Source: Methanosaeta sp. PtaB.Bin039 (GTDB lineage: Archaea; Halobacteriota; Methanosarcinia; Methanotrichales; Methanotrichaceae). Taken from it: 64,000 nucleotides of DNA. The translations under genes were made by a program, and so were the position numbers. Of this stretch, positions 1 through 64,000 are shown in pieces. The notes beneath the pieces were generated by a model. It searched no databases. It saw only the letters and a program-made list of their open reading frames with translations, and had not been told where the DNA came from. How positions within the stretch are numbered: the stretch's first letter is position 1; the number at the start of each line of letters is the position of its first letter. Location of the stretch: assembly GCA_002067795.1 (NCBI GenBank), contig MVQI01000020.1, positions 1 to 64,000 of the forward strand, in the 5' to 3' direction.

Positions 1-936
1 ACGATGTCCGGAGCAGCTCAGGGCCGCTCCGCTCTGGGTGGAGATGCGCAGGTAATGGGCGTCAGCTGCTTCGACGAGGAAGCGGCCAGCGTGCTCTCGT
101 CAGGCGAAATTGGCATGACTGTCTCAGGCCTATACATGTCGAGAGACAAGCTGCAGAAGTTCGGCCTGGCTGCCAGAAACGACGAGCTATCCGGACGAAC
201 CGCTGGAACTGATTACGGCATCATCCCACCAGGGTACATTCCACCGGGGACGACTACTTACGGCTATTATAATGATCCACGCGCATATGTCCTCCAGGGA
301 TATCGTTGGCTCAGTGATCCTCAACTGAAACTATATCTTAGACAAGACACAGCACTATCCGGTGAGGGGCTAGACTCAGCACTTGCAGCTAATGAAATAG
401 CTGCTGCTGCGAACACATGGGACAATGTGGCTAAGGAAAACTTGTTCGCAGACATTGATTTAGTGACCAAATCGGGATTATTATTTAGCGCAGACCGCTA
501 CGATGGAAGGAACGTACACGCTTGGAAGAAGGTATCTAGCGATGCATTGGCATACTCACGCACGTACTATACTCAGAATTCTCTATATAAAGTGAATGGA
601 TACTTTAGGGCGTTAGAGTCGGATGTGGTCTATAACACTCGCTGGGGATGGACGACTGTTCAGGACAATGCTGTACTCGTGAGGGATAGTCGGGGCAATG
701 CGATTCCTGGATATAGCATTCTGGATCTCCAGAGCGTGGCCGCTCATGAGCTGGGGCATACCCTGGGAATGGGAGATACCTACCTGCATAGCCTCTACAA
801 GTACGACCTTGCACAGATCATGGGCTTCTATGACGATCCGGGGCCTGGCTATTACACCACCTATCCGGCCTTGAATAATCCGCAAAGGTGGCTGGGCGAG
901 GGTGATATGTCAGGAATTCGGAAGCTATACGGCTAG
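1..936 (+). CDS. Secreted metzincin-type zinc metalloprotease, 5' end cut by window
   Basis: The reading frame is open to the first base of the window, so the N-terminus is missing; the first in-frame ATG (base 4) is probably internal. The C-terminal catalytic part carries HELGHTLGMGD at residues 248-258 counted from that ATG. This is the HExxHxxGxxD zinc-binding motif of metzincins, with three zinc ligands and the catalytic Glu. A downstream QIMGFY segment supplies a Met at about the right distance for a Met-turn. The protein is closely similar along its whole visible length to the next gene (shared SDVVYNTRWGWTT block, same C-terminus), so the two are tandem paralogues. By analogy with the neighbour it should carry a signal peptide and act outside the cell. 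Family known; substrate unknown. Confidence 0.82.
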   Translation, partial: TMSGAAQGRSALGGDAQVMGVSCFDEEAASVLSSGEIGMTVSGLYMSRDKLQKFGLAARNDELSGRTAGTDYGIIPPGYIPPGTTTYGYYNDPRAYVLQGYRWLSDPQLKLYLRQDTALSGEGLDSALAANEIAAAANTWDNVAKENLFADIDLVTKSGLLFSADRYDGRNVHAWKKVSSDALAYSRTYYTQNSLYKVNGYFRALESDVVYNTRWGWTTVQDNAVLVRDSRGNAIPGYSILDLQSVAAHELGHTLGMGDTYLHSLYKYDLAQIMGFYDDPGPGYYTTYPALNNPQRWLGEGDMSGIRKLYG

Positions 937-938
937 AT

Positions 939-972
939 GGACCTGTGTCCAGGTCCTTAATTTCTCTTTTTC
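939..972 (+). terminator. Hairpin plus T-rich terminator after first protease
   Basis: A 7-bp stem (GGACCTG at 939-945, CAGGTCC at 950-956) follows the stop codon directly and is trailed by a T-rich tract. The layout fits an intrinsic terminator separating the two tandem protease genes. Confidence 0.6.
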
Positions 973-1075
973 GTCTGAGCATACTCATTAACGTACCGCC
1001 AAATTGATACTACTTAATCATTTAAATTGTGGCCTCCAAGCGCAATTGTTTTTTACCATAAAGTTTTTCCAATTG

Positions 1076-1101
1076 CTGGCAGGCCTTGTGGAACCTGCCA
1101 G
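1076..1101 (+). repeat. 8-bp inverted repeat in leader of second protease
   Basis: CTGGCAGG (1076-1083) and CCTGCCAG (1094-1101) form a perfect 8-bp stem with a 10-nt loop. It ends 25 nt before the ATG at 1127 and lies upstream of the GGAGG ribosome binding site. It has no T tract, so a leader structure or protein-binding site is more likely than a terminator. No function is shown. Confidence 0.4.
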
Positions 1102-1126
1102 TGTGGAAAATCAGTGGAGGTATAGC

Positions 1127-2443
1127 ATGAAATTTGAGACCTCATTAGCTTTGCTGGCGGATGTCCTTCTTTTATCATCTCTTCTGACGCCAGCCTGCGG
1201 CATAACCTCCAGCTTCGGGACGGAGAGCTCAACAGGAGCAGTCTGTGTAGCTGGAAAGTACGATCTGGACCGATCAGGATCGCTGACGGACAGAACCAGC
1301 CTTGGCCAGGGAATAGCCAGCCGAAATCTCCAGGCCGGCGGCGGAGGCCGAAGCAGCGTGACCGACTCGATCTCCGGCCGGGACGGATCCGGGCAGGGCT
1401 TCTCTCTGACCAAGACCGCAAGCGTGGACGGCTCGCTGCAGACGTCCTCCAGTGCAGCAGCAACCCCGGAGGGCGGCGTTCTCAGCCAGAACACCGACCT
1501 ATCCGGGGATGGCGGGCTCTTCGCCATCCAGTCCGTATCCAGCGGCAACATCGTGGCTGCGGCAGCCGGATACTCAGGCGACGGCGAGCTGGCTTCAAGC
1601 ATATCCGCAGCTGCCGCCGACCGGTCTGCTCTCTCTGGCGGCGCCCAGGTTATGGGCGTGGACTGCTTCGACCAGCAGGCAGCCGACTTCCTGTCCTCAG
1701 GCGACCTTGGGATGACAGTCTCAGGCCTGTATCAGTCTGGCGACGAGCTTCAGAGATTCGGCCTCTCGGCCAGAAACGCAGAGAGGTCTGGCCGGGTATC
1801 CGAGGCGACATACGGCCGGATCACCACAGGCACCTACGGCTACTACAACGAGCCTTCCGCCTTTGTCATCCAGGGGTACCGCTGGACAGATAATCCCAGC
1901 CTGAAGCTGTGGGTGCGGCAGGACTCTGCCCTTACAGGTGAGGGGCTCACTGCCGCAGCGGCCGTCGGCTCCTTATCAGCGGCTGCAGAGACCTGGGATG
2001 GGGCAGTGGCCGGACAAAGCCTGTTCAATGACGTGGTCAGCGCCTCTACCTCTGTCAACGCCGACCGTTACGACCGCAACAACGTCCACGCCTGGAAGTA
2101 CGTGGCATCCAGTGCTCTTGGCTACTCCAGGACGTGGTACACCACTGCAAGTCCCATGACCGTAGCCGGGCGCAGATACAACCGGGCCCTTGAGTCGGAC
2201 GTGGTCTACAATACTCGCTGGGGATGGACCACGGACAAGAGCCGGGCAAGCGTCTCCCGAAAGATCTACGACGTGCAGACCGTGGCCACCCACGAGCTGG
2301 GCCATACGCTCGGCCTGGGCGACACATATCTGAACAGCATCTACAAGTGGGACCTCTCGCAGATCATGGGCTTTTACGACGCACCCCAGCGAGAACTGGG
2401 AGTTGGAGATAAGACCGGTATCAGGACGATCTACGGGAATTAA
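1127..2443 (+). CDS. Secreted metzincin-type zinc metalloprotease
   Basis: 438 residues from the ATG at 1127, chosen because GGAGG precedes it and because it starts a good signal peptide (Met-Lys, then a hydrophobic run to about residue 22 with a Cys near the cleavage region); an in-frame start 41 codons upstream would bury that signal. Residues about 30-200 are rich in Ser, Gly and Ala, typical of an exported linker or prodomain. The catalytic end holds HELGHTLGLGD at 389-399 (HExxHxxGxxD) followed by QIMGFYD, a plausible Met-turn. It is the full-length paralogue of the truncated gene upstream. Likely a cell-surface or secreted peptidase; the substrate is not predictable. Own hairpin terminators on both sides suggest each copy is transcribed separately. 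Confidence 0.85.
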   Translation: MKFETSLALLADVLLLSSLLTPACGITSSFGTESSTGAVCVAGKYDLDRSGSLTDRTSLGQGIASRNLQAGGGGRSSVTDSISGRDGSGQGFSLTKTASVDGSLQTSSSAAATPEGGVLSQNTDLSGDGGLFAIQSVSSGNIVAAAAGYSGDGELASSISAAAADRSALSGGAQVMGVDCFDQQAADFLSSGDLGMTVSGLYQSGDELQRFGLSARNAERSGRVSEATYGRITTGTYGYYNEPSAFVIQGYRWTDNPSLKLWVRQDSALTGEGLTAAAAVGSLSAAAETWDGAVAGQSLFNDVVSASTSVNADRYDRNNVHAWKYVASSALGYSRTWYTTASPMTVAGRRYNRALESDVVYNTRWGWTTDKSRASVSRKIYDVQTVATHELGHTLGLGDTYLNSIYKWDLSQIMGFYDAPQRELGVGDKTGIRTIYGN

Positions 2444-2445
2444 GA

Positions 2446-2474
2446 GGAAGCCCTTTTGGCTTCCATGCTTTTTT
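2446..2474 (+). terminator. Strong intrinsic terminator
   Basis: GGAAGCC (2446-2452) and GGCTTCC (2458-2464) form a perfect 7-bp stem with a 5-nt loop, followed by a run of Ts at 2469-2474. It begins 3 nt after the stop of the second metalloprotease and faces the convergent glucan phosphorylase gene. Confidence 0.8.
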
Positions 2475-2530
2475 ATTCATTAGATTCCGATGTCTGAGGA
2501 AATCGACAGCTTGGGGCTGCAATAAGCATC

Positions 2531-5029
2531 TCATCGCTGCCACAATATGTGGCCCTCCTCCTTGGGGACCAGAGCCTCTTTATGGTAGGGGACGAGGCGG
2601 GGCGTGTAGTGATGGGACGGACGGCTGGCTGGAACAGATGCCTGATACATCCAGCTCACCTCCTCTCTGGGCGCCGACTTCAGAATATCCATTTCTTTGA
2701 CAAATGGCTGCTCTTCCTTCAGGGGATCTGCATATACCTCCGCTTTCACATCCTCTGGCTGCAAAGATCCCAGGTGGACCAGGGCCGTGATCTGCCAATC
2801 GTCCCCCTCCCGGTCCACCTGCATATGGACGAAGCGCACCTGTGACCATCCGGCTTCAATTCTGGATTGCCACGCTTCAAGCTCCCTGGCGAGCCGACCA
2901 CCATCAGCGCTCCGCCTGCGGTAAGCAGATGCGGCGGGCAGGTATAGCTTCTCCAGATACTCCTGCATCATGCGGTTGCTTGAAAACTGCGGCGTGAGGG
3001 TGGTCATGCTGCGGCGGATTCTGGCGATCCAGCTTCGAGGAAGGCCATCCTCATCCCTCTGGTAGAACTCTGGGATCACCTCTTCCTCAAGCAGTCGGTA
3101 CAGCGCAAAGCCGTCCCGGGCATCGCCTGCCTTTCCCACCTCTCGATCTCCTCCAACCGCCCAGCCAAGTCCCGGCTTGTACGCCTCATCCCACCAGCCG
3201 TCCAGGGTGGAGAGGTTTAGCCCCCCATTCACCAGCACTTTCATGCCGCTCGTGCCGCAGGCCTCCATCGGCCGGCGGGGCAGGTTGATCCAGACGTCTA
3301 TCCCTGCGACCAGCCTCTGGGCCAGGACCATATCGTAATCCTCCAGGAACACAACCCGTCCTGCCAGATCCTGACGGCTGGCAAATGAGGCCAGCTCCCT
3401 TATCATGGACTTTCCCTCCTCGTCGTTGGGATGTGCCTTTCCTGCGAGCACCAGCTGGACCGGCCGGCTCTGATCCGATAGCAGCCTGATCAGGCGGTTG
3501 CGGTCGTGCAGAAGGAGATTTGGCCTCTTGTATTCTGCGAACCGGCGGGCGAAGCCAAGGGTCAGGGCGGCTGGGTCAAGCACGCTCTTCGCCATACGAA
3601 TCTCCTCAGGCGGGGCGCAATGCTCCACCATCTGCCTGACCAGCCGTGAGCGCACGTAATCCACCAGGCCCTGGCGGCAGAGCGAGCGCAGTGTCCATAT
3701 TGTCCTGTCCTCAGCTTCGGATATCCCTGAGAATGCCTCCTGAGACGATGCCCAGTAGCTTTCACCGCAGGTACAGGCCCAGAGCAGGCTTGCCTGGGGA
3801 GACTCCCAGGTGGGGACGTGGACACCATTGGTGATATGGATCACCGGCACCTGCGGCCACGGCCAGCGTGGATACAGTGGTGAGAAGAGCCGGCGGCAAA
3901 CCTGACCATGCAGCCTGCTAACGCCGTTGGCAAAGAGGCTGCCACGTAGGGCCAGGCCTGTCACCGAGCCCCCGTCGCCGCCAGCCGGCTGCCGGCCCAG
4001 GGATAGCAGGTCTTCCATGTCGATTCCCACCAGGTCGGCATAGGCCTGTCCATACTGGCGGACGAGGGCGGGATCCAGCCGGTCGAAGCCTGCAGCCACC
4101 GGGGTGTGGGCGGTGAAGACGTTTCCGCCTCTGGTGGCCCATAGCGCCGCCTGGAAAGACAGGCCGGTCTGACGCATGAAGCTGTATGCCCGTGCCAGGA
4201 TTACGAAAGCTGCATGTCCCTCGTTTATATGGCAAACATCAGGCGAGAGCCCCAGTGCCTCGAGGGCAAGCCAACCGCCTGATCCAAGGGCTATCTCCTG
4301 GATCAGCCGCTTCTCGTTGCCTGGTGCGTAGAGATTTGCTGTGACTCCTCTATCCCAGGGGCTGTTGAGCGGATCGTTGCTGTCCAGCAGGTATAGCCCC
4401 ACCCGGCCAACCCTGGCCAGCCACACACGCAAGGACAGCTCCCTTCCCGGAAGCGCTATCTTGACCCGCAGTCTGCCTCCTGTCCTGTCCTGGACTGGGA
4501 CCACTGGCAGTATGGTTGGATCGTTATACGGGAAAGCTTCCACCTGGGAGCCGTCCTTGGCAATCACCTGGCGGAAGTAGCCCTGCTGGTACAGCAGCCC
4601 CATCCCCACGACCGGCACCCCGAGGTCGCTGGCAGTCTTGAGGAAGTCACCGGCCAAGATGCCCAGGCCTCCAGAGTAGACTGGAAGGGATTCGCCAAGC
4701 CCGAACTCCATGCTGAAGTAGGCCACAAGCGACAGCCCTCTGTAGCGGCTGGAAAACCAGCTGACGCTGTCCAGATGCCCTCGGCGGCGGTCCTGCCACT
4801 CCTGTAGCTCCCTCTTCAGCGACTGATCAGATGCAGCCGCTTCTAGCACGGAGCCGGATACGTTTTGCAGCATCAGATAGGGATTGCTGGACCGGGACCA
4901 GGCATCCGGGTCCAACCGCTGCCAGATCCTCTCTCCCAAAGCCATGGAGTTCCAGCGAAGATCCGAGGCCAGGTCGGCCAGCCCTTCCAGCCCCTCTGGA
5001 AGCTGCCGATCCAGATCCGCGATGCTCAA
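2531..5029 (-). CDS. glgP: Alpha-glucan (glycogen/maltodextrin) phosphorylase, GT35
   Basis: 832 residues. The enzyme releases glucose 1-phosphate from alpha-1,4-glucan with pyridoxal phosphate as cofactor, in the cytoplasm. The N-terminus (LSDLRWN-like start) matches the DUF3417 region of the shorter archaeal/bacterial phosphorylase subfamily. The EACGTSGMKVLVNGG segment near residue 590-602 is the PLP-binding motif, with Lys597 as the Schiff-base lysine. Nearby are other family signatures (VFTAHTPVAAG, HINEGHAAF, RRPMEACG). A C-terminal region of about 150 residues is beta-rich, as in this subfamily. It ends a minus-strand run after the NfeD protein (6-bp gap), although the functions differ. 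Role: mobilising storage glycogen, common in methanogens. Confidence 0.95.
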   Translation of the reverse strand: MSIADLDRQLPEGLEGLADLASDLRWNSMALGERIWQRLDPDAWSRSSNPYLMLQNVSGSVLEAAASDQSLKRELQEWQDRRRGHLDSVSWFSSRYRGLSLVAYFSMEFGLGESLPVYSGGLGILAGDFLKTASDLGVPVVGMGLLYQQGYFRQVIAKDGSQVEAFPYNDPTILPVVPVQDRTGGRLRVKIALPGRELSLRVWLARVGRVGLYLLDSNDPLNSPWDRGVTANLYAPGNEKRLIQEIALGSGGWLALEALGLSPDVCHINEGHAAFVILARAYSFMRQTGLSFQAALWATRGGNVFTAHTPVAAGFDRLDPALVRQYGQAYADLVGIDMEDLLSLGRQPAGGDGGSVTGLALRGSLFANGVSRLHGQVCRRLFSPLYPRWPWPQVPVIHITNGVHVPTWESPQASLLWACTCGESYWASSQEAFSGISEAEDRTIWTLRSLCRQGLVDYVRSRLVRQMVEHCAPPEEIRMAKSVLDPAALTLGFARRFAEYKRPNLLLHDRNRLIRLLSDQSRPVQLVLAGKAHPNDEEGKSMIRELASFASRQDLAGRVVFLEDYDMVLAQRLVAGIDVWINLPRRPMEACGTSGMKVLVNGGLNLSTLDGWWDEAYKPGLGWAVGGDREVGKAGDARDGFALYRLLEEEVIPEFYQRDEDGLPRSWIARIRRSMTTLTPQFSSNRMMQEYLEKLYLPAASAYRRRSADGGRLARELEAWQSRIEAGWSQVRFVHMQVDREGDDWQITALVHLGSLQPEDVKAEVYADPLKEEQPFVKEMDILKSAPREEVSWMYQASVPASRPSHHYTPRLVPYHKEALVPKEEGHILWQR

Positions 5030-5035
5030 GCTCCA

Positions 5036-6328
5036 TCACCCTATCCGTCTCACCTTCAGCATGCGGTCCTTCCTCTCAAGCACCGCGACGCTCTCACCTT
5101 TCTCAACAAGGCCCTCAGACTCCGCTTCCCAGTATTCCCCCTGGAATAGGACGAAGCCACGAGGGTTTAAGCGTTGCATGGCTATTGCGGTGCTTGCGAC
5201 CTGGTCCTGGAAAGGTGGCCTAAGCCTCGCCTGGGCCACCTTGAATACCGACCAGGCGAAGAAACCTGCCAGAAGGACGGAAGGCACCAGGAACATGCCC
5301 ATAACCGAGCGCTGGTAATTCGCCGGAAGATACCACTGGGGAAAGCTTACAGGTGCGAATAGTGCAGTTCCGGCAATAATGCATATGATGCCGGCAAGCC
5401 CCAGCAGCCCCAGGGAATGGGCGTGAAGCTCGGCCAGTATCAGGCCCATGCCCAGAACAATGAGAAATAGGGCTCCCAGATTTACGTCGAATCCCTGGCC
5501 TATCAGACCCAGGGCCAGGGCTATCACCCCGAATACCTCCGCCCCATGCCCGGGATTGGAGAGTCCGAAGATAAGTGCATAAAGCCCGATCAGTACAAGC
5601 AGCCCGGCGATCATGGGGTCGGCCAGCACCTGAAGCACCTGGAGCCGTATGTCGGGCTGGAACTGCGATATCTCCGCACCTGCCGTGGACAGTGTGCGGT
5701 TCCGGGCGATCCGCCCGTCGAGCTGGCGCAGGAGATCTTCCTGGCTTTCTGCCACAAGCTCGATCACTCCTTGCTCCAGGGCCGTCTCTGCATTCAGGTT
5801 CAAGTTGCTCTGAACAAACTGCCTGGCAGCGGTGACGTTTCGCCCATGCAGGCGAGCTTTCTCCTCGATCAGGGCGACAATCGCGTTATTCGTCTTGCTG
5901 TCGTTCACAGGCTCGGTGGAACCTGTGGGTGTCAGCCGGACTGGCTGAGCTGATCCGATAATAGTCCCCGGCGCCATGGCTGCGATGTCGCAGCTCATGA
6001 GTATCAGGGTCCCGGCAGACCAGGCCTTGGCTCCACTCGGGGATACGTAGCCCACCGCCAAAACCTCGCTTCTCTCAAGCAGGCTTACGATCTCCAGCGT
6101 CTCGGTGAGGCCGCCACCAGGCGTGTCCAGCAAAAGCAGCAGGACAGAGGCATTTGTCTCTCCTGCCGATTCAATGGACTGGCGTATGAGCTCGACGCTG
6201 GCAGGCGTGATGGCATCGCTTAGATCAACCGCCAGGACCTCAGCGCTGTCGGCGGCGTTGACTGACAGAGCCAGGGCTAGGTACAGCAGGATAACCGAGA
6301 TTGGAGATCTTGCCTCCGGCCGAGCCAT
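5036..6328 (-). CDS. NfeD-family membrane-bound serine protease (ClpP-like)
   Basis: 430 residues. A signal/anchor segment (about 8-26) leads into a ClpP-fold protease domain (30-230). The catalytic dyad is visible: Ser104 in GAKAWSAGT and Lys145 in VNDSKTNN, 41 residues apart, the same spacing as reported for the Pyrococcus 1510-N protease (Ser97/Lys138). Four or so membrane segments follow (about 240-355) and a short OB-fold NfeD domain closes the protein. Such proteases cleave the C-terminus of partner stomatins. The partner SPFH gene lies immediately upstream on the same strand (17-bp gap), the usual nfeD-stomatin pair. Function is membrane quality control, inferred from family. Confidence 0.92.
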   Translation of the reverse strand: MARPEARSPISVILLYLALALSVNAADSAEVLAVDLSDAITPASVELIRQSIESAGETNASVLLLLLDTPGGGLTETLEIVSLLERSEVLAVGYVSPSGAKAWSAGTLILMSCDIAAMAPGTIIGSAQPVRLTPTGSTEPVNDSKTNNAIVALIEEKARLHGRNVTAARQFVQSNLNLNAETALEQGVIELVAESQEDLLRQLDGRIARNRTLSTAGAEISQFQPDIRLQVLQVLADPMIAGLLVLIGLYALIFGLSNPGHGAEVFGVIALALGLIGQGFDVNLGALFLIVLGMGLILAELHAHSLGLLGLAGIICIIAGTALFAPVSFPQWYLPANYQRSVMGMFLVPSVLLAGFFAWSVFKVAQARLRPPFQDQVASTAIAMQRLNPRGFVLFQGEYWEAESEGLVEKGESVAVLERKDRMLKVRRIG

Positions 6329-6345
6329 TACGCGGGACCTCTGCC

Positions 6346-7149
6346 TCAGGGGCTGCCCTGCCCCCGCCTGATGTTTTCCGAAGCCATCTCCTGCTGCAGG
6401 GCAGCTGAGAGGCCTGCCACCTCACCCATGCCTCCGCTGGAGGTTACCACGATAAGGTTCTTCTCACGGGCGATCTCGGCCAGTGTCTGCAGCTCTCGCA
6501 GCTTTATCGTGACCGGGACCTGCTGGTAGAGTGTAGCCGCCTCTGACATGGTCTTCGACGCCTGCAGCTCGCCGTCTGCCAGGATTATGCGGGACCTCTT
6601 CTCACGTTCCGCCTCGGCCTGTTTGGCAATAGCCCGCATCATGGATTCCGGGAGGCTCACATCTCGCAGCGTGACGCCGGTGACCTTTATGCCCCATGGA
6701 TCGGTATGACGGTCCAGTATCTCCTGCAGCTTTATGTTCAACTCCTCCCTCTTTGAGAGCAGATCGTCTAAGTCGATCTGTCCAAGCACATCTCGCAGGG
6801 TGGTCTGGGACAGAAGTGCTGTGGCCACCCGGAAATTCTCCACCTGTATGACCGCCTTGGCCGGTTCCACCACGCGGTAGTAGATCACCGCATCCACGTC
6901 CACAGTCACGTTGTCGCGGGTTATCACCACCTGCTTCTGGACGTCTATGGTTACCACCCGCAGGTCCATCAGGATCACCCGGTCGATGATGGGTATGATG
7001 AAGAACAGGCCCGGCCCCTTGACACCACTGTAGCGCCCAAGCCGGAATATCACCACCCTCTCGTACTCCCGGACGATCTTGATCGATTGGCTAAGGATCA
7101 GGACTATGACTACAAGGGCTATGAGCCCGTTAGAATCGAGTATGGCCAA
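6346..7149 (-). CDS. SPFH/stomatin-like membrane protein
   Basis: 267 residues if translation begins at TTG 7149-7147, preceded by GAGGGGTGA; a longer frame reaching 7302 would add a basic tail upstream of the TATA box and is unlikely. Residues 1-25 form one membrane segment, then EYERVVIFRLGR starts the SPFH/Band 7 domain, ending in a long coiled coil with the EKRSRIILADGE motif typical of prokaryotic stomatins. It is expected to oligomerise at the membrane and be processed by the NfeD protease encoded directly downstream. A TATA box at 7186-7194 probably drives the pair. Confidence 0.93.
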   Translation of the reverse strand: MAILDSNGLIALVVIVLILSQSIKIVREYERVVIFRLGRYSGVKGPGLFFIIPIIDRVILMDLRVVTIDVQKQVVITRDNVTVDVDAVIYYRVVEPAKAVIQVENFRVATALLSQTTLRDVLGQIDLDDLLSKREELNIKLQEILDRHTDPWGIKVTGVTLRDVSLPESMMRAIAKQAEAEREKRSRIILADGELQASKTMSEAATLYQQVPVTIKLRELQTLAEIAREKNLIVVTSSGGMGEVAGLSAALQQEMASENIRRGQGSP

Positions 7150-7185
7150 GGAATCACCCCTCGGCCATATCTTGCGATCTGATGT

Positions 7186-7194
7186 TTTAAATAT
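7186..7194 (-). promoter_or_regulatory. TATA box for stomatin-nfeD
   Basis: Read on the minus strand the element is ATATTTAAA, centred about 40 bp upstream of the TTG start at 7149. That spacing implies a short leader able to hold the GAGGGGTGA ribosome binding site. Confidence 0.55.
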
Positions 7195-7365
7195 CTTCGC
7201 CGCTGCCAACTGGCAGGCGAAAAAACGCTCCCTTGTCCCCGGAGGCCTGGCCAAAGCCATATATACGGTCCTCTCGCCAGAAGCGCCCGGCTTTATCTGC
7301 AACTTCGTATACGAGCATGGCAGACAAAGGCCGGAAAAAGACCTCCTCCAGGGTCTGGTTGCCCT

Positions 7366-7515
7366 CTACTTCTTGAACTCGGTATAACCGCACTTGCCGC
7401 AGCTCATTCGGTCCTTGTGCTCGGCCAAAAATACGCCGTTTCCACAGCGTGGGCAGATGGGTTTCCTCGACTTGATCGAATCTCCCGAAACCGTATAATA
7501 ATTGTGCACTGGCAT
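7366..7515 (-). CDS. rps27ae: 30S ribosomal protein S27ae
   Basis: 49 codons, below the usual size cut-off of gene callers. It starts MPVHNYYTV and ends GYTEFKK. Two CxxC pairs (Cys21/Cys24 in ICPRCG and Cys39/Cys42 in SCGKCG) form the zinc ribbon of S27ae. The start ATG at 7515-7513 follows a GGAGG-type site, and the gap to rps24e is 2 bp. The order rps24e-rps27ae within an operon that also encodes Rpo7 and Spt4 is widely conserved in archaea. Last gene of the operon. Confidence 0.95.
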
Positions 7516-7517
7516 CC

Positions 7518-7817
7518 TCACGCCTCCAGCTTCTTCTCGGCGAATGTGTTCCTGGCAATGATATGCTCGTTCTCCACCTGCTTGGCCCGCTCCTCACTCT
7601 CATAGATCTTGGCGTAGCCGTGTGTGACCCTCTTGCCGAAGTCGGTCTTCATCTCGCTGACTATGACCAGGCCAACCTTGGAGTTCATGGTTGCGGCCAG
7701 GCGCTCAACGACGCTCTTCCGAGACGGGGTGGCACCTTCCGGATGGTTGACCAAGAACGTGATCTCCCGCCTGTTCAGCAAGGGGTTGTTTCCCTCTTTG
7801 ATAACCTCGATATCCAT
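7518..7817 (-). CDS. rps24e: 30S ribosomal protein S24e
   Basis: 99 residues, the normal length. The N-terminal [23 protein letters not shown] block and the later [13 protein letters not shown] segment are diagnostic for the archaeal/eukaryotic S24e family. Its start overlaps the stop of the dephospho-CoA kinase gene by one base, so the two are probably translationally coupled. Confidence 0.97.
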
Positions 7818-8368
7818 TATGCTTCCTCCACAATCATCTTGTTCATGATTCCCTTGATCTCTTCCTTCTTCTTTGGCGTGACCAGCACCAGCACCGAGCC
7901 CTCACCTGGCTGGCCGTAGATTACTGCCGAACCGAGTGGCGCATAGAGGATTGCTGGCAGGGCGGCCAGGTCCTCCTCGCCGTTGACCACGATCTCCACC
8001 ATCTCCGTCCCGGCAAGGGAGTCTTTGATCAGATCCATAAACGGTCCGGTCAGGGTGGCAGCCGGATTTATCACGTTGACGCTCCGGTACTCCTGAGAGG
8101 TGGCGGAGCCGCGAGTCATGATTCCTTCCTTGACCTCTGGCTTCAACGGGGCTCGCTTGGTCTGGTGGTCCACGATCAATAGGTGGGGACGAAATCCTGC
8201 CTGGAGGAGATAGTAGGCAGTTATATCTCCCACAGCAATCAACCGGGCGGAGGTCCGCAAAACATCCTCCATCTGCCGGACGCAGTCCAGCCCTTTGCAA
8301 CGGTAAAGCCTTCCCAGAGGAGCCTTTAGCTCATCTCGCAGGCTGTGCGGAAGGATCAGGCTCTTCAA
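7817..8368 (-). CDS. GTP-dependent dephospho-CoA kinase (DUF359)
   Basis: 183 residues. The family phosphorylates dephospho-CoA using GTP, the last step of archaeal CoA biosynthesis. The conserved pattern is visible: ALIAVGDITAYYLL near 40-55, LLIVDHQTKR, then NPAATLT and VNGEEDLAALPAI, ending with a VYGQPGEGSVLV stretch. The start is a TTG at 8368 with GGTGCGAT upstream, right after the spt4 stop. It lies in the rpo7-spt4 operon, a position conserved across many archaea, which supports co-ordination with growth functions rather than with CoA genes. Confidence 0.92.
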   Translation of the reverse strand: MKSLILPHSLRDELKAPLGRLYRCKGLDCVRQMEDVLRTSARLIAVGDITAYYLLQAGFRPHLLIVDHQTKRAPLKPEVKEGIMTRGSATSQEYRSVNVINPAATLTGPFMDLIKDSLAGTEMVEIVVNGEEDLAALPAILYAPLGSAVIYGQPGEGSVLVLVTPKKKEEIKGIMNKMIVEEA

Positions 8369-8369
8369 T

Positions 8370-8555
8370 CTATCGCACCTTCAGAGCATACCTTCCAGGG
8401 AGGTTGATGCCCAGCCGCTCGGCCACCATGGAACCCTTGGGGTCGATTATTACCACATACCCTGACCAGTCTTTGCTCAGCGAGGCAGAGCTACAGATGG
8501 GACAGACCAAACCTTCCACTATGCGGTGACATTCCCGGCAGGCCTGGTCGGTCAT
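8370..8555 (-). CDS. spt4: Transcription elongation factor Spt4 (RpoE'')
   Basis: 61 residues. Four cysteines (Cys6, Cys9, Cys18, Cys21) form the zinc ribbon, followed by the SKDWSGYVVIIDP and LPGRYALKV blocks typical of archaeal Spt4. It pairs with Spt5 and binds the RNA polymerase clamp to promote processive elongation. Its start overlaps the end of rpo7 by 4 bp. Confidence 0.96.
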   Translation of the reverse strand: MTDQACRECHRIVEGLVCPICSSASLSKDWSGYVVIIDPKGSMVAERLGINLPGRYALKVR

Positions 8556-9286
8556 TCGGCCTCACCGATCCCTTCGACAGAATCGGAAGCTTTTGCTGGC
8601 TCTGGATCTGCTGGGGCAGACTTTGCCTCCGCCAATGCCTGACCTGCTGAGTCCGTGACGGTTTCCGGCGCCTTTTGGGCTTTCTTGTCCCGCCCTGCCG
8701 ATCTGGAGGTCTTCTCCACCAAAGCCACCTCGGCTTCCTGGGCTTTCCTGGCGGCCTCCAGCCATTCCACCTTGCCAAGGCCAGTCTGGCGCATGGTCAG
8801 GCCGATCTTGCTGCTGCGGGGCTCCTTCTCGTTCAGACTGACTGCGATGATGCGGGCTCGAACCCGGTCGCCCTCTGCAAGGTACCTGCTCGAGTCCTTG
8901 CTGACCAGCCGGGCGTTCTTCTCATCATATGAGATGTACTCGTTGGTGATCTGGCTGACGTGGAGGAGGCCATCGAAGGGCCCCACGCTGAGGAACGCCC
9001 CGAACTTGACTATCTCCACAACCTCCCCCTCGATTACCTCCTGCATCTCCGGCTTGAAGGCCACGGCATCGAAGACGACGTCGTAGTATACCTCTCCTCT
9101 GCCCGCCAGGATGTGCCCCTCTCCAATCTGATCTGCACCAAGCACCGCAACGATTTCGCCCAGAGTCTTGTCCACCCGAGCTTCATACTTGTTCCGCAGG
9201 GCTATCTCCACTGACTCTTTGAGCGGATTACCCAGCTGGTCGGGAGGTATGCTCACCACACCTTGAAGCTTCATCCTCTTGTACAT
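8552..9286 (-). CDS. rpo7: RNA polymerase subunit Rpo7 (RpoE')
   Basis: 244 residues. Residues 1-80 are the RNP-like tip domain and 82-190 the S1/OB domain (GEVVEIVKFGAFLSVGPFDGLLHVSQI). With Rpo4 it forms the stalk of archaeal RNA polymerase and binds nascent RNA. The family is usually near 190 residues. Here about 55 extra residues after the S1 domain are low-complexity, rich in Ala, Glu, Lys and Ser, and likely disordered. It is translationally coupled to spt4 (4-bp overlap) and follows the PIN gene with a 1-bp stop/start overlap. Confidence 0.95.
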   Translation of the reverse strand: MYKRMKLQGVVSIPPDQLGNPLKESVEIALRNKYEARVDKTLGEIVAVLGADQIGEGHILAGRGEVYYDVVFDAVAFKPEMQEVIEGEVVEIVKFGAFLSVGPFDGLLHVSQITNEYISYDEKNARLVSKDSSRYLAEGDRVRARIIAVSLNEKEPRSSKIGLTMRQTGLGKVEWLEAARKAQEAEVALVEKTSRSAGRDKKAQKAPETVTDSAGQALAEAKSAPADPEPAKASDSVEGIGEAE

Positions 9287-9669
9287 CAGTACTCCTTCTG
9301 CATCGCGATTTCCAGGTATCGACTCTGGCGCGGGTATATAACGGTAATACCCCTCCTAGATAACCTTTTCTTAAGTTCCCTGTCGCTGGTTAGGACTGCT
9401 GCCCCAAGGTCCACCGCCAGCGTCTCAAGGATATCGTCTGCCTCTCCGTATCCCGGAATTCGAGCGCATCGGGCTGCTAGTCCCAGTCCCACCCTCGCAG
9501 CCCGACGATCCCTGCCCTTCTTCGAGTGCTCCGACAGCCAGCTCAGCTCTTCGATCACGGGCTGTGGCACCAGCCACTCCAGATATCCCAGACGTTCCAG
9601 CTCGGAGAATACATCGAGGCCAAGCTGTTCCGGGGCCATAAGGATATTGGTATCCAGCAGGACCTTCAA
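9286..9669 (-). CDS. PIN-domain ribonuclease-like protein (FCF1/UTP24 type)
   Basis: 127 residues forming one PIN domain. Acidic metal ligands are visible: Asp6 (LLDTN), Glu40/Glu41, Asp78/Asp79 and Asp96 ([11 protein letters not shown]). This short PIN protein sits between aIF2-gamma and rpo7 in many archaeal genomes, and no antitoxin gene accompanies it. A role in rRNA or RNA processing, as for eukaryotic FCF1-type PIN proteins, is therefore more likely than a VapC toxin role. It overlaps the ends of both neighbours by a few bases. Confidence 0.88.
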
Positions 9670-10916
9670 TCCCGCCCATCCTTCTTCTGGCTTATGATAG
9701 TCCCAACACCGATCAGCCTCCAGCGGGCTCCTATCCTGCGGCTTACTGCCACGCGGTCGCCAACCTCGGCGCAGACCGGCCTCTTGAGCTGCACCTGGAC
9801 GTTTCCGCTCTCTCTGGCGCTGGTGACAACGCCAACCGTTGTAGCAGTGCCCACGTTTAGCATGAGGGGTTCTGAGGTGTGGATGGGCTCGACCTGAGCC
9901 TCGTCGCTCACTCCCACCACCCGCTCCAGCAGCTTCATGTCCATGACGAACTTGTCCCAGACCGGGGGCAGGAGTCCGGGCTCTCCAAGCACCTGTCCCA
10001 CCAGGTTGTCGCTCTTCGTCATGACCGGATCAAGCTGTGTCCCTATGCCGATCAGTCCGCCTGGCGTCACCTCATCCTGAGATTGGCCGCCTGCCAGCAG
10101 CCGAACCACCTTCGTCTGGATGGGCACCCACTGCTTGCGCCCTTCTGACTCGACCAGTCTGCCAGGAGCGATCTCAAGCTTGCTGCCCACCCTGAGCACT
10201 CCGTGGCTCAGCGACCCGCCCACAACCCCTCCCACGAGCTGGTCGGCTGACGCTCCGGGGCGGTTTACGTCGAACGAGCGGGCGATCTTCAGAAGGGCCG
10301 GCTTGTCCAGATCCCTTGGGGGTGTTGGGATCTTGTCCTCGATAGCCGCGATGACCATGTCCACATTGATGTTCTGCTGAGCTGAGATTGGGATTATGGG
10401 GGCGTTTTCGGCTACCGTGCCCTTTACGAACTCTTTGATCTGGTTGAAGTGGTCCAGGACCTCTTCTCGGGAAATCAGGTCTATCTTGTTCTGGACTATC
10501 ACCAGCTTCTCTATGCCGATGATGTTCAGGGCCATCAGGTGTTCTTTGGTCTGTGGCTGGGGGCAGGGCTCGTTGGCAGATATGACCAGGACAGCTCCGT
10601 CCATAATGGCCGCCCCACACAGCATGGTGGCCATGAGGGTCTCGTGACCTGGCGAATCAACGAAGGACACAGTCCGCAGCACCTGGGTATCGCTGCCGCA
10701 GTGGGGGCACTTTGGCAGGACGCTAAAGCAGTCCGGCGGCGGGCAGGAGGGACACTTCATGAATGTGGCATCGGCATAGCCCAGCCTGATTGAGATCCCT
10801 CTCTTTATCTCCTCGCTATGTTGATCTGTCCATACACCTGAGAGGGCCCTGACCAGGGTGGTCTTCCCGTGGTCCACATGACCGACCATGCCTATGTTGA
10901 CTTCCGGTTTTGCCAA
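9666..10916 (-). CDS. eif2g: Translation initiation factor 2 gamma subunit (aIF2-gamma)
   Basis: 416 residues from a TTG at 10916, chosen because AGGAGAT precedes it and the product then begins [19 protein letters not shown], like its homologues; a TTG at 10937 would add seven residues. The GTPase motifs are GHVDHGKT (12-19), DSPGH (87-91) and NKID. A cysteine cluster (55, 58, 63, 70, 73) corresponds to the zinc knuckle of aIF2-gamma. Two beta-barrel domains follow. It binds GTP and initiator Met-tRNA and delivers it to the 30S subunit. First gene of the seven-gene information-processing operon; TATA at 10966-10973. Confidence 0.97.
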
Positions 10917-10965
10917 TGTGAAATCTCCTCGCGCCAATGGGATGGTCTAATTCCTGCAAATAGGA

Positions 10966-10973
10966 TATAAATA
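10966..10973 (-). promoter_or_regulatory. TATA box for the aIF2g-rpo7-rps27ae operon
   Basis: TATTTATA on the minus strand, about 30 bp before TTG 10937 and 50 bp before TTG 10916. Expected transcription start near 10943, leaving a leader just long enough for the AGGAGAT site that favours the 10916 start. Confidence 0.6.
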
Positions 10974-11287
10974 CTTCACCTATCTGGGAGCTGCAGACTT
11001 CCTGTCCGCTATTCCATGAGTTTGCCGGCAGAAGCACGCTTCGCCGTCCTTTTCAGACGACTCTTCGGGCCAAGGAGGCATCGGTGGCATGCCTGATGTA
11101 ATGATCCAAAGAGAATGTCATGATCTACAAAGAGGTCGTGTTCCTGGCAAAAAAATGAGACGCACGGTTTCGCCTACAATAGCTGATCTGAATATGCATG
11201 ACCAGGACCGCTCTATTTTCGTGCAGGGCCAAAGGGGATATCCCGCATCCAGGGATGGCAGAAAGATACTGGTTGCCCTGCAACCGC
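10974..11287. other. Gene-free spacer
   Basis: About 310 bp between the operon promoter and the tail of the next minus-strand gene. I see no convincing gene, RNA or repeat. A 79-codon plus-strand frame begins at 11089 but runs antisense into the neighbour and has no recognisable features. Confidence 0.4.
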
Positions 11288-12097
11288 TCATGCGTAACCC
11301 GAAAACGCATCCCTCATCTTGTCCCTGATCTCTGAGACGAATATGAGATAGCTCTTGCGGGTAAACGGCTCCCAGCCGAGGAACTCCTTGAATAGCCCGC
11401 TTCCAAATCCCTCTTCTGCCTCGTCCCTGGAAGGCACCCCCATGCTCTTTATCTCCTGAAACTTGGTCTCGATGTAGACCAGCATGCCAATCTCCGAGTA
11501 CGGTCTCGGAATCAGGGGCTGGCTGTCCGAGATCTCCATCAGTATCCGCTCGTCCTCCCGCAGCTCATCCGGCTGGATATTGAGGTGCCTCTCCGCCCTA
11601 TCCTCCACCCTCTGGGAGACCTTGGCCTCGGCTGATATCTCGGCGTAGATGCGGATCATCTCCAGCTCCTGCTCGATTGCGAAGGTCAGCATCTTGTCGG
11701 AGGCCTTCTCAAGATAAGCTGCATTAAAGCCAAGTACTGAGAACCACAGGCCGCGGAAATAGAACCGCCGGCCCATCCCAATGGCGAAATCCAGTACACC
11801 CGGGTTTGGGGAGGTGAGAGATGGGAATATATCCACGCCATCAGTCTCCAGTATGATGTGACCCCGGGTCTTTCCATTGGAAAGCCTGTGAATCCGTTCG
11901 GCATGCGGGCTCTGCCGGTATAGCCTGCCAGTGTCCTCGAGCAAGGCGTAAGACCTCAGAAGCTCTTGCTGAATGCCGTCCGGCAGCCTGGCAAGCCGTC
12001 GGGATACATTGGCAGCCACTCTTCGGATCCAGCCAAGGTATTCCTCCTCGAACTGGGCACGCCTGGCCTCAGGGCTGCTCTCCACCGTCGCCTCCAT
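11288..12097 (-). CDS. Protein of unknown function downstream of PC4-like gene
   Basis: 269 residues, mostly helical, no signal peptide or membrane segment. A central aromatic stretch (GMGRRFYFRGLWFSVLGFNAAYLE, given only as its key FYFRGLWFS core) is followed by a long helix rich in Glu and Ile. I do not recognise the family. The start at 12097 overlaps the PC4-like gene by 29 bp; a GTG four codons later (12085) has GGAGG at good spacing and is an equally good start. The overlap makes co-translation with the PC4-like protein likely, so a DNA- or RNA-related role is possible but unproven. Confidence 0.75.
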   Translation of the reverse strand: MEATVESSPEARRAQFEEEYLGWIRRVAANVSRRLARLPDGIQQELLRSYALLEDTGRLYRQSPHAERIHRLSNGKTRGHIILETDGVDIFPSLTSPNPGVLDFAIGMGRRFYFRGLWFSVLGFNAAYLEKASDKMLTFAIEQELEMIRIYAEISAEAKVSQRVEDRAERHLNIQPDELREDERILMEISDSQPLIPRPYSEIGMLVYIETKFQEIKSMGVPSRDEAEEGFGSGLFKEFLGWEPFTRKSYLIFVSEIRDKMRDAFSGYA

Positions 12098-12302
12098 GTG
12101 CTGCCCCTGCCCGGTCCAGGATCTCCTTGAAGGCGGCCCACTGCTCCACAGGTATGCGTATCCCGTTCTTGGACCAGCCGGTGTACCTCTCCGAGGTGAG
12201 GTATTCCCTTATGTCGATGCCCACAGCGCCTTTGTACTCGCTTCGGCGGACCACCACCTCGGTGGTCTTGTTCTTCCTGATCCTGCCTATCTCTTCGTCC
12301 AA
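12069..12302 (-). CDS. PC4/p15-like single-stranded-nucleic-acid-binding protein
   Basis: 77 residues from TTG 12302 with GGAGG seven bases upstream. Residues 10-65 match the PC4/Sub1 fold: a first strand EVVVRRSEYKG, the VGIDIREYL strand-turn, GWSKNGIRIPVEQWAAFKEIL forming the last strand and helix. That order (fxG-KVLVDIREYY, G-KGISL, QW-xL) is the PC4 hallmark. PC4-fold proteins bind single-stranded or melted DNA as dimers; eukaryotic PC4 is a transcription coactivator and phage forms bind ssDNA. The archaeal role is not established. It is the first gene of a two-gene unit with the unknown 269-residue protein. Confidence 0.8.
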   Translation of the reverse strand: MDEEIGRIRKNKTTEVVVRRSEYKGAVGIDIREYLTSERYTGWSKNGIRIPVEQWAAFKEILDRAGAAHGGDGGEQP

Positions 12303-12453
12303 GCTGACGCCTCCCAGGATGTCTGGCCTTCTCTTCCGGAGGTATCACAGGACCGGTCGACGAATTCCACCTCAGCCAGCTGCCATTTTCCGGCCTTGTG
12401 CGCGCCTCCACATCTCCCTACCTACAGATATTTAACTGCTGGTGCTCCGTCAG

Positions 12454-12463
12454 ATTTAAATAG
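12454..12463 (+). promoter_or_regulatory. TATA box for hept-6-ulosonate synthase gene
   Basis: ATTTAAATAG lies 66 bp upstream of the TTG start at 12529, implying a leader of about 40 nt. Within that leader GTTAT (12493-12497) and ATAAC (12504-12508) form a small inverted repeat that could be an operator. Confidence 0.5.
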
Positions 12464-12528
12464 CACTATGTTATTTGGTAGCATGGTTCATGTTATCATG
12501 TAATAACCGTGATGATTGAGGGATCGAA

Positions 12529-13326
12529 TTGAGCGAGATTGGAAAGCGCGTAAGGATGGAGAGGATCATAGACAGGGACAGCGGAAATTCTGTGATAATC
12601 CCACTTGACCATGGGATATCGGTTGGCCCCATAAAGGGGCTGGTCAACCTTCCCGAGATGGTCAACAAGGTGGCCAAAGGCGGCGCAAACGCCGTGCTTC
12701 AGCAAAAGGGCATGGTGCGCCACGGCCACCGTGGATACGGCCGGGACGTTGGCCTCATAGTGCACATGTCTGCCTCCACTGCCCTTGGGCCGGACCCCAA
12801 CGACAAGGTGCAGGTCGCAATAGTTGAGGAGGCCCTGAAGATCGGGGCGGATGCTGTAAGCGTCCACATCAACGTCGGCTCGGAGACGGAGTCGGCTCAA
12901 CTCAGGATCCTCGGTGAGGTGGCAGAGAGATGCGACTTCTGGGGCATGCCTCTGGTTGCAATGATGTACCCGCGCGGTCCGAAGATAGACAATCCCAACG
13001 GGGCAGAGGTGGTGGCGCATGCAGCACGCGCAGGAGCCGAGCTTGGAGCTGACATAGTCAAGACCAACTACACCGGCTCGCCGGACAGCTTCAAGGACGT
13101 GGTAGCCGGCTGTCCGGTGCCGGTCGTAATCGCCGGCGGGCCGAAGACCGAGACCGACCTGCAGTTCTTAGAGATGATCCGGGGAGCCATTGATTCAGGG
13201 GCCCGTGGAGTGGCGATTGGCAGAAACGTATTTCAGCACGCCGATCCCACAAAGATGACCCAGGCCATCTGCGCCATCGTACATCACGACCGAACCGTGG
13301 CAGATGCAGCCGCATTGCTGGCATAA
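12529..13326 (+). CDS. 2-amino-3,7-dideoxy-D-threo-hept-6-ulosonate synthase
   Basis: 265 residues from TTG 12529 preceded by GAGGGATC. The family is the class I aldolase-like enzyme (MJ0400 type) that makes the first dedicated intermediate of the archaeal route to 3-dehydroquinate and aromatic amino acids, bypassing DAHP. The DHGISVGP motif near residue 27, the VSVHINVGS strand and the Schiff-base Lys178 in DIVKTNYTG are all present, with a TIM-barrel phosphate site IAGGPK near 202. Length is normal. Class I fructose-bisphosphate aldolase is a close homologue, but the length and these motifs fit ADH synthase better. The partner dehydroquinate synthase II gene is not adjacent. Confidence 0.9.
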
Positions 13327-13383
13327 GACGGATCCAAGGACAAGACGGAGTGGATGGTGGAGGTTTAAGAACGTTTGTCACGG

Positions 13384-13405
13384 GCCGGCGCAGAAAAACG
13401 CCGGC
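13384..13405. terminator. Hairpin between convergent genes
   Basis: GCCGGCG (13384-13390) and CGCCGGC (13399-13405) form a perfect 7-bp GC stem with an A-rich loop, in the 86-bp gap between two convergent genes. It may stop transcription from both sides, though neither side has a long T run. Confidence 0.5.
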
Positions 13406-13412
13406 TTGCTGG

Positions 13413-14159
13413 TCAGATCGTGCGGTTCTGGAGGGTTCCCAGTCCTTCTATCTCCACCTCAACTCTGTCTCCCCTTTGCAGCGGCCCGACTCCAGGCGGC
13501 GTTCCGGTAGCTACTATGTCACCTGGTTCCAGGGTCATGATCCGGCTTATGAACTGAACAAGCTGTCCCAGGCCGAAGATGAGGTCGGATGTATTGCTCC
13601 TCTGGCGGACGGCTCCGTTTACTCGTGTCTCGATATCCAGATCTTCCGCCTGGTCCAGGTCCATCCTGACCACTGCCGGGCCAAAGGGGGCGAACGTATC
13701 GAAGCTCTTGGCCCTTGTCCATTGACCGTCTCGCTGTTGAAGGTCCCGGGCAGTCACGTCGTTGAAACAGGTGAATCCCAGAATATGATCAGCAGCCCGA
13801 TCCGCTGATACATCCTTGCAGCGGTCGGATATCACCACCCCAAGCTCGCCCTCGTAATCCACCCTGGCGCTGCACTGAGGCATCACTATGTCCATGCCCG
13901 TCCCTATCACCGCGGACGGCGGCTTGAGGAATAGGATGGGCTCGGCAGGCCTGGCCATGCCCAGCTCCCTGGCGTGCTCGTCATAGTTCAGACCCACGCA
14001 TACCAGTTTGCTGGGCTTGGTTGGCGGCAGCAGCGTGACCTCCTCCTGTGCATAAGCAATTCCATCCGACAGGACTTTGCCATCAACAAGCTGGCCGCTG
14101 TGCACCGAGCTGCCGGCAGAAAAGCGCACAAGCCCGCTCTTTGGAAGAATATATCTCAA
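13413..14159 (-). CDS. Fumarylacetoacetate hydrolase (FAH) family protein
   Basis: 248 residues from TTG 14159 (GAGGCGAT upstream). The conserved core is clear: KLVCVGLNYDEHARELG, the metal-binding DYEGELGVVI (Glu-x-Glu), GFTCFNDVTARDLQ, KSFDTFAPFGP and TGTPPGVGP. Members are Mg/Mn-dependent hydrolases, decarboxylases or isomerases acting on 2-oxo acids such as oxaloacetate, 2-oxopentenoates or acylpyruvates; the substrate cannot be read from sequence. It follows pyrK by 15 bp on the same strand, so it is probably the last gene of the pyrD-pyrK operon. Confidence 0.9.
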   Translation of the reverse strand: MRYILPKSGLVRFSAGSSVHSGQLVDGKVLSDGIAYAQEEVTLLPPTKPSKLVCVGLNYDEHARELGMARPAEPILFLKPPSAVIGTGMDIVMPQCSARVDYEGELGVVISDRCKDVSADRAADHILGFTCFNDVTARDLQQRDGQWTRAKSFDTFAPFGPAVVRMDLDQAEDLDIETRVNGAVRQRSNTSDLIFGLGQLVQFISRIMTLEPGDIVATGTPPGVGPLQRGDRVEVEIEGLGTLQNRTI

Positions 14160-14174
14160 ACGGCATCGCCTCGA

Positions 14175-14951
14175 CTAATGAACCGATTTGCAGACATCTG
14201 GTCCTCCCGAAGGGCCACGACGGTACCGTCCGAACTCGCCAGCCGTCAGGCGGTCAGCCCGGATAACAGGACCTTCGACGCATACTCTGATCCCGTCGGG
14301 ATCGATGCAGCAAGACCCGCAGACTCCGATGGCACACTTGATGTATCTGGATATGCAGGCCTGAATCCTGGACTCCATGCCCTGGCAGCGTCTTATCACA
14401 TCCCACATCATTACCTCGGGGCCGCAGAGGTATATCTGATCGAATGCAGACGGGTCCAGCTCGCATAGCCCTGCTGATGTATGGCCGCAGATCCCCTCGG
14501 ACCCGTCATCTGTGGTCAACACTACCCGGCCAAGCCTGCGGAAGCGGTCCAGGAACACCGCCTCTGAGGTGGAGCGAAATCCCAGCAGGGACGTGACCTC
14601 CATGCCCACGGCACGGGCCCGCTCTCCCAGAAAAGCAAGTGGAGCGACGCCCACACCTCCGCCGATCAGAAGAGCGCTTCTGCCTGTCAGGGAAAAGCCA
14701 GTTCCCAGAGGACCCCGCACTCCCACGCTGTCACCCACGTCTAGCGAAAAGATCGCCCGGGTTGCCGGGCCGACGCGCTGCACAGTGATCAGGTCCGGTC
14801 CTGAGAAGCTCATGGGGATCTCATCAACACCTCTCACCCACAGCATCATGTACTGGCCAGGCAGCGGGTCGAAGGAGTGATCGAGCCGCAAGGTGCGCAC
14901 CGATTCCGTCTCCTCCAGCACCTCCCTGATAACTGAGCTTGCTGGCCTCAT
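14175..14951 (-). CDS. pyrK: Dihydroorotate dehydrogenase electron-transfer subunit
   Basis: 258 residues. Ferredoxin-reductase-like FAD domain at the N-terminus, NAD-binding domain with LLIGGGVGVAPL (95-106), and a C-terminal 2Fe-2S cluster with Cys206, Cys211, Cys214 and Cys224 in the CAIGVCGSC...C arrangement of PyrK. It passes electrons from dihydroorotate oxidation at PyrD to NAD. Its ATG overlaps the pyrD stop in an ATGA, so the subunits are translationally coupled. Confidence 0.95.
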   Translation of the reverse strand: MRPASSVIREVLEETESVRTLRLDHSFDPLPGQYMMLWVRGVDEIPMSFSGPDLITVQRVGPATRAIFSLDVGDSVGVRGPLGTGFSLTGRSALLIGGGVGVAPLAFLGERARAVGMEVTSLLGFRSTSEAVFLDRFRRLGRVVLTTDDGSEGICGHTSAGLCELDPSAFDQIYLCGPEVMMWDVIRRCQGMESRIQACISRYIKCAIGVCGSCCIDPDGIRVCVEGPVIRADRLTAGEFGRYRRGPSGGPDVCKSVH

Positions 14952-15847
14952 GAGCGCCTCCTGGCCAGTCCGCGCATCTCCTCAAGGGTCATGTCCTTGC
15001 GCACCAGGTACTTGGACAGCCCGGCGGCAATATCCCGGAATACCTGGTAGCCGCCGGAAAGCGCGGTGCCTATCTGGACTGCGGAGGCGCCGGCAAGTAT
15101 CATCTCAGCGGCGTCCTGCCAGCAACCGACGCCCCCAACACCGATTACAGGGATGTCCAGAGCAGCTGAGAGCTCGTAGACGCATCTGATCGCAACAGGC
15201 TTGATCGCTGGCCCCGAGAGCCCGCCGAAACGGTTTCCAAGGATGGGATAGCCTGATTCCACATCTATCGCCATGGCCTTGAGCGTATTTATGGCCACCA
15301 CAGCATCTGCCCCGCCTTGCTGGGCAGCCAGGCCCAGTCCCACTATATCGGATACGTTGGGTGTGAGCTTGACCCAAACCGGCGCTCCTACCGCCCTCTT
15401 GACCGCTCGGGTCACCTCCTCGACGTTGGCTGGTTGACACCCGATCTCAGCTCCGTACCTCTCGGCATGTGGACAGGAGAGGTTGAGCTCAAAGGCGTCC
15501 GCCACCAGACCGCTGGCGACCTGTGAGAACTCCGAAGGATCTGAGCCGAATACGGAGGCCACCACCGGCACACCGCCTTCGCGGGCGAGGTCGATCTCCT
15601 GCTGAAAGGCCAGGTATGAGGGATTGGGAAGTCCCATGGCATTGATCAGGCCAACTCCGATCCTCACGACCGTTGGGCCGGGATGGCCGTCTCTGGGTGT
15701 CAGGCCGACCGACTTTGTGACCACCGCCCCTGCCCCCTCCCGACCTGCCCGGGCGAGTGAGGCGCCTGTAGTGCCCAGGATGCCGGCAGCAAGCATAAGG
15801 GGATTTCTGAGACGCAGCCCACCGACATCTCCGGCCAGGGATATCAT
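14948..15847 (-). CDS. pyrD: Dihydroorotate dehydrogenase, class 1B catalytic subunit
   Basis: 299 residues from ATG 15847 with GGGGTGA upstream; a longer frame reaching 16261 crosses the tRNA gene and is spurious. The TIM barrel shows NPLMLAAGILG, INAMGLPNP, ELNLSCPH with the class 1B catalytic Cys125, KLTPN and the FMN phosphate site GVGGVGCWQDAAEMILAGA. It oxidises dihydroorotate to orotate in pyrimidine synthesis and works as a heterotetramer with PyrK, encoded next. Confidence 0.96.
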   Translation of the reverse strand: MISLAGDVGGLRLRNPLMLAAGILGTTGASLARAGREGAGAVVTKSVGLTPRDGHPGPTVVRIGVGLINAMGLPNPSYLAFQQEIDLAREGGVPVVASVFGSDPSEFSQVASGLVADAFELNLSCPHAERYGAEIGCQPANVEEVTRAVKRAVGAPVWVKLTPNVSDIVGLGLAAQQGGADAVVAINTLKAMAIDVESGYPILGNRFGGLSGPAIKPVAIRCVYELSAALDIPVIGVGGVGCWQDAAEMILAGASAVQIGTALSGGYQVFRDIAAGLSKYLVRKDMTLEEMRGLARRRS

Positions 15848-15975
15848 GTCACCCCGCAATGCCAAGGAGAGATAAAAGGATTGGCCCAACGTCCGTCTCG
15901 CTTCACCTGGCGCCCATGATCCGAAGACAGGGCGGCTCGCATGTGGGGGCTTTTTTAGAAATAGATGGGCATGAA

Positions 15976-16047
15976 AGCCAAGGCCCGGAGTCGAACCGGG
16001 TTGGTATTGCTCTGCAGGCAATTGCGTGGCCGTTCCGCCACCTTGGC
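15976..16047 (-). tRNA. tRNA-Cys (GCA)
   Basis: 72 nt on the minus strand. Acceptor GCCAAGG pairs with CCTTGGC, discriminator U73. The anticodon stem ATTGC/GCAAT encloses loop CTGCAGA, anticodon GCA. T arm CCCGG-TTCGACT-CCGGG is perfect. No intron, and no encoded CCA. It lies about 130 bp upstream of pyrD on the same strand. Confidence 0.95.
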
Positions 16048-16148
16048 ATACCTGCCCGTTATCAACGGGCCCGGCTGGCCATGTGATTTTATCTCCTATA
16101 AAGTTTGGGGTAGGGGCAATCCAGGGTGGGAATCCCGTGGCGCGGACG

Positions 16149-16571
16149 CTAGTTGACGAGGACCTCTCCTTGCAGGGTGACCCTGACCTCTGTCGATCTT
16201 TCCAGGACACGCTTGTGGAAGAGGTGTGGCGCTTTCTCCCGCAGCTGCACGACGAGGTCAACCGAGGTCAGTGGTATGCGCACCCCCCGAGCGTCCGCCT
16301 CCTGAAAGATCCGCGCAGGGATCTCGAAGAGGTCGGTTCCAGCCGGCAGCACGACCGCCACCGGTGCCTGGATCTCCTTCCATATCTGAACCGTGGTCCT
16401 GGCCCTCTCGATATTCTGCCTGGCCCGTTTCTCAAGTATGGCCACATTGGCCCTGGTTGTTCCGAGCTGCCTGGCTATCTCCTCCTGAGAGCAACCGGCT
16501 ATGCGCATCTTGAGCACCTGGACCTGCCGCTCGGTCAGGAAGGAGCTCCTGGACAGGGGACGCCCGGTCAA
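16149..16571 (-). CDS. Tfx-family DNA-binding transcriptional regulator
   Basis: 140 residues from TTG 16571, preceded by GGAGG overlapping the tupC stop. Residues 10-55 are a helix-turn-helix: FLTERQVQVLKMR, CSQEEIARQLGTTRANVAILEKRA. This is the Tfx signature; the founding member in Methanothermobacter binds the promoter of the molybdate-induced fmd operon. The acidic C-terminal half is thought to be regulatory. It is the last gene of the tungstate importer operon here, which makes a Mo/W-responsive role likely (inference). Translational coupling to tupC is suggested by the 0-bp gap. Confidence 0.9.
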   Translation of the reverse strand: MTGRPLSRSSFLTERQVQVLKMRIAGCSQEEIARQLGTTRANVAILEKRARQNIERARTTVQIWKEIQAPVAVVLPAGTDLFEIPARIFQEADARGVRIPLTSVDLVVQLREKAPHLFHKRVLERSTEVRVTLQGEVLVN

Positions 16572-17309
16572 CTATCCTCCTCTGCGGTTCCAGTTCCCTG
16601 CCCTGAGGAACGCGGCCACATCCTGGTTGGCCGGCTGTTCCATGATCTCATCTGGCCGGCCGATCTGGGCGATTTGCCCGTCCATCATGACCGCCACCCT
16701 GTCGGACATGTGGAGGGCCTGAGATAGGTCGTGGGTAGATATCACTATGGTCATACATATATCGTGGCATCTGGATATCAGCCCTTCGATGCGTTGAGAG
16801 GTGCGTGGGTCCAGGTTTGCGGTCGGTTCGTCCAGCAGCAGCACATCAGGCCTGCAGGCCATGGCCCGGGCAAGGGCCACCCGCTGCACCTCGCCGCCAG
16901 AGAGGGTCGAGGCTCGACGGTTCCGGTACCCTGCAAGCCCCACCTGTTTTAGAAGGTCTGCTACCATCTCCTCGATGACCGGCTCTGCGGTCTTCCTTAT
17001 CCGAAGCCCGTACGAGACGTTGTCCCAGACCGAGCCCCGCAGCATGGCGGGTCGTTGAAATACCATTGACATGCGACGCCGCCCCTCAAGGCGGTGGGCC
17101 CTATCGGCCATATCCTTTCCGTCAAACCATAACCGGCCTTTGCCGGGCTCCTCGAGCAGGTCAATAACCCGCAGAAGGGAGGTCTTGCCTGCACCGGTGG
17201 GGCCGATTATGCCCAGGATCTCGCCTCGCGCAATCTCCAGGTCGATCTCGCGAAGTATCCAGGACTGGCCGCGATACAGCCCGATTCCCTGAAGCTCCAG
17301 TATGGCCAT
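16572..17309 (-). CDS. tupC: Tungstate ABC transporter ATP-binding protein
   Basis: 245 residues. Walker A GPTGAGKT (36-43), Q-loop QRPAML, signature LSGGEVQR near 137, Walker B VLLLDEPTANLD and the H-loop STHD are all intact. There is no extra C-terminal TOBE domain, as usual for TupC and unlike WtpC/ModC. One base separates it from the permease gene and the regulator follows directly. Powers oxyanion import at the cytoplasmic face. Confidence 0.9.
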   Translation of the reverse strand: MAILELQGIGLYRGQSWILREIDLEIARGEILGIIGPTGAGKTSLLRVIDLLEEPGKGRLWFDGKDMADRAHRLEGRRRMSMVFQRPAMLRGSVWDNVSYGLRIRKTAEPVIEEMVADLLKQVGLAGYRNRRASTLSGGEVQRVALARAMACRPDVLLLDEPTANLDPRTSQRIEGLISRCHDICMTIVISTHDLSQALHMSDRVAVMMDGQIAQIGRPDEIMEQPANQDVAAFLRAGNWNRRGG

Positions 17310-17310
17310 G

Positions 17311-17997
17311 CTATCGCCTCTGAGAGAGGCTCATGGCCAGATTGACCAGGAGCGATATGCTCAACAGGATTATTCCCAGTGCCAGGGATAGCTCCAGGTT
17401 GCCCATGGAGGTCTCAAGAGAGATGGCCGTTGTCAGGACCCGGGTATGACCGCGGATGTTTCCGCCTATCATCATGGCCACCCCCACCTCGGATAAGGCC
17501 CGGCCAAAACCCAGCAGAACGGCTGATACCAGGGCGGGTTGCGCTTCTCTGGCTATGGCCCGAAGGGACTGCATCTCAGAAGCCCCCAGGCTCATGGTGG
17601 TGTCACGAATATCGCGGGAGATCGCGTCAAGAGCGGTGATTGTCAGTCCTAGCATTATGGGAGTTATGAGAATTGCCTGCCCCAGCACCATCCCGGCCGG
17701 ATTGAAAAGAAGATCCAGCCAGCCCAGTGGGCCGGAGCGGGAGATGAGAAGGTAGACCAGGAGTCCCACCGTCACGGTGGGCAGGCTGTAGAGGGTGTGG
17801 ATCAGGTTGACGAGTGCTCTCTTGCCTCGAAAGTCCGAGAAGTGAATCAACCCGCCAAGAGGGATGTTTATTGTCGAGGCAAGGAGGACCGAGGTGACGG
17901 AGATGCCCAGCGAACGGAAGGTTACCTGCACTACCTCTGGATTCAGGGTCAGTATAAGTTCTACGGCCCTGACCAGTCCGCCGATTATCTCGTCCAA
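17311..17997 (-). CDS. tupB: Tungstate ABC transporter permease
   Basis: 228 residues, five or six membrane segments. The EAA loop is visible as SLGASEMQSLRAIAREAQPAL in the second half (key residues GAS...R...A). The start is TTG 17997 with GGAGGACTGAAGAGG upstream. The combination of a short permease with a TupA-type binding protein (TTTSLYDTKLL motif) distinguishes TupB from ModB. Forms the membrane channel with TupC. Confidence 0.88.
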   Translation of the reverse strand: MDEIIGGLVRAVELILTLNPEVVQVTFRSLGISVTSVLLASTINIPLGGLIHFSDFRGKRALVNLIHTLYSLPTVTVGLLVYLLISRSGPLGWLDLLFNPAGMVLGQAILITPIMLGLTITALDAISRDIRDTTMSLGASEMQSLRAIAREAQPALVSAVLLGFGRALSEVGVAMMIGGNIRGHTRVLTTAISLETSMGNLELSLALGIILLSISLLVNLAMSLSQRR

Positions 17998-18061
17998 AGC
18001 CTCTTCAGTCCTCCTGGCCCAACTTTAGTGTAAATTTCCGGGCTTATGCCAAAGCTTTCTC

Positions 18062-18985
18062 TCAGGCTGGCGCGGGACAGGCGGCTGCTGGCGTCGCACA
18101 CTCAGTCTCGTTGCAGCCCATCACGTCGCACTGGCCAAGAGCAGACATAAACAATGGCTGGCCATATTTATCTTCCCCATACGTGGCTATCATCTCCTGC
18201 CCTTCTGCTGAGACCAGGAAGTCGATGAACGTCTGGGCTGCAGCGCAGTTGACGTTTGGATGCTTGACCGGACTTATGGGGATGGCTGCATATACGTTGA
18301 GCAGGTCCTCGCTTCCCTCTATCAGGGGCATCAGCGTCATGTTGCCGCGGTATGCCATGAAAGTGCTCATATCGGTCAGGGTATAGGCCTGCTTCTCCTC
18401 AGCCATCATGAGCGTGGCACCCATCCCCTGACCTGCTTCAACATACCAATCGCCAGTCGCATTTATTGTGGCGGAATCGACACCGGCTGCTCTCCAAAGC
18501 GACTTCTCCTTGGAGTGCGTTCCGGAGTTGTCTCCCCTGGATACGAACTTGGACTTTGCGGGGTCCTGCATTCCCATCTCCATTATGGTCTTTAGGGCAG
18601 AACTGGCGTTCATCCCCTTGATATTGGCAGGGTCGTCAGACGGGCCTATCACATAGAAGTAGTTGTAGGCGAAGCAACGGCGATAGAGCCCGTAACCGTC
18701 CTCGATGAACTTGATCTCCCTGGCCTTGTCATGGACCATCAGCATGTCCACGTCGCCCTTCTCGCCATACTGGATGGCAATTCCGGTGCCTCCGGAGACT
18801 ATATCCAGTTCGATCCCATACTCTTCCTCGAACTTGTCCTCCAGCAGGTCCAGCAACTTGGTATCATAAAGGCTGGTTGTGGTGGCGATCTTTAGCCGAG
18901 AGCCGCTATCTGCGGAGTCATCTGCGGCTATGGCCATTGGCAGGCAGAGAAGAACTGCCAACAGGGTTGCAATCGTTGTTCTCAT
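18062..18985 (-). CDS. tupA: Tungstate-binding periplasmic-type protein
   Basis: 307 residues from ATG 18985, with GGAGG seven bases upstream; a longer start at 19009 is less good. A classic signal peptide (residues 1-20, cleavage after IAA) exports it. The N-terminal IATTTSLYDTKLLDLL motif is the oxyanion-binding signature of TupA, and SRGDNSGTHSKE is the second anion-contacting loop. TupA proteins bind tungstate with high affinity and selectivity over molybdate. Odd: the last 22 residues are Cys- and Pro/Ala-rich (Cys-x4-Cys-x4-Cys), not part of the usual fold. First gene of the tupABC-tfx operon. Confidence 0.92.
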   Translation of the reverse strand: MRTTIATLLAVLLCLPMAIAADDSADSGSRLKIATTTSLYDTKLLDLLEDKFEEEYGIELDIVSGGTGIAIQYGEKGDVDMLMVHDKAREIKFIEDGYGLYRRCFAYNYFYVIGPSDDPANIKGMNASSALKTIMEMGMQDPAKSKFVSRGDNSGTHSKEKSLWRAAGVDSATINATGDWYVEAGQGMGATLMMAEEKQAYTLTDMSTFMAYRGNMTLMPLIEGSEDLLNVYAAIPISPVKHPNVNCAAAQTFIDFLVSAEGQEMIATYGEDKYGQPLFMSALGQCDVMGCNETECATPAAACPAPA

Positions 18986-19021
18986 GACGTTCCTCCTGAT
19001 CCCTGCCAAACGTCCTCGCTT

Positions 19022-19031
19022 GATATATATC
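19022..19031 (-). promoter_or_regulatory. TATA box for tupABC-tfx
   Basis: GATATATATC, a palindrome, lies 37 bp upstream of the tupA ATG, the expected distance for a short leader carrying the GGAGG site. If Tfx controls this operon, the operator should overlap or flank this element. Confidence 0.55.
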
Positions 19032-19214
19032 TCTTATGTAACCGATGTAGCTTGAAAAGTGAGTCCAGGATGCAGCTGGCTAATTGCCGACAGAGTGCGG
19101 CGGACTTGAGACATTGACGATCAAAGCTGGGCCTGGTCGGTCCCTGGAGAAGGTTTTTTTAGGGATGGCAGGCCTTCTTTAAGTGGAGACTCGCATAGAC
19201 CGGCTGGATATGAG

Positions 19215-20183
19215 ATGCTAAGAACCCTGGTGGTATACGACAGCAAGTACGGATCGACTGAGGAGACCGCCCGCCAGCTGGCCCTTATCCTGGGTCCGGC
19301 TCGCTCGGTCCGGGTGGACCAGTTCGTCTCAGATCCGGGGAAGTTCGAGCTGGTGATACTCGGCGGGCCAATTTACAAGGGAGTGATTAGCCCGGCGATC
19401 TGGAACTTCGTGAGGGACAATCTGGACTGGCTGAAGGGCCGCCATGTAGCCCTCTTCTGCACCTGTCTCTCCCAAGAGGATGGGGAGGTCAATCTGGAAC
19501 GCATCCGCTCGGTCATCGGGCCATCGGTGCTGCTGCAGCGCACCCTTGGTGGCCGCATGCTGATCGAGAAGCTGGACGGAAAGGACCTATTGGGGATGGA
19601 GTCGTTCTGCAAGAGGAAAGGCTATGCTTTTCAGGACATCGACACGCTGGCCAGGGAAGATGTGGTGAACCTGGGCCTGGCAATCAAACAGGTCAGAGAC
19701 AGCCTATCCCGCCCGATGGCCAAAGCGGATCTCCTCTCATTGATAGAGTCGTTCCTGGCCTCACATACCACATGTACCCTCGCTTCCGGCCATGGCTGTC
19801 GTGTAAGGGCTACGCCCATCGAGTACAGCTATCGTAAGGGCTCTTTATATCTCCTCTCGGAGGGCGGCGAGAAGTTCGCTCACATTCTTCTCAACGAACA
19901 GGTCTCAGTTGCAGTTTACGATCCTTACCAGAGCATGTCAGAGGTGGCGGGGCTGCAGATAAGCGGAAAGGCAGCCCTTGTGAGCAGCAGCGAGCCCGAT
20001 TTCTGGGAGGTTCTGCGCTGGAAGGGCTTGAGCAGGGAAAGGATCTCGTCCCTTCCCATAAGTCTGAACCTCATCAGGATAAGGATCGAGAGGGCCGAGC
20101 TGCTATATGCCAGGCTCAAGGCTCGGGGAGAGGAGATATCCCAAACCCTGATCTTCGAGCATGGCGACGAGGCGCAGGCCTAG
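19215..20183 (+). CDS. Flavodoxin domain fused to PNPOx-like flavin-binding domain
   Basis: 322 residues. The N-terminal domain (1-165) is flavodoxin-like: the strand LVVYDSKYGSTEETA gives the FMN phosphate loop (9-19), and ILGGPIYKGVISP and FCTCLSQ follow at the usual places for a protoporphyrinogen-oxidase (HemG)-type flavodoxin. The C-terminal part (about 175-310) resembles the split barrel of pyridoxamine-phosphate-oxidase-like proteins (CTLAS...PIEYSYRKGSLYLLSEGGEK...ISGKAALVS). Both halves can bind flavin, so an internal electron-transfer pair is plausible. Electron partner and substrate are unknown. Monocistronic, convergent with the next gene. Confidence 0.82.
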   Translation: MLRTLVVYDSKYGSTEETARQLALILGPARSVRVDQFVSDPGKFELVILGGPIYKGVISPAIWNFVRDNLDWLKGRHVALFCTCLSQEDGEVNLERIRSVIGPSVLLQRTLGGRMLIEKLDGKDLLGMESFCKRKGYAFQDIDTLAREDVVNLGLAIKQVRDSLSRPMAKADLLSLIESFLASHTTCTLASGHGCRVRATPIEYSYRKGSLYLLSEGGEKFAHILLNEQVSVAVYDPYQSMSEVAGLQISGKAALVSSSEPDFWEVLRWKGLSRERISSLPISLNLIRIRIERAELLYARLKARGEEISQTLIFEHGDEAQA

Positions 20184-20215
20184 CCGTCCAGTCGCCGCGC
20201 AATTTCATCCCAGGA

Positions 20216-20563
20216 TCAGATGTAGCATTCGCCGCCGTTTTGGTAAGCCTGGCGCGCCTCTTGGGCCTCTCTTTCGCCCACCTTCCTCCCCAGGATCTGG
20301 AAGAATATCTCGGCAGATTCCGGTTCCAGGCATCCCAGGCTCTCCCGGCCGTCTGGTATCAGCCTCGCTATATGCTTCAGTTCTTCTGGGGTCAGCCTCT
20401 CCAGACGCGTTGCGAAGTCCGCGTCGTCATACGAGAAATGGTTTGCCACCGGTGGCAGGATCGAGCGGTATTCCACGCCAGATCCTGAGCAGATCAGGTG
20501 CTCAAGCTCCGGAGCCAGCTTCCCGAGTATCTTCAGGTCATCTTCATCTAGTTCTCTGGGCAT
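20216..20563 (-). CDS. Small protein of unknown function
   Basis: 115 residues, acidic, predicted helical, no signal or membrane segment. Starts MPRELDEDDLKILGKLAPELEHL; a GGAG site lies about 12 nt upstream of the ATG at 20563. Contains a LTPEELKHIARLIPDGRESLGCLEP segment (long helix-turn-helix-like pattern) but no domain I can name. Converges on the flavodoxin fusion with a 32-bp gap. Confidence 0.65.
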   Translation of the reverse strand: MPRELDEDDLKILGKLAPELEHLICSGSGVEYRSILPPVANHFSYDDADFATRLERLTPEELKHIARLIPDGRESLGCLEPESAEIFFQILGRKVGEREAQEARQAYQNGGECYI

Positions 20564-20816
20564 AGGCGGAAAAACTCCTTTTTTCGATCAGGAAATTGCG
20601 ATGGCTTTGGATATGAATTGATGCACATGAATTTTTCCGCCCTGTCCGGCGGGCCGGCCCCAAAATCTTGTCCAGCGGCGCTTTTTTGGTGCAGATCCAG
20701 GTCAGACGGAAAAGGCCTGACAGGCAGCAAGCTGGCTCATTTGGGCCAGGTATCATGCGGCAATGTGGATCAAAAGCAGTCCTTCCAATAGAATGGACCA
20801 AAGCGCCCGGACTCTC

Positions 20817-21317
20817 TCAGGAGAAGGCGGCTGAGAGGTCCCTCATCTGCCTCTCTATGGTTTCCACGATCTTTCGGTTCTCCATATACTCCAGCGGCTC
20901 CTGGCAGTACGGGCAGAGGAAGTTGGCCTCGCTTGCCTCCTCAAATACGAAGCGTGCACAGCCACAGGTGCAGGCGTAAAAGACGTTGTCCTTCTCATAT
21001 ATCAGGCGGGCGTCCAATTTTCGGATCAGGCGGCGCACCTCAGCTTCCAGTGCCTTGTCGAAGTTCTCGGGGCAGAGCATCCATAGGTAGGTCAACCAGC
21101 CGCTATCGGGATCCCTCTTTCGACGATATATGGCCAGTCTGTGCTCATAGAGAAGATATAGGGTACGGCGAACCGTGTTCAAGCTTATCCCGGTCACCTC
21201 TGCCATATGTTCGTCAGTTACCTCGTCGCTGGGCATGCTCTCCACGATCCGGAGGCCCTCCTCCCCGACAAGCTTCACGAGATACGCCCTGCGGATAGGC
21301 TCCTCGACCGCTACCAA
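20817..21317 (-). CDS. tfe: Transcription initiation factor E alpha (TFE)
   Basis: 166 residues from TTG 21317 with GGAGTGA upstream. An N-terminal winged helix (about 8-90; SDEVTDEHMAEVTGISLNTVRRTLYLLYEHRLA) is followed by a zinc ribbon with Cys116/118/120 and Cys135/Cys138. TFE assists promoter opening with TBP, TFB and RNA polymerase and contacts the Rpo4/7 stalk, whose Rpo7 subunit is encoded 12 kb away. The zinc ribbon has three cysteines in the first half (CTCGC), one more than needed. Confidence 0.95.
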   Translation of the reverse strand: MVAVEEPIRRAYLVKLVGEEGLRIVESMPSDEVTDEHMAEVTGISLNTVRRTLYLLYEHRLAIYRRKRDPDSGWLTYLWMLCPENFDKALEAEVRRLIRKLDARLIYEKDNVFYACTCGCARFVFEEASEANFLCPYCQEPLEYMENRKIVETIERQMRDLSAAFS

Positions 21318-21486
21318 AGAATCACTCCTTGCATATCCTAGCTCTTTTCTGGCCGACCGGCCTTACCAAACTCGAACCAAGCTTCATTTAGGTTCTGATA
21401 GCTTATAAGACTTCGCAATCCCTGGCTGTCATGTGGTTCCAGACAGCCCGATTTTTGCAGCCCACGGCCTCCCCACATCCGCGGGC
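21318..21486. other. Upstream region of tfe
   Basis: No gene seen. A CTTATAAG element near 21400 on the minus strand may serve as the tfe TATA box, which would give a leader of roughly 55 nt. Confidence 0.35.
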
Positions 21487-21602
21487 CTTATATTTATCCT
21501 TTGGCCACGGGTTGGGGCAGGAAGCAGATGCAGCAACGATAGATGGGTGACAATGGTCCAGCTGAGAGGCCGACACTTTTTTTCCGCCGGCCCATTTTTT
21601 GC
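21487..21602 (+). other. Possible short transcript: TATA box followed by hairpin and T runs
   Basis: CTTATATTTATC (21487-21498) is a good plus-strand TATA box. About 75 bp beyond its expected start point, GGCCG and CGGCC arms near 21568-21590 flank a T7 run and are followed by a T6 run. No open frame lies between. This could be a small RNA gene of about 80 nt, or chance. Confidence 0.25.
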
Positions 21603-21700
21603 CAGCCTTTGTTTCGGTCTTTCAGGTTTATCTCGACGGGGGGGCGGAGAGGGGCGAAAGACCCCGGTCTTTAGGCCGTGGATGTAGAGCCCCTCCTCCG

Positions 21701-21738
21701 TTTATGCAAATCTATAAATGCAATTCCATCTGCATAAA
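21701..21738. repeat. 8-bp inverted repeat before TnpB remnant
   Basis: TTTATGCA (21701-21708) and TGCATAAA (21731-21738), 22 bp apart, sit 6 bp upstream of the TnpB-like start. They could be the left-end hairpin of the decayed element or its promoter region. Confidence 0.4.
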
Positions 21739-21743
21739 ATGCT

Positions 21744-22110
21744 ATGCTCAAGTCGTTCAAGTACCGGATCTATCCTACCAAATCTCAGCGATCCAGGATG
21801 GAGCTGACGCTGGACTTGTGCAGATGGGTCTACAATCAAACCCTTTCATACCGGAAAAGACGCTTGGGAGAAGGAAGGCAGATCAACCTCGAAATACGAG
21901 ACCCATAACCTCCTCCCGGAACGGCGGGTTGAGAAGCCCGAACTGATCGAAGTCCACTCACAAGTTCTCCAGAATGTCCAGGAACGGATTTGAACTGGCG
22001 TATAAAGCGTTCTTTCCGAAGGGTCAAATCGGGCGAGAAATGCGGCTATCAACATTCTGAGATTGGGGATGCAATCTCTTCGCAAACGCGATAGAAGCCC
22101 CTCTATTTAG
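21744..22110 (+). pseudogene. Decayed IS200/IS605-type TnpB (OrfB) gene
   Basis: From ATG 21744 the translation is a typical TnpB N-terminus (MLKSFKYRIYPTKSQ, then LDLCRWVYNQTLSYRKRRLG) that hits a stop after about 55 codons. Fragments follow in other frames: EVHSQVLQNVQER, then LAYKAFFPKGQ, and finally RNAAINILRLGMQSL, which is the conserved end of TnpB, closing at TAG 22110. Intact TnpB is near 350-400 residues, so the middle with the RuvC-like catalytic Asp/Glu residues and most of the zinc ribbon has been lost by deletion plus frameshifts. The GGGTGGGGAGCATTCAC just after the stop looks like an element right end. No TnpA is present. Non-functional nuclease. Confidence 0.85.
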
Positions 22111-22484
22111 GGTGGGGAGCATTCACCAAGTTATGATTTGCAGGTGTCTGGATCTGTCACTGGTTCTCGAATTGCGTGATAACGATGGCATAGCCGTAAA
22201 TTCGGGCTGCAAAATTTGTTCCTGGATCGATCGGTTGCATGAACCAAATGCCCGGGCGCCCTGGAGATCCGAAACGATCTCAAGACCCATAGGGAGACGC
22301 GACTAGCACCAGGCGTCGTGTCTCTTGCCCTTCTGCTTTGAAAGCGCCGCTCGTTTCTTGAGTCCATCTGAAAATAGAGTGGATTCGCCCATATCCCGTC
22401 TTGCTGAGCGGGTGGCGGTCTTTTTCTGCCGTTTGATACATAGGCGTGCCAAAACGTCGTGACGTTTCCAGATCTCGCCGATGC
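22111..22484. other. Gene-poor stretch after TnpB remnant
   Basis: No coding region, RNA or long repeat that I can support. A short inverted repeat AAACGTC-GT-GACGTTT (22452-22467) is the only structure seen. Confidence 0.4.
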
Positions 22485-22555
22485 CTGCCGTGGCAACGGC
22501 AACGGGCCTGGCTGGGGGGCCGAAGATCGCAATTGCAGGGTCGGCCCCTTTTTTT
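22485..22555 (+). terminator. Strong plus-strand terminator with no gene upstream
   Basis: GGGGCCGA (22516-22523) and TCGGCCCC (22541-22548) form an 8-bp stem followed at once by seven Ts (22549-22555). A second small hairpin (GCCGT/ACGGC, about 22485-22498) precedes it. The nearest plus-strand gene is the TnpB remnant 400 bp upstream, so the terminator is orphaned or belongs to an unannotated RNA. On the minus strand it lies just beyond the end of the next regulator gene but has no T run in that direction. Confidence 0.6.
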
Positions 22556-22576
22556 ACTCCCGGCTTTCTGCAGCCG

Positions 22577-22966
22577 TCAGATCGACTCAGCCTGGGTCAG
22601 AAGGACGCGCAGCTTCTCGATCTTCTCCATGGCCATATTGGCCTCTCGGATCTTCTCCTGCTCGTAATGGTGCAGGATCTGCTCGATCGGGGTCTTGAGA
22701 CGATATACCTTCATGGGCCGTCCCGTGCAATCGTTCTTGCAGATGCGCTCCTCTATCCAGTTGTTCTTGCGCAGCATCCTCAGGGCGATGCTGACCTCTG
22801 GCTGTCTCAGCTCAGAGCCCCTTTCGATGTCGCGAGATGTGGCCTCCTCCACGTTCGCCAGGTATGCAAGCATGTTTGAGACCTTCCTGGGAACCCCCAG
22901 GCTCCGGAGGATCTCCACTACCTGCATGTCCCTGGAGTCGAACTTCATCACAAATGACTCCTTCAT
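22577..22966 (-). CDS. Winged-helix transcriptional regulator
   Basis: 129 residues; the ATG at 22966 follows GAGGGAGT. Residues 15-90 form a MarR/TrmB-like winged helix: ILRSLGVPRKVSNMLAYLAN, ATSRDIERGSELRQPEVSIALRML (recognition helix), then a wing with RICKNDCTGRPMKVYRL. The C-terminal 35 residues are a coiled-coil helix likely for dimerisation. Two Cys in the wing (IC-x4-C) could sense redox or metal, which is speculation. A TATA box and paired motifs upstream suggest autoregulation. Target genes unknown. Confidence 0.85.
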   Translation of the reverse strand: MKESFVMKFDSRDMQVVEILRSLGVPRKVSNMLAYLANVEEATSRDIERGSELRQPEVSIALRMLRKNNWIEERICKNDCTGRPMKVYRLKTPIEQILHHYEQEKIREANMAMEKIEKLRVLLTQAESI

Positions 22967-23026
22967 TGCTACTCCCTCGATTATATCTCGAGCTTGCTCC
23001 CTTCAAACACAACAGAGTACTTTATA

Positions 23027-23036
23027 CTATAAATAG
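23027..23036 (-). promoter_or_regulatory. TATA box for winged-helix regulator
   Basis: CTATAAATAG on the plus strand reads CTATTTATAG on the minus strand, an excellent TATA box 61 bp from the start codon at 22966. Confidence 0.6.
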
Positions 23037-23056
23037 TTTATTTCTGTTAAATAATT

Positions 23057-23096
23057 TCCTATTGGTATTGGTGATTGAATGATATCCTATTGGATA
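23057..23096. repeat. Paired TCCTATTGG motifs upstream of regulator promoter
   Basis: TCCTATTGG occurs at 23057-23065 and again at 23085-23093, 28 bp apart and in the same orientation. The second copy lies in a TATCC-TATT-GGATA inverted repeat (23083-23096). They are upstream of the regulator's TATA box, a usual place for an activator or autoregulatory site. Confidence 0.4.
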
Positions 23097-23528
23097 AATA
23101 ACATTATTAAAATTACTACTATTTGCTGGAATATGTGCCAGATGTCACTTGAATATCTCACACAAAATATCCCGCATGCGTGGAGGAGTCACCTGACGGT
23201 ACCGAGCAATCAGGCTCCGTAGAACTCAGGTCGGCTCCCTTCCCCACCGGCTTTGCGCAAATCCCAGGTCCTGCCTAAATAATGATCGGCGGACTCGGAC
23301 AGAGCCAATCGGAAGCCTGCTTTGCCTGGACTGCCCCAGATAAACGGCATGATCCGGGCCAGTCCTGGCCGCTGACAGAAAAGCAAACGAACGGATCTGG
23401 GCAGATGATGCCGATTTAGCCGAAATGGCCCAGTACCCGCCTTCCAGGAAGCAAGTTGCGGAAGATCGCGGGACTGGGGCGACCCCCCATGCGAAAGACT
23501 TGGGCCAGGAGCATGTCAGAGGGCTGCC
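23097..23528. other. Gene-free spacer
   Basis: About 430 bp with no supported gene. A small GGCCAG-TCC-TGGCC hairpin is present near 23357, and plus-strand frames in the right half are antisense shadows of the neighbouring gene. Confidence 0.4.
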
Positions 23529-24869
23529 TTATGGCAGCCGTCTCATGGCATCGATCTTCTCAACGAACCTGGCCTTCTTGGCAACCGATCTTGCAGCAGC
23601 AGCGTCCACGAGGGACCTCATCTGGTCAAAGTCCCGACCAGCCTCCTCTCCGATTGCCTTCTTGATTGGCGTGTAGGCCGATTCCCTGAATCGAGGCGAA
23701 AAGTCCCGGATCTCGCTCCCGGCGTGCAGCTCGGCCCCCGAACCGGCCTTTACGCAGCCGACCTGATCGATGGCCACCCCAGCCCGGCGGATGGTGCGGG
23801 CTATCTCCCCGGCAGCCTCCTCCGGCGCAATGATCAGAAGCGCATCTATAGAGACGCCCAGGTAGTCTATTTGCAGATCCTCCAGCATCTCCATCACACG
23901 CTGATTTACAAGCCCTGACAGGCGTTCCTCCTCGAATATCAGCTTCACTCCGGCTGTGTGGGCAATCTCCTTGGCATCGCCTCTGATCCCTCCGTTGGTT
24001 ACGTCGGTCATTGCATGTATCTCGTGCTCCTCGGAGACCAGGGCGCGTGCTGCATCAAGGAACTTGACGTTCTGTGTCTCCTCTACGACCTCATGCCTGC
24101 CGTAGTAGAGGGCAGCAGCACAGATAGTCCCTCCACCAGCTCCTTCAGTCATCAGTATCACGTCGCCTGGAGCAGCGTCTCTGCGTGGGGTTATGCTCTG
24201 GGCCACGCCCACCGCCCCCACACAGCCAGTAAGCCGGTCCCCGATGACCATGTCCCCGCCGATGCGAAGCGTGCTTCCCGTGATCAGTGGGACGTCGACA
24301 AGCTCGCCTACCGTGGCTATGCCGGCGATATGATCCAGCAACCTGGATATATCGCCGTCGTCTGCCATATGCACATCAGAGAATAGAGCTACCGGCTGCG
24401 CCCCCATAACGTAGATGTCGCGCAGCGCGGCCCTGGTTACATGAAATCCGGCCAGGAACGGGTAGTCGCTGAGACGCGAGTGCATGCCATCCACGGTCAG
24501 CACGATGAACTGGCCGCCTGCCCTCACAACGCCGGAGTCGTCAAGCTCGCTTGAGTCCACAACCGCTCCGGTCCGGCCGATGACCTCGGCGATCTTGGTA
24601 TGCATGTAGAAATCGCCAAGCCCCCTTGAGCCCACTCCGAAATCGCCCATGGTAACTCCAGATGGGACAAGCTGGAAGATCTCCCCCCGCGGATTCAAGG
24701 TGGCCCGCGCCTCCTCCAGGACCGCTGCCGCAAGAACATCGGCCCGCTGGCGGCCGACCCCTTTTGCCTCCATTATAAGCGCGGCCAGCTTGTCAGCCAC
24801 CTGCGGGTCCTCTCTTTTCAGACCCCTCTTTGCAAATCCCTCGAGATCCATGGGGATATGAAGACCCAT
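23529..24869 (-). CDS. AIR synthase-related (PurM/HypE superfamily) protein
   Basis: 446 residues. The PurM-like N-domain contains GVGSRGLGDFYMH and VDGMHSRLSDYPFLAGFHVTRAALRDIYVMGAQPVAL, the ATP-binding and dimer-interface segments of AIR synthase-like proteins. The C-domain has GDVILMTEGAGGGT and MTDVTNGGIRGDA. Unlike PurM, the first 55 residues form a helical extension. Methanogens carry several such proteins with unassigned roles in ATP-dependent activation or maturation; it is not the purine enzyme by motif. Last gene of the MFS-mutS-mutL run, 27 bp after mutL, although functionally unrelated. Confidence 0.85.
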   Translation of the reverse strand: MGLHIPMDLEGFAKRGLKREDPQVADKLAALIMEAKGVGRQRADVLAAAVLEEARATLNPRGEIFQLVPSGVTMGDFGVGSRGLGDFYMHTKIAEVIGRTGAVVDSSELDDSGVVRAGGQFIVLTVDGMHSRLSDYPFLAGFHVTRAALRDIYVMGAQPVALFSDVHMADDGDISRLLDHIAGIATVGELVDVPLITGSTLRIGGDMVIGDRLTGCVGAVGVAQSITPRRDAAPGDVILMTEGAGGGTICAAALYYGRHEVVEETQNVKFLDAARALVSEEHEIHAMTDVTNGGIRGDAKEIAHTAGVKLIFEEERLSGLVNQRVMEMLEDLQIDYLGVSIDALLIIAPEEAAGEIARTIRRAGVAIDQVGCVKAGSGAELHAGSEIRDFSPRFRESAYTPIKKAIGEEAGRDFDQMRSLVDAAAARSVAKKARFVEKIDAMRRLP

Positions 24870-24896
24870 GCGCCCGGAAAAAAGCTTTCGCTGGGA

Positions 24897-26636
24897 TCAA
24901 CGGCGATGAAACATCCTCTCCAGCTCCTGCCAATCAACTGCAACCATGGTTGGCCTGCCATGAGGGCAGGCTCGCGGGTTGCGGCATCTAAGCAGGTCGT
25001 CGAGCAGTCGTCGCATCTCCTCGGGATTGAGGCGGCGTCCGGACTTGATGGAGCGGCGGCAGGCCAGCATCTTGAGGAGATCGTCCTGAGAGCTTGACCT
25101 CTGGGGTTTGCCCTGGGCCAGTATGTCGAGCAAGACCTCCCTCACGCCTTCGGGTCTGTCGAGCCTCGGTGCGGTTGCTGGAACCGAGCGCACCATGAAG
25201 CTTCTGCCGCCAAATGGCACGATCTCAAACCCCACATCCTTCAGCCGGTCCAGCCATGATTCGAGAAGCATCTCCTCCCTGGCGGAGAGCTCGAGCATGA
25301 TCGGCTCCAGCAGCTCCTGAGACATGCTTCCTTCGGCAAACCGCCTTTGCAGCGACTCGTAAGCCACCCGTTCCGCAGCAGCGTGCTGGTCTATCAGGAC
25401 CAGCTCTTGCCCGTCCTCAGCAATGATATACAGGTCGAGGGCCTGACCAAGTATCCGCAGCTGCCTCGACTGTCGGCCGCCCGTCACAGGTTTTGCCGTC
25501 TTAAGAGAATCGTCGTCTGCAGCCCCCAGCCTGACCTTCACCGGCTGATCAGACTGCGACACCTCCATGGGGAGAAGCTTCTGCTGTGCAGATAGGTCCA
25601 TGCTCTCGGACTGTGGCGTTCCGGTGCGCACCGGGACTGCTGTCGGGCCCATGGCGCCCAGCGCGGCGACAACCGCGTCCTTGAGCAGCTGGCAGATGAT
25701 CTCCTCATGCAGGAAGCGCACCTCTCTCTTGGCCGGATGCACGTTAACGTCGACCTCCTCCGGGTTGACATCCAGTGATATTACGGCAATGGGTTCCCTT
25801 CCCAATGGAAGCAGAGTGCGAAAGGCTTCTCTTACGGCGCCCTGAAGGGCCTTTGAGTGTATCGGCCGCCCATTGACGTAGAGGTGTATCCAGTCGGGGC
25901 TCGCCCGGCTGCTTGATGGGCTGCAGACTACACCGCGTATCGCCAGGCCAGGGCCCTCGCCGACCACCTCATGAAACCCCCTGGCCACGTCAAGTCCGAA
26001 TGCGCTGACAAGCACCTGGTCCCAGCTCGCGGAGCGGACCGAGCGAAAGAGCGTGCGTTTGCCTGTAAACAGCTCAAAGGAGATCTCAGGGTGGATTATG
26101 GCAGCCGATGTCACCGTCTCCACGACCCGAGATAGCTCCGATGATGCCGAGCTGAGGTGCTTTCTGCGTGCTGGGACGTTTCGGAAGAGGTCTCTCACCG
26201 CCATGCTGGTTCCAGCCGGGCATCCCGCATCCTTGACAGAGGCCACCGATCCGTCAACGATACGCAGGAATGTCCCAGCTTCAGCCTGCTTTGGCTTCGT
26301 GTGGACGTCCACCTGGGCTGCCACGCTGGCTATGGCAGCCAGGGCTTCGCCCCGAAATCCAAGGGTATGTATGCGGGTCAGGTCATCTGCCCCTGATATC
26401 TTGCTTGTGGCATGGCGCGAAAAGGCCATCAGTGCGTCCTCCCGGTCCATGCCGCAGCCGTCGTCCACCACCCTGATCAGTGTCTTGCCACCGTCCTCAA
26501 CCTCTATCAGGATCCGGGACGCTCCGGCATCGATCGAGTTCTCAACAAGTTCCTTTACCGCTGAAGCCGGCCTCTCCACGACCTCGCCTGCGGCGATCTT
26601 GTTTATAGTATCCGCATCAAGCAGCCTGACCTTCAT
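24897..26636 (-). CDS. mutL: DNA mismatch repair protein MutL
   Basis: 579 residues. The GHKL ATPase domain shows ELVENSIDAGA (30-40), DDGCGM, and GFRGEALAAI (93-102); the transducer domain has PAKREVRF. The C-terminal domain contains DQHAAAERVAYE (416-427), an exact DQHA-x2-E-x4-E metal-binding endonuclease motif, plus ACRRSIKSG near 525 and CPHGRP at 557-562. It should therefore be a nicking MutL, as in organisms without MutH. It overlaps mutS by 4 bp (ATGA). Bacterial-type MutSL is scattered in archaea and usually attributed to transfer. Confidence 0.97.
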   Translation of the reverse strand: MKVRLLDADTINKIAAGEVVERPASAVKELVENSIDAGASRILIEVEDGGKTLIRVVDDGCGMDREDALMAFSRHATSKISGADDLTRIHTLGFRGEALAAIASVAAQVDVHTKPKQAEAGTFLRIVDGSVASVKDAGCPAGTSMAVRDLFRNVPARRKHLSSASSELSRVVETVTSAAIIHPEISFELFTGKRTLFRSVRSASWDQVLVSAFGLDVARGFHEVVGEGPGLAIRGVVCSPSSSRASPDWIHLYVNGRPIHSKALQGAVREAFRTLLPLGREPIAVISLDVNPEEVDVNVHPAKREVRFLHEEIICQLLKDAVVAALGAMGPTAVPVRTGTPQSESMDLSAQQKLLPMEVSQSDQPVKVRLGAADDDSLKTAKPVTGGRQSRQLRILGQALDLYIIAEDGQELVLIDQHAAAERVAYESLQRRFAEGSMSQELLEPIMLELSAREEMLLESWLDRLKDVGFEIVPFGGRSFMVRSVPATAPRLDRPEGVREVLLDILAQGKPQRSSSQDDLLKMLACRRSIKSGRRLNPEEMRRLLDDLLRCRNPRACPHGRPTMVAVDWQELERMFHRR

Positions 26637-29254
26637 CTACGGTCCTCCTTGTCGTCGGCGCTGCTGCCAAGCCTTGCCTTTAGCTGGGATAGGAAGTTCA
26701 AGGCCTGTAGAGGTGTCAACCGATCCAGCTCAAGATGCCGGATCTCCTCGATCAGCGGATGAGCCGGCGGCTGGGCCAGTCCGCCGCCCGCAGCCGGCTG
26801 GTCGAAGAATATCAGCTGGGTGTAGCGGCTGCCGCGGGCCAATCTCTCCTTCTTCTGTCCTGCCCTGACCTCTATGGCAGCTTGCTGCTCTATCTCTATT
26901 AGCACCTCCTCCGCCCTCCTGATCACCTGATCCGGTACCCCGGCCAGCCTGGCCACCTGTATCCCGTAGCTGCGGTCGGTGGCCCCGGGAACCACCCGTC
27001 GCAAGAATATGATCTCAGATCCCTGCTCCTGAACAGCCATGTTGAAGTTCACGACGCCAGGCGTGCATCCAAGCTGGGTGATCTGGTGGTAATGGGTGGC
27101 AAAGATGGTCTTGGCACCAATGCGGTTGTGAATGAACTCGGTCACGGCCCAGGCTATGGAGAGCCCGTCGAAGGTGCTTGTGCCCCGGCCTATCTCGTCG
27201 AGCAGGATCAGGCTCTTTGACGTCGCTGTTTTCAGTATATGGGCAAGTTCGCTCATCTCAACCATAAAGGTGGACTGTCCAAGCACGAGGTCGTCCCTGG
27301 CCCCAACCCTTGTGAAGATGCGGTCCACGAGGCCCAGTGAGGCATAGGCAGCCGGAACGAACGATCCCATCTGAGCCATGATCACGGTGAGGGCTATCTG
27401 CCTCATGAAGGTGGATTTTCCGGCCATGTTGGGGCCTGTTAGTATCATGAACCTGCTCTCCCGGTCCAGCCTGACGTCATTTGGAACGAAGCCGCCCCGC
27501 ATGGCACGCTCGAGCACAGGATGGCGAGAGTCCCGAAGAACGATTGCCCCCTGGTCGTTCAGATCCGGGCGGGTGAGATGGCCGTCCAGAGCGGTCTGGG
27601 CCAGTGAGAGCAGGGCGTCCAGCTCCCCCAGGGCCTGGGTCAGGCTGCGCACCTCTGCAGAACGCTCGGCAGCCGCGGCTCGCAACGAGTTGAATATCTC
27701 ATACTCAAGAGATGTGGACCGCTCCTGGGCTGAGAGCACCCTGGCCTCCATCTCCTTTAAGGCCGGCGTCACAAATCGCTCGGCGTTGGCCAGGGTTTGC
27801 TTGCGCTCGTACTCCTCCGGGACCGAGGTGAGATTTGCCCGGGTCACCTCTATGTAGTATCCGAATACGTTGTTGTATCCTATCTTAAGGGACCGGATCC
27901 CGGTTCGCTTCCGCTCCTCCACCTCAAGTCGAGAGATCCAGCCACGGCCGTCCTGGAGCAGAGCCCTCAGGTCGTCAAGCTCCTTATGGTATCCTTCGCG
28001 CACGATGCCTCCTTCCCTGGCCGAGATCGGCGGCTCGTCGTTCAGGGACCTGGATAGGAGATCTGGCAGGTCGTGCAGCCCTTGAAGATCCAGCCTCTGA
28101 GAGATCTCCCGAAGGTAACCGGACCTCGCGTCGGAGAGCGACTCTCTCAGACCGGGGACCCTGTACAGAGCTCCCCTCAATGCAGCCATGTCTCTTGGGG
28201 TTGCCACGCCCAGGGAGATCCGGCCCATTATCCTCTCAATGTCGCCAAGACCCTGCAGCCCGGATGCCAGCTCCTCCCGCATTAGAGCAGCCTCTGCCGT
28301 CTCCCAGACCGCATCAAGACGCCGATTGATTGTGTCTGGCGAGAGCGAGGGCATCTGAAGCCAGCGGGCTATCATGCGGGATCCCATGGGGGTCTGGGCG
28401 CGGTCAAGGAACTCCAGAAGGGTACCCCGGCGGGAACCGTCCCTGGTGCTCTTCAGTATCTCGAGGTTGCGCAGGGTCACCTCATCTATTATCATGAACT
28501 GGGATGCGGTGCAAAGCTGAATGGTCCTGATGTGTCCCAGCGCATCGAGGCGGGATTTGTGAAGGTAGTCCAGGACAGCTCCTGCCGCCCGAAGCGCAAG
28601 CGGCAGTCCCTCAGACCAGGAGAGGTCTTCCAGCTGATCCTTCAGAAGGCCTCGCGCCCGGTCGAGATCGAATGCCAGCTGGGGCAGCATCTGGATGTGG
28701 GCAGCCTTCCAGCCGCATGTCGCGCCCTCGGGCACCAGGCACTCTGCCGGATCGAACCTGGCCAGCTCCGATGCGGTCTGCTCCTCATCCACCTCGGTGG
28801 CCAAAAACTCCCCTGTTGAGACGTCAAGAAAAGCCAGGCCGGTCCTGCCGCCCTCCGGGCACAGGGCGCACAGATAGTTATTGGCCTTGTCCCGCAAAAG
28901 GCAGTCCTCTATGACCGTTCCCGGGGTAACAACCCGGATCACCTCCCTCTTGACCAGGCCACGGGCAGCCTTTGGGTCCTCCATCTGCTCGCAGATCGCC
29001 ACTTTATGCCCGGCGGCCACCAGCTTTCCAAGGTAAGTGTCCAGGGCATGGTAGGGAATCCCGGCCAGCGGTATCTTATTGCCCTCGTCGTCTTTCTGGC
29101 GTGATGTGAGGGTGATGTTGAGGTCTCGGGCGGCCAGCACCGCATCGTCCCCAAAGGTCTCGTAGAAGTCACCCATTCGAAAGAGGAGCAGAGCATCCGG
29201 ATTCTGCTGCTTGGCCGAAAAGTACTGGTTCATGAGGGGTGAAAGCCTGGCCAT
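26633..29254 (-). CDS. mutS: DNA mismatch repair protein MutS
   Basis: 873 residues from ATG 29254 (AGGAGAT upstream); a TTG 12 codons earlier is possible. The mismatch-binding Phe-x-Glu motif is present (GDFYETFGDDA, FYE at 30-32). Walker A GPNMAGKS lies at about 606-613, followed by the SSTFMVEM-type segment, Walker B ILLDEIGRGTS and the FATHYHQIT switch. The C-terminus has the short helix for dimer/tetramer formation. This is MutS1, the mismatch-recognition type, not MutS2, and it is co-translated with the MutL endonuclease. Confidence 0.97.
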   Translation of the reverse strand: MARLSPLMNQYFSAKQQNPDALLLFRMGDFYETFGDDAVLAARDLNITLTSRQKDDEGNKIPLAGIPYHALDTYLGKLVAAGHKVAICEQMEDPKAARGLVKREVIRVVTPGTVIEDCLLRDKANNYLCALCPEGGRTGLAFLDVSTGEFLATEVDEEQTASELARFDPAECLVPEGATCGWKAAHIQMLPQLAFDLDRARGLLKDQLEDLSWSEGLPLALRAAGAVLDYLHKSRLDALGHIRTIQLCTASQFMIIDEVTLRNLEILKSTRDGSRRGTLLEFLDRAQTPMGSRMIARWLQMPSLSPDTINRRLDAVWETAEAALMREELASGLQGLGDIERIMGRISLGVATPRDMAALRGALYRVPGLRESLSDARSGYLREISQRLDLQGLHDLPDLLSRSLNDEPPISAREGGIVREGYHKELDDLRALLQDGRGWISRLEVEERKRTGIRSLKIGYNNVFGYYIEVTRANLTSVPEEYERKQTLANAERFVTPALKEMEARVLSAQERSTSLEYEIFNSLRAAAAERSAEVRSLTQALGELDALLSLAQTALDGHLTRPDLNDQGAIVLRDSRHPVLERAMRGGFVPNDVRLDRESRFMILTGPNMAGKSTFMRQIALTVIMAQMGSFVPAAYASLGLVDRIFTRVGARDDLVLGQSTFMVEMSELAHILKTATSKSLILLDEIGRGTSTFDGLSIAWAVTEFIHNRIGAKTIFATHYHQITQLGCTPGVVNFNMAVQEQGSEIIFLRRVVPGATDRSYGIQVARLAGVPDQVIRRAEEVLIEIEQQAAIEVRAGQKKERLARGSRYTQLIFFDQPAAGGGLAQPPAHPLIEEIRHLELDRLTPLQALNFLSQLKARLGSSADDKEDRR

Positions 29255-29328
29255 CTGCTGGCATCTCCTGAAAACCAAGAGCACCTCCAAGGTTAATTAC
29301 CGCTTCGCTCAATAGCAGGCAGGCCTGC

Positions 29329-30450
29329 TCAATAGGCGAACTTCGGCTCTTGCACAAGCAGGGTGGCTGCGGTGATAATCGCTGAGATGGCAACGAAGAC
29401 CAGAAGAGCTCCTCGAAGGCCTTCTGCATCGGCAGCTGCTCCGGCCATCAGAGGACCTATCACCACACCGAACATGCGGGCGGTATTGAAAATGCCGAAG
29501 ATCTCGCCCCTTCGCTCAGAGCTGGTCACGTCTGCGACCAGGGCAGCCGCTGCTGGGGCAGCCATTCCGGAAGCGAATCCGAGCGCAGCCAGGACTGCCA
29601 TCAGGCCGATCATGCCGAATGCACTCCCAAGGAAGATGAAGGAGACGACGCAGCCGGCAGATCCGAGGACTATCATGGATTTTCGCCTCCCCTGGTCGGC
29701 AGCATTTCCGAAATGGATGTTGGTCAGGGCATTTGTCCCGGCGTAAGCCAGGTATAGCAGGCCGACCTGGGTTGTGGTCAGCCCCACCTCTCCTGCCAGC
29801 TCAGGCAGAAGGGTTATGTTGAAGCCGCCGATTATGCCAGCCAGCATCACCGCTCCGCAGCAGGCCAGGAAAGTGAAGCGAAATCCGGACTCTATAAGGG
29901 GGACCTCTTGGTGCGGCGTGATGCTGACCGCGAAAAGCGCCCTCTCCGGCTCTCTGACCCGCCATATGACTATCAGCAGGGAGGCCAGCCCAAGCGCTGT
30001 CCAGAACAGGAATGGAGCGGACAGGCCGAACAGATCGTAAAGCAGCCCTCCTGCAGCCGGGCCTACCGCCATTGCCGAGTAGAACGAGGCGTTGTACCAG
30101 CCCATGGCGCTTCCACGGCGAGCGGGGCTGACCCGATCCACTATCAGTGCCATGGCGAGCGGCCAGACAAGGGAAGCGCCGGCACCGCCAACCGCCCGGA
30201 TGGGTATCAGGACGTAAGGGTCTGCGGCGTAGAGGTAGAGAGGCGGCATCAGGGTGAAGCTCAGAAGGCCGATTATCATCAGGTTCTTTCTGCCGACCCT
30301 GTCGGAGAGGCGGCCTGCCGGGACCTGGGTGACCAGCTGAACGGCCCCGTAGACGGAGATCACTATGCCAAGAAGGGTATAGGAGGCACCCAGGTCCATG
30401 ACATATAGCGGGAATATGGGGGCAACTAGGGAGAAGCCTAAGACGGCCAC
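29329..30450 (-). CDS. Major facilitator superfamily transporter
   Basis: At least 373 residues with about 11-12 membrane segments. Motif A is clear between TM2 and TM3 (GRLSDRVGRKNLMI) and repeated in degenerate form in the second half (GNAADQGRRKSMI). The annotated GTG at 30450 would cut TM1 in half. In-frame sequence upstream (DLLPVYLSVF) continues TM1, so the true start is probably a CTG at about 30480 following GGGGGAGG, or another non-ATG codon before the upstream gene. Sequence resembles multidrug-type MFS proteins; substrate unknown. In line with mutSL on the minus strand. Confidence 0.85.
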   Translation of the reverse strand: MAVLGFSLVAPIFPLYVMDLGASYTLLGIVISVYGAVQLVTQVPAGRLSDRVGRKNLMIIGLLSFTLMPPLYLYAADPYVLIPIRAVGGAGASLVWPLAMALIVDRVSPARRGSAMGWYNASFYSAMAVGPAAGGLLYDLFGLSAPFLFWTALGLASLLIVIWRVREPERALFAVSITPHQEVPLIESGFRFTFLACCGAVMLAGIIGGFNITLLPELAGEVGLTTTQVGLLYLAYAGTNALTNIHFGNAADQGRRKSMIVLGSAGCVVSFIFLGSAFGMIGLMAVLAALGFASGMAAPAAAALVADVTSSERRGEIFGIFNTARMFGVVIGPLMAGAAADAEGLRGALLVFVAISAIITAATLLVQEPKFAY

Positions 30451-30526
30451 GAATACGGATAGATAGACGGGCAGAAGGTCCCTGACCTCCCCCTGCGGAT
30501 TGCCGGTAATGGGAGATCAGCTCGCC

Positions 30527-30760
30527 CTAGAACTTGAGTTCCATACCCAGAATCGTGCGGGTATTGGTCACTCCGGGGATCTCCCGGACAGCCAGGACTG
30601 CCAAGTTGAGGTCGGATATGTCCTGCACATCGGTAATGGCTATGAAGTCGTGCTCTCCGTAGACCGCCACCACCTCCCTGACCCCTTTGATCAAGGTCAG
30701 GGCGTCGTGTACCGATTTCTCGGATCCGGGTTCCACATTGATCATGACAAAGCCTTTCAT
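30527..30760 (-). CDS. Stand-alone Lrp/AsnC ligand-binding (RAM) domain protein
   Basis: 77-78 residues from ATG 30760 (MKGFVMINVEPGSEK); an in-frame start upstream would add a tail not found in the family. The beta-alpha-beta-beta-alpha-beta RAM pattern is complete, with VVAVYGEHDFIAITDV and IPGVTNTRTILGM typical of the effector-binding domain. It lacks a DNA-binding helix-turn-helix. Such proteins form ring assemblies and may bind amino acids. It precedes the MFS gene (77 bp) and could sense that transporter's substrate, which is inference. Confidence 0.85.
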   Translation of the reverse strand: MKGFVMINVEPGSEKSVHDALTLIKGVREVVAVYGEHDFIAITDVQDISDLNLAVLAVREIPGVTNTRTILGMELKF

Positions 30761-31074
30761 AACCCTCAACCCCATGCCTACCGAGAAGCCTTCATCCCGG
30801 GGGCCTGCAGTCATCAACTGGGCTTTATTAGGATATCTACTTTCTCGCTGCCGCCATCGCTGTCAATACGACCCCGTCGACTGGGGACTGAGCACACTTT
30901 TTCGCTCTGCTGCAACTGCCCTTCTTGCCAGATGGCGGCCATTGGCGGCGGGAATGTTTGGCAGGCGGGCTTCTCTGGGCCCCTCTAAGGGGAAAAATTG
31001 CCCATTTGTTTGCGAACTCGCTGCTTCCTCCAGGGGAATTTGCGCCTGCCGGAGATTGGCCCCTTTGCGATATA

Positions 31075-31578
31075 TCAATCCTTGATAGGCGTGGCTGTGC
31101 CACTCCCCTCCTTCAGCGCCTGGATCATGCCGATCACCGCAGCAATCTCCTCTTTGAAGCGTGGATGTGGACGCTGCTCGTAAGCCATGTGAAGCGCCTC
31201 GACCGCCTCCTCCAGCCTGCCCAGGCCCACCAGGACCGTGGCCTGGCTCTCGCGGTCGGCCGCCTCGCCGGTCTCCTCAACGACAGCATTGTAGAATACC
31301 AGCGCCTCGTCCAGCCGGCCTTCGGAGCGGAGGACAAATGCCATATTGCGCAGGGCATCGAGGTTGTGGGGATCGATGGACAGAGCTTTATCGTAGCTCT
31401 CCAGGGCATCGTCCGGCCGATCCAGACGATAGAGCGCAACTCCCCGGTTGTTCCAGGCATCTGCATACTCTGGGGCGATCGATAGCGCCTGGTCGTACAG
31501 GGATAAAGCCTCTTCAAAGCGGCCCTGCTTGACGAGATCGATTCCCCTGTGAACCATAACCCTCACTTTTGAGTCCAT
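31075..31578 (-). CDS. TPR-repeat protein
   Basis: 167 residues, nearly all tetratricopeptide repeats: GRFEEALSLYDQALSIAPEYADAWNNRG, DRPDDALESYDKALSIDPHNLDALRNMA-type units (key W/L-G-Y-A-P positions present), about four repeats. Soluble, no signal peptide. TPRs mediate protein-protein contacts; the partner is unknown. It follows the DUF3467-like gene by 9 bp, probably as one transcript. Confidence 0.88.
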   Translation of the reverse strand: MDSKVRVMVHRGIDLVKQGRFEEALSLYDQALSIAPEYADAWNNRGVALYRLDRPDDALESYDKALSIDPHNLDALRNMAFVLRSEGRLDEALVFYNAVVEETGEAADRESQATVLVGLGRLEEAVEALHMAYEQRPHPRFKEEIAAVIGMIQALKEGSGTATPIKD

Positions 31579-31587
31579 TTCCTCACC

Positions 31588-31926
31588 TCACATGTATCCC
31601 TGAAGCGGAGTAGCCTTCTCCTGCTCCGGCGGCTTTCCGGGCCTCTTGATCTCGCCGAAGAGCCGCTCGTAGTCCCTGATATGGGTGTTGAGCCACTCGG
31701 AGAGCTCCTTGGCAGCCAGAGGAGACATGATGACCTCCGACTCTATCGTCCTCTCAACCACCGATAGCTGCTTTCCGCCATCTATGAATGCCTTTGGAGA
31801 ATCGTTGTAAAAGGATATCCGGAAATCGTAGGGGCTGTGCCCTCCTATGGCCCCTATGGCATAGACCTGCCGGAACTGAGAGCTTCTGGTGATCTCGACT
31901 GAAATTTCCATGGGTAAGTCCTTCAT
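31588..31926 (-). CDS. DUF3467-like small protein
   Basis: 112 residues from ATG 31926 with GGAGGG four bases upstream. The core resembles DUF3467: a strand pattern with YAIGAIGGHSPYDFRISFYND and later ESEVIMSPLAAKELSEWLNTHIRDYE. Members are widespread small proteins of unknown function. The start is 78 bp from the divergent carA and may share its TATA element. Confidence 0.75.
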   Translation of the reverse strand: MKDLPMEISVEITRSSQFRQVYAIGAIGGHSPYDFRISFYNDSPKAFIDGGKQLSVVERTIESEVIMSPLAAKELSEWLNTHIRDYERLFGEIKRPGKPPEQEKATPLQGYM

Positions 31927-31965
31927 TTTCCCTCCTAAAAAAGCTGATGACAGGGCTTATCGAAA

Positions 31966-31974
31966 CATATTTAG
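31966..31974. promoter_or_regulatory. Shared TATA element between carA and DUF3467-like gene
   Basis: CATATTTAG on the plus strand, CTAAATATG on the minus strand. It is 31 bp from the carA ATG and 40 bp from the start of the divergent gene, so it is correctly placed for both directions. Confidence 0.45.
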
Positions 31975-32004
31975 ACCACCTCATGACTTGAAGGGCCGAT
32001 TATT

Positions 32005-33114
32005 ATGATTGGGGTGTTAGGCCTAGAGGACGGCACAAGGCTGGAAGGTCGTGGTTTTGGCTCCCCTGGGATCATATCCGGAGAGATAGTATTCACAACT
32101 ATCATGTCCGGATATGAGGAAGCCCTGACCGATCCATCCTATAACGGACAGCTACTGATGTTCACTTACCCGCTGCAGGGGAACTATGGCGTCAGCGGGG
32201 ACAACTTCCAGTCCGAGCGCATCTGGCCGAGAGCAATGGTATGCAAGGAGATCTGGGACAGCCCTCGGCACTACCGCTCCGCTATGTCAGTCGGCCGATT
32301 CCTTGAGGACCAGGGCACGCCCGGGATTTACGGCATCGACACGAGGATGCTAACAATCAAGATCCGGGAGCTTGGGGCAATGAGGGCTGCCCTGGCTGTT
32401 GGTGACGAATCCAGGGTATTGAAGGCAGATGTGGTTCAGATGGCAAGGGACCAGCCCTCGATATCCTCAATCGACCTGCTCAGCGAGGTCACATGCAAAA
32501 GGCCGTATCACATTGCAGGAACGGGCCCCAGGCTGACCATGATCGATCTGGGAATCAAGAAGCACATATTAAAGAGCCTCTCAGCCCGGGGATTCGATAT
32601 ACACGTCCTGCCAGCCCATTCCCCAATTTCCGATATCGAAGCGACCAGGCCGGATGGGCTCTTCCTCTCCAACGGCCCAGGCGATCCTGAGAGGGCGACA
32701 AAAGCCATCGAGGCGGTCAGGCACTTTGCAGGCGAGATGCCGATCTTCGGCATATGCCTGGGACATCAGATAATATCCCTGGCAATGGGTTGCCGCACGT
32801 TCAAGCTCAAGTTCGGCCATCATGGAGGAAACCAGCCGGTGAAAGACCTGGAATCCGGCATCGTGTACATAACGTCCCAGAACCACAACTTCGCCGTGGT
32901 GCCAGAGTCGGTTGAGGGGACAGGCATCGAGATCACTCAGAAGAACGCCAACGACGGAACCGTGGAAGGGATGCGCAACCGGGATCTGGATATGCTGGCA
33001 GTACAGTACCATCCGGAGGCCCATCCGGGGCCATTATGCACGGAGGATCCGTTCTTTGGAGAGGTCCTGCAGATCATGAGCAGCCGCTGCAAGGTGCCGG
33101 CCGGAGGTAGATGA
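32005..33114 (+). CDS. carA: Carbamoyl-phosphate synthase small subunit
   Basis: 369 residues. The N-terminal CPSase small domain (GIYGIDTR and similar) is followed by a class I glutamine amidotransferase domain with the catalytic triad Cys251 (ICLGHQ), His336 and Glu338 (QYHPEAHPG). It hydrolyses glutamine and passes ammonia to CarB. The carAB pair serves pyrimidine and arginine synthesis; pyrD and pyrK lie 16 kb away. The gene overlaps carB by 4 bp (ATGA). No strong ribosome binding site is visible and the TATA position suggests a nearly leaderless mRNA. Confidence 0.97.
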   Translation: MIGVLGLEDGTRLEGRGFGSPGIISGEIVFTTIMSGYEEALTDPSYNGQLLMFTYPLQGNYGVSGDNFQSERIWPRAMVCKEIWDSPRHYRSAMSVGRFLEDQGTPGIYGIDTRMLTIKIRELGAMRAALAVGDESRVLKADVVQMARDQPSISSIDLLSEVTCKRPYHIAGTGPRLTMIDLGIKKHILKSLSARGFDIHVLPAHSPISDIEATRPDGLFLSNGPGDPERATKAIEAVRHFAGEMPIFGICLGHQIISLAMGCRTFKLKFGHHGGNQPVKDLESGIVYITSQNHNFAVVPESVEGTGIEITQKNANDGTVEGMRNRDLDMLAVQYHPEAHPGPLCTEDPFFGEVLQIMSSRCKVPAGGR

Positions 33115-36100
33115 TTGTGCCCAGGCGTCCAGAGATAAAGAAGGTCCTGCTTATCGGTTCAGGCCCGATCCAGATAGGTCAGGCTGCGGAGTTCGACTTC
33201 TCCGGGTCTCAGGCATGCAAGTCGCTGCAGGAGGAGGGCGTATCAGTCGTCCTTGTAAACTCCAATCCTGCCACCATCATGACCGATCCGGAGATGGCAG
33301 AGAAAGTCTATATCGAACCGCTGGTTCCCGAGATCGTGGCCAAGATCATAGAGAAGGAGCGGCCAGACGGAATCATCGCGGGTATCGGTGGGCAGACCGG
33401 CCTGAACATCACCAGCGAGCTGGCGGAGATGGGGGTTTTAGAGAGGTTCGGAGTGGAGGTGCTTGGCACCAAGGTTGGATCGATCGAGGAGTCGGAGGAC
33501 AGGGAACTCTTCAAGAAGGCAATGGAGCGGGTTGGCGAGCCAGTCCCCCGGTCGGTCGCGATAAATAGACTGGAAGAGGCGGAAGCAGCCATTGCCGAGC
33601 TCGGCCTGCCTCTGATCGTCAGGCCTGCCTATACCCTGGGAGGCAGCGGAGGTGGAGTTGCCCGCAGCCGTGAAGAGCTCCTCTCGATCTGCGATATCGG
33701 GCTAAAACGGTCCCGCATAAGCCAGGTGCTGCTGGAGGAGAGCGTGATTGGCTGGACCGAGGTTGAGTACGAGGTGATGAGGGACTGCCGCAATACGTGC
33801 ATCACCATCTGCAACATGGAGAATATGGACCCAATGGGCATCCATACCGGCGAGTCGATAGTTGCAACGCCGATTCAGACCCTCTCAGATCAAGAGGTGC
33901 AGATGCTGCGCTCGGCAGCTATCAATATAATCCGGGCCCTGGGGATCGAGGGTGGCTGCAATATCCAGTTCGCTGTCAAGGACGGGGATTACCGGGTGAT
34001 AGAGGTAAACCCCCGGGTCTCCCGCTCATCAGCCCTGGCATCGAAGGCGACCGGCTACCCGATCGCCAGGGTGACAGCAAAGATCGCAATCGGGATGACA
34101 CTGGACGAGATCCGAAACGACGTGACCCACGAGACCCCCGCCTCCTTCGAGCCGACCGTGGACTACGTTGTCATCAAGATACCGCGCTGGCCCTTCGACA
34201 AGTTCGTAAAGGCTGACAGAACGCTAACCACCGCCATGAAGTCGACGGGGGAGGTCATGGCAATCGGACGCAGCTATGAAGAGGCTCTGATGAAGGCTGT
34301 GCGCTCACTGGACATAGATGCCGACCTCGGATTCGCCGGCAAATATACCACCTGGTCTGATGAGGAGGTCAGAGAGCTGCTTATCAGGCCCAGCGACGAG
34401 CGGCTGTTCGCCATATACCAGGCGCTGCGGCGCGGCTTTTCGATAGAGGAGATATCCCGGCTGACGATGATCGGTCCTTACTTCATCGAGCGCATCGGAA
34501 ACATCATCGCCATGGAGGACGAGATCTCAGAAGGCCTGACACCCGACCGGCTCCGCCGGGCCAAGCGCATGGCATTTCTAGATAGCCGCATAGCAATGCT
34601 CGCGAGAGAGACGGAGGAAGAGGTAACCGACCTGCGCAGGTCTCTGGGCATAATCCCGACCTACAAGATGGTGGACACCTGTGCTGCCGAATTTGCCGCG
34701 GCCACGCCATATTACTACTCCTCCTACGAGGATGAGTGCGAGCTGGTACCTACTGAAAATAGGAAGGTCCTGATCCTGGGATCTGGCCCGATACGCATCG
34801 GGCAGGGAATAGAGTTCGATTATTGCACGGTGCATGCGGTGACTGCTCTGCGGGAGCAGGGCATAGAGGCCCATATAATCAACAACAACCCCGAGACGGT
34901 CTCAACCGATTACGACACTTCGGACAAGCTGTTCTTCGAGCCGGTTACACTCGAGGACGTGATGAACGTGATCGAGAAGGAGAACTACTGGGGTGTCATG
35001 GTCCAGTTCGGAGGCCAGACAGCGGTAAACCTCGCGGTGCCTCTGGAAAAGGAGATCAGGCGGCGTGGGCTATCCACCAGCATCTTGGGAACCAGCCCTG
35101 ACAGCATGGACATGGCCGAGGACCGGGAGAGGTTCAACCGCCTGATGAACGACCTGGGCATCCCTCAGCCAAAGGCAGGCATCGCATTTTCCCCGTCGGA
35201 GGCAAAGGATGTGGCCAGAGGGATCGGCTATCCCGTGCTGGTGCGCCCATCATACGTCCTGGGAGGCCGGGCCATGGAGATAGTCTACGACGAGGCCGGC
35301 CTCGAGGTCTATATGCGGGAGGCGGTGCGGGTCTCCAGGGAGCACCCGGTTCTGATAGACGACTTCCTTCAAAACGCCGTCGAGATCGATGTGGATGCGG
35401 TCTGCGACGGCCGTGACGTCCTGATCGGCGCAATCATGGAGCATATAGAGGAAGCGGGGATTCATTCCGGAGATAGCGCTTGCATCATACCCCCGCAGAC
35501 GCTGCCTGAGGTCGTGCTGGACACAGTGCGGGAGTATGTGAAGAAGATCGCCATTGGCCTGGGCGTCAAGGGCATAGTGAACCTGCAGATGGCCTATAAG
35601 GATGGCGTCGTCTACGTGCTCGAGGCAAATCCGCGATCCAGCAGGACAATTCCGTTCGTCTCCAAAGCAGTGGGCATTCCGCTGGCAAAGGTGGCTGCCA
35701 GGGTAATGGTTGGAATGACCCTCGCAGATATGGGGCTCACATATGAACCAAAGGTGCCCTACGTGGCCATTAAAGAGGTACTGCTGCCGTTCGACAAGCT
35801 GCCAGGCGCCGACGTCCTGCTGGGGCCTGAGATGCGTTCCACGGGCGAGGTCATGGGCATAGACTATAACGCCGGCCTATCGTTCTTCAAGGCGGAGCTT
35901 TCGGCAGACAACCGCTTGCCTCTGGAGGGTGTGGTCTTCATATCGGTAAGGGATGAGGACAAGGCGGAGATGGCTGGAATTGCGCGCAAGCTGGCGGCGG
36001 CGGGCTTGAGCATACTTGCCACCGACGCCACATCGGATTACCTGAGGAGCCAGAGGATTCCCGTTGTGCGGGTGCGCAAGATCTACAACGGCAGCCCAAA

Positions 36101-36335
36101 CGTCCTGGACTTCATGCGGCTTGGGGAGGTCAAGCTGATCATCAACACCCCGACCTCCAAGCAGGCGGTCAAGGACGGCTCCCAGATTCGGCGGGCTGCG
36201 GTGGACTACCACGTGCCGTATATAACCACGGTACAGGCTGCCAGAGCAGCTGCCCAGGCAATCGAGCGGGCCAGGGCTGGCCAGATCACGATAAAGGCAC
36301 TGGACGAGTACCACAAAGAGGTAATGAGGAACTAA
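33111..36335 (+). CDS. carB: Carbamoyl-phosphate synthase large subunit
   Basis: 1074 residues, normal length. The two homologous ATP-grasp halves start at KVLLIGSGPIQIGQAAEFD and KVLILGSGPIRIGQGIEFD (about residue 555). Each contains the RPAYTLGGSGGG or RPSYVLGGRAME ATP loop and the metal-binding EVNPRVSRSSAL or EANPRSSRTIPF site. The C-terminal MGS-like domain (from about 930) is the allosteric region. It makes carbamoyl phosphate from bicarbonate, ammonia and two ATP. It is a single-chain enzyme, not split as in some archaea. Confidence 0.98.
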   Translation: MIVPRRPEIKKVLLIGSGPIQIGQAAEFDFSGSQACKSLQEEGVSVVLVNSNPATIMTDPEMAEKVYIEPLVPEIVAKIIEKERPDGIIAGIGGQTGLNITSELAEMGVLERFGVEVLGTKVGSIEESEDRELFKKAMERVGEPVPRSVAINRLEEAEAAIAELGLPLIVRPAYTLGGSGGGVARSREELLSICDIGLKRSRISQVLLEESVIGWTEVEYEVMRDCRNTCITICNMENMDPMGIHTGESIVATPIQTLSDQEVQMLRSAAINIIRALGIEGGCNIQFAVKDGDYRVIEVNPRVSRSSALASKATGYPIARVTAKIAIGMTLDEIRNDVTHETPASFEPTVDYVVIKIPRWPFDKFVKADRTLTTAMKSTGEVMAIGRSYEEALMKAVRSLDIDADLGFAGKYTTWSDEEVRELLIRPSDERLFAIYQALRRGFSIEEISRLTMIGPYFIERIGNIIAMEDEISEGLTPDRLRRAKRMAFLDSRIAMLARETEEEVTDLRRSLGIIPTYKMVDTCAAEFAAATPYYYSSYEDECELVPTENRKVLILGSGPIRIGQGIEFDYCTVHAVTALREQGIEAHIINNNPETVSTDYDTSDKLFFEPVTLEDVMNVIEKENYWGVMVQFGGQTAVNLAVPLEKEIRRRGLSTSILGTSPDSMDMAEDRERFNRLMNDLGIPQPKAGIAFSPSEAKDVARGIGYPVLVRPSYVLGGRAMEIVYDEAGLEVYMREAVRVSREHPVLIDDFLQNAVEIDVDAVCDGRDVLIGAIMEHIEEAGIHSGDSACIIPPQTLPEVVLDTVREYVKKIAIGLGVKGIVNLQMAYKDGVVYVLEANPRSSRTIPFVSKAVGIPLAKVAARVMVGMTLADMGLTYEPKVPYVAIKEVLLPFDKLPGADVLLGPEMRSTGEVMGIDYNAGLSFFKAELSADNRLPLEGVVFISVRDEDKAEMAGIARKLAAAGLSILATDATSDYLRSQRIPVVRVRKIYNGSPNVLDFMRLGEVKLIINTPTSKQAVKDGSQIRRAAVDYHVPYITTVQAARAAAQAIERARAGQITIKALDEYHKEVMRN

Positions 36336-36407
36336 AAAAAGCCGTGGCCCATCTGCGGTTCCCTGGGGGACCGTGCCGTCCCTTCAGGGCCCGGGCCTAA
36401 CCGAAGG

Positions 36408-36416
36408 ATTTATTAG
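36408..36416 (+). promoter_or_regulatory. TATA box for tRNA-Val/tRNA-Phe
   Basis: GATTTATTA lies about 30 bp upstream of the first tRNA nucleotide. The two tRNA genes are 9 bp apart and are probably transcribed together from here. Confidence 0.55.
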
Positions 36417-36441
36417 CCACCAGTACTTCTTGGGAAGTCGC

Positions 36442-36515
36442 GGGCTCGTGGTCTAGCTGGTTATGACGTCGCCTTGACATGGCGGAGGTCATGCGTTCGA
36501 ATCGCATCGAGCCCA
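36442..36515 (+). tRNA. tRNA-Val (GAC)
   Basis: 74 nt. Acceptor GGGCTCG pairs with CGAGCCC. Anticodon loop TTGACAT gives anticodon GAC. The T loop is TTCGAAT. No intron and no encoded CCA. Confidence 0.95.
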
Positions 36516-36524
36516 CTTCCGTGC

Positions 36525-36598
36525 GCCCAGGTAGCTCAGTTCGGGAGAGCGTCAGACTGAAGATCTGAATGTCCCCGGTTCAAATCCGGGTCTGGGCA
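36525..36598 (+). tRNA. tRNA-Phe (GAA)
   Basis: 74 nt. Acceptor GCCCAGG pairs with TCTGGGC including one G-U. Anticodon stem TCAGA/TCTGA with loop CTGAAGA, anticodon GAA. T arm CCCGG-TTCAAAT-CCGGG is perfect. No intron. Confidence 0.95.
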
Positions 36599-36946
36599 CT
36601 TATTTTCCTGTAAGCAATATGCGCTTCATGGCGTCTTAATGTCGAAGGAACGGTCAGGGTCGATCTATTATCTTCCTCGATTTCATAAGTTGATAAAACT
36701 CATAACAATTCCGACCTGCAATGGTCATATCGGGTCGGATCGAGTTCGATCCAGCTGATGACTTTCTACAATATAGCTGAATTATTAGGAATTAGCTTCC
36801 TATCTGTGGTATAGCTGCATATATGATTTATATAACATGTTAAAACAATGATGCCGTCAGGTTCAGGAGTTCTGCTGCAAATGCCCGATGACCGATAGAA
36901 GAACACAAATTAATCGAGCCTGTAATAAGCTATTTATCTTCGGCAA
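36599..36946. other. AT-rich intergenic region
   Basis: About 350 bp, clearly richer in A and T than the genes around it. No gene seen. A TATATAACATGTTAAAA-like tract near 36825 and a proper TATA box at 36929-36938 are the notable elements. Confidence 0.45.
36929..36938 (+). promoter_or_regulatory. TATA box for small secreted protein gene
   Basis: GCTATTTATC is placed so that transcription would start near 36960. The second or third in-frame ATG (36956, 36962) would then be a leaderless start, rather than the first ATG at 36947. Confidence 0.5.
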
Positions 36947-37483
36947 ATGTATCAAATGATTATGTGCAATAGATTTGGCGTGCAGTGCCACCCTCGTCGA
37001 TTTTTTATTTTAACCAATCTTATATTTATATTAATGGCAACGGTTGTGGCATGCTTTGGGGCAGCCCAGGCCGAGGAGAGTCCGGGCCAGCCCTTGGTCT
37101 CGAAGGAGGATGCTGCCCAGATGATCATGGAGACTGTTGTCAAGAACCTGACCGAAAGCTCAGACCTGAAGATGGGCCTGCGAGTCAATCAGTTTCCTGA
37201 GCTGCTGGATGCAGGCACGAGGGTAGGTGAGGCAAACGAAGTCGATACGATGCCTTCTGAAGTCCTGGTTTGCCGAAATGCCAGCTGGCTGTTCTTCCTG
37301 GACCTTGCTCCTGATGCACATTTTGGCCATCCGGTTATCATCGCTGCGATCGACGCCGTGAGCGGAGATATCCAGACCATGGATGCCCAATGGTGGCCGG
37401 TCCTGATGAGGCCGGTATTCGATGATGTGGCCCAAAGGCAAGATCCTGATACGATAATCTTTGAAAAGGAGCCCGAACTGTAG
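36947..37483 (+). CDS. Secreted protein homologous to N-terminal domain of the adjacent peptidase
   Basis: 178 residues from ATG 36947; starts at 36956 or 36962 are equally possible and the TATA position favours 36962. A signal peptide or anchor (hydrophobic run FFILTNLIFILMATVVACF) precedes the mature part. The mature part lines up with residues about 65-195 of the downstream C13-type peptidase: EDAAQMIMETVV against EDAAAQLVQDAVV, NASWLFFLDLAPDAHFGHPV against NPSWLFMIDEMPGAHFAHPV, and QWWPVL against DWWPKV. It is therefore a free-standing copy of that propeptide-like domain. A role as inhibitor, chaperone or substrate-binding partner of the peptidase is inference. Confidence 0.8.
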   Translation: MYQMIMCNRFGVQCHPRRFFILTNLIFILMATVVACFGAAQAEESPGQPLVSKEDAAQMIMETVVKNLTESSDLKMGLRVNQFPELLDAGTRVGEANEVDTMPSEVLVCRNASWLFFLDLAPDAHFGHPVIIAAIDAVSGDIQTMDAQWWPVLMRPVFDDVAQRQDPDTIIFEKEPEL

Positions 37484-37599
37484 GAGAGTGCGAAAGGATT
37501 GGGAGTAGGTGAAATCCGGGCCTGTTCGATCCGATCTGTCCCCGCGCCGGAGTGACACCTGCCTCCGTTAATGAGATCCGAGATAATGAGGGATTGACG

Positions 37600-39465
37600 A
37601 TGAGGTTAATGGTATCTCCAATTGTTTTTCCTGCTAAAGTCCAGGTGGCGATCTGCTTGATGCTGATCTGCCTGGCTGGATCATCCCTGGGGGCTTTTCC
37701 AGGAGAAATGGCAAAGTTAGATACAAGTCGGACAGCAGGCGCCATCGCGTCTGGCCAGATACCTGAAAGGGCGGAACTCCTTCAGATCCCTTCGGCAATA
37801 AATGAGGATGCTGCTGCCCAGCTGGTTCAAGATGCCGTTGTTGCTCCGATCCTCCAAAATATTGACCCGAGCAAGGGTATCAGGGTGCTGCAGCACGATA
37901 AGATCCTGGCTAAAGGCGCAGTAGTGGAGCCGGCAATCACATTGCCGGGCCAGCGATCCAAGAGGATGGTGGCTCAGAACCCAAGCTGGCTGTTCATGAT
38001 AGACGAGATGCCGGGAGCGCACTTTGCCCACCCGGTCAGGCTGGTCTTGGTGGATGCCAGTACAGGAGCGAGGCAGGAGATTGAGACCGATTGGTGGCCA
38101 AAGGTGAACGATGTCCAGCTCTTCGATAAGGAGGCTTTGCGAACCGATCCGGCGCTCACAACATTTTACCGCGAGCCTTCAGCCGAGGTCAAGGTAAGCG
38201 CCGCGTCCGGTCTTCTCGAATGGCCGGGCGGCATTCAGCCGGTGATCAATTGCGATATCTGGGCGGTCCTGGTCTGCGGGTACGACGACCTGCCCGACTC
38301 CTTCGACGACGACACCAACGGGATGTACAGCGTGCTAAGGAGCCTGGGCGTTCCTGACGACCATATATTCTATGTCAGTCCTCATGCGAGCCATGCTGGC
38401 GTGGACCGACCAACCAGCAGAAGCAATGTTCTCTGGGCGATCAATGAGGTTGCGTCCAGGTCGGATGTAAAGGACAAGGTTCTCTTCCTGTATAGCTCGC
38501 ACGGCAACGTAAACTTCGTTTCCTGCGTACCTGGAAGCCCGGACGGCGGCTCGATTACGGCCGATGAGATGGACAGCTGGTTGGACGCGATCAGCTGCAA
38601 AGAGATGACCATCATCATCGAGGCGTGTCACAGTGGGAGCTTCATCGGTAAATATAAAGACGGAACCTATGTGGCTGCGGAGAATGAGCTGACCGGTGAC
38701 GGTGAGAACAACCGCATTGTGTTCACATCAGCTTCCAGCGACACATCATCCTGGCCGGATGTGGACGGGGATTCCGATCCCAATCCATCGGACACGGGAA
38801 GCGAGAGCATTTACGGGTATATAATGGCCTTTGGCGTCGCCTCTGCAGATACTGATGGCAACGGGCGGATCTCTTTTGGCGAGGCATATCAGTACGCCTG
38901 GGACAACGACGTAACTCGCATTCTCGACTGGAACATGCCCCAGATGATTGCCGCAGGACTAAAAGCGGCGAATGTCTACCACCAGTGCCTGCAGAACGAG
39001 TGCTACCCGAACCTCCCAAGCCCAGTTCTGACCCTTGTCGGCAAGGAGGATTACACGACCAGCAGCGGAGAGTTCACCAGATATAAACTCTCTGTGACCA
39101 ACTGGAATGCCTACCCTTCGGAGCTGTTTCAGTCTGCGCCGGATCTGCCACCCTGCGGCCTGAATGCCGAGTCGTCCAGGACGTGGGTGGATATCTACGA
39201 TCAAAAGAAGATTCGCCTCTACGGATTTTGCGCTCTTGGAACCGCGTCGGATCTGCAGAGCCTGTGGTTTGCGGTAAAGAAGGGAGAGACACCACCTCAG
39301 GGGGTCTATATTGTGATGAAGGATCGGAGGTGCAACCAGGACTACACCTCAAATAAGGTGACCATTGAGCCCAAGACCCTTGCGGTCTCGCCCATCAAGG
39401 CGAGAACCCTGATTGAGGCGCCGGCAAAGGCCATGGAGACGATGAAATATATTTCCACATCCTAA
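37600..39465 (+). CDS. Secreted legumain-like C13 (caspase-fold) cysteine peptidase
   Basis: 621 residues from ATG 37600 with GAGGG nearby; a frame start at 37552 would hide the signal peptide (MRLMVSPIVF...GAFPGE). After an N-terminal domain shared with the preceding gene (about 65-195) comes a caspase-fold domain (about 215-450). WAVLVCGYDDLPDSFDDDTNGMY opens it; catalytic His301 lies in LYSSHG and Cys343 in IIEACHSGSF, the clan CD arrangement of peptidase family C13. A calcium-loop-like DTDGNGRISFGEAY follows near 425. The C-terminal 170 residues are unassigned. Legumains cleave after Asn; specificity here is unknown. Acts outside the cell. Confidence 0.9.
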   Translation: MRLMVSPIVFPAKVQVAICLMLICLAGSSLGAFPGEMAKLDTSRTAGAIASGQIPERAELLQIPSAINEDAAAQLVQDAVVAPILQNIDPSKGIRVLQHDKILAKGAVVEPAITLPGQRSKRMVAQNPSWLFMIDEMPGAHFAHPVRLVLVDASTGARQEIETDWWPKVNDVQLFDKEALRTDPALTTFYREPSAEVKVSAASGLLEWPGGIQPVINCDIWAVLVCGYDDLPDSFDDDTNGMYSVLRSLGVPDDHIFYVSPHASHAGVDRPTSRSNVLWAINEVASRSDVKDKVLFLYSSHGNVNFVSCVPGSPDGGSITADEMDSWLDAISCKEMTIIIEACHSGSFIGKYKDGTYVAAENELTGDGENNRIVFTSASSDTSSWPDVDGDSDPNPSDTGSESIYGYIMAFGVASADTDGNGRISFGEAYQYAWDNDVTRILDWNMPQMIAAGLKAANVYHQCLQNECYPNLPSPVLTLVGKEDYTTSSGEFTRYKLSVTNWNAYPSELFQSAPDLPPCGLNAESSRTWVDIYDQKKIRLYGFCALGTASDLQSLWFAVKKGETPPQGVYIVMKDRRCNQDYTSNKVTIEPKTLAVSPIKARTLIEAPAKAMETMKYISTS

Positions 39466-39507
39466 AAGAGGTATATCTTTGCAGCCGGCCTGTTAGGATG
39501 TGGAAAT
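39451..39507. repeat. 15-bp perfect inverted repeat at end of peptidase gene
   Basis: ATTTCCACATCCTAA (39451-39465) includes the stop codon and is matched by TTAGGATGTGGAAAT (39493-39507), 27 bp away. The RNA would form a 15-bp stem. There is no T run directly after it, so RNA stability or processing is as likely as termination. Confidence 0.75.
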
Positions 39508-39786
39508 CATGAGCCTTTCTGGCCGAAAGAGGAAGCCCGCGAAGATCAGACGCAAATATCGCGGGCCAACAAATTTTTCTAAAAAGTAGCATCGCAAACA
39601 TATCTCATAAAGCCCATTTCCCGCACCCCCATGCTCTGCAACGCGTTTTGCCGGTTATCAGTATCGGTTATCTGGAGCAGTCAGGCGGCCGGTCTTTCTG
39701 GCATAACAACTCTTGAAAGAGTTCAACAGGCATTTAATATAATTTAAACTTATGTTTTAACATCTCTCGATGGAGTGGTGCCGACA
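39508..39786. other. Gene-free convergent spacer
   Basis: Together with the inverted repeat this makes a gap of about 320 bp between convergent genes. No gene or RNA recognised; the right part is AT-rich. Confidence 0.4.
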
Positions 39787-40104
39787 TCAGCCTGAGATAT
39801 AGTGAATCGTGTACACCATGAGGCATCCCAGAGTCATGAACATGGTCACAGCCATCAGAACTCTCGACCATAATGCGATATCTTCTGCCTTAAGTGTCCT
39901 TCTTATGCTCTCCGAGCCAGCCAGGAGAAGCGAGGAGGTCACGAAAAGAGCCGCGGCCAGAGCGCTCACCGAGAGCCAATGGTGACCCGTCACAGCGACC
40001 AGCAGCCCCCTAAGATCCGCAGATAACTCGTGGGCAATGATTGTGCAGCCGGTCGTGAATATTGTGAATGCGGCTGAAGCCAAGAATGTCGCTGGCTCTC
40101 TCAT
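39787..40104 (-). CDS. Small membrane protein of unknown function
   Basis: 105 residues with three predicted membrane helices (about 5-27, 43-65, 82-103) and little else. Start at 40104, one base after the stop of the larger membrane protein upstream, so the two are probably co-translated. His at 25, 41, 42 and 101 could bind metal or haem, but that is speculative. No family recognised. Confidence 0.7.
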   Translation of the reverse strand: MREPATFLASAAFTIFTTGCTIIAHELSADLRGLLVAVTGHHWLSVSALAAALFVTSSLLLAGSESIRRTLKAEDIALWSRVLMAVTMFMTLGCLMVYTIHYISG

Positions 40105-40105
40105 C

Positions 40106-41038
40106 TCAGGCCTCCAAACCCGTATTTCCGGCTTTGGAAACGATCGCCCCCATCAAGAACATCAGAAGGACCAAGAGGAGCGCCATGCAGGCGATCTCGG
40201 CGATGGCGCGCCGGTACCTCCGATCGCCAGCGAAACGATCGTCATCCAGATAATAGATGGTGAGAGATAGTGAAAGGGCTATGATCGGCAGGAATATGAA
40301 GACATGCTCCTTAGCCTCCATCAGGATCTGATGCGCCCATGGATATCCCCCGGCCAGGATCGCAGGCTTCACATTCGAACCGTAGTCAGTCAGGTAGTTG
40401 TAGCCTCCGGCGATCCAGCAGCCTGCTATAACGAGGAGGGAAGCCGCGAAGCTGGCGATTCTGGCGCGGCCAAGTCCCATCTCCGTTGGATACATAGTTT
40501 CCAGAATGATCCAGACGAAGGCCAGAGCTGCCAGTCCTCCAGAGATCGAATGCGCCAGGACCAGGTATTTCGTCTCAGACAGCACCCCGATGTGCAGGCC
40601 CCAGGCAGAATCGATTACCAGGATTGCGGGCAGGAGATACCCCAGCACCATGTGCAGCCCTCTATATGCGGTACGATCTTTCTTGACAAGGCTTGGCACA
40701 ATCTGAAGGACCATCCCGATAAGTATGATCAAGCCCAGCCTTCCGTGTACCGACGATAATATGGGATCTGCATGCTGCAACCTGATCCAAATACCGTAGA
40801 TGATCGATCCCAATACGAATGCTCCAAGGGATACGCCGATTCTCCTGTGGAGCCAGAAGACATCTGTTGAGCTCCCTTTTATCCTTCCCTTAAGCATAGC
40901 GCCGGTTGCTGATGCATAGATTGCAAGCGCTAGGGCGATTACGGCTACGATTGCGTGGACTGTCCAGCTCTGATGATAGATCGCAGCAATGCCGCTGATG
41001 ACAAGGAGCAACGCCAGACCTGCTATTATATCCGGCAT
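40106..41038 (-). CDS. Multi-pass membrane protein, cytochrome b561-like
   Basis: 310 residues, about eight membrane helices. The first half has several His on helices in a b561-like pattern: TVHAIVAVIALALAIYA, FWLHRRIGVSLGAF, SVHGRLGLIILIGMVLQIV and GLHMVLGYLLPAIL. The H-x2-G/LG contexts resemble haem-b ligand helices of cytochrome b561 and related DUF4079-type proteins. The second half adds His in LAHSISGG and KEHVFIF. A transmembrane electron-transfer role is plausible but not proven. It lies between a small membrane protein and a copper-type ATPase on the same strand. Confidence 0.65.
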   Translation of the reverse strand: MPDIIAGLALLLVISGIAAIYHQSWTVHAIVAVIALALAIYASATGAMLKGRIKGSSTDVFWLHRRIGVSLGAFVLGSIIYGIWIRLQHADPILSSVHGRLGLIILIGMVLQIVPSLVKKDRTAYRGLHMVLGYLLPAILVIDSAWGLHIGVLSETKYLVLAHSISGGLAALAFVWIILETMYPTEMGLGRARIASFAASLLVIAGCWIAGGYNYLTDYGSNVKPAILAGGYPWAHQILMEAKEHVFIFLPIIALSLSLTIYYLDDDRFAGDRRYRRAIAEIACMALLLVLLMFLMGAIVSKAGNTGLEA

Positions 41039-41210
41039 TTCCCGTCCGGGATTCGTCTTTCTGGATATTTCGGATCCGCCCCTGATGTCGGTATGCTTCT
41101 TCCTCGGCGCGGTTTCATAATCGCATCACGACTTGCTCCACCATTGCAGGTCAATGAAGTCTTGAGGAGGTCACCTTGCGCCAACCCTTCACGATTCTTT
41201 TGGCCAATAA

Positions 41211-43295
41211 TCACATCCTTAGAAGCCTTGCATTTACAGCTACTATCACGGTGCTGGCGCTCATGAGCATCGCTCCTGCGGCAGGACTGAGGAGGATGCC
41301 GTAAGCGAAGAGCGCTCCGGCAGCAAGTGGGATGGCAAAGGCGTTGTAGCCCGTGGCCCAGATAAGGTTCTGGAACATCTTGGCGTAAGTCTTCTTCGAG
41401 AGGCCGATCAGATACGCCACGTCTCTTGGGTCATTTCTGACAAGAACAATATCCGCCGACTCAACTGCCACATCGGTGCCAGCCCCGATTGCAATGCCCA
41501 CGTCGGCCTGCACCAGAGCCGGTGCATCATTGATCCCGTCTCCCACCATAGCGACCACGTATTGGCTCTGGACCTTCTTTATGGATGCGGCCTTCTCGTG
41601 GGGCAGCACCTCTGAGAAGAAATCGTCCAGGCCCAGCTCCCCTGCCACCCATGATGCAACGAACCTGTTATCCCCGGTGAGCATCATGCATTTGATATTC
41701 ATCGACTTCAGCATTTCAATTGCTTCCAGCGACTCCTTTCTGATGATATCTGCAAGAGCAATGGCACCAACAGGCTTTTCGTCCGAGAGCAGAAAGACGA
41801 CGGTCTTTCCCTGCTCAGCGATCTTATCTATGAGCGGATTATCTATATCGATGCCCTTCTCCCGCAGATATCCGGGGCTTGTCACCAGCAACCTCCTTTC
41901 CCCCACAAGGCCTTCCACTCCTTTGCCGGAGATGGCCTTGAAGTCCTGCACAGGCAAGACATCAAGCCCATGCTCCTTCGACTTGACTGATATTCCCCTG
42001 GCTATGGGATGCTCAGAGTTTGCCTCCAGGGATGCGGCTAATCTCAAGATCTCCTGCTCGCCGACTTCGGCAATGGGAACTATATCGGTGACGCCGAACC
42101 TGCCTTCTGTCAGGGTTCCAGTCTTATCGAAGACCACTGCCTGGATGTTCCTTGCCGTCTCAAAAGCCTGCCTGTCCCTTATGAGAAGCCCTGACCCCGC
42201 CGCAAGGGATGTCGAGACCGCCACGACAAGCGGCACTGCGAGGCCCAGGGCGTGGGGGCAGGAGATGACCATGACGGTGACCGCCCTCTCAACGGCGAAA
42301 GCTGATCCCTGTCCAGCGAGAATCCAGGCAGCGAGGGTGAAGGCCCCAACGCCGAGAGATATGAATGTCAGTATTCTGGCCGCCCTGTCTGCCAGATCCT
42401 GGGATTTCGATTTGCTCTGCTGTGCTGCTCTCACCAGCTCTATGACCTGCGCAAGGTAGGTCATGGAGCCTGTCTTCTGCACCTCAACCGATATCGATCC
42501 ATCGCCGTTGATGGAGCCTCCTATGACCCCGTCTCCTGGTTTCTTGGCCACGGGATTCGATTCGCCTGTAAGCATGGATTCGTTGACATTCGTCTTTCCC
42601 TCGATCACCACTCCGTCGATTGGCACCTTTTCGCCTGGCTTGACCAGGACCAGGTCTCCGTGCTGCAAGCTCTCGACTCTGACCTCCACCATATCCCCAT
42701 GCCTGATCAGGTGCGCTTCGGAGGGCATGATCTTGACGAGCTCCTCCAGCGCACGGCCGGCACCGAGAACCGATCGCATCTCGATCCAGTGGCCAAGCAG
42801 CATGATGTCGATCAGGGTGGCAAGCTCCCAGAAGAATATCTCGCCTTTCAGGCCCAGGGCGACTGCAGAGCTGTAGAAGTAAGCCGCGCTAATGGCAACG
42901 GCAATGAGGGTCATCATCCCTATGTTGTTGTATTTCAGCTCATCGAAGAAGCCCTTGAGGAATGGGTAGCCGCCGTAGAAGTAGATCAGGGTCGAGAGGA
43001 GGAACAGGGCATATATGGATCCCGAAAACCGGACGTCGATCCCAACCAGATCCTGGATGAAAGGAGATAGGGCCAGGATAGGTACGGTCAGAACAATCGA
43101 TATTACGAACCTTCTCTTGAAGTCCTCTGTCCTGTGGCCCCGATGTCTTGATGGGCGAGTCTCGGGAGCTGTGCCATCTCTGCCCACTCCATGCTCTCCA
43201 TGGTCAGATCGTGGCTTGGCAGGCACATTCCGTTTGTGTCCTTCGCGTTTAGCGTCGGCTCCCTGTATCTTTGGCCCTTCGATCGTACCATGCAT
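41211..43295 (-). CDS. copB: Heavy-metal P1B-type ATPase, CPH (CopB-like)
   Basis: 694 residues. The N-terminus (1-55) is His- and charge-rich (His2, 20, 32, 35, 51, 54) instead of a CxxC metal domain. Eight membrane segments are expected. TGES (about 243-246) is the actuator motif, CPH (346-348) the intramembrane metal site, DKTGT (Asp390) the phosphorylation site, and MVGDGINDAPAL the hinge. A CPH motif with His-rich N-terminus characterises the P1B-3/CopB group, which exports copper or silver ions. Upstream membrane genes on the same strand may share its role in metal or redox stress. Confidence 0.93.
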   Translation of the reverse strand: MHGTIEGPKIQGADAKREGHKRNVPAKPRSDHGEHGVGRDGTAPETRPSRHRGHRTEDFKRRFVISIVLTVPILALSPFIQDLVGIDVRFSGSIYALFLLSTLIYFYGGYPFLKGFFDELKYNNIGMMTLIAVAISAAYFYSSAVALGLKGEIFFWELATLIDIMLLGHWIEMRSVLGAGRALEELVKIMPSEAHLIRHGDMVEVRVESLQHGDLVLVKPGEKVPIDGVVIEGKTNVNESMLTGESNPVAKKPGDGVIGGSINGDGSISVEVQKTGSMTYLAQVIELVRAAQQSKSKSQDLADRAARILTFISLGVGAFTLAAWILAGQGSAFAVERAVTVMVISCPHALGLAVPLVVAVSTSLAAGSGLLIRDRQAFETARNIQAVVFDKTGTLTEGRFGVTDIVPIAEVGEQEILRLAASLEANSEHPIARGISVKSKEHGLDVLPVQDFKAISGKGVEGLVGERRLLVTSPGYLREKGIDIDNPLIDKIAEQGKTVVFLLSDEKPVGAIALADIIRKESLEAIEMLKSMNIKCMMLTGDNRFVASWVAGELGLDDFFSEVLPHEKAASIKKVQSQYVVAMVGDGINDAPALVQADVGIAIGAGTDVAVESADIVLVRNDPRDVAYLIGLSKKTYAKMFQNLIWATGYNAFAIPLAAGALFAYGILLSPAAGAMLMSASTVIVAVNARLLRM

Positions 43296-43861
43296 GTGCT
43301 TTTCTGCGTATCTCCGAATGGTCAGATCTATCCATCCCCTCTACCATCGCCCCAACCGCCACAAAAAATTGGCATAACGTTTCCAGGAAGCATGATCCAG
43401 GAACCAGCGAGTTCCTTGAGGTCTCAATAATCCCCTGATCGGATCAGGCTATGACCTTAATCGATTGAATCCCCGTATGAATCCTATTAATGTATATTCG
43501 CTTTCTTAATTGAAATAGTTTTACCTCATTCGCAATTAAATATAATTATTTTTAGAACATAGAATTCTCATTTTAGATCCCCATGCGGACTGAAATTGAG
43601 GCGCGATAAAGGCATACGGACTAAATTGTGGGGTCTGCTTAACGGTGTGGGGTAGAGAGGACTTCGAGATTGATGAAGGGATTTCATTCTTCCAGGTGGA
43701 AGTCAGCAGCGCAAGCACTTCTGCAAGCAGCCCCAGGTTCGCCGCTGAAATGGCCGTGCCAGACCGCCTTATCTGCACCGGCTATTGTCTGTTCAGGAGT
43801 CGAGACGGATCAGAAACGCTCTTTGCTCAGTAAAACCCAACTGAAAGATGGAGGATGAGTC
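43296..43861. other. Divergent intergenic region
   Basis: About 565 bp between copB (minus) and the GlsB-like gene (plus). The middle (43430-43570) is AT-rich and probably holds promoters. I see no convincing gene; short open frames on both strands have no family features. Confidence 0.4.
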
Positions 43862-44107
43862 ATGTTTGAGTTCATAGGCTGGTTGATCATAGGCGTACTG
43901 GCCGGCTGGCTGGCCGGAAAGCTTATGAGGGGAAGGGGATTCGGCCTCATCGGCAACCTGCTGGTGGGCGTGGTTGGGGCAGCTGTTGGCGGCCTGATCT
44001 TTGGGATTCTGGGGCTATCGTCGCATGGGACGGTGGGATCGCTGGTGACCGCCACAGCCGGTGCAGTCGTGCTCTTGTTTGTTGTTGGCTACCTCAAGAG
44101 GATGTAA
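43862..44107 (+). CDS. GlsB/YeaQ/YmgE-family stress membrane protein
   Basis: 81 residues with GGAGGATGAGTC before the ATG. Three glycine-rich membrane helices: FIGWLIIGVLAGWLAGKLMRG, GLIGNLLVGVVGAAVGGLIFGI and the last with TAGAVVLLFVVGYL. This matches the transglycosylase-associated protein family found across bacteria and archaea, often stress-induced; no enzyme activity is established. Confidence 0.93.
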   Translation: MFEFIGWLIIGVLAGWLAGKLMRGRGFGLIGNLLVGVVGAAVGGLIFGILGLSSHGTVGSLVTATAGAVVLLFVVGYLKRM

Positions 44108-44560
44108 CCGGTGCAGGCTGTCGTCCTCTAGAAAAGCACGACGATCGAGCAGGTCTCCGGGGCCAGGTGCCCCGGACACAAAGCCCCTTTTGAGTCCAGC
44201 TGCAAATCCCTGTCTCAAACTGGCCGGAAGGCCATGCTGTGGTCGATTCCGCGACATTACGATTGTTGCCGGTATCTGGGCATGCTCGACTTGCAGCTTT
44301 ATTTGTGACAGAGCTGGGATAAAACCCAAGACGTCGAGAGAAAAGCAGATTCATGTGGACTAATAGCCGCGATTTCTGCTGGATGGAGGGAGGAATCCTG
44401 CAAAGGAGATACGCGTCATCTCCAAAACCCTTATCTTCTGAGCTGCTGACGTGAATTATCGGGGTGCATGGACCTGCGACTATTTCACGCCCCGCATTTC
44501 AAGATTCAAGGCATTCTCCGCCTGATCGTCGCATGATAGGCGGGATGAGGTGATCCAGAT
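44108..44560. other. Intergenic region with one GC-rich hairpin
   Basis: About 450 bp without a supported gene. TCCGGGGC (44156-44163) and GCCCCGGA (44169-44176) form an 8-bp stem with a 5-nt loop, a possible terminator for the GlsB-like gene although the T tract behind it is weak and 10 bp away. Confidence 0.45.
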
Positions 44561-44980
44561 ATGGCCCAAAGACTGATGGAGTATTTCAATAGGCAGCCCA
44601 GGCTGGGCGTGATAAGCACATCGAGCAAGGATGGCCGGGTGGACTGTGCCGTCTACGGTTCTCCTCAGATGATCGACGAGAGAACGGTCATGGTGGCGCT
44701 CGCCAACGGGCGCACATTTGCCAACCTCCTCGAAAACCCGAATGCCGTTTTCATGATAATGGAAGAGGGCGCCAAAATCATGGAATGGAAGGGTGTCCGG
44801 GTCTATCTCAAGATGAGGGAGCATGTAACATCGGGGCAACAGTTGGACGCATACAAGAGCCAGGTGGGAAGTATCATCGGCGAACAGGCTGCAGATATGA
44901 TCAAGGTTCTTGCCTGGTTCGATGTGACCGAGGTGAGGCCTTTGATCGACTTCGGACAGGGCTGGGAAAAGTCCATCTGA
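44561..44980 (+). CDS. Pyridoxamine-phosphate-oxidase-like flavoprotein
   Basis: 139 residues, GAGGTGATC before the ATG. The split-barrel pattern is clear: RLGVISTSSKDGRVDCAVYGSPQMID, VMVALANGRTFANLLENPNAVFMI. These are the strand-turn and Rx(T/S)xxNL(x)xNP features of small FMN-, F420- or haem-binding PNPOx-fold proteins. It lacks the full PdxH active site. Probably a flavin or F420 reductase-type protein; substrate unknown. Confidence 0.88.
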   Translation: MAQRLMEYFNRQPRLGVISTSSKDGRVDCAVYGSPQMIDERTVMVALANGRTFANLLENPNAVFMIMEEGAKIMEWKGVRVYLKMREHVTSGQQLDAYKSQVGSIIGEQAADMIKVLAWFDVTEVRPLIDFGQGWEKSI

Positions 44981-45086
44981 AAAAGATCGTCTTGGGCGGA
45001 TAAACGGTCCAGATGCGCCATAAGAGTTCTCGTTTAGTACAAGAGAGCCCGCGGTGAGGCATTCTGACAATCATGAGGTGTGAGAG

Positions 45087-45800
45087 ATGGGATCAGATGG
45101 CCGATCGGAAGCGACAGCAGGTAGAGGCGATGTCGACGAGGCGGACACCAGGGCGCATCTCCCCCGCATATACAGGATTGGGTTTCATCACAGCTGGCTG
45201 AATTACGATGCTCTGTCTGGGCGCTACTTCATCCAGCCCATCAGCCCAGCAGCCAAGAAGTCGCTGTACATCGATGATAATAGGTCTCTGAAGATCTCAT
45301 CGCTTGGCCCGGATGACGAAAGCGAACAGCATGGCCCAGGGCAGTGCGAACTGGTCAGCCTGGACGATGACGGGCAGATCTACACGCGTGGGCACAAGCT
45401 GCAGTGGAGGCTCATCAAGAAGAAGGACCTTCACCGCCGGTTTCTTGGCAAGATCAGCAATATAGAGGAGATAGTGGACCTTTGCTCAAGCCTCCAGCTC
45501 AGAGTGGAGTACTGCGGCTGGAAGTACATAGGGCCATGGCGATCCATGGAGCCGCAGGAGGCCGAGAAGAGCATCTCAGGTCCGACGTTAGGGGTGGTGC
45601 TGAGGCTCAGAGACGTGGACAGGCTTATTGGGACAGCCTACCACCAGCCTTGTTACGACGACAGGCTGAAATGCCTGGTGGAGATGGCAAGCCAAGGCTT
45701 CAGCTACAGGGAGTTTGCAGCCATGTACGCTGTTGTCATGAACCACTGCCACCCGTTCGGTATCAGGACAGAAAGCACGTCTGGCCACTACATTCGATGA
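45087..45800 (+). CDS. Protein of unknown function
   Basis: 237 residues with GAGGTGTGAGAG before the ATG. Soluble, no signal. The first 30 residues are charged and probably disordered. The rest has mixed strands and helices with aromatic blocks (IGFHHSWLNYDALSGRYF, EYCGWKYIGPWRSM) and three Cys/His near the end (NHCHPFG). I do not recognise a family. The final codons run into a 14-bp tandem repeat. Confidence 0.6.
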   Translation: MGSDGRSEATAGRGDVDEADTRAHLPRIYRIGFHHSWLNYDALSGRYFIQPISPAAKKSLYIDDNRSLKISSLGPDDESEQHGPGQCELVSLDDDGQIYTRGHKLQWRLIKKKDLHRRFLGKISNIEEIVDLCSSLQLRVEYCGWKYIGPWRSMEPQEAEKSISGPTLGVVLRLRDVDRLIGTAYHQPCYDDRLKCLVEMASQGFSYREFAAMYAVVMNHCHPFGIRTESTSGHYIR

Positions 45801-45817
45801 TTCACATTCGATGATTC
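45790..45817. repeat. 14-bp perfect tandem duplication over a stop codon
   Basis: ACATTCGATGATTC occurs twice in a row (45790-45803, 45804-45817). The first copy contains the last codon and stop of the preceding gene. It looks like a recent slippage event. Confidence 0.7.
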
Positions 45818-46154
45818 GATAGCTCAGGCTCGAATCTCCATAGCCGTTGACCGAGACTATGCCTGAAGATGCGAACAATCCGATCCGGTACCATTTCAGC
45901 TCAGCACTGAGGATTGCAGCCAGGACGCCCTAAAAATCCATAATGTCCCTGGAGTATATCGTCCAGTCCGTGGATCTTGCCAGAAATCCTGGACTCGTGA
46001 GAACTCATAGAAGACGGCTCTTGACGCATAATCAAATAGTCAATGATCAAATTGAGCCCTCCTGAATTTGGCTTCAAGGCCGCCAGAGCTGCCAAATTAC
46101 ATGGTCCAGCTCTGGCCAGGCCAGTTTCCTTCGTGAAGCCATCCGGCTCTGAGG
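45818..46154. other. Gene-free convergent spacer
   Basis: About 340 bp between convergent genes. Nothing supported beyond the tandem repeat at its left edge. Confidence 0.4.
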
Positions 46155-47177
46155 CTATAGTTGGTACAGTTTGTCGTAGAAGCTGGTATCGAAGAGCTCC
46201 TGCTCTGTAACCTCCTTTTGTGTGTACTGAATCTGGTACTGGAACTTGGAGAACTCCAGCGTATCGTTTATCAGGAGATGGGGGTCGGTCAGCCATGCCC
46301 CATCCCAGGTCTGGATCGAGTGCTCCACCATGGCAAGGTCCTGACCGGTGTGGTTGGAGTATATGCGGGCCGCCTCATCAGGATGGGCATTCGCATACTC
46401 GGTGGCATTGATATGCGTCTTTATTATCTGGGTGACCAGCTCCGGATAATCCCTGATCAATCTGCCGCTCACCCCGATGCCGCAGCAGGCGTGGTTTGGC
46501 CACATCTCTCCCGACGTTATGACCGTCCTGCCCTTTTTGGACATCTCTATTATCGCTGGGGCAGGATGAGGCAGAAATACGCCGTCACCCTTGCCTTCGA
46601 TCATAAAGGCCACGGCATCCCCAGGCCCCATGGCGGTTATGTTCACATCAGAGATATTCACCCCGTTGCTGGCCAGCCACTTCTTCAGAAGGGTGTCCTG
46701 GGCGGTGCCTGGCGGAAACGTACCTATGTGAAGGCCTTTCAAAGACGCCGGCCCATCATACGCGATGTCGGGCCGCAAGACCAGGCTCGAGCCGTTTGTA
46801 TTGACTGCGACAACGATCTTTGCATCCAGCCCCTTGGATACAGGCAGTATAAAGGGACTGCTGCAGAGATAGGCAATATCGAGATCCCCGGCCTCCATGG
46901 CTTTCAACTGAGGGCCTCCTGTTGGAAATCCGAATTCCTTTATCTCGGTTATCCCAAATTGTTTTAGATCCTCCTTCCACCATCCCATCTCTGTTGCAAC
47001 CATCTCTGCCACATGATGTGTCGTAGGCTGGTAACCGATACGCAGGGTATTGATCCTGTCAGGAACATTCTCCGTGCGCGGAGCGGATATACATCCTATA
47101 GAAGCAAGGATTAACGCAAACAGAAGAATCAGAGAGACCAGCTTCTTCAAGGCAACCACCTCTGTAACTATGTTCAT
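46155..47177 (-). CDS. NitT/TauT-type ABC substrate-binding lipoprotein
   Basis: 340 residues. A lipoprotein-type signal with ILASIGC (Cys29) anchors it outside the membrane; a TTG nine codons in (47150), preceded by GAGGTGG, is an alternative start. The mature part is SsuA/NMT1-like: LRIGYQPTTHHVAEMVATEMGWW, KAMEAGDLDIAYLCSSP, GLHIGTFPPGTAQDTLLKKWLA. Ligands of this family include nitrate, sulfonates, taurine and pyrimidine precursors. No permease or ATPase gene is adjacent, so the partner transporter is elsewhere or the protein is a receptor. It is 72 bp downstream of the MBL/kinase-like gene on the same strand. Confidence 0.88.
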   Translation of the reverse strand: MNIVTEVVALKKLVSLILLFALILASIGCISAPRTENVPDRINTLRIGYQPTTHHVAEMVATEMGWWKEDLKQFGITEIKEFGFPTGGPQLKAMEAGDLDIAYLCSSPFILPVSKGLDAKIVVAVNTNGSSLVLRPDIAYDGPASLKGLHIGTFPPGTAQDTLLKKWLASNGVNISDVNITAMGPGDAVAFMIEGKGDGVFLPHPAPAIIEMSKKGRTVITSGEMWPNHACCGIGVSGRLIRDYPELVTQIIKTHINATEYANAHPDEAARIYSNHTGQDLAMVEHSIQTWDGAWLTDPHLLINDTLEFSKFQYQIQYTQKEVTEQELFDTSFYDKLYQL

Positions 47178-47248
47178 AAGACCTTAAACCATAATAGTCT
47201 TTCGTTACGATAAGGTCGCCCAAGAAAGGAATAGCAAGAAAGACTTGT

Positions 47249-48970
47249 CTAGAAAGACTTGCATGGAAGAAAGTCGATCTGGACCCCACAACCAGTTTCA
47301 GATGCATATTCCTGTATGATTCCGCCACAACTGGAAAATGCCCTCTCCAGAAATCTCATCGCCTGGGGGTCCAAAGGCGCCCTGCATCCGATATCTAAGG
47401 CGACTATTCGAATCGAGACCCAGCCCGAGACCATGGAAGGGACGACCATGATCTTCCTGGCTCCTGACACGCAGAACCGCTCCAGCAGGTCGATCAGCGA
47501 TTCGCTGAAGCGTTCCACGTCCATGCGAACGAACGGTAGTTCCGGACCCGACTCCAGTTCGATGTCTGCCCCGTCAAGCACGTCGATGTGAGCTATCCTT
47601 GTGCGAAGAGCATACAAAAAGTCCTCATAGCTATCGGCCTGAATGATCTCCCCATCCTCATATGGTTTAAATCCAATCTGTTCGAGCACGCCTGCCAGGA
47701 CGCCGTTTATATCAACATCGGTAGCGTAATAGTTTGGCTTGAAGCCCCGATATACGATCGAGTAGTCGTTGAATATCCTGCCAGCCCGCATCAAAAGCGA
47801 GCTGTCCAGAACCGAGCCAAGCTCCCTGCTGCCCAGGACCTGCTCCAGTTTGGCGATGATCTGGCCGGCCTTGTGAACCAGATCGAGGTCGATCCTATGG
47901 CCACCCTTTAGCTCCAGAGCGAATCTCTGAAATTCGATGAACAACTCCTCGATAGCCTCAAGGTCCATAATTGAGCGAAGACGATCTGCTTCCCCGCCCT
48001 CCTCCAGTTCTTCCAGCACGTGAGATACGTATAGCAGCCTTCCCAGGATTATTGATAAGAGCCGCTCCAACTCGACCATCATGTCCTGGGCGTAGGCTGA
48101 CGTGCTCCTCGCCCAGGCCAGAGTAATCTCCTCCAGTCCCTGCAGGGACTTTACGTCCTGGTACATGGATCGTAGTGTATTCCAGGCGGTGTCGGCATTT
48201 ACCGTCCGGCCGTGACCGGAGCAGCAGAGGAGGATGTTCTTCCTCTCAAGGATCCAAAGCACTCTATGTATGGTCTTCAGCAGCTCCGACTGGCTCCAAC
48301 CATAGGCCCCTGCCATGCCAGAGTTGGGCGCGAAGAACAGGTCTCCGGTAAAGAGCAGCCGCCCTGCCCTCAGGCATATGCTATCGGGGCTGTGGCCGGG
48401 AGTTGAGTAGATCTCCAGGAGATCGTGGCCGTTGAGGGGGATAGTCTGGTAATCCAGGGTCGGACCATAAGGGACCTTCACCGACCTGTATTGACAGGAA
48501 TACACAAATTTGCCCAGCGACAGATCTCTTCGCACATCTCTGCACATATCCCCGGAACATAAGAGCCGGATATCGACCGAGATGCGGTCCATCTTCCTGC
48601 CCAGGAGTCGGCAAAGTGTCAGGTCCGGATCTGCCGCTTCCAGGGCAAGGGCTCCTGCCTCCTGGGCAGCCAGAATGACCGGCCAAAGATCACGATTGTT
48701 CCGCAGGCGCCCAATGCCCTGGCAGTGATCCATATGGGCATGAGTCAGGTAGACCACCACCGGCCTCGGCCTGTCCTCAAGCATGCCAATAACAACGCGG
48801 GCCATCGAATCGATCTGCTCGTCCAGGGCCCCTGGATCTATCCAGGCGATCTGCTTCTCTGCAGAGAGTATGTATGAGTTTGAGGACATCAGGTCGATTT
48901 TCCTTATGAATGGGAATATCTCCACCCCTTGCGTTCCGGGGACCTGCTGAAGGACGCCTGACTCTATCAT
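47249..48970 (-). CDS. Metallo-beta-lactamase domain fused to histidine-kinase-like module
   Basis: 573 residues from ATG 48970 (GGTGG upstream); a TTG at 49018 lies too close to the expected transcription start. Residues 1-250 are a metallo-beta-lactamase fold with His77-x-His79-x-Asp81-His82 (THAHMDH), STPGHSPDS, FTGDLFF and CSGHGR metal ligands. From about 270 the chain is helical like a dimerisation domain (two long Leu/Glu helices), then a region resembling a degenerate HATPase: NDYSIVYRGF, VDINGVLAGVLEQIG, and a late SCGGIIQEYASETGCGVQIDF. No phosphoacceptor His in a normal H-box and no clear ATP-lid glycines, so it may bind but not transfer phosphate. Divergent from the sensor phosphatase gene; likely part of the same signalling system (inference). 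Confidence 0.75.
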   Translation of the reverse strand: MIESGVLQQVPGTQGVEIFPFIRKIDLMSSNSYILSAEKQIAWIDPGALDEQIDSMARVVIGMLEDRPRPVVVYLTHAHMDHCQGIGRLRNNRDLWPVILAAQEAGALALEAADPDLTLCRLLGRKMDRISVDIRLLCSGDMCRDVRRDLSLGKFVYSCQYRSVKVPYGPTLDYQTIPLNGHDLLEIYSTPGHSPDSICLRAGRLLFTGDLFFAPNSGMAGAYGWSQSELLKTIHRVLWILERKNILLCCSGHGRTVNADTAWNTLRSMYQDVKSLQGLEEITLAWARSTSAYAQDMMVELERLLSIILGRLLYVSHVLEELEEGGEADRLRSIMDLEAIEELFIEFQRFALELKGGHRIDLDLVHKAGQIIAKLEQVLGSRELGSVLDSSLLMRAGRIFNDYSIVYRGFKPNYYATDVDINGVLAGVLEQIGFKPYEDGEIIQADSYEDFLYALRTRIAHIDVLDGADIELESGPELPFVRMDVERFSESLIDLLERFCVSGARKIMVVPSMVSGWVSIRIVALDIGCRAPLDPQAMRFLERAFSSCGGIIQEYASETGCGVQIDFLPCKSF

Positions 48971-49030
48971 GACCACCAACTGCCGAAAAATCGTGCCGTG
49001 GATACGATACACCCACAATCAGGTCAGATT

Positions 49031-49040
49031 CATATTTAAT
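49031..49040 (-). promoter_or_regulatory. TATA box for MBL/kinase-like gene
   Basis: ATTAAATATG on the minus strand, about 60 bp from the ATG at 48970, in the 219-bp divergent region shared with the sensor gene. Confidence 0.45.
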
Positions 49041-49189
49041 GATTATCTTTAATAGCCTTGAATGCATCTTATGAAATATGGATCCTCCTGCGGACAGTTG
49101 CAGGATAGAACAGCAGGTTTATGATCATCAAGGATCAAAAGTAGCGACTCGGCTAAGTCCACCCAGTGTCTTGGGGACGGGGCCATGAT

Positions 49190-52100
49190 ATGAATCTGCG
49201 CGAGAAGACCCTGATCGTGGTTGGAATCTCGCTATTTCTTCTGATAGTGATCTTATATACAGCAGCGCAGATCGAATTGATGATCAGCTACTCCAACTTG
49301 GAGGAGAACGTAGCCAAGCAGGATGTGGAAAAAGCCCTCAACGCTTTTGAGGCAGACCTCTCAAGCTTAAGAGCGCTGGCCAGGTTCTGGGCTTCCAGAA
49401 ACGACACGATCTCCCTGATGGAGGGCGACAGTCCTTCTCCTGCTGCCGTCAAATACTTGAACGAAGCCATCAGCAACGAGAGCCTTCGCAACGTGGATAT
49501 CGACCTGCTCTTGTTCATGAACTCCTATGGCCAGGAGGTCTACCATAGGTACCTGGATGCAAGCGGCGAGGCTCGAAATCTCCCCGAAGACCTTCCTGCC
49601 CAGCTGATCCTTTACGGATTTTGTCCGGGATGCCTCGACAAGCGGAGTTCCTCTTCGGGGATGATAATCCTCTCTGGAACACCGATGCTGATCGTTGCCG
49701 TCCCTATAGTCGAGAACCAGGAGGCTCACACATCTTCAGGGAGGGTGGTTGTAGGACGCTATTTGGACAGCAGGGAGATCTCAAGGCTATCTCAGATCAC
49801 CCAGCTGAACCTGACAGTGTATGCCATAAGCGACACAGGGCGAATGCCCACGGATTTTCTGAAGATCCTGCCTGATCTTTTGGAAGGACGTCTCATGCAG
49901 GTACAGCTGCTCAGCCAGGATCGTATCGGCGGTTACTCCATCCTGAATAATATATACGGCAATCCACTCCTGGTCCTTCGCGTCGATACGCCACGTAATA
50001 TCTATCGGCAGGGCATGAGCAGCCTGACGAACTTCATTATCCTGTTCTCCGTGGCTGGATTTGCCTTTCTTGCCCTGACCTTGATATACCTCGACAGAAC
50101 CGTGCTCTCGATGCTGGCCTTCATCACCTCAGGGGTCGCCAGCATAGCAGAGAGCCAGAACTTGACATCCCGGCTGGCAGTCAAGGGACGCGACGAGCTG
50201 TCACATCTGGCCATCTCCATCAACTCCATGATTGAGGCCCTGCAAAAAGCCCATGAGGACTTAAGCGAGAGCGAGAAACGATATAAAGCCGTGGTGGAAG
50301 AGCAGTCGGACCTGATCATCAGAAATCTGGCTGACGGAACCATAAACTTCGCCAACGATGTATTCTGCGAGTACCTTTCCACGCATAGGGATAATATCAT
50401 CGGCCAGAAGATAGACGACCTGATCCCCCCGGAGAATCTGAATACCGTAGAGACTGCCGTTGCAGCTCTGAGCCTGGAAAATCCCACCGTGGTATTTGAG
50501 ACGAAGCTGAGCAGTCCAAAGGGAATAAAGTGGATCCAGTGGACCAGTCATGCTATATTCGACGGTTCTGCGCAGCTGGCTGAGATTCAATCCGTGGGAA
50601 GGGACATCACCCAGCTCAAGCAATCCGAAGAAGCGCTGCGACAAAGCGAGGAACGATACCGTCTGGTCTCAGAGAATACCAACGATGTGGTTACCCTCCA
50701 CGACATGAATATGCGCTATTTATATATATCACCATCAATGCTAAATCAGACTGGATACAGCCCGGAGGAGTTGATCGGCAAGTCGCCATTGGACATAATC
50801 TACCCAGAGGATATAAAATATAACGTGGATTCTCTAGCAGAGCTCATCGCCCGTAAGACGCCGTTGAGACTCGAGTATCGGGTTCGCATAAGGGACGGAT
50901 CACTGGTCTGGGTAGAGACGACGGCAAATCCGGTACTGGACGCAAACGGCAAGATGGTCTACATACAGGGCACACACAGGAACGTTAATGAGCGCAAGCA
51001 GGCTGAACAGGACCTTAAGGAATCCCGGCAGCTGATGTCAGACCTTATCAGCTTCTTGCCCGACGCCATAGTGGCAATCGACCTCGACGGCCGTATCACG
51101 TTTTGGAACAGGGCTATGGAAGCCTTGACAGGCGTCGAATCCAAGTATATGCTGGGCAAGAGAAACTATGAACACTCGCTGCCGTTCTATGGGATGAGAA
51201 GGCCAATACTCATCGATATGGTATTGAGATCTTACCAGGATATGGAGGGGGAGTACATAAGGTTTCAGCGGGAGGGCACAGCGGTTACTGGCGAGGTCTT
51301 TATACCCACATTTGGGCCCAAGGGATCTTACCTCCTTGGAAAAGCTACCGCCCTTTACGATTCCTCAGGCAAGATCATAGGGGCCATCGAATCCATCAGG
51401 GACATAACCGAGAGCAGAACTATGGAGAAGCAGCTCGACCTCAATCGGGCCGAGCTTCATGTCGCCGCCCTGATCCAGCAGAGCTTCATTCCGGACAGGG
51501 ATCCGGATGTGCCGGGATTTCAGCTGGCTTCCATCACCAGGCCTGCCATGGAGGTGGGTGGGGACTTCTACGACTTCATCATGCAGCCGGATGGAAGATG
51601 CAGCCTGGTCATAGCGGATGTTGCCGGAAAGAGCATCTCGGCTGCGCTCTTCATGGCGCTGTCCAGGACCATTGTCCGTGCAAATGCCACAAATCAGCCG
51701 AATCTGACCGAGGTCCTTAAGAGCACCAACAAGATGATCGCCGCCGAAGCTCCGGAGGGCATGTTCGTCACACTCATATACGGCGTGCTTGACGGCCGGG
51801 ACCAGAGCTTCCGATATGGCAACGCCGGCCATCCGCCACCGCTCGTCTTCAGATCTAATGGCCGCTCTCTTGAAGAGGAGTCGTCGTCCGATGTTGCCCT
51901 GGGAGCGATGGAGGGCGCTTTATACAGGGAGCGCCTCCTTAGATTTTGCAGCGGGGATGTCGCGCTGTTCTACACCGACGGCGTCACTGAGACCATGGAT
52001 GCCGATGGTCGGATGTATGGGACCGATAGGTTGATCGAGGTGGTCAGGAGGTCCTGCACGAAGAGCGCCCAGCAGATAATCGATGATATCCTGGCAGACA

Positions 52101-52585
52101 TATCCGCCTTCAGCGGGAGCAGAGAGCAACATGATGATATCACCATGGTGGCAGTAAAGGCCCTGGACCCTATTGGAGGTCACCTGAAGCTTCAGATTGC
52201 CGCCGACGAGCAGCAGATTCCAGCGCTAATGGACCAGATAGAACGGATGATGTCGGATGGCGGATTTGCCAGAGAGAAGATCCTGGATATGCAGGTAAGC
52301 GTTGAAGAGGCATGCGTGAACATAATACATCACGGTTACCGCCATGAGCCTGGAATCATATCCATCGGACTTTATCTGGAAGAGGATGCTTTGCAGATAA
52401 CGATCGAGGACGATGCTCCGCCCTTCGATCCCACCAAGTTCGATAAGCCTAACCTGGTCCAGAATCTGGATGAGCGCCCCATAGGCGGGCTTGGAATTCT
52501 CATGATGAAATCGATGACCGACGATCTCCGATACGATTTTGCAGGCGGCAAGAACCGGCTCACCCTGACCAAGAGGAGGGATTGA
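49190..52585 (+). CDS. Membrane sensor with PAS repeats, SpoIIE phosphatase and RsbW-like kinase domains
   Basis: 1131 residues from ATG 49190. TM1 (about 7-27), an extracellular sensor of about 250 residues resembling CHASE4, TM2 (about 278-300), HAMP (about 300-355), then three PAS domains (about 359-480, 485-608, 611-745). A PP2C/SpoIIE phosphatase follows (about 755-985) with metal-binding Asp in EVGGDFYDF, VIADVAGKS, FYTDGVTE and QHDDITMV. The C-terminal domain (about 995-1131) is an RsbW-type HATPase with N-box EEACVNIIHHGY and GGLGILMM. Such domains control STAS antagonists by opposing dephosphorylation and phosphorylation; here both activities are in one chain. Two STAS genes follow directly. 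Confidence 0.92.
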   Translation: MNLREKTLIVVGISLFLLIVILYTAAQIELMISYSNLEENVAKQDVEKALNAFEADLSSLRALARFWASRNDTISLMEGDSPSPAAVKYLNEAISNESLRNVDIDLLLFMNSYGQEVYHRYLDASGEARNLPEDLPAQLILYGFCPGCLDKRSSSSGMIILSGTPMLIVAVPIVENQEAHTSSGRVVVGRYLDSREISRLSQITQLNLTVYAISDTGRMPTDFLKILPDLLEGRLMQVQLLSQDRIGGYSILNNIYGNPLLVLRVDTPRNIYRQGMSSLTNFIILFSVAGFAFLALTLIYLDRTVLSMLAFITSGVASIAESQNLTSRLAVKGRDELSHLAISINSMIEALQKAHEDLSESEKRYKAVVEEQSDLIIRNLADGTINFANDVFCEYLSTHRDNIIGQKIDDLIPPENLNTVETAVAALSLENPTVVFETKLSSPKGIKWIQWTSHAIFDGSAQLAEIQSVGRDITQLKQSEEALRQSEERYRLVSENTNDVVTLHDMNMRYLYISPSMLNQTGYSPEELIGKSPLDIIYPEDIKYNVDSLAELIARKTPLRLEYRVRIRDGSLVWVETTANPVLDANGKMVYIQGTHRNVNERKQAEQDLKESRQLMSDLISFLPDAIVAIDLDGRITFWNRAMEALTGVESKYMLGKRNYEHSLPFYGMRRPILIDMVLRSYQDMEGEYIRFQREGTAVTGEVFIPTFGPKGSYLLGKATALYDSSGKIIGAIESIRDITESRTMEKQLDLNRAELHVAALIQQSFIPDRDPDVPGFQLASITRPAMEVGGDFYDFIMQPDGRCSLVIADVAGKSISAALFMALSRTIVRANATNQPNLTEVLKSTNKMIAAEAPEGMFVTLIYGVLDGRDQSFRYGNAGHPPPLVFRSNGRSLEEESSSDVALGAMEGALYRERLLRFCSGDVALFYTDGVTETMDADGRMYGTDRLIEVVRRSCTKSAQQIIDDILADISAFSGSREQHDDITMVAVKALDPIGGHLKLQIAADEQQIPALMDQIERMMSDGGFAREKILDMQVSVEEACVNIIHHGYRHEPGIISIGLYLEEDALQITIEDDAPPFDPTKFDKPNLVQNLDERPIGGLGILMMKSMTDDLRYDFAGGKNRLTLTKRRD

Positions 52586-52701
52586 GCCCAAGTCGATATC
52601 GCCGATGGCAGGAATTGCACGAGGCAGATGTTGGGCTATTTCAGAAGCGAGGGAGAGACGCCCGCATGACCAGAGATTATTCAGTGTCGAGGTGATGCCG
52701 G

Positions 52702-53067
52702 ATGGAAATAAGGGAGAAGGCGATCGGTGACGTCTATATAGTGTCTATCGAGGGCAGGATGGACACTGCCAACTCAAAGGATGTCGAGTCCAGGCTGGAC
52801 CAGGTGATTGAGGACAAACGGGAGAAGATGCTCATAGATCTGGCTGGGGTCGACTACATAAGCAGCGTGGGGCTGAGGGTCCTTCTGGCCTCCTTGAAGA
52901 GGCACAGGGAGAGGCGGGGCAAGATGGCCTTGATCTCCCTGCAGCCCTTTGTCCAGGACGTGTTTCGGATAACAGGACTTGAGAAGATATTTCCCATTTA
53001 CAGCAGCGAGGCTGAAGCAATGGCATGCTTCAAGCCAAATGATGCAGAGAACTGCAGTAACCCTTGA
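52702..53067 (+). CDS. STAS-domain anti-sigma-factor-antagonist-like protein 1
   Basis: 121 residues with GAGGTGATG before the ATG. The SpoIIAA/RsbV fold is plain: VYIVSIEGRMDTANSKDVESRLDQ, KMLIDLAGVDYISSVGLRVLLASLKRH. The phosphorylatable loop is I53-S54-S55-V56-G57-L58. The residue aligned with SpoIIAA Ser58 is Val56, so Ser54 or Ser55 would have to be the phosphosite, as proposed for many ISSxGLR-type antagonists. It follows the sensor kinase-phosphatase gene by 116 bp on the same strand and is its probable substrate. Confidence 0.92.
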   Translation: MEIREKAIGDVYIVSIEGRMDTANSKDVESRLDQVIEDKREKMLIDLAGVDYISSVGLRVLLASLKRHRERRGKMALISLQPFVQDVFRITGLEKIFPIYSSEAEAMACFKPNDAENCSNP

Positions 53068-53211
53068 GTGAGATAAACGAGCTGAATCGACCTGCCCCGT
53101 TAAGGATTACATGGAAATAGAATGGCCGCCATTGTTGAGGGACAGCGTTTGCCCGGCGGTTTTGCGCGCACATCAGGAATTTCAGGGCGTCGATATTGGA
53201 GCAATGGTACC

Positions 53212-53562
53212 ATGGATATCAGGGAGAGCATCTTGGGAGACGTGACGGTGATCTCGATATCGGGCAGGATAGATCTCACCTCGGTCGGCGAGCTGGAAGC
53301 CCGGCTCAACAAAGCGATAGATGTCAGCTCCATGATCGTTATAGATCTCGAAGAGACCGCCTATATCAGCAGCTCGGGGCTGCGCGTGCTGCTTGCAGGT
53401 CTCAAGAGGCTTGGGAGGCAAAACGGGCATATGAGGCTGGCAGCTCCTCAACTGATGGTCAGAAACGTCCTGGAGATCTCCGGACTATGCAACCTTTTCT
53501 CGATCCAGCGCAACCTGAAAGAGGCCCTGGATAGCCTTCAGGCGGTCGGGAAAATATCCTGA
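53212..53562 (+). CDS. STAS-domain anti-sigma-factor-antagonist-like protein 2
   Basis: 116 residues from ATG 53212 (GGAG upstream); the longer frame from 53122 adds a non-conserved tail. Same fold as the preceding protein: VTVISISGRIDLTSVGELEARLN, MIVIDLEETAYISSSGLRVLLAGLKR. Here the loop is ISSSG, with Ser55 exactly at the SpoIIAA Ser58 position. The two STAS proteins are paralogues from a local duplication and may differ in how the kinase-phosphatase treats them. Confidence 0.9.
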   Translation: MDIRESILGDVTVISISGRIDLTSVGELEARLNKAIDVSSMIVIDLEETAYISSSGLRVLLAGLKRLGRQNGHMRLAAPQLMVRNVLEISGLCNLFSIQRNLKEALDSLQAVGKIS

Positions 53563-54159
53563 CGCCGACGACCCGTCGATACCATCATGGGACTGCCGGT
53601 TGCCGCAACCTGGAAGCAGTGAAACGGCTGTTGCCATCACTTGCAGCCCATGCACTCCTTTTAGTCGAATGAGCCATCCGCCGGCATCCGAACCGTTTTT
53701 CGCCTGACCGCTGCCCACAGAACCATCGTCGATAGGTTTTATCGGCCAGTCTCCTCAGTAAATACTTCAGTAAATACTTTCATCGATTCCTGCTGGAACA
53801 TTGACCTTTTTTGGATAAGATGTGCTTTGCCGCGGGTTCTATTTGCCAAGATCGATTGAAGGGACCGCAGTGCAGGCATGATGGCCCCCCCCAGAGTCAG
53901 TCCCAAAACAGGTGCGAGCCTCAGACCAAACACAAGACGAATCGGCGATATCCTCAGGCAAACCAGGAAATCCGAAGCCTGCGGCACGATCCGAAGATCG
54001 CAGCAGACCCCGGGATACGTATCACCGGGTCCAGCAAGACCGCAGATCCAATCGTCCTCTGCGGAAGGGCAGTGAAAGATTTTGGCAGAAGGGCAAAGAA
54101 GATAATACTGTAATGACATTATGAGGAAGATAGATTCGCAAGAACGTGGAGGTTAAGGG
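53563..54159. other. Gene-poor region after STAS genes
   Basis: About 600 bp. Open frames of 100-126 codons on both strands overlap one another, are of skewed composition, and show no family features; I do not call them genes. The only structure is a 12-bp tandem repeat. Confidence 0.4.
53755..53778. repeat. 12-bp tandem duplication
   Basis: TCAGTAAATACT twice in direct succession (53755-53766, 53767-53778). Confidence 0.65.
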
Positions 54160-54672
54160 ATGAAATCGGATCGGATTGGATCGATATGCTTGGCGCTTCT
54201 ATGTCTTTTTGGTACAGCTGGAGCTTATGATCAGATGGAGGATGCGATGTCCACGGGCTTCGTAGCTCAGGATGCCTCTGCCGCATCGCTCATCCAGGAT
54301 TTCAGGTGGATTGGATCGGATGGCGACCTGGTGGGGGATGACGGGGTGCCGGATGGAACGGTTGATGGGCACTTCCGGCTGAAGCTGCGCCTTTCGCAGG
54401 AGGTTGTTGTGACAAGGGTGAGCCTGTACGAATCCAATGAGGCCGGCGATCAGGCAGTCCAGCCGTATATATGGGACACCGATCCGGGCACCAGCTGGGG
54501 ATATCTTGGGGTATTCTATGACGGCAGGCTGATAAATAACGATTTGGAGCAGAGCAGGATGCAAGGAGAGGTTGAGCTTGACCTCTACTGCAATGACCTG
54601 GGAGTATTTGTTCCCAACAACTCCTTCGGCGTTCAGGTATATATCCAGGCAACCGGGGTGACTGCGATCTGA
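54160..54672 (+). CDS. Small secreted protein of unknown function
   Basis: 170 residues with GGAGG shortly before the ATG. A clear signal peptide (MKSDRIGSICLALLCLFGTAGA) leads to an acidic mature protein with beta-strand character (GHFRLKLRLSQEVVVTRVSLYES, WGYLGVFYDGRLIN, GEVELDLYCNDLGVF), suggesting a beta-sandwich. No catalytic motif. Presumably cell-surface; the family is not recognised. Confidence 0.75.
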   Translation: MKSDRIGSICLALLCLFGTAGAYDQMEDAMSTGFVAQDASAASLIQDFRWIGSDGDLVGDDGVPDGTVDGHFRLKLRLSQEVVVTRVSLYESNEAGDQAVQPYIWDTDPGTSWGYLGVFYDGRLINNDLEQSRMQGEVELDLYCNDLGVFVPNNSFGVQVYIQATGVTAI

Positions 54673-54866
54673 CCGATCAGGCGAGATTTCTGGAGGAGAG
54701 CGTGCAGCACGGAAAGCCGACTTCTTTTGGCCATCTGTGCCAAGGGAAGGCAAGGTCGGCACATCTCCGGAACGCAGGATCGATTTTTTTCGCGTCTCCT
54801 TCCTTGCGGCCTGCCGGCATTAGCTATATCTACTACAGAACATAATGCAGGGGCGGTCTTTAGCTG

Positions 54867-55352
54867 GTGGTGGCAGTCCTGGATCGGGAAAGAGCTAGCC
54901 TGGTGGCCCTGCCTTTCAAGAAGCGGGGAAAGAGCGCACTGAAGATCAGCGACTTCATCTTAGCCCTCTCGCTTGACCTCAAATGGGGGCCGCCTGACAA
55001 GGTACGCGCGCTGCTGGCAGAAGCTGAGAGGGAGGGGCTTGTGAGCGTGCAGGGGGAGATGGTCCACGCCTCAAAGGAGGCAAGCGAGGCCGAGATCCCG
55101 GTTGGCTTCAAGCCGGCAGCCGAGGAGGCCATCTTTGAGAGGGCGGTCAAGATGATCACCTCGAAAACCGGCATGAGCCGAAAGGAGGTCATCTCACTGA
55201 TCAACGAGCGCCAAGACGCCCTTCAAAGGCTTGTCGAGGTGGACGTGGTTGCGTTGCTGGTGGCCAGGGAGCTGGGCCTCGATGTATCCGACATGGCCAA
55301 AGAGGCCTACCAGGAGCTCATCAGAACTGCCAGGCCAAAGGAGACGGGCTAA
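54867..55352 (+). CDS. DUF2240-family protein
   Basis: 161 residues from GTG 54867; a GCTATATCT element 40 bp upstream may be the TATA box. The N-terminal half is helical with KSALKISDFILALSLDLKWGPPDKVRALLAEAEREGLVSVQGE, a wHTH-like arrangement, then VPVGFKP-like VGFKPAAEEA. This matches DUF2240, an archaea-specific family of unknown role, often linked to information processing. Possible nucleic-acid binding is inference from the fold pattern. Confidence 0.8.
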   Translation: MVAVLDRERASLVALPFKKRGKSALKISDFILALSLDLKWGPPDKVRALLAEAEREGLVSVQGEMVHASKEASEAEIPVGFKPAAEEAIFERAVKMITSKTGMSRKEVISLINERQDALQRLVEVDVVALLVARELGLDVSDMAKEAYQELIRTARPKETG

Positions 55353-55568
55353 TCCAAGAGACCATGTCGGATTTCGCAAAGACAAGACCGTGCGGGATCA
55401 GCGCAGCGGCCAACGGTCCTCGTAAAAAAGCCACTCTTGAATTCCGACAGGGCATGATCCCATCCCCGCATAGCCCTTCATAGCGCGTGCAATTTTTCGC
55501 ACCGCAGATTTTTCAGATCTCTCCAAAGCATCGTAAGCTTAAAGAGATGCTGAGGAGAAGGCCAAATC

Positions 55569-56933
55569 ATGTCCTCTAGGGTACTCTTTGCCACGGTTTA
55601 CAAGAATCGGGACACCCCCTACGATTATATCGGTGCCAATTCCCGCTCACGGTGGTTTCGGTTCTACTGGCCGCGGATACAGTCTTTCGGGCTGCGCTTC
55701 TTAAAGCAGAATATCCCGGAGCTGGAGATACTTGAGTTCCCCACATGGGAGGAATATCTGCGAAAGCTGGAGGAGGGATGGGATGTGCTGGGCCTCTCAT
55801 TCTACCTGAGCGAGACTCATGAGGCGCTGGAGATGGTGGAGGCTGCCAGGGCCAGGGGCATACCGGAGATCTGGGCCGGAAATTATGGGGCGCTGACCCC
55901 GGAGATCCAGGGACGGTTCGACAGGGTCTTCGTCGGATATTCCGAGCAGCAGCTCGCCCCCTACTTCGGCCGCCAGGTGGAAAAGATAGTCCATCCGCCT
56001 CTTATCGAATACCTGAACACCCCTTTTGGGATAAAGCTGAACATCTACGGCATCCTGTTCACAACACGGGGATGCGGAGTCGGCTGCAAGTTCTGCCAGA
56101 CCCCCTGCTTTGCACCAAGGCCCAGCACCCTGCCACTTGAGAGCATAGAGCGTGTTGTGGCCTACTACAAGAAGAACGATATCAACGTGGTCCTGATAGA
56201 GGATGAGAACTTCGGAGCCAACCGCCGCCAGGCCGAACGGGTGGTGGAGATACTTGACGATTACGATATGGTATGGGGCTGCATGGCGCGGGCCGATTTC
56301 CTGCGTGACAAGATAGACGAGTGGGCACAGATGCGCCGCAGGGTCTCCAGAAGGGATGGATCGGCGCGCAGGATGGTGAGCGGATTTGCCGGAGCTGCCA
56401 TCGGCATAGAGACGCTTCACCAGCAGACCCTGGACAGCATAAAGAAGAAGGAGGGCGCTGAGGAGATCGTGGATACCGTAAAGCTGCTCCAGAGGAACGG
56501 CATGGGCATAGTGGGCTACTACATGATCGGCTTTGAGGAGGACACGGTATCCTCGGTGAAGGAGGACATCAAAAGGCTCGCAGACCTGAAGCTGGATATC
56601 ACCCAGATATGCGTACTTACCCCGCTTCCTCAAACCCCGATCTGGACGGAGATAAAGGACAGATACGGGATCTTCGATCACGATTACCATCATTACGATG
56701 GAAAGCATCTGGTCTGGAACCATCCCCATATCCAACCACAAGAGATGGACGACCTTCTGGACTGGTCGCTCAAGACAGTCTATCCATGGAGCGCTCCCCT
56801 TCGAACCTCTTATCGCGTATGGCATAACGCCTACCGCTACGCCGGGATGGCTGGTCTAAGAGAGGTCGCCTCTTATATCAGAAGGGCCAACCGCTTCGAT
56901 TTCTACCCCAAGGAGCCAAGGCTTCTGGTCTGA
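55569..56933 (+). CDS. B12-binding-domain-like radical SAM protein
   Basis: 454 residues, GAGGAGAAG before the ATG. The N-terminal 150 residues have a Rossmann-like cobalamin-domain pattern (WDVLGLSFYLSETHEALEMVEAARARG, IWAGNYGALTPE) but lack the DxHxxG lower-ligand motif. The radical SAM core starts at TTRGCGVGCKFCQTPCF (CxxxCxxC iron-sulfur site), followed by DENFG and YYMIGFEEDT segments. It generates a 5'-deoxyadenosyl radical; substrate unknown. A second radical SAM gene follows 57 bp downstream, probably in the same operon. Confidence 0.9.
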   Translation: MSSRVLFATVYKNRDTPYDYIGANSRSRWFRFYWPRIQSFGLRFLKQNIPELEILEFPTWEEYLRKLEEGWDVLGLSFYLSETHEALEMVEAARARGIPEIWAGNYGALTPEIQGRFDRVFVGYSEQQLAPYFGRQVEKIVHPPLIEYLNTPFGIKLNIYGILFTTRGCGVGCKFCQTPCFAPRPSTLPLESIERVVAYYKKNDINVVLIEDENFGANRRQAERVVEILDDYDMVWGCMARADFLRDKIDEWAQMRRRVSRRDGSARRMVSGFAGAAIGIETLHQQTLDSIKKKEGAEEIVDTVKLLQRNGMGIVGYYMIGFEEDTVSSVKEDIKRLADLKLDITQICVLTPLPQTPIWTEIKDRYGIFDHDYHHYDGKHLVWNHPHIQPQEMDDLLDWSLKTVYPWSAPLRTSYRVWHNAYRYAGMAGLREVASYIRRANRFDFYPKEPRLLV

Positions 56934-56990
56934 AGGGAGCCAGCCGGGCTCTTAAGGCTACCCGATGAGAATCTCTGGATGGATGTCTCG

Positions 56991-58445
56991 ATGAATGTCC
57001 TCCTGTTGTCATCCCCGGTTGTGCAGCCGGACTTCGACAGAATAGCCCGGGTGCCAAACCTGGGCCTATCTTCCCTTGCCGCCTCGGTGGATGACCTGTG
57101 CCAGGTTCATGTTGCCGACATACACGGCCTGGCTGATCCAAAGGAGTATGCTGGCAGGCTGGTTGGGAAGTATGACATTGTGGGCCTGACCGCCATGTCC
57201 TTTCAATACAGCTTTGCCCTGGAGCTGGCTGAGATGGCGAAGAGCGCCGGTGCTCAGACGGTCTTTGGCGGATACCACCCGACTCTATTCTACAGGGAGA
57301 TCGGCGAAGGTCCAGACCTGGACAAGATAGACTTCATCGTGAGAGGGGAGGGGGAGGCCACCTTCAGGGAACTGGTCGAGGCCCTGGTAAAGGGCAGGCC
57401 GCTCGACGACATTGCCGGGCTATCGTATCGCACTGCTGAGGGCATGAAACACAATCCGTCCAGGCCACTGCTGGAACCCTCACAAATAGAGATGCCAAAC
57501 CGGGAGGCTCGCCTCATCAAACGGGGTTTTTACAGCTTCGATCTGGAGATCGACTGCGTGGAGACCAGCCGCGGATGTACCCAGGGATGCAAGTTCTGCT
57601 CGATAAACGGGATGTACGGAAGGACTTTCCGAAAGTTCGATATCGTGCGGGTCATAGAGGATATCGGGGATGCAGAGGCGCATGGAGCTCGGTCCATATT
57701 CTTTCCGGACGATAACATAACCCTCGACGTAAAGCGGCTGGAGCGTCTCTGCGATGCCATAATCGAGGCCGGGCTGGACCACCTCCGCTACAAGACCCAG
57801 GCCTCTGCCTCGGGGATTGCCTCCAGCCGGCAGCTTGTGGAGAAGATGGGGCGGGCAGGATTCGACGGTGTGTTCCTGGGAGTGGAAAGCGTCAACAAGC
57901 GCAATCTTCAGTTCCTGGGCAAGGGGCGCATGTCAGACCAGGCCGAAAGAGCTGTCACCTACCTCCATGATAACGATATCATAGTCTCGACCGGCCTTAT
58001 CGGAGGCAATCCCGACGACGATGCAGCAGACATCTGGGAGAACTTCCATCTGGCGCGCCGTCTGAAGGTGGACTTCCCCATATTTTACATCAATACCCCT
58101 TATCCCAAAACCCCCATGCGAGAGGAGCTGAAGGAGATGGGGCTGGTGGTCAACGACGACTTCCGCCTCTATGATGGCATGCACGCCAACATGAATACAC
58201 GTCACCTGACTGCCAGGGAGGTCCAGTACGTCACATGGGAGATGAATGCCAAATATTACGATCTAGAGTGGCTTCGATACAACAAAGTGAAACGGCTCTA
58301 CCCGAGGTGGTTTGCCAGGGAGGCCATCCGTCTGGCGCCGTTTTATGCCAGAAGAAAGCTGTTGCTGACCCTTGGATTGCGCAGCCGGGAGGACTTCTTT
58401 TTGGAGGATCTGGCCAGGGGCGAGCTGTGCAAGGGCGTGGCGTGA
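56991..58445 (+). CDS. B12-binding-domain radical SAM protein (BchE/MiaB-like class)
   Basis: 484 residues from ATG 56991. The cobalamin-binding-like domain (1-150) shows VADIHGLADPKEYAG, YDIVGLTAMSFQYSFALELAEMAKS, FGGYHPTLF and VRGEGEATFRELVEAL, usual for class B radical SAM enzymes. The core has ETSRGCTQGCKFCSING (CxxxCxxC), FFPDDNITLD, and GVESVNKRNL. Members include methyltransferases, cyclases and lipid-modifying enzymes; substrate cannot be assigned. Paired with the previous radical SAM gene. Confidence 0.9.
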   Translation: MNVLLLSSPVVQPDFDRIARVPNLGLSSLAASVDDLCQVHVADIHGLADPKEYAGRLVGKYDIVGLTAMSFQYSFALELAEMAKSAGAQTVFGGYHPTLFYREIGEGPDLDKIDFIVRGEGEATFRELVEALVKGRPLDDIAGLSYRTAEGMKHNPSRPLLEPSQIEMPNREARLIKRGFYSFDLEIDCVETSRGCTQGCKFCSINGMYGRTFRKFDIVRVIEDIGDAEAHGARSIFFPDDNITLDVKRLERLCDAIIEAGLDHLRYKTQASASGIASSRQLVEKMGRAGFDGVFLGVESVNKRNLQFLGKGRMSDQAERAVTYLHDNDIIVSTGLIGGNPDDDAADIWENFHLARRLKVDFPIFYINTPYPKTPMREELKEMGLVVNDDFRLYDGMHANMNTRHLTAREVQYVTWEMNAKYYDLEWLRYNKVKRLYPRWFAREAIRLAPFYARRKLLLTLGLRSREDFFLEDLARGELCKGVA

Positions 58446-58623
58446 GGCGAAAAGCCAGCACCGCCTCAGACAATAGCCAAGAGACGCGACAGTCACCTCT
58501 GAAAAGAATGACGCCTTTTTCAGAGGGCTGTGCCCAAATCAGGCAGGGTCCGACTATTCGGCCTGACGGCTGGCTGCGGCGCCAACGGTGGCTGCCGTTT
58601 TCCTGCAAGGACGCAAATTGCCG

Positions 58624-59094
58624 TCAGGGACTGGTCTTGCCCCCCATCTCAAAGGGACTCTTGTTGTTAAGGGTATCCAATGGGTTTCCGATCTTCGGCC
58701 AGCCCAGATGGGGCCATGCCACGTCGGTCCAGGTGGGAGCCGACCAGGAAGGCCATGACGGGAGGGCCAGTCCGGAGATCAGGTCGCGCTGCAGTGCCTT
58801 TCTAACAACGGATTCTCCCTGGGCTACCATCTTCTTGGCTGCAAGATAAGCTTTAGCTCCAAGGTCCATCAGTGCCTGGTTGGCCTGGACCACCTCGTCT
58901 GAGAGGTTATCGGCCAGATACCGGTTCAGGTATGTAAGACCTTGCGCTCCTCTGTCCAGGGACCACTGTATGCCCCCGAAGATCGATTCCGAACTGACGC
59001 CTCTCAGGTAATCGCTGCCCCCGATCACCCCGGTGGCCAGTGCTGTTACCCCGGCCAGCAACGCCAGTATCAACAGTGTCCGGATCTTTCTCAT
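58624..59094 (-). CDS. Secreted Trp/Pro-tailed protein of unknown function
   Basis: 156 residues from ATG 59094 (MRKIRTLLIL..., GGGGG upstream); a start at 59157 would precede the signal peptide. Signal peptide about 1-22. Middle is helical; the last 45 residues are striking, with repeated Trp-Pro and Ser-Trp pairs (LPSWPSWSAPTW, WPHLGWPKIG). Probably surface-exposed. No family recognised. Confidence 0.65.
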   Translation of the reverse strand: MRKIRTLLILALLAGVTALATGVIGGSDYLRGVSSESIFGGIQWSLDRGAQGLTYLNRYLADNLSDEVVQANQALMDLGAKAYLAAKKMVAQGESVVRKALQRDLISGLALPSWPSWSAPTWTDVAWPHLGWPKIGNPLDTLNNKSPFEMGGKTSP

Positions 59095-59337
59095 ACTACC
59101 CCCTTGACTAATGATAATGGAAATAAGATAAAATAAATGTATCGGTCCATTAGGCACGGTTTATCTCAAGAATATGCTGGCAAGAGGCAAGTACGTTTTC
59201 TTCGGCCATCTGGCATTACAAAAATGCCGTTTCTCTACTTGATGCCGTTTCTATGGTTTTATTGATACCCTGGGCATAGTTTATCAATTAATAACAACTC
59301 TTAAGTAGTTAGATATCGTAAACCAATTACTGACTTT

Positions 59338-59592
59338 ATGGTCTCCAATAGATATACAAAGAAGATCTATGTCCATATCCTTGACGCTTGCAGCAACGGA
59401 GCCGGAAAGACCCAGATCGTCTACGAATGCAACCTCAATTTCCGCGCGTTTGAGTCACATATGGACAACCTGATCCGGGCCGGCCTGATCAGAGTGGAGA
59501 CCGTAGACTGCCGAAGTCACTATTTTACCACAGACAAAGGCAGGGAGGTCCTCTCCCGGCTAAACGCCCTGATAGAGATGCTCTCGCTCTAA
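59338..59592 (+). CDS. Small winged-helix DNA-binding protein
   Basis: 84 residues. A compact winged helix typical of archaeal single-domain regulators (Sso10a/ArnR-like): KIYVHILDACSNGAGKTQIVYECNLNFRAFESHMDNLIRAGLIRVE, then a wing with YFTTDKGREVLSRLNALIEML. AT-rich upstream sequence with TTAAG element near 59308 could be the promoter and would make the mRNA leaderless. Target unknown. Confidence 0.85.
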   Translation: MVSNRYTKKIYVHILDACSNGAGKTQIVYECNLNFRAFESHMDNLIRAGLIRVETVDCRSHYFTTDKGREVLSRLNALIEMLSL

Positions 59593-59697
59593 TAAGCCCG
59601 TGCCCTTGATGCTATTTCGATCCTGGCCGGACGCCTCGTAACTGCCGCTCAAAAGAAGTATGCCTGAGTAATGTAGTTGGTGCCAGATCTCCAGATC

Positions 59698-60444
59698 CTA
59701 AAGGCATCCTGCCAGCAGAGCCACGCAGCGAGGATCGGCGCCGCTTGCAAGTGATCCGGCATGGACAGGATGGTCTCCGACAACCAGAAATGCGGTCTTG
59801 GCAGGTGCAGCCGCCAGGATCTGGCCGAAGGAGCGGTCGATCGTCATCGCAGCCTGACGGAACCCGTGCTGGTCCTGGCCGTCGTGGGCAGCCTTATCCA
59901 GTCCTATGAAGTAGGCGACCACCAGCCTGCAGTGTGCGGCCAGGGCCTCAGCAGCAAGGCGGCCGGACTGCCTGTCGAACTCGGCAGGAGGAAGGATTCG
60001 GGGGACGGCTCCAATGTATTCGACAAGCCCGCAATAGACCTCAGCGCCGCCCTTCTCCATTATCACGCCGGTCCTTATCCCGGCTGAGCTTGCCAGGGCC
60101 GGGATGCTCTGGATAGGGGATCGTCTGGCGTCCTCGGTATCGCGGATGCCGTGATGCTCGGGGAGAAGACCGCTCAATATCGAGGCGATGGCCGGAGACG
60201 TATGGCTGGAGACGGAGACGGCAGAAAACACTTGGCCGGCGGCTGCCAGACTGGGCAGGTGTTTCAGATCCTTTTCAAGATATCTGTAGAGACGAAATCC
60301 AAGGCTGTCCACAATCGAAAGCACAACCTGCTCGCAGCTCCAGGATCCAAGTTCCTCCAGGGGCTGTCCGTCGGTCCGGGGCAATGCAACGTCCAGGAGA
60401 CGGGAGATGGTGGGGGCTATGTCGATCTGGCTGACAACTGGCAT
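59698..60444 (-). CDS. Alkaline-phosphatase-superfamily protein, circularly permuted
   Basis: 248 residues. The metal-binding core is visible: Asp46 (LSIVDSLGF), the nucleophile region SSHTSPAIASILSG (Ser/Thr 80-83), Asp183 with His187 and His193 (GLDKAAHDGQDQH), and Asp224-His225 (VGDHPVH). Unusually, the motif QIDIAPTISRLLDVALPRTDGQPL, which closes normal AlkP/phosphoglycerate-mutase-like proteins, comes at the very start (residues 6-28; key DIAPT...P...GQPL). The fold therefore appears circularly permuted. Probably a phosphodiesterase or phosphatase; substrate unknown. A CATATACTATCC element about 40 bp upstream may be its TATA box. Confidence 0.8.
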   Translation of the reverse strand: MPVVSQIDIAPTISRLLDVALPRTDGQPLEELGSWSCEQVVLSIVDSLGFRLYRYLEKDLKHLPSLAAAGQVFSAVSVSSHTSPAIASILSGLLPEHHGIRDTEDARRSPIQSIPALASSAGIRTGVIMEKGGAEVYCGLVEYIGAVPRILPPAEFDRQSGRLAAEALAAHCRLVVAYFIGLDKAAHDGQDQHGFRQAAMTIDRSFGQILAAAPAKTAFLVVGDHPVHAGSLASGADPRCVALLAGCL

Positions 60445-60708
60445 GTGCCTCTGTGAAGGTCATGGGGATTTACCTCTGTCGGATAGTATATGCCCTGGCA
60501 GACAGACACATTCCTGGCAGATAAGGTCGAAGACACTCCAAAACCGGGACAGAATTGAATACGATGGCGTCGTAGATGCCTTATTATGGACGAGGATAAA
60601 TCACACGCCTGCCATACCGGCAGGCCGGATCGGGGGATTGGACCAGATCGGCAGCCTTTAGCAGATACGATAACAATCTGTTCGGCCAGATCCGGCAGCT
60701 CGGAGAAG

Positions 60709-61107
60709 GTGGAGAGAGTGGTGCGCTCGGACGAGGCGTGGAGGGAGATGCTGACCCCGGATCAATATCGTGTGGCCAGGAAGAAGGGTACAGAGATGGC
60801 TTTTTCCGGCAAGTATTACGACTTTCATGGGGACGGCATATACAGCTGCATATGCTGCGAAACCGACCTGTTCGACTCACGATCCAAGTACGATTCCGGA
60901 ACAGGCTGGCCCAGCTTCTGGGCACCGGTATGCGAAAGCAACATCTGTCGCCAGCAGGACGACAGTCTCCTCATGAGCCGCACCGAGGTTCTCTGCGCCC
61001 GCTGCAATGCTCATTTGGGCCATGTGTTCGAGGACGGTCCGCCTCCCACTTACGAGCGATACTGCCTGAACTCGGTGGCTCTGAAGTTCTCCGCACGAGA
61101 AAAATAG
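60709..61107 (+). CDS. msrB: Methionine-R-sulfoxide reductase B
   Basis: 132 residues from GTG 60709; GTGs at 60718 and 60721 are also possible, and the longer frame from 60586 is not conserved. Zinc ligands Cys47/Cys50 and Cys96/Cys99; catalytic Cys119 in RYCLNSVAL; substrate-binding GWPSFW, and LGHVFEDGP. Reduces methionine-R-sulfoxide, repairing oxidised protein Met. Stand-alone MsrB with no MsrA nearby. Fits an anaerobe coping with occasional oxygen. Confidence 0.95.
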   Translation: MERVVRSDEAWREMLTPDQYRVARKKGTEMAFSGKYYDFHGDGIYSCICCETDLFDSRSKYDSGTGWPSFWAPVCESNICRQQDDSLLMSRTEVLCARCNAHLGHVFEDGPPPTYERYCLNSVALKFSAREK

Positions 61108-61135
61108 GTGAAGACAACCGAAGGTCCCGGTCGTC

Positions 61136-62563
61136 TCAGGCTTTTAGCTGGGTTGAGGTGGACCTCGCGGCATACGAGTACCTGGTCTGACCGATCAGCT
61201 TTAAGGAGGCGTCCAGTGGCGTCTCAACACCGCGAACGACAGAACGCTCCTCACCCCCGCCAGGGGTATAGCTGCTCCAGGAGCCGCTGTTCAGAGCGCT
61301 CCTGAGAGATGCCGAAACCCTGGAAGACCCGCTCAAACGGGACTTTTCCGCATAGCCAGGCCCTCCCAGGAGATCCCGGACATTGGCCCGATATCCCTGG
61401 TCTGGCCGCACGACGGAGGAAGCCTCACGGCTTACCTCCTGACCTGTAGCGGTCAGACGCTGCTCCACCATTGCCAGGGTGCCCCGTGCGGATGCCCGAT
61501 CGGTTGATGTGTAGCTGGCAGCACCGGCCGGATCGGATGCCATAGCGCTGGCCTTGGACTCGTAAAGCAGTCCAGATAGCGGTCCGACTCCTGCAAGGGC
61601 GCTGGAGCCTGCCAAAACACCGGCCTTCACCGCAACGGATTGCTGGCCGGATGATGAGCTGCTGCGGGCGTTCATGGAGCTACTGTATCTGATACTGCCG
61701 GTATCTTCAGCTGCCATCGAAAGCTTGGTGAAGAGCTGCCCCCATTTGGCCAGGCTGTCGAGGCTCAGGCTTGCCAGGCCGCCTGAAGATAGGCTCTGTC
61801 TGACCCTGGCACCGCCGTAGTAGCTATCGGCATAGCTGATGTAGCTGGCAGACGAAGAGGAGCTCTTGACGACTGCGCTGGCCATGGCATGCTGAGTCGA
61901 TGGCTCGCCGACAGGTCCGAACTTCCTGGCGGCAGGATCGTCGAAGAGCTTTGGATCCCTGATCTCATCCACGTTTCCGACCCAATCTGCCCAGTTGATC
62001 AGCTTGAAGCTGCCAACGGCATTGCTCATGGACTGGGTGGCCAGGGCACCGCGGCTGTTGGTGATCATGGTATTTGAGTAGGCCAGGGATTTGAAGGCCT
62101 CAGACATTATCTGGGCGGCCGCAAAGTCCCCTCTGGTATTGTAGGAGAGGCCGCCGGCAAAGAGTCCTGCCCCGTTGGTGGCGCTCAGGCTCTCCGAGAT
62201 TCCCACGTAGCATCGGCATGTTCCAAGGCGGTAGTTCCAGCTCCATGAGTCTGCCCCATCCAGATAGGCGTAGGCGGAGGCAAAGGTCTTGCCTGGGGTG
62301 CCGGTGGAGACGCTCTTGGCCATGGGCCCAGTACCTGAGCCTCTGATGCTATCGGAGAGTGAAAGCTCTCCGGCAAAACCGATAACGGTGCTGCCCTGTA
62401 TCTCCGATCCCGTGGCAAGGCTGAAGGTGTTTGTGGATTGGATCTGCCCCTGGGAACTCACCCCGCCCATGGAGGCTGTCAGTGCCATTACCCCAGGTGC
62501 AATAAGGATCGCAGCTGTAAAGAAGATCGCTGTGAATCTTGTCAGTTGAGTGGTCTCCTGGTT
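61136..62563 (-). CDS. Secreted Ser/Ala/Gly-rich surface protein
   Basis: 475 residues from ATG 62563, which begins a signal peptide (FTAIFFTAAILIAPGVMAL); a longer frame from 62701 is unlikely. The mature chain is rich in Ser, Ala and Gly, with short beta-strand patterns (SLSDSIRGSG, SASYISYADSYYGGARVRQSL) and few charged residues. The composition and style resemble the N-terminal half of the metalloprotease at 1127-2443. A TATA-like CCATATAAG lies about 50 bp upstream. Likely an exported structural or adhesion protein; no family recognised. Confidence 0.72.
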   Translation of the reverse strand, partial: NQETTQLTRFTAIFFTAAILIAPGVMALTASMGGVSSQGQIQSTNTFSLATGSEIQGSTVIGFAGELSLSDSIRGSGTGPMAKSVSTGTPGKTFASAYAYLDGADSWSWNYRLGTCRCYVGISESLSATNGAGLFAGGLSYNTRGDFAAAQIMSEAFKSLAYSNTMITNSRGALATQSMSNAVGSFKLINWADWVGNVDEIRDPKLFDDPAARKFGPVGEPSTQHAMASAVVKSSSSSASYISYADSYYGGARVRQSLSSGGLASLSLDSLAKWGQLFTKLSMAAEDTGSIRYSSSMNARSSSSSGQQSVAVKAGVLAGSSALAGVGPLSGLLYESKASAMASDPAGAASYTSTDRASARGTLAMVEQRLTATGQEVSREASSVVRPDQGYRANVRDLLGGPGYAEKSRLSGSSRVSASLRSALNSGSWSSYTPGGGEERSVVRGVETPLDASLKLIGQTRYSYAARSTSTQLKA

Positions 62564-62958
62564 CATCTGTGGTCTTCCTAAAGTTCCTTGGCAGCTCGAA
62601 GGTCCTGCCCATCTTATATGGATGACGGCCATTTCTATATCGATGCCCTTGCAAGGTTGCGATAGCTGATTGGGCTTCTGATGTCTTATTCGGGCGTCCA
62701 TTGGACTGAGGAAATTATAGATGTCTCTCGATTCGATCAGAATAGGGGATGGGCCGCCCGTCCAGGGAGTAGCAAGAAGGGATGAGACAGGCGGTCAAGA
62801 TAGTAATAGTGATAACCGGTTATGAGTACCTAACCGGCGCGGGGCGAAAGTAATCCAGCTGCGGCGACCAACGCCTGGGGTGGGGCGCGAAAAAAGAGCG
62901 CCGATTTGTGACTGCCGATCGGAAGATGCGTTTTTTTGCGCCTCAGTGGCGAGGAAGA
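62564..62958. other. Divergent intergenic region
   Basis: About 395 bp. TATA-like elements near each end (about 62612 for the minus gene, 62959 for the plus gene). No gene recognised in between. Confidence 0.4.
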
Positions 62959-62966
62959 GATATATC
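62959..62966 (+). promoter_or_regulatory. TATA box for cyclophilin-like gene
   Basis: GATATATC lies about 25-30 bp upstream of the ATG at 62990, which implies a leaderless mRNA. Confidence 0.5.
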
Positions 62967-62989
62967 CAGGGATTTACGGCCATACCATC

Positions 62990-63346
62990 ATGACTCTCAT
63001 ATCCGTCGATATAGAGGGACGTGGCAGAGCTGCATTTCAGCTCGACGACAGAAATCCCGGCCTGGCCCAGGCCCTATTGCGGGTCCTGCCCATCTCAACT
63101 CCAGCCGAGAGATGGCAGGAGGAAATTTATTTTTCGCTGCCGTTTGCCTGCGAAGACGAAAATCCCAGCATCTCCGCGCAGAGAGGCGACGTCTCATATT
63201 GGTCTCCAGGTCCAGCCTTCTGCATATTCTTCGGAGATAGCCAGCCGATCTCCGCAGTGAACCATCTCGGAAGCATCGTGGAAGGACTTGACGCCGTCGC
63301 CAGGGCCAGGCAGGGAGATGTGATCACACTGAGTGTGGCTCCCTGA
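62990..63346 (+). CDS. Cyclophilin-like fold protein
   Basis: 118 residues from ATG 62990, supported by the TATA position; an earlier ATG at 62936 lies upstream of the TATA box. Contains FQLDDRNPGLAQALLRVLP, WQEEIYFSLPF, GDVSYWSPGPAFCIFFGD and NHLGSIVEGL, the pattern of the archaeal/bacterial TM1367-like cyclophilin-fold family (GD-x3-Y-W-P-G-x3-C-I-F-F-G). It lacks the catalytic Arg context of true cyclophilins, so isomerase activity is uncertain. Confidence 0.85.
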   Translation: MTLISVDIEGRGRAAFQLDDRNPGLAQALLRVLPISTPAERWQEEIYFSLPFACEDENPSISAQRGDVSYWSPGPAFCIFFGDSQPISAVNHLGSIVEGLDAVARARQGDVITLSVAP

Positions 63347-63578
63347 TGTACTCCGGCCTTCAACCGGGAAATTGAGGGCGCGCACAAAACTTGCAGCGAA
63401 ATTCCTCATGGCGCCGATCCGGACGGCTGGCGCATGCAGGAGATCTCTCTGCGGAACAGCCACATGATCCAGACCACATGCTCCAGGAAGAGACGGTTAA
63501 GTAGAAGAAGCGAGAATATGATGCTGGGCAGCTTGATCCCTCGAGGATCGGCCCCCTTAAGAGAAGGTTGGGGTAATA

Positions 63579-64000
63579 TTGACGAGAGTTCTGGTTATCT
63601 ATTATTCCCGAACCGGGAACACTGAGAAGATGGCCAAATCCGTAGCAGAAGGCGCAAGGTCTGGTGGAGCAGAGGTGACGGTGAAGAGGGTTGAGGAGAC
63701 GGGGCTTGACGACCTGCTGGGGTCAGACGGCATAATCATCGGCTCGCCAACCTATTATGGGCAGATGGCGGCTGAGGTAAAGAGGCTCTTCGATTCGTCG
63801 TCCGAAGTGAGAGGCCAGCTGGAGAACAGGGTGGGCGCGGCATTCACCTCGGCGGCCAGCGTCGGCGGAGGCAGCCAGACCACAATCCTCTCCATACTGC
63901 AGGCCATGCTGATCCACTCCATGATCGTCGTTGGCGATCCGATGGAGGTGGGGGGCCACTACGGACCCATAGGCGTGGGCGAACCGGATGAAGAGGCCCT
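63579..64000 (+). CDS. Flavodoxin/NAD(P)H-quinone-oxidoreductase-like protein, 3' end cut by window
   Basis: The frame opens at TTG 63579 (GGTTGGGGTAATAT upstream) and runs past the end of the window. It begins MTRVLVIYYSRTGNTEKMA, with the FMN phosphate loop YSRTGNTEK, then DGIIIGSPTYYGQMAAEVKRLFD and AAFTSAASVGGGSQTT, which is the WrbA/flavodoxin pattern. Probably an FMN-dependent NAD(P)H:quinone oxidoreductase (WrbA-type) or an iron-sulfur flavoprotein relative; the missing C-terminus decides. The TTG start explains why it is easily missed. Confidence 0.88.
   Translation, partial: MTRVLVIYYSRTGNTEKMAKSVAEGARSGGAEVTVKRVEETGLDDLLGSDGIIIGSPTYYGQMAAEVKRLFDSSSEVRGQLENRVGAAFTSAASVGGGSQTTILSILQAMLIHSMIVVGDPMEVGGHYGPIGVGEPDEEA

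Follow-up and report, generated by a model that had tools for sequence, protein, structure and literature searches.

A candidate partner-switching module of Methanosaeta linked to a metallo-beta-lactamase fusion protein

The window, a stretch of 64,000 nucleotides from Methanosaeta sp. PtaB.Bin039, contains a divergently organized group of genes (Table 1). On the forward strand, a gene encoding a membrane sensor, in which phosphatase and kinase domains are fused, is followed by the genes of two STAS-domain proteins, STAS1 and STAS2. On the reverse strand lie the gene of a metallo-beta-lactamase (MBL) fusion protein, here called MBL-pHK, and that of a substrate-binding lipoprotein. Pfam recovers all domains named in the preliminary description of this DNA, that is, CHASE4, HAMP, three PAS, SpoIIE, HATPase_c_2, two STAS, and the divergent MBL.

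Table 1. Genes, domains and intergenic region of the module and its flank in the window.
Feature	Coordinates	Strand	Remarks
NMT1/SsuA-like substrate-binding lipoprotein, lipobox-like ...LASIGC	46155..47177	-	Pfam NMT1_2 1.8e-34; SsuA_fam below cut-off
MBL-pHK, candidate output enzyme: metallo-beta-lactamase domain and C-terminal half like a degenerate histidine kinase	47249..49018	-	589 aa; Lactamase_B 1.4e-10
MBL-pHK C-terminal half, about residues 290-585: helical and degenerate CA-like domain	47264..48151	-	hhalign
Divergent intergenic (shared promoter) region, MBL-pHK/sensor	48971..49189	.	Divergence kept in layouts A, B
CHASE4-HAMP-PAS-PAS-PAS-SpoIIE-HATPase_c_2 membrane sensor	49166..52585	+	1139 aa; Pfam
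Sensor SpoIIE/PPM serine phosphatase domain	51587..52159	+	PF07228 1.8e-51; metal-site motifs intact
Sensor HATPase_c_2 (RsbW/SpoIIAB-type serine kinase) domain	52196..52573	+	PF13581 1.4e-27
STAS1 switch protein, predicted phospho-Ser55 (YISSVGLR)	52702..53067	+	PF01740 3.6e-24
STAS2 switch protein, predicted phospho-Ser in YISSSGLR	53122..53562	+	PF01740 3.6e-18

In the sensor protein, Pfam places CHASE4 at residues 60-219 (5.8e-25), HAMP at residues 321-360 (1.2e-6), SpoIIE at residues 808-998 (4.8e-50) and HATPase_c_2 at residues 1012-1136 (3.6e-26), with three PAS stretches; hydrophobic segments at about residues 15-36 and 289-310 lie on either side of CHASE4. The SpoIIE motifs are intact (GGDF at 798, IADVAGKS at 816, YTDG at 936, HDDIT at 989). 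The kinase domain has the N-box EEACVN (1047) and the motif GGLGI (1107), and its first G-box reads EDDAPPF, with Ala where many have Gly. According to the comparison with homologues, three of the genes probably start further in than the open reading frames, the sensor with the ATG at 49190, MBL-pHK with that at about 48970, and STAS2 with that at 53212.

The predicted phospho-Ser is conserved in all 72 aligned STAS domains, and in the STAS tree STAS2 is the sister paralogue of STAS1. In the longer STAS proteins of 435 aa (L195, L196, L223, L225, L226), the C-terminal part has no match to the profiles of the module. The sequence-level marks of a partner-switching module of the RsbU/RsbW/RsbV type, namely the phosphatase, the kinase and the STAS Ser, encoded together, are all present in the window. 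In the host genome, of 2.45 Mb and 96% completeness, the domains detected are three of SpoIIE, three of STAS and a single one of HATPase_c_2, the last being that of the window sensor. The search of this genome for sigma-70 region 2 yielded nothing above the cut-off (best E 0.1). Since the host has no detectable sigma factor, the module is not an anti-sigma system; its motifs being intact, it can still be regarded, as in the preliminary description, as a partner-switching module whose archaeal host has no sigma factors. Judging by the motifs and their conservation, the window genes very probably form a working kinase-phosphatase-STAS switch.

The RsbU/RsbW/RsbV and SpoIIE/SpoIIAB/SpoIIAA systems of Bacillus are built from members of the same three families, their catalytic motifs conserved, but in the window there is no sigma factor to bind, the kinase and the phosphatase are fused, and the MBL-pHK gene is divergent. 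That this fusion is unusual, as the preliminary description had it, is not supported, as it has precedents in SypE, Rv1364c and the bacterial loci L046 and L053, where kinase and phosphatase domains are encoded in one frame. SypE differs from the window protein in being a response regulator that is not known to have a CHASE4 membrane sensor; the window protein is archaeal, has such a sensor, and is encoded next to a pair of STAS genes and linked to the MBL-pHK gene. In Vibrio fischeri, SypE has been described as a serine kinase and phosphatase in one, with the STAS protein SypA as substrate, and the two systems are alike in having both domains in one chain, a single-domain STAS protein as the actual or predicted substrate, and no known sigma target (PMC8256260). 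Rv1364c of Mycobacterium tuberculosis, a fusion of PAS, phosphatase, anti-sigma and STAS domains, also combines PAS, a SpoIIE-type phosphatase and an RsbW-type kinase in one polypeptide (PMC12143880). Its STAS domain is, however, inside the chain and it belongs to a sigma-factor network, whereas in the window the STAS proteins are separate and there is no sigma factor. Archaeal SpoIIE-type phosphatases as signalling outputs are also represented by the REC-SpoIIE response regulators of the Arc I group, a domain combination observed in draft genomes; STAS, kinase and target are not mentioned in the passages of that paper dealing with the combination (PMC5847659).

The Lactamase_B domain of MBL-pHK occupies residues 45-256. 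Its metal ligands H93, H95, D97, H98, H209, D226 and H269 follow the hydrolase pattern (HxHxDH, H, D, H), with the full di-metal complement, and all seven are invariant in 43 of 43 homologues, which suggests that MBL-pHK is probably an active metallo-hydrolase. In the preliminary description this protein was an MBL/kinase-like fusion, and the MBL part stands as described. The kinase-like part has its only support in profile comparison, and the domain is degenerate. The approximately 300 aa following Lactamase_B remain without a convincing Pfam match throughout 18 homologues; the C-terminal half matches histidine-kinase ATPase domains in hhalign with 57% (P 1e-4, unrelated controls below 2%), a likeness that is only suggestive. 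As the N-box Asn is replaced (Glu in 42/43 homologues) and the glycine boxes are absent, this half is at most a pseudokinase. His382 is present in just 20 of the 43 homologues, and the marks of a histidine kinase (phospho-accepting His, N-box Asn, G-boxes) are thus lacking. A pseudo-RsbW domain was also considered for the C-terminus but given up for a degenerate histidine-kinase domain, the match to RsbW-type HATPase being 1.7%. The PDB profile search with MBL-pHK gave significant matches to the MBL half only, and the single-sequence structure prediction (pLDDT 36) was left out of the fold search.

The host family was sampled with 50 genomes from 11 genera, many of them drafts with short contigs. 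Genes of the module are found together again in at least 18 related loci, well beyond chance, and four layouts can be distinguished. In layout A, the MBL gene is divergent from the fused sensor-phosphatase-kinase gene, which is followed by STAS1 and STAS2; it is represented by the window and ten other loci, complete or partial. In layout B (L074, L075, L091, L093), the MBL gene is divergent from a PAS-SpoIIE gene, followed by STAS and then by a separate kinase. The gap between the MBL-pHK and sensor reading frames in layouts A and B is 19-344 bp in loci with the pair adjacent. Layout C (L085, L086, L088, L089) comprises STAS, SpoIIE and kinase, next to which the MBL gene lies on one strand or the other, and layout D (L081 of the host genome, L097, L098, L228) comprises STAS, SpoIIE and a permease, without the kinase or the MBL gene. 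Hence the kinase is often a separate gene in the family (layouts B and C), and the sensor part varies as well, the 5TMR-LYT membrane sensor replacing CHASE4 in the SpoIIE protein of L081, the one C/D-type protein scanned.

The constant partner in layouts A, B and C is the MBL-pHK gene; in each of the 19 family loci that have sufficient flank, SpoIIE is located at most 1.3 kb away from this gene. The co-occurrence of the four genes in relatives, which the preliminary description had proposed to check, is thus found, in several rearranged layouts, and a gene set kept through rearrangement is stronger evidence for joint function than plain synteny. Among the neighbours of the module, no constant output other than MBL-pHK was found; a transcription factor or a universal stress protein, considered for this role, is present in few loci only. 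In one genome (G047, locus L095) the copy is broken, with stop codons in the phosphatase and MBL-pHK in fragments; it looks as if the module were decaying as a unit, although the assembly is a draft.

The lipoprotein gene follows the type of the sensor. Of the CHASE4-type loci with enough flank, 8/8 have it, on one side of the module or the other, and all other layouts lack it; this restriction to CHASE4-type loci suggests a role in the input. No gene for an ABC ATPase or permease was recognised beside it among the neighbouring window genes examined. The lipoprotein may be a ligand presenter to CHASE4.

Taken together with the domain content, this allows for the following scheme. The CHASE4 domain of the sensor would take an extracellular signal, probably presented by the neighbouring lipoprotein, and the PAS domains an internal one; these signals, whose identity and direction we can only infer, would set the balance of two opposed activities in one chain. 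The RsbW-type kinase would phosphorylate the conserved Ser of STAS1 and STAS2, and the SpoIIE phosphatase would remove the phosphate. In one of the phosphorylation states, the STAS proteins would dock on the degenerate kinase-like half of MBL-pHK and set its hydrolase activity. That the window encodes an archaeal partner-switching module with such a non-sigma output, a STAS-controlled MBL-pHK, we consider moderately probable. MBL-pHK is the foremost candidate for a partner of STAS1 and STAS2 and the best candidate output because of its invariant ligands and its association with STAS in operons and in fusions, and because each layout already has a sensor of its own.

The association with STAS extends beyond the host family. 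In the phylum, MBL-pHK was detected in 46 of 394 sampled genomes, from 16 genera and five families. Among 24 copies examined outside the host family, 16 have STAS fused to MBL-pHK or encoded at most 2 kb from it (chance about 3e-21 if the loci were independent, which they are not). In two of these loci (L192, L193), the STAS domain is in the same chain, C-terminal, after the pseudokinase part, and in other methanogen families MBL-pHK is in an operon with a STAS gene. The remaining 8/24 loci have no STAS within 2 kb (in four of them it is 5.2-5.5 kb off), and therefore the link to STAS is not obligatory. In 19 bacterial genomes with related SpoIIE genes, no MBL-pHK was found, save one weak match to the MBL half.

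The fusion and the operon partnership are associations without direction, and MBL-pHK could act upstream of the switch. MBL folds serve as sensors elsewhere (ODP-type), and the MBL domain might be a sensor here too (of oxygen or redox state, with a di-metal site, for example) or might make or destroy a signal as a hydrolase, acting on the kinase/phosphatase balance or on STAS, with the output unlinked. The matches to ODP are weak (3 of 18 MBL-pHK members, best E 0.12). Consistent with an input role, MBL-pHK is able to attach to different signalling proteins: in L207 it forms one direct row with STAS and the gene of a CHASE4 hybrid histidine kinase, and in L206 it comes after a gene of the type REC-PAS-PAS. 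However, the ligands are those of the hydrolase set in every one of the 43 homologues, all layouts already possess a sensor (CHASE4, PAS or 5TMR-LYT), and no other constant output gene has been found, which makes an input role for MBL-pHK unlikely.

The permease of layout D leads to a second alternative. In the sister locus of the host genome (L081, contig C41), STAS and SpoIIE, without a kinase, are followed by an NCS2-type permease with the core Xan_ur_permease (PF00860, 3.3e-54); the pbuX (xanthine permease) model, tried for its substrate, gives 257.9 bits, below the cut-off of 414.15. In layouts C and D, the gene 3' of SpoIIE or of the kinase is usually such a permease, extended at the C-terminus by a domain of about 116 residues. 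This tail has no Pfam match to HATPase_c_2, but in hhalign it matches RsbW-type kinases (HATPase_c_2) of the same loci with 92% (P 5.8e-7, 110 columns), five control profiles being below 1%. The aligned N-box Asn and the glycine box are missing from the tail, and it is therefore read as a non-catalytic relative of RsbW. A STAS domain was ruled out for the tail (0.2% profile match). It is known that SLC26/SulP transporters bear a C-terminal STAS domain, and the sister loci suggest a similar STAS-linked control of a transporter; they differ from SLC26/SulP in that the permease is of the NCS2 type, its tail is kinase-like instead of STAS-like, and STAS is encoded separately.

The permease and MBL-pHK tend to occur in the same genomes of the phylum sample (MBL-pHK in 15/18 permease genomes against 46/394 overall, P 7e-13), although here, as in the other co-occurrence statistics, shared ancestry is uncorrected and the values are inflated by kinship. 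In genus g7 (L085, L086, L089), STAS, SpoIIE, kinase, permease and MBL-pHK make up one cluster, and in L208 the genes of permease and MBL-pHK converge with 13 bp between them. Layout D lacks a kinase, but each of the eight family genomes in which it was detected has one at another locus. In the host genome the window kinase is the only one detected, and the window and C41 loci are hence probably connected; the window kinase may also serve the kinase-less STAS-SpoIIE-permease locus. The NCS2-type permease is quite possibly a further output, whether in addition to MBL-pHK or in its place, although it is absent from the window locus, and in 11 of 26 permease loci neither STAS nor SpoIIE was found within the flanking sequence examined.

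Pressed further, the same observations would make the permease of the sister locus the main output and the window module its kinase and sensor station, MBL-pHK being another sensor or a metabolic enzyme of the same pathway. The pseudo-RsbW tail, the host locus lacking its own kinase, and the g7 and L208 arrangements agree with this. The permease was, however, not detected in nine family genomes with MBL-pHK, several of which are incomplete, and with the pbuX score below the cut-off, its substrate is not assignable. A main role for the permease thus appears decidedly unlikely.

Partner switches classically end in transcription, and the partner of the STAS proteins could accordingly be an archaeal regulator encoded elsewhere (a TFB paralogue or an HTH protein), while MBL-pHK, their neighbour, would have a role that is separate or accessory. 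A TFB-like gene is indeed located near the module in three relatives (L064, L069, L073), but these loci are closely related (cluster c9), and neither the window module nor the other layouts have the gene nearby. As no transcription factor is a constant neighbour and two genomes have a STAS/MBL-pHK fusion, transcriptional control has little probability. That the genes lie together by chance, or are a relic of bacterial origin without function, is hardly credible, since, although the broken copy in G047 indicates that the module can be lost, the gene set is kept across rearranged layouts, the motifs are intact, and the ligands and the phospho-Ser are invariant.

The preliminary description had expected a target other than a sigma factor, and the comparison favours an enzyme, MBL-pHK, and, in the sister loci, a transporter. 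New relative to it are the probable role of MBL-pHK as output, the sister loci with a permease, and the orphan binding protein. In the open-access literature searched, we found no description of archaeal partner switching, MBL-pHK or a pseudokinase permease. Only tentatively, we suggest a wider reading, in which methanogens would have turned the anti-sigma switch of bacteria into direct post-translational control of effectors, STAS proteins docking on degenerate kinase-like domains of a metallo-hydrolase and an NCS2 permease, without a transcription factor; domains derived from kinases would then act as sockets for STAS.

Partner switching is known mainly for the control of sigma factors, and in systems without a sigma factor the target is often unknown, as for SypA. 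Archaea in which complete modules exist in the absence of a sigma factor provide natural experiments on other uses of the switch. Many of these organisms lack genetics; the STAS/MBL-pHK fusion and the pseudokinase tail of the permease name specific targets, which can be tested with purified proteins.

The host genome carries a second locus, L081, in which the tail of the NCS2-type permease is similar to a non-catalytic RsbW kinase. Permease genes of the same type stand in tandem at three of the other compared loci (L216, L220, L222), with versions of this pseudokinase tail on both. In the window, an archaeal protein contains a caspase/peptidase C13-like domain, and mismatch repair of the bacterial type (MutS/MutL) is also encoded there.

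Positions of the features in the window and in the compared loci (L)
Feature	Location	Strand	Details
Caspase/peptidase C13-like domain protein	window 37552-39465	+	637 aa; Peptidase_C14 3.8e-7
MutS and MutL genes, side by side	window 24897-29290	-	
GNAT acetyltransferase domain and HATPase_c_2 kinase, one fused protein	L102 8516-9982		
STAS, 5TMR-LYT SpoIIE and NCS2-type permease	L081 5830-9447 (G000:C41)		second locus of host genome
TCAD9 (ternary complex associated) domain protein with fused STAS	L211 1255-3690		811 aa
Proteins with N-terminal STAS	L195 11399-12709; L196 11946-13253; L200 4630-5937; L223 11547-12845; L225 9153-10418; L226 5346-6653		~435 aa

The genes of the ~435-aa STAS proteins, whose hosts belong to other methanogen families, adjoin a kinase gene, and the C-terminal part of these proteins is conserved, without a family name. 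The STAS-TCAD9 gene adjoins the permease gene, with SpoIIE and kinase genes nearby, and its product is possibly another output.
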